A stretch of 64,000 bases of DNA from Rhodamnia argentea (taxonomy: Eukaryota > Streptophyta > Magnoliopsida > Myrtales > Myrtaceae), in contig NC_063155.1 of the NCBI RefSeq assembly GCF_020921035.1, positions 7,115,001 to 7,179,000 on the forward strand. Reading direction: 5' to 3'. Positions 1-64,000 of this stretch are shown piece by piece (position 1 is the first letter of the stretch; each line of letters starts with the position of its first letter). The notes under the pieces were generated by a model. It saw nothing but the letters and a program-made list of their open reading frames with translations. It searched no databases and was not told the origin of the DNA. Made by a program: the position numbers and the translations under genes.

Positions 1-1060
1 GAACGAGCCAATTGAGCTTCTAGACTTTCCAAAGCTGGCATTTAGCCTAATGCTCTTTGGAAAGGCTTGTCAAACACTTCAGTATTTTTTCGAGGGGCTT
101 TGGAAAAAGCTTAACCAAATGCAACCAAAGCTTTCAACATTTGCAATTTTCTGAAAACCATTTCCAAAATCAAATCAAACGCAACCATAAACCCGAGTCG
201 ATCCACTCCATTGTTGTCTGGCCAGAGACTCAAGTCAAAAGCGAGACGTCACTCGAGATAGTGGCATTTATGCACAGAGCATGACCGTAGGTACTCAGTA
301 AACTACATTGGTCGATATAAAGAACCGAAGTCCAGTCACTTCGATGCACAAGCTTATATCAAAATTCACCTAATTAATCATCCCCGGGCTGTGATGGAGA
401 TGCGTTGTGGCCTTCTCCTGTTCATCAACTCGAACCTCATTCTTCTAAAGTTGATGTTATGAATTCGCCTGACTCTTTAGGCCAGCATCTTCTGCCGGTC
501 GACGAATGCATGCTCCGGTTGTAGCAATGTTGAATGAACGGCAAATTTGTTATATAGCACGCCATGTAACAATTCATAAGTCATATATAGTTAAGACACA
601 TCATAATTAACCAATATGGGCAACTGGATACTCTCATCGATCATGCAATGCATATAGTACATACTCGATTGCAAAATAAAGCACAATTGGCACTCTTACT
701 TAAGCCGCGATATTATTTAATCTACGAACTCAATTATTGAAGTGCTGAGGAGATCTATCTATTTCGCGATCACATTAAATAAGACCATACACCAAAGCTC
801 GATTGGGAATTGCAAGTCACTAATCGAATGATACATGTCCAAATGCAACAATTAGCAAGTCACTAATCGAATGATACATGTCCAAATGCAAAAACTAGAG
901 AATCGAAATTAAATCAAATGCACCTAAAAACCAAACCCAGCAAGAAGTTTCCTGAGCAAATGAGATCCACAAACATCGGAAACCTACAAATGTACTAAGT
1001 ATCAAGTCTCCTATCTAAGAATAAAGTAACCATACACCCCAGTCTGCACCGTCTGATCCC
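1..1060. other. Intergenic, 3' flank of the tetraspanin gene
   Basis: No coding exon is recognisable. The first 200 bases are AT-rich with repeated 'tttggaaa' and 'aaatgcaacc' motifs, which recur near 4540-4960 and 28440-28620 and look like MITE remains. About 900-1060 probably holds the 3' UTR of the minus-strand tetraspanin gene. Confidence 0.5.
812..892. repeat. 43-bp direct tandem repeat, about 1.9 copies
   Basis: The unit beginning gcaagtcactaatcgaatga is present at 812 and again at 855 with almost no mismatch, so the duplication is recent. It lies just beyond the tetraspanin 3' end. Confidence 0.9.
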
Positions 1061-2063
1061 TCATGCGCAACATCCGCGGCCACCGTATTTGTAGCCGTCC
1101 GACCGGTTGCTCTTGGCAGCGCAACACCCGACGCTGTAGACGAAGATGATGATGACGATGACGCAGACGTTGAATATGAGCAACGCCCTCCATTGCCGCT
1201 TGATGCTGGCCAAGAACCCGGCCTTGCACGAGCTGCAATTGTAGCACAAGGTCTTCGGGTCGTTGCTCCACGCGCCGCAGTCACCGTCTGCCGCGCCCGA
1301 CCCCGGGCTAAGCGTCCAGTAGGTCGCGTTCTTGAACTCGAACCCGCAGTCGCTCGGAGGTTTGCAGCAACCCGACTGAAGCAATTAAAAAAAAAAAAAA
1401 AAAAGGAATTAAGAATATATCAGCTTTAGCATATCTTATGAGGATAAGATTTAGATCCGTAATATTACGGAACCACCTTAAATTTTTCGATGCACACCAA
1501 AGAAATAGAGATAAACATGAACAACGTGCGCGACAAAAACTCATCCACATCACCTGGATCGGGGACCAATTCATCTTGAAGAACTGCGCAGCCTCCCGGC
1601 CGGCGCCGTCAGCTGCAAGGCTCCGGCAGACATTTCCCTCGGCCAAGCAACTCCTGATCTCGCGCCACCGCTTCCCGCTCGCCACGTGGTTCCGCAGCCA
1701 GTGCGAGTAGTCGCCCAGCCTGTACTCCTTGTAGCCCCGCCCTGAAACCGCCTTGCCCGCGCCCTTGTTGGTCACCAGGAACAGGAACGCGGCGAGCGCG
1801 ACAAGGGCGATGATGAGCACTAGCATGAGCGCCAGGTAGAGCCTGAGCAGCCAGTTCACGCCGCAGCACGCGCCGACCACGGCCATGAGGGAGACTGCAA
1901 GCAAGGCCACGCCGGCGATGAGGAGCGGGTCCTGGAGGGACTTCTGGCACGAGGTGGGGCTCCCGTGGACGTGGAAGTACACAGAGAAGCCAATGCCGGC
2001 AAGCGAGACAAGGACGACGAAGACGTTCAGGAGCCCGACCACGAAGTTGCTCGCGCGAACCAT
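1061..2063 (-). CDS. Tetraspanin (TET8/TET9-type), two exons
   Basis: Membrane scaffold protein of the plant tetraspanin family, expected at the plasma membrane and in extracellular vesicles. Exon 1 is 1554-2063 and exon 2 is 1061-1375; the 178-bp intron has GT-AG ends and a long T-tract before the acceptor. The product is 274 residues, close to the family length of about 270. The ATG at 2063 gives MVRASNFVVGLLN, matching the family N-terminus; an in-frame ATG six codons upstream is less likely. Seen: four hydrophobic segments, a large extracellular loop after the third, the plant signature GCCKPPSDCGF across the splice junction, further loop cysteines (LCYNCSSCKAG), and a C-terminal membrane segment ending in GCCAAKSN, with cysteines typical of palmitoylation sites. 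Isolated from neighbours; an upstream G-box cluster may regulate it. An orthologue of TET17 by position is possible. Confidence 0.93.
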
Positions 2064-2295
2064 CTTTTCCGGCGAGATCAAGCACTTCTGTGTGTGGAAT
2101 TCTCTGAGTAAGTGAAGGGATCTAGGGTTTAATTTCTTCTTGGTGTCCTTGTAGAGTGATATTGATGAAGAGAGAGATTGGAATCAAAAGGATGATGAAG
2201 AAGAAGAGTTCGTGTAGGAGTGGCAAAACTTTTCTGGTTACTGTTTTTCGTGAACGCGTGCATGGAGGAGTCTTGATCGTGCGGAAACTTCCTGC

Positions 2296-2468
2296 CACGT
2301 GTTGCAAGGTGAATGGGTGGAGGTGGAGATGGTGGGGCCTGTGGAACACGTGGGGCGTGGATTTGGAGTTCTTGCATTCACGGGAAAGATGCTACACGAA
2401 CGTAACTTACGGGAGTATCGTGATCATAGCCGTTGATAACACGGACATCATCTCGTGTGGGCCACGTG
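2296..2468. promoter_or_regulatory. Cluster of three G-boxes upstream of the tetraspanin gene
   Basis: Three perfect CACGTG hexamers lie at 2296-2301, 2347-2352 and 2463-2468, that is 230-400 bases upstream of the tetraspanin start codon. All sit in CC/GG-flanked contexts (gccacgtgtt, aacacgtggg, gccacgtgat), which resemble ABRE/G-box sites bound by bZIP and bHLH factors. Function is inferred; no TATA box is obvious nearby. Confidence 0.55.
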
Positions 2469-2699
2469 ATAAACGGCCCAGGATGACGTTGGTTGCGCAG
2501 AATGGATTTGTGAAATCTATTCTCGAATGTACGCGATCAAGACGAGAAAATAAAGACGGGTGATGTTGCTCCGCAACACGCTGACCTGTTGGGGAGGTGG
2601 GGTCTACAAGGAGGACGTGGGGGGTACGGTTTGTTTGGAGGGAATCCTTGCATGGATATTTGACTCGTTGACTTATAGGAGGACAAGACAAGGAGTGTT

Positions 2700-5140
2700 T
2701 CTTTTGTTTTCCATGTATTAATGCTTAGGCATGGCGCAGTCGGATCTCAGTATTTATTTGATAAGAAAATTGCTAGTCTGACAATTTATTATTTATGATT
2801 ACATAATCTTTTAATTAATGAATACTTTATGCAAAATATTGTTAATAATATATAGATATACGGTTGAGATTGTGTCAGATTCGATAGTATTAGTAGGAAA
2901 ACATTTCCCATTAAAAATATACCCTGGCACAATGAACTATCATGTACATCAAATTTTGGGTGCAATAGATATTAAGATGGGTCAATTTCTACCATAGAGT
3001 CAGATACCCATCCTATAACCCTTGGAATCCGAGAACTTTATTGATTGATTTTGGAACAGACTGTTACGAATTGGTTTGGCTTTCGGTTCTACACGAAAGC
3101 CAGCTTACTTTATATCTTGGGTAAAAATCTAAATTATTATTATTGAATATGAAATTTATGCCATTTCGCCACAAAAATATTTGTCGATTAAGTAATTATG
3201 TTGTTGTTTGTTCATGTCGAAAAGCCAAAACTCGATTCTTGATGGGTGCAACAAATAAAGTTCCCTAAAAGAGACTTCAAAACTAGTGTAGATTTGGTTC
3301 GATCTGGGGTAGAACCAACTGTTCCGGCCTTAGATTCGGAAATCGAACCGAGCCTAAGGGGTTTGGTTCATGGGACCGGGAATTAAATCAATTTACCTTA
3401 ATAATCGTCTTTGAATTGGTTGATTTAGCTTGATGTGATCCGATTTTCGAATTGAACCGAACGTGGTGCTCATTCTTAGAACCTGCTAAATCGATTCAAG
3501 TGAACTCTTATATTTCATTTCGACCACCCCTGAAAAAAAAAAAAAAAAACTCTTAGATTTCATGAGCTTCCCCGAAAAATTAGTGATGTTTATTTGACTT
3601 TTAAACTCCACGAATGCTTATCTTATCGGAGAGGTTTGTTGTTGAGGTTATATTCTAAAAATTAATTAAACTCATCCCGCGATTATCCATTAGAATTCAA
3701 AATTCAACATGTCGTCATATAGCAAATGAAAAAAAATGTTTCAAGGGAATGAACTACACTATCGATAAGGAGAAGGTTCCACGTGCATCCGACAGCATGT
3801 TCGCCCATCCATAAGTCGTGTATGTCCTAATAAATTCTAGGATTAAGCACGCATTAGATGCCCTACATCTGGCGTAATAAACTTTTGAAATATATTTAAT
3901 GTTTAGTAAATTATGATTTAAAAGTGCAAAATGATATTAAAAGTGCCAAAATTTGTGTACAAATACCATTTTAGTGTCAAAACTTGTTGCCGGCGCACTT
4001 AAATGCTAAATAGGAAAAAAATCGATCACTTACGTGCCAACAGCGAGAAATTCAAGCCAAAAAATATACATGGCATTTGTAATTAGATTTTTTTTTAGTG
4101 ACATGACATTTTAATTTCTATTTTTTTTTAAGTGACAATCCGGTTATATTTGTTTTTCTTACTTGCTTCCTTTGGTCAATCGTCGAATTGGCAATAGGCC
4201 GGAGGGAGGGTGGAGAGTCGGCCAAGCGAGGAGGGCCTCGCCTCACTATAGCAAGGTCGACCTCGTTGGCCCTTCCAGCGGCCGATCGATGGCCACGGGG
4301 AAAAAGGGAGGAAAAAAAGAAAAAGATAAGAAAATAAATAAATAAAAAAGTTGAGGAAATGCGTTAAACGTCATCATTTTGTGCCTAAAATACTGACGGG
4401 ATCTTCGGCGAGCCACGTTGGCTTTAGATATTAATAAAAAAGAAAGGCCATATCGAGTTTTGGCCAAACGGATCAAAGTTGACACTTAAGAGATTGTTTT
4501 TTCTTTAAAAGATTTGGAATTTAAGTGATAAAAAAATTATACTAAAGTGAGCGTTGCACAAAATTTTTAGCACTTATGGTGTCTTTTTTCCAATTTAAAA
4601 GTGCTTTGGGAATCAACTTTGATTTAAATGGTGTTTGGAAAAACTTTGTAAAGAACTTTTGTTGTTTTTTATGAATAAACCTCAAAATCGGCAGAGAGCT
4701 CGGCGGTCGGCGGCTTGAGCCCTTCGTCGGCAATGTCACATGAGGTGAGGGTATTTTTGTAATTATGAAAATTTAGCGCGGACAAAGGTGGAGGGAAAAA
4801 TGTATTATCATTCCAAAAATGCTTAAAATCTAAAGTACATCTGGACATCTGCCTTGGTTAAAGGACTTTAGAGACCTTTGGAAATCGAATTGCATCTTTT
4901 CGGAGCTCTCTAAAAAATTTGCCAAACACCATTTGCCTTTAGCCAAATGTCTTGGGTCCCAAATGCATTCTGAGAATACCTTATACACGGAAACTAAATT
5001 TATCCTCGTGTGAGGTAGCTTTGAATCGGGCGAGTAAGGTCGGTTCCGGCTCGTTTGCTGGGTTAAATGACCCAGTTGTTCTTTCATATTTATTTCTTCA
5101 AGAAGAACATTTTATAATCATGTTGTAACATTTCAATAAC
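2700..5140. other. Intergenic, repeat-derived, no gene seen
   Basis: AT-rich DNA without recognisable exons. It includes a stretch at 3250-3530 with many 'gaaccgaacc'-like motifs (probable MITE remnant), a tiny poly(A) insertion at 3519, a GC-rich patch at about 4160-4300 between T- and A-rich tracts, and 'tttggaaa' repeats at 4540-4960 like those at the start of the window. Confidence 0.5.
3519..3547 (+). mobile_element. 29-bp poly(A) micro-insertion with target duplication
   Basis: The insert ttcgaccacccctg plus about 15 A lies between aactcttatatttcat (3503-3518) and aactcttagatttcat (3548-3563), a 16-bp direct duplication with one mismatch. It looks like the extreme 3' tail of a SINE-like retroposon. 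Confidence 0.65.
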
Positions 5141-5144
5141 TAAA

Positions 5145-5570
5145 GGGGTAATGACACAAATGGTTTATAAACTTTGATTCAATGTATAATGTGGTTCATG
5201 AACTTTTAATTTGATCAATATGGTCCCTAAATTTTAGCCTCTTGTGCAATGTGGTTCATGAATTTTTAATCTGACTAATATGATTCTTAAACTCTTGGAA
5301 TATGTTCAACTTAGTCCTTGAATTGTATGAATATGTTCAATGTAGTCCTTCCATCAATTCAAGTTCAAGGACGAATTTGAACATTTGCTTATAGTTTATG
5401 AATTAAGTTGAATATATTTTAAAAGTTCGAGAATTGCATTAAATAAATTGAAAATTCGGGGACCACAATGTACATCATGTTAAAGTTTATAGATCTTATT
5501 GGTCGAATTAAAAGTTCAGAGATCTAAGCATATTATACCTAAGTTCAGGGGACCATTTGTGTAATCTTCC
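5145..5570. mobile_element. Foldback (MULE-like MITE) of family B, copy 1
   Basis: The arms start ggggtaatgacacaaatgg and end with its inverse, ccatttgtgtaatcttcc. Both arms consist of reiterated phrases such as 'ggttcatgaacttttaa' and 'caatgtagtcc', with a mid-point near 5360. The flanks share ACTAAA (about 7 of 9 bases if a 9-bp duplication is assumed). It is about 425 bp and closely related to 48047-48474. Confidence 0.65.
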
Positions 5571-5933
5571 TCGACTAAAATGACACCAATCAAATTACCG
5601 GACCAAATCACCTTGACTGTACCAACTATCTAAGTTTTTCCTTCTTGCCCTTTTTCTCCAACTCTAGTTTCATGTTTCTAACATTTTCGGACCCACATCC
5701 TTGAAAAAACACAGTATGCCGGCCCCACAAAAGAACCAGACAACAAAAAGCCAGCAGCCTCCGCACGATGACACCTAACTCAACTCGACTCGAAAGAAAA
5801 ACGCCTGCTGCTCTCCAAACTTTGGAGTCTCTCTCAACGTCTGTCCCAACCACCCCGGAAGAAGCCAGCTTTCTTGCACGAAACTTTGCTTTCATCGCCC
5901 CCTTCAGCGGACTTTCCCACTCTTTCCCTCCTC

Positions 5934-6006
5934 TATAAACACACGCCCACTCTCTCTCTTTTGACCCATCACCAGCTTCACTCCCTCTCTCTCTCTCTCT
6001 CTCTCT
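5934..6006 (+). promoter_or_regulatory. ENO1: ENO1 core promoter: TATA box and CT-repeat leader
   Basis: TATAAAC at 5934-5940 lies 78 bases before the ENO1 start codon, with an uninterrupted CT dinucleotide run at about 5985-6006 in the leader. CT/GA-rich leaders also precede NHP2 and AIH. The TATA assignment rests on position and sequence only. Confidence 0.6.
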
Positions 6007-6017
6007 AGAACCCAGCA

Positions 6018-9480
<3,463 letters not shown>

Positions 9481-10357
9481 AGACAAGCTTGTATTCTACC
9501 TTTCATACTCGTAATAACGCGGCACGGTGCCAAAATTTGCAGTCATCAGAAATTGACGAGGTCCGGGCAAGAGTTACGTTGCAGCTACATTTCGAGAAGT
9601 TTTGGCAGATTATCAGCATGCTTGTGATCAAGAGCTCATACTCAGTGGAGGCAACTGACGTTGAGCTTCTGTTTGAATAATTTTGTCCTTGGACAAACCT
9701 CGTGGTTTTGTATTTGGTTTTTATATGAAATTGAAGTGGCCATCAGCTGGTTCCAAACATGAAATATACTAACTGTAGCAATAGTTGAATGCCCGTTTCT
9801 TGAGCTAAAGGCGTTATTCTAGTTGCAGCATGAACCTTTCAAATTAACATATGAACACACTGAAATACCTCGTATGCACTAAGCTGTCAGAAATATCAGT
9901 TAAGAGAGCTTTCTGAGGAACACAACCTGTGGCACTGTACAAGAGAAAACTGACTAAACAAATCAGACTACGTTCACACCTTCCTTCAAAGGATCAATTG
10001 GAGCATGGAGATGCAATCGCTCCAGATCAAAGGCAACCTCAAATTTTTGTAAGTGTTGGGCGAATTTGGCAAAGACAAATCTAACTTTGAGGATGCAAAA
10101 GTTGGTCGTCCAGTCAGATTATCAACATGCTCATGAGCTGTATAATAATCTCATACAGTTCGAGGTAAACGACAATGCGCATACTCGCCATGGCTCACGA
10201 TTTATAGATGGGCATGAGCCGGTGATTAGCAACTTGGACCACCATTCTGCTCTGAACACTCCCTCCCCTTCCACACCCACTAGATGATAGGATGAAACCT
10301 TTTCCGCTTCCAAAACCCGCTTAGTAGCGCCTCCTTCACAAATATCTTTAAAGAAAG
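9481..10357. other. Convergent 3' flanks of ENO1 and PCO
   Basis: The interval holds the 3' UTRs of two convergent genes. No further exon or repeat is evident. Confidence 0.6.
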
Positions 10358-13327
10358 CTAAACCTGAATGGGAGGGCCGTTATATTTGCCGGGCCGCATG
10401 TATAGATCATCAGGTGTACTGGTCTCAGCAAGCCACGCGTAGTTTTCCTCATCACTCTTCTCATCTTCGTTTGCTGCAGAGTAGTGGAAACAACCAAGGA
10501 GACCATAAATATCTAATATTGTTTCTGCTGCAGTATATCAAGAGTTTCACTCCATTTGTTGCAACATGCACACAGACTAGGTACTTACAGAAGGTTGAAT
10601 AGGGATAGTCGCAGTAGTAAGTGCATCTTCGGCCAGCATCTTCCCTGTAAGGAGGAGAGAGAATGTCCAGTACTGCACAAGGAGTGATTGCAGTAAAACA
10701 ATGCAGATTGCCGCCAGTATTAGGGTACAAAACTGACGTGGTGCATGGCGCTGTTAGGACATTATCGACAGCTAGCTTACCCAATCTCACTGCCAAAGAA
10801 AGAGTCAAGTAGTAAGTATTTCAGCCATCTACTCTAAGAACCGACTGCAAGAAGCAAATTACATATGTGGCGTAAATTGCCCAGTCAATAGAATTTCCCA
10901 GTAATACACTGTCAGCATTAGCTATCCTCTACTGAACTCCATAATTATTGGGCTCCACAACTACCAAAATTATTAGCTTTACATACCATGTTATGGTTCT
11001 ACTAGGTAGATTCCTTTCTTCTTTTGGCCAGTGGTGGGTGATTCACTAGTAAAATCTCTATTGCTGCCCTATCAGAATGAGTTCTAGTAATTTGTCATTT
11101 AAAGATATGCACGGTAAAGTGGCTATTTTTCCTAATAGAAATGACAAGGAGGTGCAAGCATCTTGAGAAGGAGTCTCATACATGGAGATCCTTGTGATCA
11201 CTTAAATGTTACAGCTTTAATGAGTTCATTAAGTTCTCTTCCTTACAAAGTAAAAACGAAATCTCAATGATCATTATTTCCAATTTCAAACTGGTACAAT
11301 CGTTGAGGCCATTCACGTTATGATCAACTCAGACAAATCCTAAATCAAGCTGAATAGCATCTCTCAAAGAACTGTGTAATAATCTAAGACAGAACTTCCT
11401 CCCAAAATTTCCCAGCTGTTGCTGATGCACCCTCCTTCCTACCCCACCCACCCCTCTTCCTCCAAAGAAAATCCACCCATCAGCTACTTGAAAGGCAACA
11501 ACATGGAGAAAAAAAAACATGTTAAAGTGACTAAAGCAAGAAACAACCTGGTCCGCTTTTATTAAGGATACGGGCAGGCTCAACCCAGTCATATGCTTTA
11601 ACATGCAAAGACCCGTATAGAACTTTGCTGAAAACAGTCATGCCCGGATGGTCATGAAGAGGTATGACTGCAGAAGTAGGAAAACAGAATATACACATCT
11701 GCAAAGAATATAATAAATGTTTAAGAATGTAATCATGAGAAAAAACATATCTATCATAATTTTAGGTCAGAATCGATGAAGAGATTTCATTTTCCCAAAG
11801 GCCATATATTTTGAAAGAAAAGATCTAAGCCCATTCAGATTAAAAGAAAAGAAAACATCTTAACTTCATAATAAGTCATACTTAAAAGTGTAAAAATCGT
11901 ATGAAGAGCATCATCTTCCCATGAAATTTTTTAAGAGAAACCAAACAAAACTTACCGTAAAACTCTCACATTCATGTATATCCACATATGTTATTGGTTG
12001 AGCCCAGCGAGGGACTCTGTCTAATCGATTAAGTCCAAAGAAACCATGCCCACGATCATCCTCCAAAGCATCTTCGGGAAGTCCAACATCAGCAGGGCCA
12101 ATTGTGTCTGCAAAATAGCATCTACTTAAAGTTATCAGGTGTTAAATAAATTCAATTCTTATCTGTAAAATCAGTTCAAGTAGAATTCCGAAACTTCAAG
12201 TTATTAAAAATTCTAGAACTAAGAATTCTACTTTTTCATAACCATGCTTATGAAGAAAGTACATGCACCGTGTTGCCCCACACTAACAAACTTCAATTGT
12301 GCACGGTACCTAAGAGTGCTAAAAAAAATGGAGAGTGAAAACAGTTTTTAACTGCACCATCTGTCAAAACATCAAGTACGTTGCTGAATCTGTCACTAGT
12401 AAATTAGTAATGCATTTCCTGTTGATTACACTACAACGGGATTGTCAAACATGGAAGAATAAATTTTGTATGCATATTTAAGAAGCAGAGATGACGCCTG
12501 ATATAGGCCAGAAACTCGCACATTCTTTTTTCAATGGCACACTTTCATAGGTATCTTCCTTTAAGCTCCTCAGTATTATGGCATATGAACTGATTACCGG
12601 CCCTTGACTAGTGCAAAATCAAAACTTGATATGCTCCACCTGACAGACAGAGAAACATCAAGAACCTTTCGAAACTTGATAGTGGTGATTTTCCTTGTTT
12701 GCACAAAATGGCGGCTAATTCCCAACACCAGTAAAGCTCAACAAACAATCATCCTGATTCGCATCAACAACGCAGCCCTCCTTTGCTAACCAAGCACAAT
12801 TCGGTTCTGTAACTAAAGGAAGTAAAAATGTGTGTGGCCGAAATACAACATTACTATTTGCCCTTTCTTCCCATTAACCAATATCGTGACACTTTCAAAC
12901 TACCTATCGAGCAGTTTATCCGAATCCGTGTAGCAAACCAGTAGCACCATTCTAATCAGAATCACTCCTCAATCCACTGCACTCTACCTCAAGATTACAA
13001 TCACAACCCCTCTTCTTCCAAACCACCGCATCAAGTAAAGAATTCAGAGTCGATTCACGAAACAAAACAAGAAGCCTAAATCGAGATTAACTGAATCGAG
13101 AACACCCACATCAAGAATTGCGGACTAGATGTACCGGAGGATCAAGAATTGAGGTTTTAGTGTTGGAAGGGAGAAACAGAGGGGCGAATCCAGAAAGTAC
13201 CCAAGAGGGAACAGAGCTTCTGGGCGGAGTGAGAAGAGAGAGGCGGTGTCCCGGAGGGGGTGAACGTCTTTCGGCAGAGGTCGTAGAGAGCCTGGACTTT
13301 GTGGCTCCCAGGGCTCTTCCGGGCCAT
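10358..13327 (-). CDS. PCO3: Plant cysteine oxidase (PCO3-type), 5 exons
   Basis: Non-haem iron thiol dioxygenase that oxidises N-terminal cysteine with O2, marking substrates such as ERF-VII factors for the N-degron pathway; an oxygen sensor in cytosol and nucleus. Exons on the minus strand: 13201-13327, 11956-12107, 11548-11698, 10589-10789, 10358-10473, GT-AG throughout, summing to 747 bases and 248 residues, the usual family length. The start MARKSPGSHKVQALYDLC was chosen because homology begins there, although the frame is open further upstream. Seen: the cupin motif VIPLHDHPGMTVFSK with the two N-terminal iron histidines, GGNLHCFTA with the third, LYGSLHVKAYDWVEP, CTYYCDYPYSTF and the C-terminal PGKYNGPPIQV. 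The insert DDRGHGFF and the short N-terminus point to PCO3 rather than hypoxia-induced PCO1/2. The paralogue name is inferred from memory of Arabidopsis sequences. Confidence 0.93.
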
Positions 13328-13329
13328 GG

Positions 13330-13800
13330 TCGCTTGCTTGGTGGACAAGAAGAGCGCTCCATTTTGTAGGAACCACCCGACACCATTATCCCTCATTAGT
13401 TTTCGCAATTTCGGAAGCATTTTTCCGTCTGTTTTGCTTACCGATTCTGTCGGCAAAGTAAAGAAAAAGGCCCAAGAAAGCGATTTTTATTGCGTTCCGC
13501 GATTCCTCGTACGGATTTTGATGGTCAGCAAGAGATTTCTTCTTCTTCCTTCTTTTGAAAACTTTAAAGATTGCATTATATTGACCCCACCTGTCAAACA
13601 TCTGTAACTATTTGGGAAATCTATGAATAACCGTCTTCCCGTTTACATTTCCTTCTCAAGCTACCTAAGGTTTTAACCCTATTTATTTGAGGGAAAGTAT
13701 TTTTCAAAAATTCGATTTTCGAACTTTCGCTCGTTTGGTTCACCGAAAATGACAAGTCAATCAAAAACACTCTTCGGTCAACGAAAATAATCATGTATAA
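13330..13800. other. PCO upstream region
   Basis: Holds the PCO promoter and 5' UTR on the minus strand; no clear TATA box was found. From about 13680 it grades into AT-rich repeat DNA with 'tttcgaacttt' and 'ccgaaaatgac' motifs typical of the MITE families in this window. Confidence 0.4.
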
Positions 13801-13807
13801 AATTAAG

Positions 13808-14290
13808 TGAAAATTTCAAATAATGACTCGAAGTGCATTCATTTTCTCAAATAAGAGCCTGAAATAAATTTTGTTTCAAATAAAAACTTGAAGTGCTCAA
13901 ATTATTTCAAAAAAAGGCTTGACCGAAGGGCACTTTGATCGTTTACTTTTTTGAATTTTTTTTCTTTTTTATTTTTGCCTTTTCTATTCTTTTTTTCCTT
14001 TTTCTCCCCTCCCTTGGTGATTGCCGTTCTTAGGCTGCCCTCATCGTCGCCCAACGCCGGGGAGGGTAACCTTGCCCTAGCTCGATGCCGGCCTGTGCAA
14101 GGGTAGTCCAACGTCGACTCGGGCCCTCTCCCGAGGCTGGCGATGGCTTGGGGGAGGGAGAAGAACGGAGGGAAGAAAAATAAAAGAAAAGAAAAGGCAA
14201 AAAGAAAAATAAAATAAAAAGTGGATAAAAAATATCCTTCGACTGGGTCCTAATGAGGGCACTTTGTGCTCTTTTTTGAAATTTTTCCTA
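13808..14290. mobile_element. Foldback element with GC-rich core (MULE-like)
   Basis: The left arm (gactcgaagtgca, then 'ttgaagtgctcaaattattt', then 'ccgaagggcactttgatcg') is repeated inverted and shortened at 14235-14290. The arms enclose a T/C-rich tract, a GC-rich core (about 14015-14155) and an A/G-rich tract. The arm sequence is the same as in the large element at 47944-49955. No coding part is recognised in the core. Confidence 0.6.
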
Positions 14291-14399
14291 AAATCAAAAA
14301 AGTGAAACTTTTCAATCTAAAGAGGTAAAAACACTTTTCAAAATTACTTCTTGAATTTTTTGATATTTTAATTATATATCCTTTTCTTTTTTTTCTTTT

Positions 14400-14760
14400 T
14401 CTTTGTCCCTCGGCCAGATCTTTCATTTTCCGTTGGATTTCAACCCAACATTCCAAAGTCACCAACCACAAAACCCACCATCCACACCTTTAGCACCCTT
14501 GACAAGAGCCAACCCCGTCGTCTCGAGCCAGGCACCACGTCATCATGGCGACCCCTCCTCCTTGGGTTGCACTCTGGTCCGTCCCTCGCTCGCCCTATCG
14601 ATGGCGGCATTGAGCTCGATCGCATATCTGCTCAAGCTCCATGCAGCCGTTCATGAATTCGAGCATGAGAGAGAGAGAGAGAGGGGGTTAAAGTTTGGGT
14701 GTTGTTAAGGGGTAGTTTGGTCTTTACGATTGCATGTCTTTTTTTTCTGAAGATTCAAAT
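14400..14760. other. GC-rich island between AT-rich tracts, origin unknown
   Basis: A T-rich tract leads into about 200 bases of GC-rich sequence ending in a GA dinucleotide run near 14668-14683. It contains a short open frame (MAALSSIAYLLKLHAAVHEF) but no recognisable domain or splice pattern. It is probably another element core of the kind seen at 14015 and 23490. Confidence 0.35.
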
Positions 14761-14929
14761 TGATAATTCCTTTGACCGATTTTTTTTTTTAAATTTCCAA
14801 AAAGTGAGTGAGATATATGATATAGATAGCAAAGTTGGGAATGGTTTTTGAAATTTTCCTCTTTTCCCTCTTAAAATTACAAAATCTTTCCCAATTTGTC
14901 CTAATGGAAGAAAATGGGAGGAAATGAGA

Positions 14930-15505
14930 GTACTCTCCGTTTTTCTTTTGGAAAATCAGTCGTTTCTGGAAAATGTTTACCGGGAAGTCAATTTCCAAGA
15001 AAATGACTATGTTTTCCAGTGTTTGGCTGAAGTATTAAAAAGACTCAGAAATATTTTCCGTGTTTCGTAAGAAAAATTGGATTTAATTTTCCTTCATGCA
15101 CTCCAATTCAATAATTTTCTTTTTCCTTTTTTCTTTTCATTTTTTAGCTTTTTAAAATTCAATTTTTTTATTTTTTTAAAATAAGCTAGTCCAAGGAAAA
15201 GGAAAAAAATAAAAATAACAAATAACAAAAAATAAAATTTTCAAAATTTGAAAAAATAAATAAAAAAGGAAAAGAAAGTGAAAAAATAATTAAAGATAAA
15301 GAAGATGTGAAAGAGAAGACGAAAGATGAGGAAAATATTTTTCTCTTCTTAAGAAGAGGAAAATATTTTTTTTCACTTTTGAAGGAGTTCTTTTCATGAG
15401 AAGAAAATGTTTTCCTGGACTAGCTTATTTTCTGCAAGCCAAATGCTGAAAAGTTCGAAAAATATTTTCTGAAAAGTTAATTTTTGCGAAACAAACGGAG
15501 CATAA
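14930..15505. mobile_element. MITE-like element with 'ggaaaat' arms
   Basis: The left arm (gaaaatcagtcgtttctgga, ggaaaatgtttaccggga) and the right arm (gaaaaatattttctgaaaag, ttgcgaaacaaacggagc) are inverted relatives separated by a T-rich then A-rich centre. The right terminus, read inverted (gctccgtttgtttcgcaaaa), matches the left terminus of the element at 23215. Confidence 0.55.
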
Positions 15506-17447
15506 ATAAATATCATCTCCATTTCCGTTCTTTTCTATTTTTCCTCCCAATATTCTCAGAGGCCCCACTTGGTTAGTTAAAATTAGGGATGAGCAAAAAA
15601 ATCAGATCGAATTAGGAAACAAATCAAACCAGATATTTGTGTGAAACTCTAAAACACTATAAGGCAATTCGCAATTTCGAGCACGGTATATTTATAGTCA
15701 ATGATGAGTTGATTAATGATGGTTTGTGCAGTTTGCATTCACTTTTGCATTGTCGATCTAAATTCAAACCTAGGTCGAATCTGATCTTAATCTTCCTAAC
15801 AAGTGATCTTTTCTCGTCTTCATATCTTCATAATTAAATTAAGAGATTCACTTTTGGTCTTTTTAACGTCCTTATTCCTTATGCTTGATTGATGCTCACT
15901 TTTGGCCATTCCATTACGCTGATTATCTTCCGCAACAATTTCTAGCTATCTTCACTTGCATGCTCCTCAAGGGATGATTTGCAACTGTTCCTGATTGTGG
16001 AGCTAAAGTCATTCCTCGGTAGATGGATTCTCCTTGACTCAGCCCTTAATGTGCGCACTTTGAGTCGATCGACTGGTTGTCGACACTCAAAATTGGCTCG
16101 GGCCCAAGAGAGCCAGAAAGCCAAAAGGGCATCGTGGGCATGAGAACCCAAAGCCATTGCAATGGGTCGGCAACCAAAGATATGTTGTACTCGATATGCG
16201 AACTGAGAAAGTATCGGTAATACTGATAAATCAATATCTAGCACCCAAGTACAATAGTAGAAATAAGAGAAGATCAATCGCTCCGTGGATAAGATGAGCA
16301 TTTACCGAAGCCTGCCCGAGAATCTAGGGATAGAACCAACGAAAGTAACCATTATAGACGGTTATCCTTTGTGCTTGGCTATAAATAGTCGGAGACCAAT
16401 CCTTGTAAAGGATTCGCAAGTAGTAGCACTTTTCAATTTACTGTACGATTTACATTATCTGCTTCTACTATCACGTTGTATTTACTTTTATCGTTCAATT
16501 TATCTTTAATTCGCCTAGTTGCTTCCTGTTCGGAATCGCCACAAGAACTCAATTAAACATCAAAGTCGAGGATCTACACATTCGGTGAAAGATTTTTTGT
16601 CACGGATATTTTTGGCCTAACAATAGTATACTACGCTTGAACTCACCTAGTTGGAAAGTCATGATTGATGAGCTCATCAGGTATTATATCTGATGGGAAT
16701 GGATCCCAATACATACACCGCGGAATTACTTGGAAACAACATGCCCAAGAACGTAACTTGCATCATCGATCAAATAAGTTATATCACGTAGAACGAACAT
16801 ACCTCGATATTAAGAGCACCAAAAGAAGAACAAAAGGAATCCAGATCCGACGATCGCTTGTTCTTCGAGAGAATTTCATAGAGAATTTTTTTTGGAGAGA
16901 GTTTTTTGCACAAGTGAAAACGTGTACGTTTTCTTTGAGAGAATATGCAATATACTCTTTTTTGGAATTGATAATCAAATTGTCCATTATTGCTATCAAC
17001 CAAGACCTGCCTTTTTATTCTTCTTCTATATGGTAACTGAGACCATATATTAAAAGCAATTTCTGATTTGCTCTTTATGGACGCAATTAATTCGAACAAT
17101 ATCAATAGGTCTTGTGGGTCAACTTTATTGGCATGACCTTCAGAGCTTATTTGTCAAGTATATTATCACGGCCCGGTTTGGCAATTGACTTTCTTACAAT
17201 TCGACCTAAATTTTGCATGCCTATGCATCTTTATAACCCCATTCGGCGTACAGCGTAGGAAGGTGGAAGTCAAATCCCAAAAAGTGGGTATATATATATT
17301 CGTGTGTGTTGTATTCCCCGTATTGCAATGTGTAACAAGCATAATCTATATTTTCAATGACCCTAAATTAGGTAACGTTTGTGTAATATCCGGAACATAA
17401 ATGACTCCTCTTGCAAAAGGACGTGACGGATTGTGATCAGATATTTA
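15506..17447. other. Intergenic with possible LTR debris, no gene
   Basis: No exon is recognised. A TATA-like ctataaatagtcgg at about 16379 and a terminus-like 'ggcctaaca' near 16622 suggest a decayed LTR, but I could not find the other end or a target duplication. At 16600-16960 there is leader-like sequence (gagagaattttttttggag) of possible Copia origin. Family and age cannot be given. Confidence 0.35.
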
Positions 17448-18565
17448 GGGTGCGTTTGTTTCATCGAAAACATTTTTTCGGAATTCCGTTTTCTTTGTTT
17501 GTTTGGTGATATGTTACCAAAAACGTTTTTTCATATTTGGATTTCATTTGAAAAATAATTTCAATCTCATAATTTTATTTGAGGCAAAAAAAAAAATTCT
17601 AATTTTTAATTTATTGTTTTATTATTCTTTCCTTTTCTTTTTTTATTCTTTTTCTTCTCCTTTGTTCCTCCACTGCCATCGACGAGCCTGGCAGCCACTA
17701 GTGAGCTTGAGGCCACCGTATATGCCCAAGGCCATTGGCGATGACAAGGTCGCTAGATCCAACGGCCTCAAGGCTTGCCGGTCGCTAGTCGCGGTGAGGG
17801 AGGAAGGAAAAAAAAAAGAAAAGAAAAGAAGAGAAAAGAAAATATTATTAAAATATTAAGTGTTAATACCACGAAAAATCACAAACCGGTACACATGTGA
17901 TAAATTTATCCAAAATTAATTTTTTGACCACAAAAAATTTCAAACTAATACACTTGTAATAAATTTACCCCAAACTAGTCACATATGACAAATTTACCCT
18001 TCGTTAGTTTTCGTTGAATTTAAGCGTCAAATTGCTGAGTTGGATGACATGGGCAATCAACGAGTATACTAGTTTGAAATTTTTATCCTCTGTTTATCAC
18101 GGGTTTATCAATTTGAGATTTTTCGTGATATTAACTCAATTTAAAGGAGAGTAAATTTGTCACGGGTGTACCAATTTGAGGTATTTCATGGTCAAAAGAA
18201 TTAATTTATGATAAATTTGTCACATATATACTAGTTTAGGGTTATTGGTGGTCAAAAAAATAGTTTGGGGTAAATTTATCACAAGTGTACCGGTTTAGAG
18301 ATTTTTGTGATTAAAAAAATAATTTAGGGTAAATTTATCATATGCATACCAGTTTAGAGTTTTTCATGGTATTAACTCAAATATTAATGAGTAGCAATTT
18401 TGAAAAGTGTTTTCACTTCTTCGGATTAGGGAATTTACTTTTATGATTTTGTACATAAACTTTCTTTGAGTGGAAAGTGTTTCTTATTGATTGAATCATT
18501 TTCGATGAACCAAACGGGTGAAAAACTAATTCCGGAAAAATACTTTTCCTCAAACAAACACACCC
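17448..18565. mobile_element. PIF/Harbinger (Tourist-like) MITE, enlarged by a nested insertion
   Basis: The termini are GGGTGCGTTTGTTT and, inverted at the right end, GGGTGTGTTTGTTT, flanked by TTA on both sides (17445-17447 and 18566-18568). A 3-bp TTA duplication with GGGTG-type ends is diagnostic of PIF/Harbinger. The body has a GC-rich core at about 17665-17800 and a nested foldback at 17860-18378. Without the insertion the element would be about 590 bp. It has no transposase, so it is non-autonomous. Confidence 0.75.
17860..18378. mobile_element. Foldback MULE-like element, family A, copy 1 (nested)
   Basis: Flanked by the 9-bp duplication AAATATTAA (17851-17859 and 18379-18387). Its ends gttaataccacgaaaaatc and its inverse gattttt...ggtattaac form long inverted arms. 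Each arm is made of tandem units of about 57 bp carrying phrases such as 'ggggtaaatttatcac' and 'gtaccggtttagag'. It lies inside the Harbinger-like element. Confidence 0.8.
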
Positions 18566-19062
18566 TTAACCTATTTTCATGTCCTTCTAGGATGACATAA
18601 GCAAAGGTTTTGCCACGCACTGAGGTTTCTAAGCACAAACCTTTCACTGGGGTTTCTTGATTTTTGCTACTATGCCCGTATGTTGACGTTATATGTGGAA
18701 TGCTTTTTCACCTTTCATCATCGGAAAAAGTACAAAAAAAAAAAAATTATAAATCTATTGTGTTTGTACTAATTTAGTCCTAAATTTTTTAATTGTGTCG
18801 GTTAAGTCCCAAATCTTTTGACGATTTACCAATATGGTCCATTCTGACTGAAAATCGTTAACATGTTTACCGGCCGTCCATGATCAATGCTCTTTAAAAT
18901 ACATTTAAGACTTTTTTAGAACTTTTCCCCGTTTATCAACTCTCTCACAGTTTCCACTCGGGCCACACTAATCCACCAAACCCTACTCATCTTGATCTCC
19001 TCCTTGAAAATGCTCTCTACAAATGGTCCCCCCCTCTCTCAACTTTGTGATGACATGATGCC

Positions 19063-19070
19063 TATAAATA
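19063..19070 (+). promoter_or_regulatory. TATA box of SSL unit 1
   Basis: TATAAATA lies 61 bases before the ATG. The intact SSL gene has the same octamer at the same distance, and both have a shared upstream block (tttccact, gggccacac, ccctactcatctt). Confidence 0.7.
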
Positions 19071-19130
19071 GTCTCATGTACTGCTTTTGCTCTTCATCCA
19101 AAAACACCGAAAGGTCCGAAACTACCAAGC

Positions 19131-19620
19131 ATGGCGGGTATTTCTAGCGTGAGATCAGAGATGACGTTCGCTACCGCCACTGTCCTTCTCTTTGCAATGC
19201 CTCCGGCTATCGCCCTGCCCATCTACACAACTCCCAAAGCGCCGCCGGGAACCGGCGGCCCCAAATCTGTTGCCTTCGACCCCCTCGGAGGTGGACCCCG
19301 CACCGGCATCGGCGACGGTAGAATTGTCAAATACATTCCACCTATCGGTTTCATTGATTACGCCTACATAGCACAAACTCGGTAACTTTTGTCTGTTGAG
19401 ACAAAGGGCTCCTACAATATATATTAAGCGCGCTAGTTATAGTTAAGTTTTTGAATACACGTACCAGTACTTACAACTTCGTTTTATTTGATGTCTTCCA
19501 CCATAAATATATATATGCCATTTTTTTCCGTGCATTTCGGGATGATTTAGAAACAAGATGTTCTGCAATGGGCGGAATGCAATGGGCTAATGCGACGGTG
19601 GGGTTAATCGGAATGCGTTT
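19131..19620 (+). pseudogene. Strictosidine synthase-like, truncated copy 1
   Basis: Exon 1 (19131-19384) is intact: a signal peptide (MAGISSVRSEMTFATATVLL...) followed by GTGGPKSVAFDPLGGGP, very close to the intact gene at 32197. After an intron, exon 2 starts near 19551 (NKMFC) but only some 20 codons, up to ATVGLIGM, remain before unrelated AT-rich DNA; the rest of exon 2 and all of exon 3 are absent. The promoter, with TATA box, is retained, so it could still be transcribed into a short secreted peptide, though this is speculative. It is a tandem duplicate of the SSL gene. Confidence 0.85.
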
Positions 19621-19639
19621 GTTAAGCGCATAAGATTTT

Positions 19640-20213
19640 TACTCCCGGAACGTAAACGTGTTTTGCAAGGGTATAAAATTTCTATTCTTAGAAACAATTA
19701 GGTAGCGAGAATTTTTTTTAAAAATTTTTCATCTTTCCTTTAATTTTTTTAACTTGTTTTTATTTTTTTAAAATTTTATTTTTTATATTTTTAATTTACC
19801 CTTATTTTTTATATTCTTTAAAAATATTTAAAAATATTTATATTTTTGAATTTTTAAATTCCCTCTTTTAAATTTTTAACTTTTTTTTAAAATTTTAAAG
19901 CTTATTTTTAATTTTAATTTTAAAAATATGTATTTAAAAAAATTAGTAGTTAGTAAATTTTCAATTCTAATTTTAATTTTTTTTTAAGTTTGGAGTAAGA
20001 GCACAAATATTGAAATGGAGGAAGAACGAATAAAAATGCAAATGCTTTTCTACTTTTGTATTACAACTCTCTATTCCGAAGGTAACTTTACTTTTGTGGC
20101 TTGCTTACAATGCTTTACAAACGCTCTATTTATAGCTAAAGTTTTACTATTAAAAAAAAATCACTGCATTCATGACTATTTGCTCCAAGACAAGGATAGT
20201 ATCTAAAGTAGAA
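19640..20213. other. AT-rich intergenic filler
   Basis: Very AT-rich simple DNA (runs of tttttaaa) from 19680 to 19990, then unremarkable sequence. No gene, and no clear end repeats. Confidence 0.5.
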
Positions 20214-20222
20214 TAAATTTTT

Positions 20223-20573
20223 GGGTTAATACCACAAAAAACCTCAAACTAGTACACCTGTGACCAATTTAGCCCAAACTAATTTTTTTGATCACGAAAA
20301 ATCTCAAAACGATATACGTGTGACAAATTCACCATTCATTAAATTAGGTTAATATAACAAAAAATCCCAAATTAATACACCTGTGACATCTAACTTAGTA
20401 ATTTGATGGTTAATTTAACGAAAACTAACGGAGAATAAATTTGTCACAAGTGTACCAATTTAGAGTAAATTTGTCACGGATGTACCAATTTGAGATTTTT
20501 TGTGGTAAAAAAAATAGTTTTAAGTAAATTTGTCATAGGGGTACCAGTTTAGGGTTTTCTATGGTATTAACCC
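20223..20573. mobile_element. Foldback MULE-like element, family A, copy 2
   Basis: Perfect 9-bp duplication TAAATTTTT at 20214-20222 and 20574-20582. The termini GGGTTAATACCA are inverted at both ends. The arms consist of the same units of about 57 bp (ctcaaactagtacacctgtg and variants) as the copies at 17860 and 53778. Length 351 bp; no coding capacity. Confidence 0.88.
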
Positions 20574-20599
20574 TAAATTTTTCCAGCGACACCCATCAT

Positions 20600-21370
20600 C
20601 ATCTTTCCTTTGTCTTCATTCTTCTTTGGGCACCCACCATAAATTATGGCCTTCTTTTAAGAACACTAACAGCCAAATTTAGTAACAAGCAATCAAGGTC
20701 AAATTATGTTCAAAAACATTATCAGAAAAAATGAAGTTTTTTTTTTCAAAATCAGGAAAAGTTATTTATTTTTTATTTCGAATAATAAAATATTATGAAA
20801 GCATAAGAAGGCTTAAGGAGGCAAGGATGACCTCCAAATAGTAGGGGTCAAGGTTGGCTAATTCGACGATGGAGGATAAGCTTCATCGTCGAGTTTTTGA
20901 CGCCCAAATATTCAGCCGACTAATTAATTCTTTATAACGTATTCTATTTTTCATGATTAGGATTATTAGTATTTTTGCTATTAGCATCAGTATTTTGCTG
21001 GTTCACATGGACAAAGTTAGGAAAAACCTCTGAAATTATTTCAATATTGGACCTTGGACATACAATAGTTCCGAATCGAATTTTTTTAGAAAGAAGATCT
21101 TTTGTCTCTTGGTAGCCTGCTCCAGTCCCCATACAAAACCCGTTTCGAATGACGAAATAATAAAAAATCTTGTTTCGAGATACCTCAATTGAATTGATCA
21201 AATTCGTAACTTTATATTATTCAAATGATCTTGTGATTCTGACAACAACAACAAGATGGCATGAAGCTTATAAATATTGTAATGTTTGGAGATTGACCAA
21301 GTCAAAGGTCAAATGGTCAAAAAAAGGAAAATTCCAAAAACAAAAACAGAATCCTAAAATTTTTACAATT
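20600..21370. other. Intergenic, no gene recognised
   Basis: Short open frames occur on both strands but none shows a domain. The composition is AT-rich. Confidence 0.4.
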
Positions 21371-21374
21371 ATGC

Positions 21375-21740
21375 CAATTCAGTTTTAATTTTTTTTTTTC
21401 AGTTTAGTCCTGGACCTTTTGTATTTGTATCAATTCAGTCCATTCAATCAATTTTGGTTGGAAATTGTTGCCGTGGCATTGCCGGCATTAATGTGACAAT
21501 TTTTAATAAAATATCAATTTTATTGACCTTTTATTATTTATTTGTTTTTTTTTTTTCTTCCCTATCTTCTTCATCCTCTAGCCAATTGCCGAGGTCTCGC
21601 GACCGGCGACTTGCCATCCTCAAGCAAAGCTTGCCCATCTCTATCGAGGCACAACCTTGCTTTGTCTGGGCGAGGCCGGCAATCATTAACATGGATGTCA
21701 GCCCTTTTATGTTGTACGATAATTGCTATTTGCAATAGAT
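21375..21740. mobile_element. Partial foldback with GC-rich core (family C-like)
   Basis: The left arm 'tttagtcctggacctttt...tcaattcagtcc' is the same phrase family as at 56241 and 63003. It is followed by a T-rich tract and a GC-rich core (about 21580-21690). The expected inverted right arm is missing, probably removed with the rearrangement that created SSL copy 2 next to it. Confidence 0.45.
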
Positions 21741-21774
21741 TTAGGATTTTTTAGTACTTTTCTCGTGGATCAAC

Positions 21775-22485
21775 TCTCTCTCGGTTTCCACTTGGGCCAC
21801 ACCAATACGCCATACCCTACTCATCTTGATCTCCTCCGATCGCTATCACTGCTTTCCTTCGCTTTGCAATGCCTTCGCCATTTGCCCCGCCCATCTACAC
21901 AACTCTCATCGATACCGGCCAGGCCACCTCGAATAGGGACACCACCGGAAGGCTAACGAGATTCGACCCCGACAACCGGGACAAGTTGCCATGTTGGCAA
22001 GGGGACTTTCGGGTCTCGGCGGCATTCTTGTGGCTGGTGATAGTTCCTACCTCCTCATCACCGAGTTTATCAGCAGCACCGTCAAGAAGTTCTTCCTAAC
22101 TCGCCCGAGCGCCAAAATGACTCGGACCTTGTTAAAGGCCACGGGCACAAGCACTATCGGGAGAACCCCGGGCGGAGAGTTTACACTTACGGAGAGGGAA
22201 AGGCCTTTCCAACATAGAGCACTAAGGATCAACGCAAACGGGACGGTTCTAGCGAAGTCGTCCATCGGCGGCCCTTACAACAATAGTACCGTTGTCACCG
22301 GAGTTCAAATCTCCGGTCTGTTTGCTTGCATTGGGTCTCTGTATGCAAACTTCATGGTGAAGTCCTGGGCTCTTCTAAAAGTTAAAACGCCCGTGTAAGG
22401 TTACCGCGGTGCTTCTACGGAATGAAGAAAGCAACGATGTTGTCCGAATCAAACCCGACTTCAAGTAATGCTGAATAAAAACACG
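21775..22485 (+). pseudogene. Strictosidine synthase-like, deleted copy 2
   Basis: Begins with the SSL promoter block (ttccacttgggccacac, ccctactcatctt) and part of exon 1 (about 21835-21905), then passes directly, with no intron, to exon 3 sequence (TGRLTRFDPDN at about 21947). Exon 2 and both introns are gone. Most of exon 3 follows in a shifted frame: SYLLITEFISSTVKKFFLT, GEFTLTERERPF, HRALRINANGTVLAKSSI and YNNSTVVTGVQI. The 3' UTR still has gctgaataaaa as in the intact gene. Loss by internal deletion is likelier than retroposition because promoter and 3' flank are kept. Confidence 0.85.
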
Positions 22486-22489
22486 AAAT

Positions 22490-23200
22490 TGTGTGTTAGT
22501 TTTTTCCCCCTTAGAGGGAAGCACCAGTGAGAGCAGGGGTGGATGAAGCGGAAGCGATATCGAATAGAATTATTTTGCTGTATCTAGATCGCACTTGGCT
22601 TTGTTGTTTTTAAAAGTCGGCATTTTTCGTTAGTCAAATTAGATGGAGTTAATCGAAAGACTTGATTGCACACATATGACAAATTTTAAAACTTAATCGC
22701 ACTTCGGTAACAAGTTTATGAACTTCTACTGTACTTATCCCCTAATTATTAAATCACGCTTTTATCAAACAATTTAAGTTTTTTGAATATTGACAGTGAT
22801 TCTTCCAAAACAAAATTATGGTATCATAAGTTCTAAGTTCAAATCTTTCCAAGCCCTTTATTTGTCTCATTTATTATATATTTTCACCCTTCGATTTAGG
22901 CCAAAGTCCCCTTAACATGTGTGGGGAAATGTTACAATTCTTAAATATTGAATCATGCATTCATTTGCGCATTCATTTATGGACCTAGAAGAAGGAAAAA
23001 GCATTCCCAACGCAAATGTAAGCTTTTTACTTTACTTTCTCCACGCGTTTCAATCATTTCCGTTAGCCATTTATGTCCAGTTTCAGTCATGGAATATTTT
23101 TATGGACAAAAATAAATGTTGGAACCAAGACACTCAATCTTTTGACCAAAAAAAAAAAAAAAAACCCAAGCCACTTAATCTAATTTGAAACTGGAATTTG
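22490..23200. other. Intergenic, no gene recognised
   Basis: Ordinary AT-rich flank. It contains one poly(A) micro-insertion, listed separately. Confidence 0.4.
23141..23165 (+). mobile_element. 25-bp poly(A) micro-insertion with target duplication
   Basis: tttgacc followed by about 17 A and a C lies between ccaagacactcaatct (23125-23140) and ccaagccacttaatct (23166-23181), a 16-bp duplication with two mismatches. Confidence 0.6.
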
Positions 23201-23214
23201 AACTTAGGCTAGGC

Positions 23215-23930
23215 TTCGTTTATTTTGCGAAAAGTATGATGTTCTTGGAAAATATTTTCTGGAAAATTATTTTCTAGAAAAATGATGATATTTTCAAGTG
23301 TTTAGTTAAGACTTCAAAATGAACTAGGAAACAATTTTCATCATTTGTCATGGAATTGATTTCCTAAAAATAATTATTAAATAATTCGACTTTTTAATTT
23401 TTTTGAATAAAAATTGTTTTATTTTTTAATTACTTTCTTTAAATTTTTTTCTCTTTTTTTTCCTTCTTCCTTCTTTAATTTCTTCTTAGCCGGTCGCTAG
23501 CCACAAGCCGGTCTCGGCCTCGAATGAGACCAAGCCTCGCTTGCTCGAGGCCGATTCGGATCCGGTGAAGCCGAGCTCGTCGGCCCGCTTGTCATGGCCG
23601 ATCGTCGAGAGGCTATTGTTGCCAAGGTCCGTGGTCGACAGAGGAAGGAGTAGCTGGTGGAGGAAGGAGGAAGAAGGAGAAAAAAAAGAAAAAAAGGAAA
23701 TATATAAAAAATAAAAAGATTAAAAAATACAAAAGAAATTTTTTGAATTTTTTAAAAAATAAATAAATAATGAAAAATTAAAAAAATAATTATAAAGAAA
23801 GGAAGTGTGAAAGAATGGAGGAAACAAAGATGTGGAAAATGTTTTCCTCTTTTCAAAATGAGGAAAGTATTTTCCCCACTTTTGAAGGGTTTTTTTTCCA
23901 TCGAATAAAATATGAGCCGTCCATCATTAT
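23215..23930. mobile_element. MITE-like element with 'ggaaaat' arms and GC-rich core
   Basis: The left end gcttcgtttattttgcgaaa, then ggaaaatattttctgg phrases, a T/C tract, a GC-rich core with 'gaggccg' and 'cggtcgctagcc' (23488-23650), an A/G tract, and inverted 'ggaaaatgttttcctc' arms to about 23900. Same family as 14930-15505. No transposase. Confidence 0.55.
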
Positions 23931-24059
23931 CACCCCCAAACTTCGTCCTTAAGTTCAAATATAAACTTCACTTTTCCATCTTGTTAACTCCCAATTCCAC
24001 TAGTGCCATAATCCAAGTCCGATTACTATTATTCTGCTTGTTAACTCAATAGGTAAAAA

Positions 24060-26290
24060 TTTAGGTCGTCACATTATGAATGTTTTCAATTTTCTTTGTG
24101 CCCCGATCTTGTAATAAGATCATCAATTGTATTCCTACTTTTCTCAAAGATTAGTGATTCGCAGAGTGCCTCCGTGCGGAGACGTAACCCAAGTTTGGGG
24201 GAACTTTGATAACAAATTCTTTAGTATGTTCTAATAATTATGTTCTTCTATTATTGTAGTTTGCGGTGTAGATTGTTTGCTTAAGTTATTTTTCGGCAAT
24301 TGGTGTGCGATTCCCGACAACTAGTATCGAGCCTCGAGTTGGCTAATTGAGAACATCAAGATTTTTGGATGACGTTCGATTGAAAGCAAATGGTATGGCG
24401 GAAGATAAAATAAGAATAGATAAGTTCGATGGGCGGGATTTCAGATAGTGGAACTCTAAATAGAGGACTATTTTTATTAGAAAGATCTCTATGCAACACT
24501 TGAGGATTGGAAATCCGAACTTGCAAAAGTGGATCCAATAGCAAAATCGGGATGGGAAATTCTTGATCGGGTGGTGTTAGGTGCGATTCATTTAGAGTTG
24601 ACGACAAAAATAGGTTACCACATCGCGAAAGCAAAAACCGCAAAAGAAGCCATGGATATTCTAATGAATATTTATTAGAAACTGTCCACATCAAATCAAA
24701 TATTTTTGCTAAAGAAGCTGGTTAATATGAAGTTATCTGATAGAGGCTCTATGGCAGAGCATATCAATAATTTTAAGTAGGTCACGAGTCGGTTGGAATC
24801 CGCAAGCATAAATCTGGATATGAAGTTCCAAGCTTTATTATTTTTGTGTTCCATTCCCAAAAGCTACAACACCGTGGTGTAGGAAATTTTGAGCACCATG
24901 AGGATGATTTGACTACGGACGATCTTGTGAGCAGTATCATGGATGAAGAGATGTGAAGGAAAGTCTTAGGTGGAGATAAATTTTCGGCATCTACGTCTTT
25001 GACAGCACTAGCGGTGCAGAATCGTGGGAGAAGTAAAAGCAGAGAAAAATTCAGTGGGCATGGCAAGTCAAAATCCAAGGGGAAGAGAGAGTTTGCAAAA
25101 GATAAGTGTTGGTTTTGCCACTAGATGGGACACAGTAGATTTCAATGTGAAGCTTATAAAAAGAAGCAACGGGATGACAACAAAGAGCTAATGTGATAAG
25201 TGATGAACCTTTGATAGAGAACTTATGTTTGTCTATAGGGTTTGATTTACCGACAGATAAGTGGTTTGTTGACTCTAGTGCATCTTTTCATTGCACCTCA
25301 CAAAGAGACATATTTGTTGATTATTCTAGTGGAGATTTTGGACAAGTGGTTGTAGGAAATGGCCACAAGTGTCCGATTTTAGGAAAAGAAATTGTGATTG
25401 TGAACATCTTATGTGGAGGACGTCTAATTTTGCATGAAACTAGATATATTCCCGAGTTGAAGAAAAATCTGATTTCAACTAGTAAACTTGGTGAAGAAGG
25501 TATAGTAATAACTTTTGGATGTGGAGAGTGGAAGATAACCTCGGGGGCAAGAGTAGTAGTAGCAAATGGAAAGCATACGGGTACACTTTACCTTCTCTAG
25601 GGGACAATATCAATAATATGGTTGCAATTACGATGGTTATAGATAATTTGTCTACCCTTTGGCACTATCGTTTGAGACATTTTGGTGAAAAAGGTGTAAA
25701 GCGGTTACACTCAATAAAGTTGCTTCCAGGTTTTTAAGAAGTTGAGTTAGATTTCTGTGAGAGTTACATTTACGAAAAACAAAAAGCAATTAGTTTTCAA
25801 TTGAATGGGCGACAGAGTAAAGGCCAAAAGCTAAAGTTGATCCATACCGATGTGTGGAGATCGGCTCAGGAACTCTCTCATGGTGGTAAGAGGTATTTTG
25901 TCACTTTCATTAATGATGTGACAAGAAAGACGTAGGTCTATTCTTTCGGAGAAAAGTTAGAAGTATTTGGGGTGTTTAAAATATAGAAGACCATGGTGAA
26001 AAAGAGACATGTTATCAGATTAAGGCTTTGAAGTTTGATAAGGGTGGTGAATACACAAACAAAGAATTTGTAGAATATTTGAGTCATGAAGGCATACTTG
26101 GGTTGAAGACTATTCCTAGAATTCCTCAATAGAACGGTGTCGCTGAGAGGATGAACATGACTATTTTGGAGTGTGCAAGATGCATGAGACTACATGCGTA
26201 TCTTCTGTTACACTTATGGGATGTTACAATTGAGGTAAATGTATATTTGATTAACACGAGTCCATATAGTGTGTTAAATGGATCGATCTA
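24060..26290 (+). mobile_element. Copia-type LTR retrotransposon, decayed 5' half (fossil)
   Basis: Parts in order: an LTR-like stretch to about 24320, a primer-binding-like site (ctagtatcgagcct) just after it, gag (about 24380-25090), a CCHC zinc-knuckle region (about 25105-25160), a protease region (WFVDSSASFHCTS, about 25262-25302), and the GAG-pre-integrase and integrase region (to about 26280). It stops before reverse transcriptase. It is old and non-functional, with at least ten breaks. No 3' LTR is found. Confidence 0.8.
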
Positions 26291-27925
26291 ACCTATCAAA
26301 CAACATCAAACTTGGATAAGAAGACTTACTTGCACCTTCGCTCGGATTGGTTTTGCACGAGATGAGCACACGAGCTCGAGATGAGTTTCGGGTTCGGGGT
26401 GGACTCAATGGTTTTCATGCAGATAAAACGCAAAAACACCGTAGATTTATGATCAGTAAGAGCTCTATATGAGTTGGGACAAAAAATAACGAAGGAAAAG
26501 CTAATAGATCGGACTACACCATTAATGGAGCTTCAGTTGAGCCGAGATAGAGCTCACCTGTTTCGGGGTTATCGGCAAAAACTGGTGGGCTCGGCGTGCT
26601 CCTGGTACTGAGACGAAGCCAATGACGTCGTTGATGCGGTGTAGCGTTGCCTGAACTCACCGGGATCCGCCTCTGAAACTCTCAGCTCCCCCTCCTGTAA
26701 TGGTGAAAAGCCAGTTACCCAGAGCTCTCCTCCTTCTCCTCTCTCTATATCCTTCCTTCTCTCTGATTCTGTTGCTCCCGTTTTTTATTTGTTGCAACCG
26801 ACTCAACCTTAAACATACTTCCCCCTTCCATTTTTCAATTCTCGCGCCCATGCCCAATTCTATTACAGGTGATCCAATCTGCAGTTATGTGCGTACCACG
26901 TGCTCGTGACAGCTGGATGACGCCGGACGGGAATGGGCAAACCGGCAGTGACCAATCATGACCTGGGTACTCCAATTTGGAGTCTGATTTTGCGTCCTTC
27001 CCTTTGCTGGTTTCCTGCCTGTGAGTGAAAACAAGCTCCAGAAAGCTTCTGTTTGTGGCTTCTTGGGCTGACCTAGTCAATCGAGGTTGACTAGGTTGGG
27101 TTAACCTGATCCGGTTGACCCGGTTTCTTGTTTTTGGTCCAATTGACTATCTATCTATTCTATTTTCAAGAAATTAAGCTTAAAATTGAACTCTACAATA
27201 TGAATTTCATCTAGGAATGTCAACTTCGAATCAAATCGGTTCAATTTTGTACAAAAGCCCCAAATTTCAAGTTTGACCCGAATAGAAAATTTGTCCAATT
27301 AGGCCCCTTAACGACCAATTCTTGTCAATTTGACCTCACCAAAATGTTTAAAATGCCGAAAAACTTGCGGGTGAAGGTTCATCTGTGTATGGATCCCCAT
27401 TTGAAATGACCAATTTGACCTTATTTGAAAATCGAGGGCTAAATCGAAAAATGCAAATAGGTCCACTTGAAAACTGCTCAAAAATTTAAATTTATTGGAC
27501 CAAAATGCAATTAAAGGTGTAAGAACCAAATGTCAAAACTTGGACCAGGTAATAAAAAGACTAGAAGTGCCTCAAATGAATTTTTTGGCTCAATTTGGTT
27601 TCGCGTTTGTGAAGACTCATGCATCCCCAAATTGAATTTTTCAATTTTTCAAAGGCCAAAATGAATATGGAATTAAAATAAAAATATTGGATATTTTTTC
27701 ATACTTTTTTGGCCACAAATACTATTTTTTTTTTAATTTTGAGTATTTTTCTAATATACGAAAAATATATAAAAAAAGCAAAAAATACCAAAAAATATTT
27801 TTTGTTCAAAAATGGTTCCTTAGGCTTGGCTAAGGCTTCCAAAGTTGATTTTATAATTTTATGGATTTTTATGGATTTTTAAAGATTTTTCTAAAGATAA
27901 ATTGATTAAAAATTAGGTGTCAACA
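26290..27925 (-). mobile_element. Probable minus-strand LTR or LTR-element end (fossil)
   Basis: Read on the minus strand, the right boundary at 27925 starts TGTTGACACCTAATTTT, nearly the same start as the solo LTR at 28905 (TGTTGACACCTAAATG), so the two belong to related families. The left boundary is uncertain; it is placed where Copia similarity stops. No coding part was found and no target duplication could be matched. Confidence 0.4.
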
Positions 27926-27990
27926 ACGATCCAATTCCGACCTCAAATTTTTTTGGTGTTTCATCATTTTCACTTCCAACTTTTTTTTTT

Positions 27991-28312
27991 CAATTGTAAG
28001 CTAAAATTAAAAGAAAAAATTATAAGAGGGTCGTACAATTAAAGATAAAAATGACGAAACAACGCGCATCAAATATATGCGTGATATGTTTGTCGCCCAA
28101 AAGTCCATATCTGACATGTATGCACCATATATCTGCATGATATGCTTATCGGCTAAAAGTTCACATCCGACATATATGCAACACATAATCGCGTGATATT
28201 CTTATCAGTCAAAAGTCACGTCTAACATATACGCACCACATATTCGCGTGATATGCTTGTCGATCAAAATTCCACGTCTTATAATTTTGTCTTCTCATTT
28301 TAGCTTACAATT
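27991..28312. mobile_element. TIR element containing a 4 x 56-bp tandem array
   Basis: caattgtaagctaaaat at 27991-28007 recurs inverted as attttagcttacaatt at 28297-28312, and the similarity continues inwards (aattataaga), giving arms of about 38 bp. Between them are four head-to-tail units starting at 28067, 28123, 28179 and 28233 that share 'cgtgatatgcttatc', 'aaaagtc' and 'gacatatatgca'. Beyond the arms are T and A tracts and weaker inverted similarity (gatgaaac). No coding capacity. Confidence 0.65.
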
Positions 28313-28390
28313 AAAAAAAAAAGCAATCAAACTGATGAAACCGGATCAGCAAGTGATCCGATTTCACCAAAAGGAACTTGTGATCCAATT

Positions 28391-28425
28391 TGACCGTCCC
28401 ACTATCAGAATTGGTGGGACGGTCA
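28391..28425. repeat. Perfect 12-bp hairpin
   Basis: TGACCGTCCCAC and its exact reverse complement GTGGGACGGTCA are separated by an 11-base loop. It lies about 80 bp beyond the TIR element. It is not followed by a T-run and has no adjacent gene, so it is not a terminator in any known sense. Confidence 0.8.
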
Positions 28426-28904
28426 TCCTAGCTTAATCCAATAAAAAAATGCTTTATAGAGTGTGATTTTTCCAAATGCCGTTTGAACCAAAGTTGTTCT
28501 CAATGCACTCAAAAATTACAATATATTAGACACTACTTGCATTTCGAAAAATCTCTTTAACCAAGGCCTTTGCATTTTCCCAAACACTTTCCTCAAAAAG
28601 CAAACCAAACGCACGCTACATTGGAATTTCGCGCAATGATTTAGGACTAACTTGTCAAAATTAGAAAGTCTAGAATTAAATTAGTATTCATACAATATGT
28701 TTATAATCAATTGAACAATTTTTCCATCAATTAACTAATTAGGCCAATCGCGAGTGATTCACACACGAGGTTGAAGGTTACTAAGGCCACGTACACATGG
28801 TTATGCTTCACAAGTACGTCGCAACTAATCATTTTATAAATCTATTGTATGGATACTAATTCAATCCTAAACCTTTCAATTCTATCGATTTAGACCTACA
28901 CCTT

Positions 28905-31870
28905 TGTTGACACCTAAATGTTGAATTCTTATTTATGGCATAAAAATTAGGGACTAACATTAGTCCTTAGCAAAAATATCAAAATCATTTTCATATAGTT
29001 ATTATGTAGATTAATATTTTAGCATGCACTTACATTTGCATTTGAGTCGGACCGACATCGGATGAAATTAATTCAATTTGGATTTAGCTCGCAAGAATGT
29101 GAAAATCAATCAAGCCGATATCCTCCATGTGGTCAAATATCGCAAAGGTTTGCACGACATAATGGGATCTTTGGGGCGTGGAATTTTTGGAGGAAATGAT
29201 GATAATGAATGTGGGCGTAACAAGAAAAGAAGAGAAGCATTTCTCGAAGAGAGAGAAAAACGGAACGCGAAGCTTCCGTTAGACTCACACTCTCTCCACT
29301 AACGAATTGGAAAAAATCTGAAACTGTGGAGTATCAAAAGTGATCTGGGCAATCCACGAAATCATTCTAGGCGCGGTTGAACACTACTTTCGTGGCAAGA
29401 AAATCTCGAGCAAAAAAAAAGTCAGTTGTTTATAGAAGGTTGCCGAATCCCTACGATGAAGGGATCTCGCGGGCACTTAAATGGTTGTGGGGATTTTTCT
29501 TGGGTCTATAAAAAGGGACCATCAATAAACTGTCAGGGGGAGGATGAGTGTGCAGAAAAGTCAAAAAAAAGGGGAGAGCTTCGTTGAAAAAGGGAAATGC
29601 AGAAAAGTTGAGGGAGCTTCACAGTATTATAGTGTAGAAAAGTAGGGGGGAGTTTTGGTGTAAGTGAGGTTGCTCGGAGAAAAGAAAAAACGAGAGATTG
29701 AGTGAGAAAGAGGATGAGATCAGCCATGAAAAGTCTCGCCTAGGCGTCTAATGATTGCTCCCTTTATCATCTTCACCATGTCTTTTACATGAGCGAGAGA
29801 GAGAAGGGTGAGGGAGAGGCTTCGTCCATTGAAAAGAGATTAGAGAGTGCAGAGAGAGGGAGCCTTCGGATTCCTCGTGAGATAAAAGAGACGGGCTAGA
29901 GAAAAAAACCCAAAAGAAAAAAAAGAAGAGAGAATAGGTCTGATTTCACTCCCAAGCACTCAAGACCAACGCATCTGTCCTGCAACGTTGGCCTTACTCC
30001 AGATTGCCATGACGTCCACAATCTGATCCGGAGCCATTGTCATCCTTGACCTTCGGTGATAGCATCCAGAGCTATTGTAGCCCATACGTGGTGCAGGCGG
30101 TCACGACATTGAGGAACGAGAGCTATTGTTCTCTCATCGTCGCCTTACCCAAGGAATCTCCCGTCCAAGCCAAGTTCATCCGTGCGAGAGTCATTCCCCC
30201 CGAGCTAACGGCAAATTCGAAGTATCATCGGCGAATCGAGTGCAAAAATCAAATTCCGAAAGTGAATTTTCGAATTTAGGTATATCTCCTGATTTGATAT
30301 TCCGAAGATTATGTTGCTCGTTTTTGTTTGATTTCGTGCTTCGATTGCATGTTATTTGAATGATGTCATATTTTGCACTATCAAATATGTTATCCAGTTG
30401 AAGCATCTAAAATTGGCAGCATATCTTTAATTCGGAAATTTGTGTGCTTGAAAATGTGAGGATTGCATATCTCGAAGGTTGTTTTGCGAGATTCAATATT
30501 CGGTTACCTTGATTGAAAGATTTGCACGTTAAATTTAGAAACCGAGAATTCTGAATAAATCTTATGATTTGATTGAGATATTCTTTTGAAATCTTGCTGA
30601 TAATCTGGTTAATTCGAAAAAAAAAAATCTTTTGAATATATCCAAGATACTCAAGATATCAAAAAAAAAAAAAAAATCTTTCAAAATGTGATCGATTAGG
30701 AAAATCTCCTAATCCGCAACTTGCCACACGAGCAAGGATTTGAATTCAACCGTTAACCGTAAGATTACGGATTAAAGATTGGATTCAGATATTCGCGAAA
30801 TGTTTTCAAAAATTGGTTGAGATATCCACTTTCTTGATTGATTTGATCGGCATAATATCTTTAGAATGAATATGCTCTTACGTGATATTTAAAATTCTAA
30901 AAGATATTGCATTGCATTTTTAGATAAAAAAATTGCATTAAAATCATGTAGATATTTGCACGTTAATTTAATTTTAGAATAGGTTAATGTATATTCGCAT
31001 TCTAGGATAGAACATGCATATTTACATTGATTTTCATGTCTAAAATAATTTATCTTTAATATGTTAGGGATTAGGCAAACCTGAACCTTAAAATATGTAA
31101 GATAATTATCTTTAGCCATAGTTTTATTTAGGGTCATTCATTAATCCGAAAATACAAAAAAAAATAAAATAAGCTTGCCATATCATTTGCATGCTAGGTT
31201 TGGAATACGTAGAATTTGCATGTTGCATGTCTCGATCTTTACGTCATGTAGTCAATTTAATTAGACCGTAACATCATTTGTACTTTAGTTACATTTAATT
31301 GCATGTCATCCAGGTTAGTCATGTAGTTAAATTAATTTCATATGCATGCTTAGGATTTCCTTGCATTAAATTTAATTCATTTGCATCTTAGATTAAATTC
31401 ATGCATTGCATATAGGTTAGTCTTTATCCCATTAAAAAGCAAAAATTCAAAAGTGAGAACAATTTGTCTTGGCGTATGCTTCCCGCAATTACCTTGACTT
31501 CTGGATGTTCAATTAATTGATTGTGCATTCGCATGATAACCTTTGTTAGTGACTTAGGTTAAAATCAATTAATGTTGCTCGACAAAAATTTTTCATGAAA
31601 TAAAATGGTACCGAAAGGGCGTTAGAGTAATCTAGCGTAATCAAGTCCCCGGACTTAGAATCTCCGGTTCGTAGAAGTAATTTAATTCTCCCGCTAATTT
31701 ACTTAGGTTTCTAATCGACCTATCAAAAAACGATTAGTGGCGACTCCAATTCAAATATTTGCATGTTAAGTTGCAATTTGGTATGGACTTGGGAGAGTCC
31801 GAGTTAGGTTAGTTGAATAATTGACCTAATAATCCATTAGCCTAAAAACCCGGATTTTTAGGTCGTGACA
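28905..31870 (+). mobile_element. Solo LTR, about 2.97 kb, with 5-bp target duplication (fossil)
   Basis: Starts TGTTGACACC and ends GGTCGTGACA, giving TG...CA ends, and is flanked by ACCTT on both sides (28900-28904 and 31871-31875). A TATA-like tctataaaaaggg lies near 29515, followed by a purine-rich leader. No gag-pol sequence is present, so it is a solo LTR left by recombination between the two LTRs. A Ty3/gypsy-type long LTR is likely by size, but unproven. It looks structurally complete. Confidence 0.8.
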
Positions 31871-32135
31871 ACCTTAGCACAAAATTTCAATATAGCCCTC
31901 TCAATCAATATTCACCAGGATTTGCCACGTAGCGCTCAAGTCATTGCCCCGATGCACACCTAACTTGTCCTTTGAATTGGAATTACCCTTCCCTATGTCA
32001 ACTTCATATGGTCGATCCCTTCTCTTGAGGTTTCCACTTGGGCCACACACTAATCCGCCCACCCTACTCATCTTAATTGATCTCGTGCATGAAAATGCTC
32101 AATAGAAGCGGCATCAGTGTTACCTTCGTGGAGCC

Positions 32136-32143
32136 TATAAATA
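32136..32143 (+). promoter_or_regulatory. TATA box of the intact SSL gene
   Basis: TATAAATA lies 61 bases before the ATG, in the same spacing as SSL unit 1. The conserved upstream block (tttccacttgggccacac) is at about 32029-32046. Confidence 0.75.
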
Positions 32144-32196
32144 CCCTCATGCACTTGCTCTGTCTCTTCATCCAAAAACACCGAAGCTACAAAAAC

Positions 32197-33636
32197 ATGG
32201 CGGTCGTTTCTAGCTTGAGATCAGTCACGATGATCGCCGTCGCCGCCTTCCTTCTCTTCGCCATGCCTCTGGCAATCGCCCTGCCCAGCTACACAAATAA
32301 TTTCTCACTGCCACCAGGCACCGGCGGCCCCGAATCTATCGCCTTTGATCGCCTCGGAGGTGGACCTTACACCGGCATCTCCGATGGTAGGATTGTGAAA
32401 CACGTTCCTCTCCGCGGTTTCATTGATTTCGCCTACACCGCACAAACCCGGTAATTTTTCTCTCTCGAACCAAAGTGGCTACTTCTATATTATGCCCGCT
32501 CATTATATTTGATTTTCTCAACCGTATAGTATACGAATACACGTACCAATTCATACATCTGGTTTTATGTATATACACAATATGTACTGGAATGTTACGC
32601 GCTCGGGCTTAAACTCGATCATCAAAAGCAATGTCCAAAGAAGTGGGTATTAACAGCACGAATCTACTGGACTAATTAGGTAATTTTTCTTGTGCATTTC
32701 GGGATGATTTAGGAACAAGACGTTCTGCGACGGGAGAAACGCGACGGCCGATGCCACGGTGGGGTTGATCTGTGGGAGGCCAGTAGGGATTGCATTCAAC
32801 AGTACTGGGTTTCTCTTCATCTGTGATGCTTACTTGGGGCTTTACGTGGTCGGTCCTTCCGGAGGACGAGCGACCCGGCTCGTTTCTTCCGCAGGAGGCG
32901 CAGCGATCCGCTTCTGTGATGGCTTGGACGTCGATTCTAATACCGGTTTAGTCTACTTCACAGATGCTAGCTCCCGATATGTACTCAGGTATGAACTATT
33001 AGCCTGCGAGAGCACACCATATTTACTGAGAAAATTCTAAGTACACTGAAAGGAAGCGGCTAGCGTAACCGTCCATTGCTCAATAATAGTGTGACGATGC
33101 TATGCTAGCACAAAACACCAGGATGTTAAGGCAATTTTACTTCTTTGGTTTGCATCAGCAATGCCACCCAAGCCATCCTGAATGGGGACAGAACCGGAAG
33201 GCTACTGAGCTTCAACCCGAGGACCGGACAGGTTGCCGTGTTGGCCAGGGGGCTTTCGGGTCCTGGCGGCGTCGCCGTGGCTAAGGACAGCTCCTACCTC
33301 CTCATCACCGAGTTCGTCGGCGGCACCGTCAAGAAGTTCTTCCTCACTGGCCCGAGTGCTAACAGGATTCAGACCTTGCTGAACAACGTCCCCATCGCGA
33401 GCAAAATCAAGCGAACCGTGGAAGGAGAGTTTACCTTCACGGAGACCGTAGCGCCCTTCACGCATAGGGCGCTGAGGATCAACGGAGACGGGACGGTTCT
33501 GGCGAACGTGTCCCTCGGTGGCCCTTACAACAACGTTAGTGTCGTCACCGGAGTTCAAATCTTTCGTGGGTTTACTTACGTTGCGTCTCTGGATGCCAAC
33601 TTTATTGATCCAGTCTCTGAGCTGGGGCTCGCCTAA
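32197..33636 (+). CDS. Strictosidine synthase-like protein (SSL), 3 exons
   Basis: Secreted or vacuolar six-bladed beta-propeller of the strictosidine synthase family; most plant SSLs are not alkaloid enzymes and their substrates are unknown. Exons 32197-32450, 32713-32988, 33159-33636, GT-AG, giving 335 residues, the family length. Seen: an N-terminal signal peptide (VAAFLLFAMPLAIALPSY), GTGGPESIAFDRLGGGPYTG, GRPVGIAFN, DGLDVDSNTGLVYFTDASS in exon 2, and GRLLSFNPRTGQVAVLARGL and YLLITEFVGGTVKKFFLTG in exon 3. Near the C-terminus, where strictosidine synthase has its catalytic Glu, this protein reads VVTGVQIFRGFTYVASLDAN without an obvious Glu, so a Pictet-Spengler role is unlikely (inferred alignment). 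A poly(A) signal aataaa lies at 33767. Two broken tandem copies lie upstream. Corresponds by position to Arabidopsis At1g74000-At1g74020. Confidence 0.9.
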
Positions 33637-33779
33637 ATGTCGAAGGCCGCATAACGAACAACCTTTCTGAGAAAGGTGTACTCAAGGAAAATAAAAAAGG
33701 TTCAAAGGCCGTAATGATATGATAACGGTGCATCAAAGGCATGAGGATGATCACCCAATAATGCTGAATAAAAGCATGA

Positions 33780-34780
33780 CATTTGTGCTGAAGCTTTATT
33801 GTGTTCTTATTATATCTTGCATTTGTGTAAGTATAAAATTTGCAAAACAAACCAAAATCCAAAAATCAAGGTATATTATCATAGCATGGTCGGTAGAGGC
33901 AAGTGCACGCTCGTCTTTCAAGGACAGATATGTGACTACACACAAGCAAAAGGATTGGCGGGTCAATCACCGAATCATACATCATCATTAACAATGAGCA
34001 CACGCCGAGATGTCCATCCGCAGCTATAATTTTTCCTTTACATGTTGTGCACCCAAGTTCGGCTTCCTCAACACCGTTACCCTACAGAGACGGTGAAAAA
34101 TATATTGAACAAGCTTAATTCTAACACTTGTGAGAGAGAGCCCAATGCAAGTCTGCAAGACATTAAAGCTTCCAGCAAAAACATATCGAACGAGCACATA
34201 TCTGACGTCCAAGCTACCGTGACCACCATTAAAACTAGAGATGGAGTCGTTATTCATTAAAGGAATATGCTTATATGACAGTTTTTTTATCTACTATAAG
34301 ATTGATAGCATGTTGCGAGTCACAAAAATTAAATAAAAAATAATTAAAATGGTTGGGAAGTCCACTCCTTCAAAATTTTGTGGCCCACAGTATGCCGTTA
34401 TTCTTACAATCATCCAAAGACTATTATGTTAGCAAAATCTTTCATTAAAACATGTAGATCAAGAACTAGATCGGGAGAGAAAAACTCCCAAGTGTTAGAT
34501 CTGTGAAGTTGAAAGAGCAGAGCTTCCAAATCTACATCTAAATCGGAAGAGTAAAGCAACAAATAAGAAAAATATGGAAGGAAAAACAATGAAAGCGTGT
34601 GGGGGAGGAAGATATTTAGGTAAAATTGCCCCCTCGCTAGAAGCTGAAGAAGCGAAGAAAGGCTGAAACTCGGAGAGGGAGAGCCTTTTCGTTTTGACGC
34701 AGTCACAAGAACATCAGTCGAATGCATGCGTTCATCAATTTCCCCAAAGAGGAGAGATATCATTGTCGGGAGAAAATTAG
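33780..34780. other. Intergenic, no gene recognised
   Basis: 3' flank of the SSL gene followed by AT-rich DNA. Nothing shows a domain or splice structure; 34420-34770 may be LTR-leader debris. Confidence 0.35.
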
Positions 34781-34859
34781 TTGAGTCTTCTACTCAACTC
34801 ATTTCGTGTCCTATATGTCCATACTTATGAACTGAATATTAAAATTTTTAATAAAATTG

Positions 34860-35370
34860 ATTGCTGTGTTGACAATCCCTCCCTGAAGACAAAATTGAAA
34901 TCAACATGCATGATTTATGGCGGGCTGCATGAACTCAAGAATGACGAACTCTCTGAGAAGACCTCACTAAATGCTAGCATGTGCATGAAGAAAAATGAAG
35001 ACAAAAGCTACAACAATTTGATGGGGAGAGCTCCTAAAGCATGAAGACAAATAATGCCAACAAAGTTATTGTTTGGGTGCATGGAATATCCCCATATACA
35101 AGATGAACAGATGAAAAAGTTGGATGACAAAAGCGAGAATTGTATTTTCATTGGCTATAGTGACACAATTAAAAGTTATAAGTTGTATGACCTGATCACT
35201 GAAAAGGTAATCATCAATAGCGATGTCCGGTTCTTAGAAGATGAAGCGTTGGACTGGAACCAAAAGGATGACCACAAAAGCATCGCCATTGAAGGTAAAC
35301 CATTAGAGCAAGAGAACCAAAAGGGTGGCAATAAAAGCAAGAACTGCATCTTCATATGGCTGTGTTGACT
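34860..35370 (+). mobile_element. Copia pol fragment (fossil)
   Basis: Contains the typical segment after the Copia integrase core: KLLFGCMEYPHIQDEQ and KLDDKSENCIFIGYS, then KSYKLYDLITEKVIINSDVR. It is a short internal piece of about 0.5 kb with a few breaks and no LTRs. It is not continuous with the Copia remnant at 24060. Confidence 0.75.
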
Positions 35371-35840
35371 TGGACGCTGGCATTGATGAGGCCAATTTAT
35401 AATAATATTTTAATAATAGAAAGAGAAAAAAAAAGAAGAAAGAATATTAAAAATAACAAAAAAAAGTCAAAAAATATTAAAATGCTATTAAAATTTAGCT
35501 ACATGAGCGTCGGCATCCACGTCAATGCTAACCGGCTAAAATTGGCCGGATAGATTGAATTGACACAAATGCAACATATTTTGGAATCAATTGTCCAAAA
35601 AAAGTTTAGGACTAAACTAGCATAATTGCCATAGATTTTGTATTTATAATTTTTTTGGTAATTCTTCTTCACAAAATATGACCCTTTGAAATAACTACTT
35701 CATGTTTGTCTGGTTAATAAAGGGTTTAATAGCCTTATCTAGTTATAATCCTTGTTTGTTCATGTAAGAAAAGCACTATATAAGGTAAATGTGAGTTTTT
35801 AAGGGATATACGACACTACATGAAAAATCATGTTTGAATT

Positions 35841-35864
35841 TTTTTTTTTTTTTTTTGGGTAAGG
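35841..35864 (-). mobile_element. 24-bp poly(T)/poly(A) micro-insertion with target duplication
   Basis: A T16 run followed by gggtaagg (on the minus strand ccttaccc plus poly(A)) lies between two perfect copies of aatcatgtttgaatt (35826-35840 and 35865-35879). Confidence 0.7.
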
Positions 35865-35867
35865 AAT

Positions 35868-36241
35868 CATGTTTGAATTGTTCATGCTTCATAACATCAT
35901 TATTTGTCTTGGACCCGAGTAAAGTCCTTAAACCGCTTCGTCCGAACTCTGGGATACAAAATTCGGGGGTATTCCTTAAAATAAAAAGAAGAAAAATATT
36001 TTCTCTTAATTTAAGGGGGTGATGGTGGGAAAAGTAGACTTCATGTCATATTTGGATGGCTACCGCCGGGTAGGGTCGTATAGTAGCGTCTCGCGCCTAA
36101 GGTGAATCATCGGAGTTTCGAGTCATGCGTCGTCGACTTGTGCTTCGCACAATATTTTTGAACCGACTTGTTAACGACGTAACCCCGATATGAGGATGTT
36201 TGAATTGTTCATGCTTCATAACATCGTTATTTGCCTATTCT
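35868..36241. repeat. Direct repeat of about 43 bp spaced 331 bp apart
   Basis: atgtttgaattgttcatgct...cataacatc(a/g)ttatttg occurs near 35869-35912 and again near 36198-36241, with two or three differences. The intervening 285 bp contains no recognised gene and may be an insertion or a local duplication. Confidence 0.6.
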
Positions 36242-36465
36242 ATTCAATAAAAGGGTAATAATGATCACATAGCACCAAAGAGGTGGGATGAAGCTATAGG
36301 TATACAACAGAAAAGGAAAGCATGCATTGTCATTATCATCTTAATTTGGATTTGATAAATACTATTATGTCACTTTTCATCTTAAATGTCATTTTCAAAT
36401 GAAAAATGATCTTTTTAGTTTGTGAAAGAAAATACATTATTTGTATTCTTAAATGTAACAACAAA

Positions 36466-36620
36466 CCACTGTGGTTGTCCCGGTGGACATCTTTCTCATT
36501 TGGGAAAGGGGTGGTGTAAAGTTCGATTTCCCGCCTTCTCAGAGGTTGGGGGTGAGGATGCTTGAGCGAGAGATATCGCAAGTAAGAATAGGATAGGATA
36601 TAATTAGAACAAACAAAGAA
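36466..36620 (+). mobile_element. SINE-like insertion with 15-bp target duplication
   Basis: About 155 bp flanked by perfect AAATGTAACAACAAA (36451-36465 and 36621-36635). The head has a tRNA-like B-box region (agttcgatttcccgcc, near 36520) and the 3' end is A-rich (agaacaaacaaagaa). The size, A-rich tail and long target duplication fit a tRNA-derived SINE; the A box is not clear. Confidence 0.6.
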
Positions 36621-36852
36621 AAATGTAACAACAAATTGTAATTTGTAGAAACCGTGCGTGCGGAGATATGATAGGCACGTGGGCGTGCTAGAGCCCCCGA
36701 CCGGTCGAACCAATACTTTTACCAAGCGAACCGGAATCGCTCTACCGGACCGGTTTGAGTGAAAAACCCTAGTCTCCCTCCCCCGCGCGATTTCTCTATG
36801 ATTGTGCGAGCTTCTTCCGAGTTCAGAGAGAGAGAGAGAGAGAGAGAGAGAT

Positions 36853-38833
36853 ATGGGAAGCGATAGCGAAGCTGAGAGAGCACGGAAAGAGAAGGAGAAG
36901 GAGAGGAAGAAGAAGTTGTCGCTGGCTCCCATTGCCAAGCCTCTCGCCGGCAAGAAGCTGTGCAAGCGGACCTTCAAGCTCGTGCGTCGAGGTACGAACA
37001 CGTATATACGCTCACGGATTCCTGCGTCGAATCTATTCGTTTTCGTCGCCTCTCCGCTCATCAATATGTTCCGTGTCGCTCGGTTTTTCTTGCCCTTTGG
37101 ACACTCGAATGACAGGGCAATTTTACAAACGATGTTTCTGATTGTTCTTTCCCTTTTGATGTTGGGTTTTCGCTTTGATTAGAATCTCTTTATGAAAAAG
37201 AAGCAAATTCTTGTTCATCATCCGTCGCGATTTTAACTAAAATAAGCAATTGAACTGTCTTGATGTCTCGTTTTTTGATCCTGGAAGGAGCATCGTGGTA
37301 TGTTGGAACTGCGAGCTTGATAAAGAAGAGCTGTAGTTCGTCAGCAGAAACTACGTAAAAACACCAAATTTTGCTTGGCAAAGGAAGAAAATCAAATACT
37401 TCCTCTTCTGTTTCTTTCTTTTTTGTTCAATGGATTGGCCATGATGCAGGGTTTTCGAACCAAATATTCCATGGGAACATTTCACTGGAACTTGTTCGTT
37501 CTCTTCTTTATTCTGACCTTACTTTAGCATGCCTCTGTCTACGCTTGGTAACAAAAGCTATCCGGTCCAGCTTTCTCAAGGCTTTACTTTGGAGATGCTA
37601 TGTTGCCTTGCGGAGACCATTGATTCGCTTGTACCATCAAATTGATGGAATCCATGTGCATGCGAGCTAATTTGAATGTTGTGTCTTGACTGGCAGCTGC
37701 CGAACAGAAATGCTTAAAAAGAGGCGTGAAGGAGGTGGTCAAGAGCATCAGGCGTGGTCACAAAGGGTCAGCATCAGCTCTCTTTGCACCATCCTTGCAT
37801 CTAGTTTCTGTTTCCTGTGAAACTATTGGAACCCCGTTTACGTCCTTCTAATTTCTTGTTAGATGAGTTTTCTACTATTGCTTAATACCGACTTATCATT
37901 TTGGGTCCGTGTTATTCTTCTTTTTCAAATGTTTGTTTGGGGTCTCTGGATAGTGGTGAGTTGGGATACTAAATGAAGAGTTTGGCATATAAATAGTGCT
38001 ACGCGGTGATGTTATCAGCTCCAGCAGGGCGAAATATGTGTTGGAGTTGTAGGAGAATGTTTGTTTTGAACAGAAGTGTGGTCTGTGTATGCGAATGAGC
38101 TGTGTTGCTGACTTTTTTAAAATGCCATGATGGAGAGCTTAGAATCGTAAGAAGATTCTTCCGTCATTATGTGATCAAGGCGATTTTGAAAATGTACCAT
38201 TTGAGTTCTCAAGTTACAGTGGTATTGCCCGTGCTACATTCTTTGGCAGTGTGCGCCAAGGAAAGAGAGAACACTTTGCACAAACCCTTTGGGGATTGTT
38301 CTTGTTATGTTGAGTTTGTGTTTTATGTATTTGAGTAGAATCGCTCATCTTTCTTGTTACCTTTCCTTTTCTTTTTGCATTGTGCAGATTATGTGTCATT
38401 GCTGGCAACATATCACCGATTGATGTGATCACTCATGTCCCCATTTTGTGTGAAGAGAATGATATCCCCTATATATATGTTCCCTCGAAGGAGGTAAGTT
38501 CACGTCATCCTTTGATCTGAATGATTAGGTTTTTGTGAAGTCATCAGCACACATGATGCGAACAGGTTGCCATTGCCTCGAAACTTAGTTCGCATTCACC
38601 TAATCGGCTGTTTTTACTTTTGGTTCTCCTAGCTCTGAAACTATTATCCTATTTCCTTTTGATGGTTTCAGGATCTAGCAAATGCTGGAGCAACGAAGAG
38701 GCCAACATGCTGTGTTCTGGTACTTACGAAGCCGACAAAGGGTGAATTAGGTCCAGAAGAGCAAGAAAAATTAAAGGCTGATTATGACGAAGTTGTAACA
38801 GAAGTATCTGAACTTACCTCTACTCTTTTCTAA
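36853..38833 (+). CDS. NHP2: H/ACA snoRNP subunit NHP2 (L7Ae family), 4 exons
   Basis: Nucleolar RNA-binding subunit of H/ACA ribonucleoproteins that guide rRNA pseudouridylation. Exons 36853-36991, 37697-37766, 38388-38493, 38672-38833, GT-AG, giving 158 residues against about 155 for the family. Seen: a charged N-terminal tail (ARKEKEKERKKKLS), LAPIAKPLAGKKLCKRTFKLVRRA, then the L7Ae core GVKEVVKSIRRGHKGLCVIA, NISPIDVITHVPILCEE, IPYIYVPSKEDLANAGATKR and PTCCVLVLTKP. The start is the ATG directly after a GA-dinucleotide run in the leader (36825-36850); an in-frame ATG upstream (36802) lacks conservation. Convergent with the TTM gene. Orthologue of Arabidopsis At5g08180 by similarity and by its adjacency to AIH and PK3. 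Confidence 0.94.
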
Positions 38834-40053
38834 AAGGTGGCCATACTTGGGGTTCTGCTTCTTTATGCTCATTGCTTTGCTAGTTCTGGCTATTGTATTG
38901 TTCGGTGTAGCCTACTGATCTCTGCAGTTTATGTGGTGCCACGGCACATCTATAAATTCACGTATGCGCATCTAAAGCAGGTGCCAAAATAACTGGTACA
39001 ACAATATCAGTATGAGGGATTTCCTTTCGGTGTGTCATGAACAGGAATGCAAATGAATTCTTGCGACATCATTTTGCCTCCAAAGAATTAGCAATTTGCT
39101 GCCTTGGAGATGCAGAGACTACGGGCTGGTTTCTTAAAACGATAGCATGCCGGAGATCCTGGTTAGCAGATTTAATTACTAAATAACGCAGGAATCCTGG
39201 TCAGGGGACAGATATGTGTTCCCGGTCCAATCCCGGTCCAAGGCCACAATGTTAAGTAAAGACTAGAAAGGTGATCGGGTGGATTGCAGCAACATGTTCA
39301 TTGGATACTTAACTTTAGTGAGAAGGGATCAGCATGCAAGCTAAACACAACCCATCGATTCAATGTTGATGTGAATGTATTTTTCGATCTCCGGAGGTTT
39401 TGTTGAGATGCGGGGGGGGGGGGATGGGGTAGGGAAGGGCGAGCGAGAGAGTGCCATACGTGTTCGTGTTTCTTGAACAGGATTGAGATCAAATAATGTC
39501 CCTCCCGATTTCCGGTTTGAACCGATGTTTCAAAGTGAAATCAGGCCGTCAACTTGCCCATTATCAGAGGGATCGGCGTTGAATGCGAGTGAAATCCGAA
39601 AGTAATGTTGTTTTAGGAATAGGTTTGCTAAAATGCAAGATATGAACCAGTTCCATATCGGTAGTGGACTGACAATTTCAATGTGAATTGCATGAATTTT
39701 GCCCCATTGACGGGAGCTTCATCAAGAATGAACTTCACTGATTCATATGTCTCGTGTACATGCACCACTTTTAAAACTTGCAGGAGTTTGCTGTTTATTT
39801 TGCTATGATGTCTTAATAGTCTTTGCTTTTGACTATATGGTCCTAGAAACCCCTGTATCACAGATGAAGCTGAAAATCTACAATATCCAGTACACAACCA
39901 CCCCACCCCCATGCCCACCCCCCCCGGGGACATGCCTGTACAGGGATTATCGGTGGCTTTCCTCACAAAGAAAATTAAAAACATACAGATAGAAAATCTA
40001 AAAGGGTATCGGTTTTCATTGTAGTTATGCAGAAAAAAGATCCAGCGGTGGAA
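38834..40053. other. Convergent 3' flanks of NHP2 and TTM
   Basis: No coding exon. Holds a G12 homopolymer at about 39412-39423 and the C-rich block described separately. The last few hundred bases are probably TTM 3' UTR on the minus strand. Confidence 0.5.
39898..39930 (-). promoter_or_regulatory. G-quadruplex-forming tract in the predicted TTM 3' UTR
   Basis: On the minus strand this reads as four or more runs of at least three G separated by 1-3 bases (GGGGGGGGGTGGGCATGGGG then GTGGGG), about 130-155 bases after the TTM stop codon. It could fold as an RNA G-quadruplex in the TTM transcript if the 3' UTR extends this far. Structural role inferred. Confidence 0.45.
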
Positions 40054-43000
40054 TCACCTTTGCCTGGTCAAGGTCTTGAACAGAATCAGACCTAGGCCGC
40101 CGAAAGCTAGAGTCAGCACAATAGGGACAGTGACGGCATCAGTCATCATGGTTGCATCATTTGTTCTTGCTTGACGTGTCCTCTCTCCCCAAAACTCATG
40201 TAGAAGTTTGCTCAGACTGTCTAGCTGGTGCATGATTTGGCGTTGTGATCGAGCAATGACTTGTATCTGCCATTGGGAGAACAAAGCAAGGATAACAAAC
40301 GGCCATTGTTAACATATGAACTAAAATCATGTTGAAATGATTAAAAATGAGAGATCGATTCAATCTTCCTCAAGTGATAGCCTCTGTTCGGACAAGAATA
40401 TTCCATTTTCATCAGGCCAGGAGTACATCAACTTGCATGAATTCACATACCTATTCAACACAAACAGGACTCACTATCTCTTGGACTATGGTTCAACATC
40501 CCTCCTGTCAACCAGAGAAACGAGCAAACATTGTTTTGCACAACTATCCGCGCAACTTTGTGCCAAATGAAATTGTACAGGCAACAGGTTACGGCCCTTT
40601 CTGGTATTTTATTGGTCCTGTAAACTCCCCTAAAAGTTTTGGGATTCACCATAAAGGCACGCCTAGTTTTTGAAGATATTCTACATGGCACAACACTGCT
40701 CCACAAATTTTACGCAGTAGAATATGTCACCAGTTCGTCCAAAACAGGGTTTCAGAAGATAAACTCGATATCATACTCTGAGGTTATAGCATATGCTACG
40801 CCAGAAAAGATAAGGCCAATTATCATCTCCAATATCAGAAGATCTCTCCTTAATATCTCAATCAAGTAAATGTCATGCCTGGTCAATTGGATCTACTGCA
40901 CCTAACTAAGTGCCTAAAGACGAGACCCGGAAACATACCTCTTCCATAAGTGGAGTGTCCTTAGCTAATTGGGAAGAGGATGAAGAATGGGGCATCAAAG
41001 AACCAGTCAAAGACCCATTTCCTAAGCCAGTTAAAAAAAGAGAAGTGGGTCCGGATCCATTGCAGGCTTCGGCCTGCGGTGCTAAGTTCTGTTGACTAGC
41101 TGAAACTCTTCTGGCGTTGAACTTGGAATTGAGCTCTTCGATACGAGATGTAAATTCATCCATCCTCTCATTGAGCGTGGATATTTGCTCAGATAGTTGA
41201 GTAATGACTCCCTGTATCCAGTCACATGCGAGTAAAAAACTAACCTTATGACTGCTTGCAAGGGATGGGGGCCCAAAATCAGCAAAATATGTTGGTGAGG
41301 AACCACAGAACAAATAATGATAAATCGTTACAGGTTACAAAAGCGGAAAATTATGTGAGAAGATGGTGGTTCAAAATTGTGAGCTTCCTTCAGATTTTCA
41401 TCATTATTACCTGGTTTGCAATTGCAGGCGATTCTAAAGTTCTTCCGTCAAACCTTCTATTGTTGATGGCGAGTCTGGTCAACTTTGATATGTTCTTGTC
41501 TTTCTGACTGGAGAAAGACTGAGACATCCCACTGAAAGGAATACACACAGAATTTAAGCAAAGATCGCTTGAACTTCCCATAATAAAGATGGTGCTATGC
41601 TAAATCTGTTCTAAATGATGCAAGGACATGTAAGCTCCTCCATATAAACTTGCTCTATACTAGCTTTTAATAGGGCAGTATCTGGTATTGTGGGTTAACG
41701 AGCGTATACCGGTTAAGGTATTTCGTCCTCCTATCTGCAGAAGCCCGGGAAAGCGCCTCTTTGGGGCTGGAAACAAGATCATCATCTAGGCTAAGCTTTG
41801 TCTTCAAATCGTCTGGCAATGCCTACAAAGAAACTCAATCATCAGTGGAGAAAGCAGATCAAACCTACAGAGAGGTAAGAAGAGGCATACCATAACATCA
41901 TTGACAAGCTTCTCCAACTGAATCTGTTCTATGTAGGTGCGTGGAACATATGAACCATCCAAACCCAGCTGCTCTGCAACGTCCTTGACATACATACGGT
42001 CACGTCCTTGTACCTTCACAACCAGATCAGAAAGATTTTGCCGTTGGCCTTCCAAATATCAAAACAGAAGCAGCTAGTAGACGCAAACTTGCTAACAAGA
42101 TAGACTAGTTCAATGAATACACTTGGACAACTTGTATATACACGATAAAATTTTCACGATAGGACACCAAAAAACAAAGCTCTCCACACTTATGAGTTCT
42201 GAGTGCTATGGCTTTACATTCATTTATACTTGATTTTTCATAGGTGAAAAAATATACAAATCAGGAAAGTTGTTTTCGGGTCTAAAAGGCACCGAACATC
42301 TTGGTTGATGGTTCAGTGATGTTAAGTTGTCCTTTGTCAAACGCTAGAGGATTCTTTTAGTGTACAGGGTTACTTTCAATTCAAATTAACAAGGAAAGAA
42401 ATGCATGATAGTCTTGAATCTAAAGTTATAAGCCACTGACACAGTAAAATGGCTACAAATGTCAAGTGGAGTATGCTAACTGGACCAGCTGAACAATACC
42501 TGAACATACTTGCGATTAAGCTGTTCCAGCCAATCAGTTTTCACAGACACCCTCTCGTCAGAGAAGACATGGCTGCTTCGTTTCAGAATGGATGCAATTG
42601 TGTAGCCGAGAGCCATCAATCCTCCTAGCAGGCGCACGCTAACTTCAAAAGTTATTCTCGGAGATATAATGAATGGACTATCTGTAACCCATTCCTGATA
42701 CAAACAACATCAAATTCATCGAAGCACAGAAGAGGACATTAGATTGATTAAGTCATGATTAGGCAAAGACACACTGTCTTTGAACTGTCCAAAAAAAGCC
42801 AAAGTAGTTGGTCTACCATGTAGTTGTCCATGGAAGATGCCATCTCCCATCCCCAATTCTAGACAAACGTCTTTATTACCCTCTGAATAGTGTTGATAAG
42901 GTAAATATGATGCATATGGTTGCTTGACATTGGTTTTAGCAAACTTTGTCACACATTATTTGTCGACTTCCTTTCACAGAATGGCTACTCAAAGCTTAGA

Positions 43001-46000
43001 ACCAAGTACAGACACTGCAGCATATAAGGACTAGAATGTAGCCTGTTAACCAGAAACCCATGGATCTTATACAATGAAAACCCTTTTCAATGTGTTTGCT
43101 CTTGAAAAGAATCCTGTTTCCACACCAAAATCGACATTTTAACCTGTTCCCACCAAAACATTCTCAAAAAAGAACAATCTAAATTGCATCTTTTCCAAAG
43201 GAAAGACCAATAGGATGTAATTTTAAGGGTGAGGGACCCGAGATTTGGAAATTATTTACTTAAAAATGATCGTAGGAAAAATATTTTCATCATCCACAAA
43301 AATGTTTAGCCTTAAATTGTTGTCAGTACGGAAAACATTTTCTGGTGACTAGTTTTTCTAAACAATATAACAACTCATTTTTTGGAAAATGTTTCCCAAA
43401 TCATTTATTTTCCGTGAAGTTAATGGACCCTCAAGAAAATGACAAGCTAAAAGTGAAAAGTATCTTTAGATCATGATGATAATTTGCAAACTCACTTTGT
43501 ACTAAAACAACCTCTGACCATTGCCTCTGTTTTTATTTAAAACATGTTCTCTAATGAATTTCCTAGAGGAACTCCAAATCAACACTTCTCCCATAACTTG
43601 CAGTATCTTATGGAAAAAGCCCAAATGTCGGTTTCACATTAGATCAAGTACCAATTTCAAGAAGTTTTCTGAATAGCTGAAATTTACAAGGTGATTTAGT
43701 TAGCAGCTACTATACCAAGAACTAATCAGAAACTTATTTTCAGAGAGTGGTATGGGAATTGAGCGGGAAACTAGATGCTGGTTTTACTGAATATCCTGGT
43801 AAATGCTTTAATGATATTACTTAACTTTTGCAGCAGAGGTCATTTTTATCAGAGTTGTGACACAACGATAACATTTTGGAACGCAATGCCAAGTGACTTC
43901 TAAGAGATTAAAATCTGGAACTTGGATCGCAAGTTTCGAAAGAGCTAAAGTGACAATCATTTGCTGATTTTCTGCCTAAGAATGGAACTAGAGAAAAGTC
44001 TGATTTAAGGTTCTATTACGTTCTGAAAAAACTTGGCAGCTGTTATTTGAATCTAGGCTTGCAAGGCAGGTTTTACTTGGTTTTCCATCATATCTCCAGA
44101 AGTAAGAAAAAAAATGAAAAATATGACACCATAGCAAGAAGCTTAACCTTATATTATCCCACCTCAAACATGAGATTGTATTTGCCATCCCTATTTCGCA
44201 TCCTGAGATATGATTGGCAAGCTTCTGGATCTTCACCAGGTGGTAGAAGATATATATCATAAGTTTCCTCGACACTCTCTGAATATGTTCCAGGGAAAAC
44301 AGCCTTGATTTCATCCTCTGTTACTGTCCTCGTTGACTGCGCTAAATAAAAGGTATGAATTAAAATACGGAAAAAGGAAAAGAAGCAAGTCTCGATCTGA
44401 TAGAAATGTGAAAATAGACTGCAAACTCCAGATAGAAAAGGTTTGACAATAACTTTGAGAATATAAGTGGGATTCTGAAATCCAGAGAAAGGATTAAATT
44501 TGTTGATTATTTTTATATGCGCAGTCTGAAGATCAGGCTCAATGAAAGCCTTGTACATTGGGTACACCTGCAGTGAGAAAAAACCTTGGTTAGATGCATC
44601 AATGGTGAAAAACTGAAAATAATAATCAGCAGACAACTGGACACCCCATTACTTAATTAAACTCTTGACACAGGGAAAGCAAGAAAACCGTTTCAGATAT
44701 CTGCTGAATGATTTCTTCAGGTTCTTGACCAGCACGTTGGATATCCCTTAGAACTCGTTTGACAAGGTCAAAATGAACCCCTCCAGTCACAGAGACGCGA
44801 AGATCAAGCAAAGGGCGCAATTTTTCGCTCAGGGCGTAAATGCCTTCTATAATCACAATGCGAGAACTGGGAACTTCAATATTCCTGTCAAAAGCATAAT
44901 GTCACTTTTTTTTTTGCGTAATGCATGTACAATGATACAAGTAGATGAAAAGCAGCAATTTTTAGTGTGTATTCTACAAAAGTTTTCAAATTTCATCAGG
45001 TAAATCTTTCTTCTTTTTTACCAATGAAGTAAGTAAAACTTTCCATATTTAGAGAGATGTGCATAACCTGTAGCCTATACGCGAGCTAGACTTGAAATCA
45101 TATATAGGAACCTGAACAGGCTTCCCGGCCTTTAAACCATGAATATTCTCAAGCAATGTGCCATAGTCCGTCAAGCGAGGATCTGCTTCAAATATAATTG
45201 TTAGAATTTATCCCTCATCTCTCATTTAGCAAAGTTCATGAAATAAGTAGTATTTTCAACATATAAGATGCCAATAAGGGAACCATATCCTAGAGTGCCT
45301 GTAGATGACTAAAGGAATTAGGCAGAAGAAAGACCACGCATGAAAGGAAATCAAAATGAAGATATGTGACAAACATAGCTGGCGCATAAGGCAAGCGAAG
45401 AAAGGAAGAATATTAAAGTAGTTACGTAACCAGATCATGTAGAAAAAGCTTTCATAAATTGACATGTTTCAACCTTCAGGCTTTGATAAAGATCGATCCA
45501 ATATTAAAAATCAAACAATTACGGAAGGAAGGGACACGCACTGATCTTAGAAGAGATGAAATGGTCATGCCCCATCTAGAAGAGATGAAATACTTATTAA
45601 AGAGAGATGACTCCAGAAAAAAGAAGCCTAGATCTTAGGGATGAAAAGAAGATCAATAGACCTACGTGACGGGTGAATATTAAGCATTCAGGCTTACAAT
45701 GCCCGAGAATTAAACCAGAGAAATCACAAAAATACATGGAAAATGGCCGCTTTACGTCACTGACCTACTCAAAAGCCAGGGCAGCTGGCAAAATAATGCC
45801 TTAATTAACTCAAAACGCAAGTATCTGGGAGCATTGTGTGTTCCTCTCATGCTAAATAAAATACACCAAGTCATCAAGTTTTACACATTTTTGCCAAGTT
45901 GGACTTGGTTGGCTCCTCTTCACTAACCTGGTTGGTTCCATTGAACTGATCAACTGCCACATGAAGATTTGCCCACAAAGCTAATAGATCTTTGCCACAA

Positions 46001-46695
46001 GCCAACACTCTGTTTCTTTCCAGTGCCAACATTTGGAGGAAGCTCTCTTCCTGACGGAAAAGCTAACCCATTCCTAGACATCAGTGTTTCTTTAAGATTG
46101 GAAGACAGCTAACAATCTCGAAGTGGCTGTTAATCCTCCTACCTCTAAATAGCTGATACTTCTCTTCGGTATTAAAAGTACTCTCTTTTGAAAGTGGACA
46201 TTCTGTGAACCTAATAAATCCTAGCTATTTTGAGTTTGTGCCTTCTATCTCTCCTAAAACTCTTTGGAATCTGGCTGAAGTGGAACCCAAGAACTTCCGA
46301 GGAATTTAAAATTGAAGATAAACCCAAAACCGACACGGATGAATAGAGGACTCACCATCGAAGTTGCCGTCAATTATGCGGCTGGAGTCATTGTAATTAT
46401 CCATTGATATGACAGCAATGCTGGGCATAAAGTTCAGCACCTTCTCGGTGAACACGGTCTTGCCAGCTCCAGAAGGACCGGCTACTCCAACTAATATTAA
46501 CCCATCATTCTTTTGGGCCAACAATTGACACGCCCGGATAAATATGAAAAAACCCTTCTCAAATGAAAGTGATTCCTGGATCGGAACGATCTCAAAGCGA
46601 TCAGAGTCCTTTCTCTTAACTATCTGGACCTGATCCCGCAAGAGGCCAGAACGCCGGCGAGGTGAATCGGCACTTGGTGAATTATCTTGAGCCAT
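40054..46695 (-). CDS. TTM1/TTM2: TTM1/TTM2-type uridine-kinase/CYTH phosphatase, tail-anchored, 11 coding exons
   Basis: Triphosphate tunnel metalloenzyme fused to a P-loop kinase-like domain; the Arabidopsis relatives are pyrophosphatases at the outer mitochondrial membrane acting in senescence (TTM1) and immunity (TTM2). Exons, minus strand: 46356-46695, 45068-45182, 44689-44884, 44454-44567, 44163-44336, 42500-42694, 41891-42013, 41710-41822, 41411-41531, 40939-41211, 40054-40266; sum 1977 bases, 658 residues. Seen: Walker A GPSGAGKT (about residue 80), [31 protein letters not shown], the CYTH region ([20 protein letters not shown] to [18 protein letters not shown]), a coiled coil ([20 protein letters not shown]) and a C-terminal anchor [17 protein letters not shown] followed by KTLTRQR. 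Exon 7 is placed at 42013 because the earlier AG at 42048 puts a stop in frame. Divergent from AIH. Confidence 0.94.
43205..43445. mobile_element. MITE-like insertion in TTM intron 5
   Basis: The arms agggtgagggacccgag and, inverted at the right, ttgagggtccattaac enclose 'gaaaaatattttcatca' and 'ggaaaatgtttcccaaatc'. The same internal phrases (aatgttta..cttaaattgtt) occur at 55870-56090, so the two are related copies. Confidence 0.5.
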
Positions 46696-46699
46696 GTGT

Positions 46700-47800
46700 G
46701 GAGTAGATGTGTACGTCCCCCAGTAAGTTGTAGATGAAAGCTAAAACAGGAAAGGAGCTATCAATAAGCATCTGTAGCAGATCAGCAGTGGAAGAATTCT
46801 GATATTGCGAGGAATACGAGGTAATATTGAAACAGCAGAGAGCCAACGAAAGCGGAATAGAAACAACGGCAAAGTCAAGAGCAAATGTATGCACGCGTGG
46901 GCGCCAGTGGGGGCATTAGCTGCAGCAACATTTTTCAAACGGACCTTCAAGATCATGCCAACAGCTCGACACAGATTCTTCACCGGCGAGCATCATTGCT
47001 ATTGGCTGAGACTGAGAGTATCTCGGACCAACACGACCGTGAACAATAAAAAGAGAACACATCCACGGCCTTCCTCCCAAAGAGGAAATGCGTCGGGTCG
47101 AATCCGCAGGTACCAAGAAAAGGAAAATCAACAATCAAGAACATTAAAGCGCTCGAACGATCGTACTTACCGGCCGATGATCCTAATGGAAACATGCCCA
47201 AGGCCCGATTTGTTCACGCAAGGACCCATCGAATTCATAAGAAGGACGTTGAAAACAAACTCGCGCATAAAAGATCATCAAAGTAAATATCATTCGCACC
47301 CAAATGGCAAAAACCAACGAAATCAAATAAACCTCTTCACTTTAAACACCCCCCCCAACCCCGTCAAAAGAAGTAAATCCAGACGAACCTGGTGCTTAGG
47401 CAGGATCGATCCCACGCCAGACAAGGCAACAGCAAGAAACAACGTCGGCGATCTTCTGGTTCCAAGAACGGAGGTGGTCTCTGTCTCCGAGAAACCAAAA
47501 GGGGGGGCGGGAAAGAATCGGAACGGTTCTTGGGAGGCAATTGGGTGGTCTCAGAAACGCTAGGGGAGGCACGGAATCGAATCTTTCCCGCAGCTGGGTC
47601 TCGCAGCGATGGAGGAGGGATTCTTGATTTTCCGTGAGGGAGAGCAGCAGAGCGTGGCAGTCCAAGAAGAGAGTGAATCCATTACCATGTGCCGGCAATC
47701 CAAAGCCAGCTGCTTTAAGCTTCGACGGTGGATATATCTACAGCGCGTTCGACATAAATTCGCGTTCGAAAAATTTAAACAAAAAATGTTTAACGGAAAC
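46700..47800 (-). promoter_or_regulatory. TTM 5' UTR and promoter region
   Basis: Sequence upstream of the TTM start codon. GC-richer DNA at 47395-47700 on the minus strand probably holds the first non-coding exon and promoter, with a leader intron towards 46740 (acceptor-like ctgttttag before tttcatctacaac). A long open frame on the opposite strand has no domain. The exact transcription start cannot be fixed. Confidence 0.4.
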
Positions 47801-47823
47801 TGGCTTATTAAAATCATTTAAAT

Positions 47824-47839
47824 TCCGACCAAAAAAAAA
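47824..47839 (+). mobile_element. 16-bp poly(A) micro-insertion with target duplication
   Basis: tccgacc plus A9 lies between aaaatcatttaaat (47810-47823) and aaaatcacgtaaat (47840-47853), 12 of 14 bases identical. Confidence 0.5.
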
Positions 47840-48046
47840 AAAATCACGTAAATCATCCCTTCGATGTGACATTGCGCCGGTGTCCGACTTGAATTTCAGA
47901 ATACTTATGTTTTGTTGGGTTTCCATGGCTCTTGATCAATATGGGAAAATTTAAAAAAAAGACTCGAAGTGCTCTCATTTTATCAAATAAAGATTTCAAA
48001 TGGATTTTATTTCAATTAAGCGCCGGAAATGTCTAAATTGTTTCGA

Positions 48047-48474
48047 GGGATAATGACATAAATAATCCCTGAATTTTGATTTAACGTGCATTACGATTTT
48101 CGAACTTTAAATTTGTTTAATATAGTCCTCGAACTTTAACTTAATGTTAAATATGATCTCCGAACTTTTAGTTTATTCAATGTGGTCTTTAGATTTTTGT
48201 TACATGTTCAATGTAGTCCATAAATTATATGAAAATATTCAATGTAATTCTTCCATTGATTTAAGACTAGGGACAATAATGAACATTTTCATATGGTCTA
48301 GGGACTAAATCGAACATATACTAAAAGTTCGGGAACTATATTAAACAAGTCAAAATTTTAGGGACCATATTGCACATTGGGCTTAAGTTCATGGACTACA
48401 TTGAACAAATTAAAAGTCCATGGACCACATTACATATTAGGTCAAAATTCATGGATTATTCGTGTCATTTTCCC
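48047..48474. mobile_element. Foldback (MULE-like MITE) of family B, copy 2, nested
   Basis: The termini gggataatgacat and (inverted) gggaaaatgacac are flanked by ttgtttcga and ttgttttaa (7 of 9 identical). The arms repeat 'gaactttaa', 'caatgtggtc' and 'ggaccatattgcaca' phrases. About 428 bp, the same family as 5145-5570, inserted in the left arm of the Pack-MULE-like element. Confidence 0.7.
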
Positions 48475-48603
48475 TTGTTTTAAAGAAAGGCCTAATTGAA
48501 GGGCATTTTCGCCATTTACTCTTTTAATTTTTTTCCTTTTATGTTTTTGTTTTTTCCTTTTCTTATATGTTTTTTTATTTTTCTTTTTCCCCACCCCTCG
48601 CCT

Positions 48604-49195
48604 ACCCAGGCCATCACCTTCTGCAAGACCTCCTCCCTCCTCGAGAACTCCATCAGCGACACCTCTGCGTCTTTGCCCCCGTCGACGAGTGCGCCAACGG
48701 TGCCTACGCCGGCCTCCCCACCATTGCCGCCAACAAGCCCATCCTTTGCCTCATCTAGGAGCAGATCGCCATCCTCCACACGGGTGGCTCTGACGAGCAT
48801 TCCGACGCCGCCTCCCTCATCTCCCTCACCAGGGACAACGACGGCTTCGGCAAGTTCATCCTCGAGGAAGGCGGCGTCGGCCCCCTCCTACGGCTCCTTA
48901 AGGAGGGCAAGTCCGAGGGCCAGGAGAAAGTCGCGCGCCATCGGCCTTCTCGGCCACGACCCCCAAGAGTGTCGAGCACATGTTCCATGCCGACGTCTGT
49001 CAAGTGTTCGCCAAAATCCTCAAGGAGGGACCCATGAAGGTCCAGGCCATCACTGCCTGGGCCGTCTCCGAGCTCGCCGCCCACTAACCTAAGTGCCGGG
49101 ACCTCTTCGTCCCTCAGAACATCATTCGCAGCCTCGTCAGCCACCTCGCTTTTGAGACCATCCAGGAGCACAGCAAGGACTCCATGTCATTGCTC
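48604..49195 (+). pseudogene. Captured ARMADILLO-REPEAT-ONLY (ARO) gene fragment
   Basis: Reads in all three frames as pieces of an ARO-type armadillo protein: QAITFCKTSSLLENS, DECANGAYAGLPTIAANKPI, EQIAILHTGGSDEHSDAASL, DNDGFGKFILEEGGVGPLLR, SVEHMFHADVCQVFAKILKE, PMKVQAITAWAVSELAAH and NIIRSLVSHLAFETIQEHSK. Several frameshifts and at least two stops make it non-functional. ARO proteins are GTPase-signalling adaptors in tip-growing cells; this is only a transposon-carried exon piece of about 590 bp. Confidence 0.85.
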
Positions 49196-49288
49196 TGTGA
49201 AGAGAGTTCTACATGTGTTTGGTGGCCACAGAAGTTAGCTAAAAAAAACGGTGTGTAAACGAAGAATTCAAACATAACTTTAGTTCCT

Positions 49289-49560
49289 TTAGATGGTTGA
49301 AGAAAATATGGATACATATGTAACGAAGGGAATTGGCCTTGAGTGTGGCGATGGTATACTTGCACTGTGGAGGCAGGTGAAACAGTCTAATGCTGTCAAG
49401 TCCGGCATACACTGTGCAAGTGCGTACAGCTGCTCCGACTTCGTGAAGTTTTTCGTCGCCACTGTGGCCTTCTTCCCAAAGCGATCGTGGCACGTCGTTC
49501 AAGTTTTCTAGAGAAGCTGCATGGACCGGTTTGGGTCGGTGACATTCTCGACATCGAACC
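49289..49560 (-). pseudogene. Captured DUF26 (CRK/Gnk2-type) exon fragment
   Basis: On the minus strand one frame reads WFDVENVTDPNRSM, then another DRFGKKATVATKNFTKSEQL followed by YALAQCMPDLTALDCFTCLH, the C-X8-C-X2-C pattern of DUF26 (stress-antifungal) domains of cysteine-rich receptor kinases and secreted proteins. It ends at a stop near 49289. It is broken into at least two frames and lacks the rest of the protein. Confidence 0.8.
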
Positions 49561-49561
49561 A

Positions 49562-49725
49562 TATCAGATTGTGGCAGAGGATGGGCTCGTTGGCGGCGAT
49601 GGGGAGAGGCCGAGGTAGGTGTTGTCGGCGCAGTCGGCGGCGGGGGCGGAGAAGCGGAGGAGCCTAGACGTTGCCCGTGGAGTTCTCGAGGAGGGAGGAG
49701 GTCTTGCGAAAGGCAATGGCCTGGG
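49562..49725 (-). pseudogene. Second ARO fragment, opposite orientation
   Basis: The minus strand encodes ARPPPSSRTPRATSRLLRFSAP and (another frame) AIAFRKTSSLLEN, then CADNTYLGLS and a segment matching 'IAANEPILC'. It is the same N-terminal ARO segment as at 48604-48750, in inverse orientation, so the element's inner ends form an extra inverted repeat. Confidence 0.7.
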
Positions 49726-50148
49726 GAGGGGAGCGAAGGGGAGGGGAAAAGGGAAAAAAGATAAACATAACTGAGAAGGAAAAACCAAAAACACAAAAAG
49801 AAAAGAAATCAAAATAGTAAAGGGCGACAATGCCCTTCGATTAGTCCCTTTTTTGAAATAATTTAAGCACTTCGAGCCCTTATTTAAAACAAAATCCACT
49901 TCAAGTCCTTATCTGAGAAAATGAGAGCACTCCGAGCCCTTTATTTAAATTTTTCCTCAATATCATCAAAATTTTAAAAAGTTGTCACCAAAGTTTCGGG
50001 AGACGAAGGCCGTCCATTCAAATCCGATTGATTGTGTAAAATCCTCCAAGCGCAAACGAGTCGGGATTGCATTTTCAAATAGTATGACTCTTATGCTCGT
50101 GCCACTTAAATTATTGAAAGATCTCGCCAAATAAATGGCCCTACTTGT

Positions 50149-50165
50149 TCGACCAAAAAAAATAA
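50149..50165 (+). mobile_element. 17-bp poly(A) micro-insertion with target duplication
   Basis: tcgaccaaaaaaaataa lies between aaatggccctacttgt (50133-50148) and aaatgaccctacttgt (50166-50181), a 16-bp duplication with one mismatch. Confidence 0.65.
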
Positions 50166-50680
50166 AAATGACCCTACTTGTATTCAATTTGTTAAACATG
50201 CCTACATGATGAGGAAATATTAGGCATTCAAAGATTGAGCAAATCACGAACACAACAAACGTACTAGAAATTGCAATACTTCCTTATATGGTCCATTAGC
50301 AAAGGAGAGGGGCATTTTTATTTAGACTTGGTTAGAATAACAGTTTTTGGATGATTACAATAATAAATAATAACAGCATGTTGTGAAGTATAAATTTTAA
50401 AAAAGAATTAATCCTATAATAATTTATAATATATTTTTTTTAGCACAAAATAAACTGTTAGTTTAATAGTCAGCCAGAGGTTTTTATATAATCAATTTCC
50501 TTTTTATTTTGCAAAATCCTTTTTATCAAAAATAAAGAAAAAAAGGTCGGGCAAGCCACGTCAGCGCAGCACGCCCTTAACTAAGATCCAAGAAGAAGGT
50601 GGGACCCTCCACTCCCACTCCCCACTCTGTGTGGGTGGAGCCTGTCTTGTCCGAGACCGAAACCTGTCGACCCGAAGACC

Positions 50681-50750
50681 CATAAATAGTGGCCGTGACG
50701 ACCCACTTCGAACTGCAAGCAGAAGAGAGAGAGAGAGAGAGAGAGAGACG
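50681..50750 (+). promoter_or_regulatory. AIH: AIH core promoter and GA-repeat leader
   Basis: A weak TATA-like cataaatag at 50681 lies 72 bases before the AIH start codon. A GA dinucleotide run (about 50724-50747) fills the leader just before the ATG, as in NHP2. Inferred from position. Confidence 0.45.
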
Positions 50751-50752
50751 CC

Positions 50753-55452
<4,700 letters not shown>

Positions 55453-56240
55453 CACGATTCATGGCCGATTGCCAAATATATGGCAAAAACTCATTATAAT
55501 GCTTGCGGACCTCTGTGAAGCTCCCAAACCACACGAGAAGTTCATCCACCTAAATTATCACTGCCAAATATTTTCTGATACGTGAGTGCTGATTCCACGA
55601 GTGCTGCTTCTTGTGTGCCCTATGATGGCCCCTGTATTTTGGATTCGATTCTGACATTGGGATACGTATGTACCATCATTAGCTCCGTCAAAGTAAACAT
55701 CATAAGACCTTCTTCTTCGTGAAGAACATTCAACAGTGAAGTGATAAGCTATTTGACAGTATTATTCTGGTCATTTGTTGATTTTTCTAACTAGTTTGAG
55801 CTCATTATCAAGCGCAGCATGAGTCCCCTGATGTAACGGTCGGTCAGGGGTCATTAACTGAGACAAATTTAGGGTATGTTTTGTGGAAAACTTACATTTG
55901 CAAAATATTTTACTGAAAACGATCGGTTGTATAACTTATAAAAGTGAATTAATGAAAAATATTTTCATCGTACATGATAATGTTTAGGCATAAATTGTTA
56001 TCAATGATAAAAAAGGAAGTTGTTGATTAATTATTTCAGCGATATGATCAATCTTTTTGGAAATATATATTTCGAATGATTGAATCTTTGGCATAGACAA
56101 AAGGAGATGATATTAGGAAAAAGTATTATGTATAGATTTTAGAAATCATTTAACTTTGAAATCTTATGATATTTGAAATTGCCATTCGTAAAAAATCTTT
56201 ACTTAATAATCTCCAAATATCGAATGATGATGGAAAATCG
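55453..56240. other. AIH 3' flank with a MITE relic
   Basis: AIH 3' UTR to about 55800. From about 55865 to 56090 there is a MITE-like stretch (gaaaaatattttcatcg, aatgtttaggcataaattg) related to the one in TTM intron 5. No gene. Confidence 0.5.
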
Positions 56241-56796
56241 GGAGAAGTGTCAAAAAAGTCCTAAATTTATTGCATTGATGCCAATTAAGTCCTAAAATTT
56301 TATTGGTATCAATTCAATCATAAACCTTTTGCATTGGTGTCAATTCAATCTTAAATACTTTGTATTTATGCCAATTGAGTTAATTCGGCCAATTTTGGCA
56401 GAAAATTGCAAGCGGAGACAACGATTGTCTTACGTGACATCGCCGGTGCTGACTTAGACATTTTTTCATACTATTCTAATATTTTAAATAATTTTATAAG
56501 CATTTTTTGGTTTTTTAAAAAATATTTTAAAATATTAAAAAATTATTCGCGTTAACACCAACCGTGCCACGTAAAGCAATTGACGTCCACGCCAGCGATT
56601 TTAGGCTAAAATTGATTGAATTGACTCAATTAGCATAAATACAAAATAGTTAGGACTAAATTGGCACTAATGCAAAAGGTTTATGATTGAATTGGCACCA
56701 ATAAAAATTTTAGGACTGAATTGACATAAAAAAAAAAGTTTAGGACTGAATTGACACTAATATAATAGGTTTAAAACTTTTTTAAGACTTTTCCCT
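56241..56796. mobile_element. Foldback (MULE-like MITE) of family C
   Basis: The left arm 'gtcaaaaaagtcctaaattt', 'tcaattcaatcataaacc' is repeated inverted at the right ('ttaggactgaattgacac', 'aagacttttccct'). The flanks ggaaaatcg and agaaaatct agree at 7 of 9. The centre contains 'ccggtgctgac' and 'gtgccacgtaaag', phrases also seen at 63470-63510, so the elements are related. Confidence 0.65.
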
Positions 56797-56799
56797 AGA

Positions 56800-57557
56800 A
56801 AATCTGAAAATTCTTAAAATAGTGGTCGCAAAACATAGAGATCTGAGCGTGTACATATTGCATACAATTTTTATCAGAATGTTATTACATGCAATTACGA
56901 GGTTGCAAAAGATCTTTAACGTTGTATAAGACGAAATCGAGGGGAACTTGTAACGGCAAAAGGGCCGAGGTTGATTCCCCGCGAAGCGAGCAACGTAGGC
57001 GAACTCTTTCGTTTTGCACACTCCCTGATTTGATGCTCGCCACTCGCCCACAATATATACACAACCGACAAGTCAACGCCCATCTCGCCACTGACTGAAC
57101 GAGTGAAGCTCCATGTAATGTGTGACCGACCATAAGCTATAGAAACCCATGTGGTCGATTGTAATTTTGCAGGGGATCCCGGACGTGATGCTCGCGAAGG
57201 AAAACGAGAGATCAGAGCAATTTAGCAAGCCCAAAAATATATAATCACGAAACACACACAGACGCAGAATTGCAACAGATCAACCCCCCCTTTCGCTCTC
57301 CGTCTCTCTCTCGCTTGCAAGTCATTGACGCGAAGAAGCCTTGAAGGAGACGCAGAGCGAGACAGAGAGATAGAGAGAGCCCACGAGATTTCAAGATCCC
57401 CAATTCATTTCTATTGAATGGTGAAACAGTAGGAATGAGAAATTAGCAATCTTGAAATCGTTTCACAGAGAGAGGGTGAGAAAAGAAAAAAGGGGGGAAT
57501 TTTTTTTTTTCCTTTCTTTCTTTCTACGTGCTTGAAGAACGAGAGGAGTTTGTACAG
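56800..57557. other. Upstream region and 5' UTR of the PK3-type kinase gene
   Basis: Includes a pyrimidine-rich stretch (ctctccgtctctctctcg, near 57293) and a leader with short T/C tracts before the ATG. No clear TATA box; a possible tatatacacaac occurs at 57053 but is far upstream. Confidence 0.4.
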
Positions 57558-60500
57558 ATGGGGTGTACATTTTCTGGGTTGAACGCGCTATACGACGCCG
57601 TGAATGGGGGAGGGGACGTCTGGATCAACGAGAACAGGTTCAGGATCTTGAGGCAGCTCGGGGAAGGTGGGTTCGCGTTCGTGTATCTGGTCAAGGAGGT
57701 GGTCAACGATTCCTCCTCTGTCTCCGGTGGAGGTCTGGCCAAGAAAGTGAAGGACCCTTCTCATCTTTCAGGTCCCAATTTATTCCTTTCGATTGAATTT
57801 TGCAGCTGTGTGTTTGTACTATCAGATCTTGTTGGCGCCCCCTTTTCGTTCTGTATTTGGAATTCCTGATCTGGGTGCTTTTGTCTAGTGATTTGACTGC
57901 TTGGTTGTGATTCTCATGAACTGGCTATTGATCCAATCGAAAGACTCAATTGCGATTTGGACTCGATGTGAGTCCAGCTTGGAAGATGTTTGCATTTTTT
58001 TGGGGTACTTTCTGGTGTCTTAAAAGAAGCATTAGGAGCCCCCGTTATGTGTCTAATCTGGTTCCTAGATGGTGTTGGTAGGTTTTGCTTGTTTATGTTT
58101 GAGGAGTCCTGCCATCTAGCTTTCACGGAAGTCTCTTTGAGTTGGATACTTTGGTGTCTGCATTGGTTTTTGTTAGATTTTAGCAAGAAATTCAGGAGTG
58201 GCTTTTTTGTTTTTTCGCCTGTTTTAACTTTGCTGAAATTCATTCTGGATCTTAATATTTCTGCATTGTAGTTCTGTTGTTAATTTCGTTTCTATGCAGA
58301 TGATGGCACTTACGCAATGAAAAAAGTTCTCATTCAGAATGGTGAACAGTTGGAATTGGTGAGGGAAGAGATTCGTGTTTCATCTCTGTTTAGTCACCCC
58401 AATCTGCTTCCCCTTCTGGATCACGCCATCATTGCTGTTAAGGTAATTACCAAGTGATTGACCTTTGGTATCATTCTGCATAGATCGCCTGTCAGCATGT
58501 TATCACGTAGATGACCGTTACTTTGTTGATACAAACAGAATAATCATTCACTTAGTGGCTTTAGTAATGTTGTCGTGGGTGCTTCTCTTGCATTTTCAAC
58601 AACTAATCTTTTTCTGAACCAAATAGTGTCACCATCTTCTTCCCTTTGCTGAAATATGTTTCCAGCTTTTTTTGAGTCCTTTTTTTGCTTGCATCATCTT
58701 CATAAGATGATAAATGGTTTCTGACTAACATACTTGGAGGCTGGAATCTTTCCTGTTCTTGTTACATATGATTTGAGCGAGTGGTTATGATATTGATAAA
58801 GATCTACTTTCTAGACTGCACAAGAAGGATCTTGGAACCATGAAGCATATTTGTTATTTCCAGTTCATCTGGATGGAACTTTATTTGATAATGCCAAAGC
58901 TATGAAAGCAAAAAAAGAGTTCTTTTCAACCGCTGATGTCCTCCAAATATTCCGACAGGTAAACAACGATTTTCCAATTTATTTTTTTCTTTCTTGTTCA
59001 CGCAATGTAGGTGCTTGATATACAGATGTTTCCCTGTGACATGCCATTGCTTATTCACGTCTGAACCACTTCTTGCTCGTTCACATTACATAGTAACACA
59101 ATACAATCTGTTCTTTTAATACTATCTTGAATTTTACTAACTAGAAAATCACGGCAGCTATTAACATATATTAAAAGAGTGAATTGTGTTTATAGTAGAA
59201 GTGCTGCTTGAGTTGATGCCATGTCACTTGGTTGGATTTCTTTTTCGAGACTTTATAAAGTAATTTATTAGAACATAGAAAGAAACAAAGAAAAGGAAAG
59301 CATCACAAGACTATGAGAAGTCAGAGCAAGATGTCCAAAGCTGAATAAAAGAGTACTGCACAGAAGCAACCGACGATTCTAAACCCTCAAACAATCTTTT
59401 GTTGAATTCCTTGCAAATGCACCACAGTAGGCAAACTTGTTGAGCACTCCATGAATTCATAGAATTTGAGCCTCCTCGATAAGCATTTGAACAGCTAAAA
59501 AGCTGGATGGCATGACTTGGCATAACCCATGCCACCTTAGATGAGCTAAGTACATGAGTCCAAGGCTTAAGAGCAAAGTCGCAATGAAGAAAGAGACGAT
59601 CAATGGATTTCCCTGAATACTTACACATGCAGCACGAATCCGTGAGAATGAAATCCGGTTTCTCTGAGATTTCCAATAGTTAGAATCTTATCCCAAGCTA
59701 CTGTCCAATAAAACAGAGAGATACTATAAGGCATAAGGAGCCGACAGATTGCTTTAGAGGGGAATGAGCGAGGGGATAAAGCCCTAAGATAGAGTAACAT
59801 GATTTAACACTGAAATTCTTGTTATTAGCTGGGTGCCACATCATCTTGTCAACGCCCAAAACCAACAATTTTGAACAAATAAGAATATCTGATACGAGTT
59901 AATCAAATAAAGCTGCCAACCTTAAAAGTTCCTGATGAGACAGGATTTCAGCGAATCTAACCACCCTCTCGATGTCACTCGGTTGGATTAAGAGCAGTAG
60001 CAAATGCTCCAATTCCGTGTCATTTTTCTTGTTAATATCTTGGTATGTTGACATTACAAGTTGAGCACAATGTGTTGAGAGTGTATTAGGAGCTGTTGGA
60101 CTAAGCAAGTAGGTGATACAGCTTTGTGCAGGACTTAAACATATGCACAGTTTGGAGCCACCTTATGCACATAATGATGTGAAACCTGGTAATGTCCTCA
60201 TAACGCATAGGAAGGGACAACCTCCTCTTGCAATATTGATGGATTTTGGAAGCGCTCGGCCTGCAAGGAGGCAAATTCGCTCTCGTTCAGAGGCACTGCA
60301 GTTACAGGTGCTTGTTTATCCTATACCTGTGTGGATGCGTGTGCGTGCATGTGGGGGGTGTCTATAACTTTTTGTCTGTAGTTTGGTTGAGGAAAAAATC
60401 TCTTGCATTTTTTGTACATCAATAACTCTTGGTCTGTGCCAATGAGGCGTTGGCTGAGTTGGTGAGATCTATGGGCCTTAGACAGTTAAACCGATGAGGT

Positions 60501-61903
60501 CCCGGGTTCGAATCTCCCCGGCCGAGTCTTGGGGGACTTAACTAGTGGCATTGGCACTCATACCTCCACTACCCCGAGGAATAGTCCATTGCACATGGGA
60601 AACCTCGGTTACCAAAAAAAAAAAAAAAACTCTTGGTCTGTCTTTCGTCTATGTCATAGTACCATTATGTGGAATATTTTATTGGGTGTTGTGGGCTTCA
60701 TCAATTTGGATGATGTATGTTCTTTTCAGTTGGCTTTTCCAAGTGTTATCAAATAAAGCTTGTGTAAAGTGAAAATTTTAGTATGAGGCTAGCCTATCCT
60801 CTGCCATATAAAATGTTATCCATGTGAACTAAAGAAGCCCGGTTCATCTCTTGCTGAGTGATTGCACTTTGTATTGCTTTCTTATGTTGGTCCATGGCTT
60901 GCCATTGTACAGGAGTGGGCTTCTGAACATTGTTCAGCACCTTTCCGGGCACCTGAGTTATGGGACTGCCCGAGCCAGGCAGACATTGATGAGAGAACTG
61001 ATATATGGTCTTTAGGATGTACGCTGTACGCAATAATGTAAGTAATTATCCTCATGCGTCGTTTCTGTTCATCTCACTCTTGCCTTGGGAGAACTTAAAT
61101 GCTCTTGTTTGCATATGCGTTCACAAACCTATTGGATCTGATAATGCAATTTTTTGCTTGGGCATTTACCTATACGTATGTCATATTTATGTATACATAC
61201 ATGTGTGTGTATTTTCTTCTCAAAAGACAAGTACAGTCAAAAAACTCAAAACATCATGTGATTTTGTTGTTTACAAGTACTCCAACTTCTTTCTTGCCTA
61301 TCTGTTCGAGCCCTATACTTGTTTATCTGGTAGGCGACTAGTTTGACTTGCCAGTCTTGTTGGTTTTCTGTAATGACTAGTCTAGACTGAAATCAAATGG
61401 GAGTGCAATTAGTTTGCTAGCAGGACCTAAGCCTGTTTCTTTTATCTGAGTTAATCAGGCATATAAAGGATATTTGGTTAGACGACAACCAACTCTTGCA
61501 CATTCAATGCTATGCCGGAAATTTGACTGGAACATTTGATTCCCATGTGGGCTATGCATGTAGTTATCCCTACAAAGAATCTTTCCAGTAAAACCAAAGG
61601 CTTGAGTCTGTGGTGTTGTGGCCATTATTTACTACTAGTTTTCTCATCCTTGTTCTCACTCTTCTTTCCCCCAAAAGGTTTGGTGTATCTCCATTTGAGT
61701 ATGCCCTTGGAGAATCCGGAGGAAGCCTACAATTAGCGATAGTCAATGCGCAGGTGAAGTGGCCGGCTGGACCCAATCCTCCATATCCAGAAGCGCTCCA
61801 CCAGTTCGTGACGTGGATGCTTCAGCCGCAGGTCGCGATCCGTCCGCACATTGATGATGTCATAATTCACGTCGACAAGTTGATCTCAAAGTTCTCTCAC
61901 TGA
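57558..61903 (+). CDS. PK3: STK16/NAK-type Ser/Thr kinase (PK3), 6 exons
   Basis: Protein kinase of the STK16/MPSK family. Exons 57558-57771, 58300-58442, 58815-58958, 60122-60307, 60913-61037, 61678-61903, GT-AG; sum 1038 bases, 345 residues (family about 345). MGC at the N-terminus fits dual myristoylation and palmitoylation, hence Golgi/plasma-membrane binding (inferred from STK16). The in-frame ATG ten codons upstream would abolish this and is rejected. Seen: glycine loop LGEGGFAFVYLV, lysine in YAMKKVLI, LVREEIRVSSLFSHPNLLPL, catalytic loop HNDVKPGNVLI (HND instead of HRD, usual for this family), DFGSARPARRQI, RAPELWDCPSQADIDERTD, and IWSLGCTLYAIMFGVSPFEY. Intron 3 has a LINE fragment and intron 4 a SINE. 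Orthologue of At5g08160. Confidence 0.95.
59262..59720 (-). mobile_element. LINE 3' fragment (zf-RVT domain) in PK3 intron 3
   Basis: A 121-residue open frame on the minus strand has the zinc-binding reverse-transcriptase C-terminal domain: CCMCKYSGKSIDRLFLHC, WTHVLSSSKVAWVMP and LLWCICKEFNKRLFEGLE. The RT and endonuclease domains are absent, so it is a 5'-truncated plant L1-type LINE. The minus-strand 3' end is near 59262. The open frame is intact over the fragment, implying modest age. Confidence 0.75.
60438..60627 (+). mobile_element. tRNA-derived SINE with 14-bp target duplication, in PK3 intron 4
   Basis: Flanked by perfect AACTCTTGGTCTGT (60424-60437 and 60628-60641). The head has an A box (tggctgagttggtgag) and a B box (gggttcgaatctcc), then a SINE body ending ctcggttacc and a poly(A) tail of about 15. 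Length 190 bp including tail. The perfect duplication and intact promoter boxes make it young. Confidence 0.9.
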
Positions 61904-62556
61904 GCTCTTGTAGGATGAGAACGATGTGGGAGTAGCGCTAGTCCTAGAGAATGGTCATTTAAAGAGAGTCCGTATATCTATCTCCTATTTTGCCTCTCTT
62001 ATCCTCTTCTGTGATTGTCCATGAAAGCAGTTTTAACAGTTCGTTATAAAATATTTCACTAAGGTAAAAGTTTGTCGGTTCTTGTATCTGTAGTGTTCAT
62101 CAGCTAATGCATTTGTTGAATGGTCTTTGCCGCGCTCTTCTGAATTCTTTCGGTGAACATTCCGAGTTTTGACGACTCTTACTATGTACAGACAATACTA
62201 GTCGTGGTTGCTGACCCTACTGCATGATCGTTGCCATAATTTCTGTTGCCCTAGTTGACATTGATAATAAGATTTCAGCATTCGTCTGTCTTATATTTCG
62301 TGGTTCGTCGTTCGTCGTGGTATTGCTTTTCGAGCAATTCCTTAATTTCGGCATTCAACTCTTTGTTGAACCTGCATTAGGTGGAAATGTGGGTGAAATT
62401 TGACCGACGTTTGCAGTGCATCTAATAGAGGAGTGTTTTCATTTAGTATTGCTCCTTGATAAGATGAACATAGAAATGTCATTACAATGCTAGACATGGA
62501 GGCTAATCCTTTGGGATAAATTTATGACGCCTCTATTCAATGTATCCAACGAGATG
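61904..62556. other. PK3 3' flank
   Basis: Probable 3' UTR and unremarkable intergenic DNA; no gene. Confidence 0.45.
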
Positions 62557-62564
62557 GTGTCTAT

Positions 62565-62837
62565 TAGGGGTGTCAATGGGCTGGGTCTTGGCCCGGCCCG
62601 AGCTGGCTCGAAACAGAACAGTACCAAGCTCAACCCGGCCCGACTCGAGGTGGGTTGGATTTTGGTCTGATTCTTTTTTTTTTCTTTTTTGGAATCAAAA
62701 TCAATTAACAAACCCATCAAATGAAAGAATATATAAAGAAAAAATAAAAATGAATTAAATTAAAAAGAAAACATTGGTGTTAAAAAAGTCATGGTGACAG
62801 GCCGGCTCATCTAGTGCGGGCTTTTTTGACACCCCTA
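62565..62837. mobile_element. hAT-type MITE with 8-bp target duplication
   Basis: The termini TAGGGGTGTCAA and (inverted) the same 12 bases are flanked by GTGTCTAT at 62557-62564 and 62838-62845. 273 bp, no transposase, with a GC-rich left half (cttggcccggcccgagct). The terminal inverted repeat and 8-bp duplication are diagnostic of hAT. Confidence 0.9.
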
Positions 62838-62889
62838 GTGTCTATACTGTACACAATAAGAGAATTTTGTGTGATGTTATATTCGACAT

Positions 62890-63860
62890 TTTTCAAAATT
62901 CCTCGGAAAAATTGTTCAAAAAGCCCTAAATCTATTGTACAACAGTCAATTCACTTCCAAATCTTTTGATTGTGTCAAATTTAGCTTAAACCTTTTGACA
63001 TTTAGGGGAAAATTGTCAAAAAAGTCTTAAATCTTTCACACTTTTGTCAATTGAGTATTAAACCTTTTTAAGTTTGTTGATTTAGTTAGAAACCTTTTCA
63101 CTTTTAGCCAATTAACTCCTATTTGCTGGAAATCTTGTTGGTGATAATTTTTAATTTTTTTTTTTTTTTTTCGTTGCTAGCTTCAAGGCCGGTGACCCCG
63201 ACCAGATTAAGGCATGCAAGGGTTGGTAAGGGCGGGCAAGGGCCACGATGGCGACAGCTATAACCAATCGCCTTCGGTAGTGAGGGCTTCGCGGCCCTCA
63301 CCCGGGGGCCGACGACCCCGTTGGTCCTTGCCCAAGGGTAGGCGACCCTTGTTGGCTCTAATCCAATGGAGGTTGTTGACCTTGAAGCTAGCAAACAGAA
63401 AAATGAAAAAAAAAAAAAAATCGATTTTTAAAAATAAAAATGTTAAAAAAATTAGTAAAAATTGTCTACATCAATGTCACCGGTGCCACGTAAGACGTCC
63501 GGCGTCCATGTGAGCAAATTTTGACAAAAGGTAAAAAGGTTTAGGACCCAATCGATAAACTTAAAATGTTTAGGATTGAATTGGCAAAAGTGTGAAATAT
63601 TTAAAACTTTTTTAAAAATTTTCGTCAATTTAGTCTTAAACCTTTTGACGATTTGTCAATACGACCATTCGGGCTAATCATCCAAATAATAGGTTTAGGA
63701 CTAAATTGACAAATCTTCACAAAGTTTATGACTAAGTTGGCACAATCGAAAAAATTTAAGACTAGATTGGCAAATCGTCAAAAGGTTTAGGACAAAATTG
63801 ACACAATTAAATGGTTTAAAACCGAAGTAACCGTCCTAGAACAAATTCAAGACTTTTTGG
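62890..63860. mobile_element. Foldback within a foldback, GC-rich core (family C)
   Basis: Outer arms: 'aaaaagccctaaatctattg' at 62918 and, inverted, 'caagactttttgggac' at 63850. Inner arms: 'gtcaaaaaagtcttaaatct' at 63013 and 'tatttaaaacttttttaaaa' at 63597. Flanks of the inner element, gacatttag and tcaatttag, agree at 6-7 of 9. The core 63177-63395 is GC-rich (gaccccgaccag, ggccctcacccgggg) between T15 and A15 tracts. No domain is recognised in the core. Confidence 0.55.
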
Positions 63861-64000
63861 GACAATTATCCTGAAGAACCTAAGTTAAAGAACCTTTCAT
63901 AATGTAGCGTGTCTGCACAGTCCTAGGCCTATACAAAAGGAAGCCACTCACTGTTTGCTCTCTTCCCATTGCTTACCAGTTTAGGATTAGATTAACAAAT
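63861..64000. other. Window end, no feature recognised
   Basis: The last 140 bases contain a TATA-like ctatacaaaag at about 63931, but too little follows to call a gene. Confidence 0.3.

Follow-up and report, generated by a model that had tools for sequence, protein, structure and literature searches.

A probable old Pack-MULE-like transposon carrying armadillo and DUF26 gene pieces in Rhodamnia argentea

The interval between two divergent genes of Rhodamnia argentea holds a sequence of about 2.0 kb (2014 bases, positions 47943-49956 of the window, that is, of the whole 64-kb stretch of DNA that was analysed) with long inverted arms. The element is non-autonomous, real and well bounded, and constitutes a tidy but ordinary case of a known phenomenon. 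It is probably an old, non-autonomous Pack-MULE-like DNA transposon containing gene pieces from two unrelated donors, an armadillo (ARO-type) gene and a DUF26 gene. Its old age is deduced from the arms, which are only about 80% alike. A preliminary description had presented the locus as a composite Pack-MULE-like element with ARO and DUF26 fragments, and all the parts that it listed were present, although some of them had to be corrected.

The long inverted arms were recovered by BLAST in two alignments of the left against the right arm, one of 102 bp with 79.4% identity (E 1.4e-19) and one of 293 columns with 76.8% (E 4e-58). The extended arms comprise positions 47943-48044 plus 48475-48753 on the left and 49956-49570 on the right, and each of them consists of about 235 bp of arm-family sequence followed by about 150 bp of armadillo sequence common to both. 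A nested foldback interrupts the left arm, which runs from 47943 to 48044 and then from 48475 onward. Its outer TIR part (47943-48044, plus strand), which belongs to an arm family also found in a sister element, is identical to the right arm at 80 of 101 positions. The inner TIR part (48484-48609, plus strand) extends up to the armadillo junction and shows 99/122 identical positions over 48481-48607. Based on BLAST and pairwise alignment, the TIR of the right arm, without the foldback, was placed at 49721-49956 on the minus strand. The outer ends read GGGAAAATTT from 47943 and, read from the right, GGAAAAATTT from 49956, and 16 of their first 20 bases agree. Directly outside both arm starts lies the direct repeat TCAATAT, at 47936-47942 on the left and 49957-49963 on the right, with all seven bases identical; in the local flanks, 7/7 in a single fixed register would arise by chance with a probability of about 0.0016. 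A flanking duplication of nearly 9 bp had been proposed earlier. This was rejected, since the repeat is a perfect 7 bp and only two of nine bases match when the comparison is lengthened to 9 bases while keeping the register of the arm ends. It is possible that an original 9-bp duplication lost two bases on one side of the element.

A sister of the element without captured pieces, here called E2, was located at 13807-14288 (plus strand, 482 bp). BLAST aligned its arm with 74% identity over 224 columns (E 1e-33), and the arm sequence common to E2 and the main element covers about 200 bp. E2 is flanked by its own 9-bp target duplication (13798-13806 and 14289-14297, TAAAATTAA and TAAAATCAA) with eight of nine bases identical, and at least 8/9 would be expected by chance in a fixed register with a probability of about 0.002. 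Because E2 carries the arm together with its own target duplication, the arms represent a mobile family, with one sister copy in the 64 kb. A lack of further arm copies would have counted against the proposed transposon; with E2 present in the window, the idea survives. An arm model was built from both arms and the left end of E2, so that these three were recovered by construction, yet it also found the right end of E2, which is absent from the model, at an E value of 2.3e-06. The reversed window gave no match to the arm model at E up to 0.01. A 28-letter arm pattern had 0 matches among viral contigs, a collection that is uninformative for a plant family. In a tblastn search of the window at E up to 1, only the main element was listed for the armadillo and DUF26 peptides, and E2 matched neither.

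MULE target duplications measure 9-11 bp and MULE arms 100-500 bp according to the available text of PMC3310237, and a target duplication of 8-11 bp is described as the accepted rule in that of PMC3903597. By this measure the perfect 7-bp repeat of the main element falls short, whereas the 8/9 duplication of E2 lies within the rule. The main element does have the long TIRs (100-500 bp) and the host gene fragments, between and within the arms, that are Pack-MULE traits. The length of its flanking repeat, which is not that of a MULE, would agree with capture of the pieces by a DNA transposon of some other superfamily, for instance hAT, and no transposase that would settle the class was found; yet the 8/9 target duplication of 9 bp in E2 and the long arms are MULE traits (PMC3310237, as far as its text was available), and we regard a non-MULE origin as quite unlikely. 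Pack-MULE-like is retained as the best class for the main element, which works like an old Pack-MULE and most likely is one; the length of the flanking repeat is the single strict trait in which this copy departs from the class, and E2 has that trait.

The nested foldback announced in the preliminary description was found in the left arm at 48047-48474 (428 bp), with MITE-like structure. Its own arms (48046-48241 and 48280-48475) are 70% identical, 17 of 20 bases agree at their ends, and the stretch 48045-48474 had a folding z of -11.5 against 100 shuffles. It is bordered by a 9-bp target duplication, with TTGTTTCGA on the left (48038-48046) and TTGTTTTAA on the right (48475-48483), of which 7/9 bases are identical. 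The corresponding site is uninterrupted both in the right arm and in E2, which indicates that the foldback was inserted after the arms existed; it is an independent, later insertion and not part of the main element. A relative of the foldback, M5, was located at 5145-5571 (5143-5574 in the BLAST match) with 303/420 identical positions; no clear target duplication was found around M5, where 3/9 bases matched in register and 6/9 after a shift of one base. The foldback thus combines the traits of a MULE-type MITE: a 9-bp target duplication (7/9), inverted ends and a relative. Elsewhere in the window, two overlapping weak matches to the foldback, with E values of 9e-05 and 2e-04, were observed on both strands at about 63616-63800.

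The first class of cargo consists of two armadillo pieces in inverse orientation, a claim of the preliminary description that held, with ARO-type sequence beginning at 48610 on the plus strand and at 49720 on the minus strand. The longer copy (48610-49189, plus strand) is interrupted by two stops and a frameshift; when it was read through with X at these positions, it matched the Pfam Arm family at 2e-06, above the cutoff. Translated as two separate frames, it gave values of 0.016 and 0.017, both below the cutoff. Compared with solved structures at E up to 1, the longer piece matched 89 distinct sequences, the best 60 of which were viewed; among the matches listed, the top one was a designed armadillo protein (7.8e-21) and the top natural protein was importin alpha (4e-07). 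The unbroken ORF 48496-49092 was also considered as a real protein and was rejected as a coding gene, as it belonged to no Pfam family. The shorter copy lies inverted in the right arm (49570-49720, minus strand) and is identical to the left copy at 119/145 sites. In Pfam it matched only positions 97-119 of the 120 of DUF7792, with an E value of 0.0085, below the cutoff. In ARO proteins, Arm repeats follow an N-terminal region of the DUF7792 type. We take the donor to have probably been an ARO gene from this layout and from the order of DUF7792 and then Arm in the pieces, of which the DUF7792 end is below the cutoff.

The second class of cargo is a DUF26 (PF01657) piece at 49304-49567, which was expected as an exon on the opposite strand and was indeed found reading on the minus strand from 49567 to 49304 (Pfam E 1.8e-06, above the cutoff), with two stops in frame. 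It also matched Cysteine-rich repeat secretory protein 15 (E 8.9e-4), and its donor could have encoded either a receptor kinase or a DUF26 protein that is secreted. In the right half of the element, the DUF26 piece and the shorter armadillo piece have the same orientation and abut near 49570. The remaining 49190-49303 (37% GC) is unassigned filler that may derive from an intron or the flanks of the DUF26 donor. The armadillo pieces have GC contents of 62% and 67% and the DUF26 piece 50%, whereas the arm parts range from 28 to 38%. Both gene pieces are broken, as would also be the case if ordinary armadillo and DUF26 genes of this locus had left pseudogene debris that happened to lie between repeats. 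Such an origin is hardly credible, however, because the arms, the flanking repeat and the sister coincide with the edges of the element, and tblastn identified no other armadillo or DUF26 copy, hence no donor, in the 64-kb window.

The two armadillo copies bear on the order in which the captured element was assembled. Their similarity begins at the same base and codon of each arm (48610 on the left, 49720 on the right), directly after the arm-family sequence, and the left-right identity is similar in the arm and gene parts (80/101 in the outer arm, 99/122 in the inner arm and 119/145 in the armadillo sequence). The copies differ at 26 of 145 aligned sites. Mismatches at codon positions 1, 2 and 3 numbered 9, 6 and 6 over 41, 40 and 40 sites, a count that covers 121 of the 145 aligned sites because stretches by gaps were dropped. 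In this small test no excess of third-position differences between the two copies was found; the 9/6/6 pattern has a P of 0.0036 if a third-position share of 60% is assumed and 0.039 for 50%, in a test whose power is reduced by the GC-rich third positions. The lack of a third-position excess suggests that the copies drifted without coding constraint, unlike paralogues under selection. Among the 26 differences there were 19 transitions, seven of them at CpG, and of the transitions in the arm parts 1/15 and 1/10 were at CpG. Independent captures of armadillo paralogues, one at each end, would account for the 26/145 differences, but the common start base in both arms and the 9/6/6 pattern (P 0.0036 for a 60% share) make them very improbable. 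Taken together, the same start base and the missing third-position excess fit one capture that was copied into both arms, with a second capture beside the right arm. Of the two captures and internal inverted duplication postulated at the outset, the two unrelated gene pieces and the inverted duplication of the armadillo piece stand, while the duplication was not a free internal event and belongs to the extended arms.

The distances among the arms complicate this order. Combined arm-family identity was 80.3% between left and right, 80.3% between left and E2 and 84.0% between right and E2, values that rest on short alignments with many gaps. The two arms are therefore at least as far from each other as each is from E2, which speaks against a simple late copying from arm to arm. 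Copying near the time of the family's spread, exchange of sequence between arms or a chimera of two sisters could each account for these distances. In the last case, two sister elements sharing an armadillo-carrying end would have existed, and a half with the long armadillo piece would have been joined by recombination or end pairing to a half with armadillo and DUF26. Besides the lack of closeness between the two arms, the right inner arm is closest to E2 (78/88 identical), as a chimera would predict; against it, two armadillo-bearing elements are needed and one is seen in the window, and the arm alignments are short and gappy. We consider the chimera unlikely, though it is the main rival, and keep a single capture with arm copying as the most likely course.

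Under single capture with arm copying, a member of the arm family would have been moved by a transposase provided from another place in the genome, and in the course of repair-type copying one arm would have gained a coding piece of an armadillo (ARO-type) gene at its inner end. The arm with its armadillo piece would then have been copied to the other end, giving longer arms, and a second template switch may have brought in the DUF26 receptor-kinase-type piece beside the shorter armadillo copy. The element would have inserted into the interval that separates the TTM-like from the AIH-like gene and decayed, and a second MULE-type foldback would later have entered the left arm. At the junction, the right end of E2 shares 18 of 22 bases with the right arm and 16 of 22 with the left, and a joining of armadillo to arm at microhomology would fit. 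Template switching at a shared short sequence has been described for animal Pack-TIRs (PMC8277862, from the part available). In the putative ancestral junction, a 9-base match was equalled in 12 of 500 shuffles, so that support for microhomology is modest. As for consequences, no protein product of the element is evident, and any effect would be predicted to act through spacing, chromatin or small RNA. A more speculative proposal, to which we attach little probability, is that the element preserves a two-step order, with an exon entering the extended arms first and the second capture occurring at the exon's inner edge, and that, if the inverted armadillo copies were co-transcribed, small RNAs against ARO and silencing of the TTM and AIH promoters could follow.

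Pack-MULEs with several donors are common in rice. In eudicots, 220 Pack-MULEs have been counted in tomato and 46 in Arabidopsis (PMC3310237, in the text available), so a eudicot Pack-MULE is not rare in itself. Like those of rice, maize, Arabidopsis and tomato treated in that source, the element studied here is non-autonomous, has long arms and a GC-rich cargo of gene fragments and lies near genes; unlike them, it has a 7-bp flanking repeat and arms of about 80% identity. The same source states, citing other work, that captured sequence can become part of extended arms, and the armadillo piece inside both arms is a parallel, except that the two copies here differ in length and one of them adjoins the piece from a second donor. 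Gene capture has been reviewed (PMC13317346, available in part), and transduplications have been reported in grapevine (PMC2528002). The latter are likewise eudicot class II elements with pieces of host genes, among them a MULE family that carries cellulose-synthase sequence; in the part of that paper available no two-donor case appears, whereas the main element has two donors. A small foldback within a MULE-type element also recalls the nested MITE in the accessible part of PMC3903597, but that example is a Tourist-like MITE in rice and the foldback described here has a MULE-type 9-bp target duplication. The element was not named in the titles and abstracts of the literature searched, where Pack-MULEs and Eucalyptus together yielded single mentions only. 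It adds one eudicot case whose arm extension, two donors and nested insertion can be ordered from sequence alone, and it may help annotators to avoid calling its pieces real ARO or CRK genes. It is one more data point on the joining of gene pieces by such transposons and opens no new question by itself.

The window, with 39.8% GC, has a gene content that looks like plant nuclear DNA in its ORFs and Pfam matches. On one side of the element, ORF 44154-44636 (minus strand) matches CYTH at 2.4e-07; on the other, several exons downstream of 50753 (plus strand) match PAD_porph, at best with 1.2e-20, as expected for TTM and AIH, respectively. The TTM name of the gene on the CYTH side is partly our assumption, because the P-loop ORF 46306-46695 (minus strand) had only matches below the cutoff. 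Insertion between divergent TTM and AIH genes, as first proposed, is in agreement with these neighbours, which match the CYTH/TTM and agmatine-deiminase families. The idea that the element widened the space between them is likewise borne out, as it makes up 2014 of the 4057 bases between the presumed start codons at 46695 and 50753.

Several other repeats were observed in the window. The region of the AIH-like gene contains a tandem duplication of 140 bp (54674-54813 and 54811-54950) that is 98.6% identical. A repeat family in both orientations (17851-18388, 20213-20582 and 53805-54200), with one copy region in the AIH-like gene, is probably another foldback or tandem-unit family. Two dispersed repeat pairs, 18950-19450 with 32030-32516 and 21906-22355 with 33155-33605, are about 74-76% identical and lie in the same order; they probably reflect a local gene duplication, and the ORFs in them are presumably strictosidine-synthase-like. 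Finally, ORF 25193-25600 (plus strand) looked by eye like a fragment of a copia-type retrotransposon.
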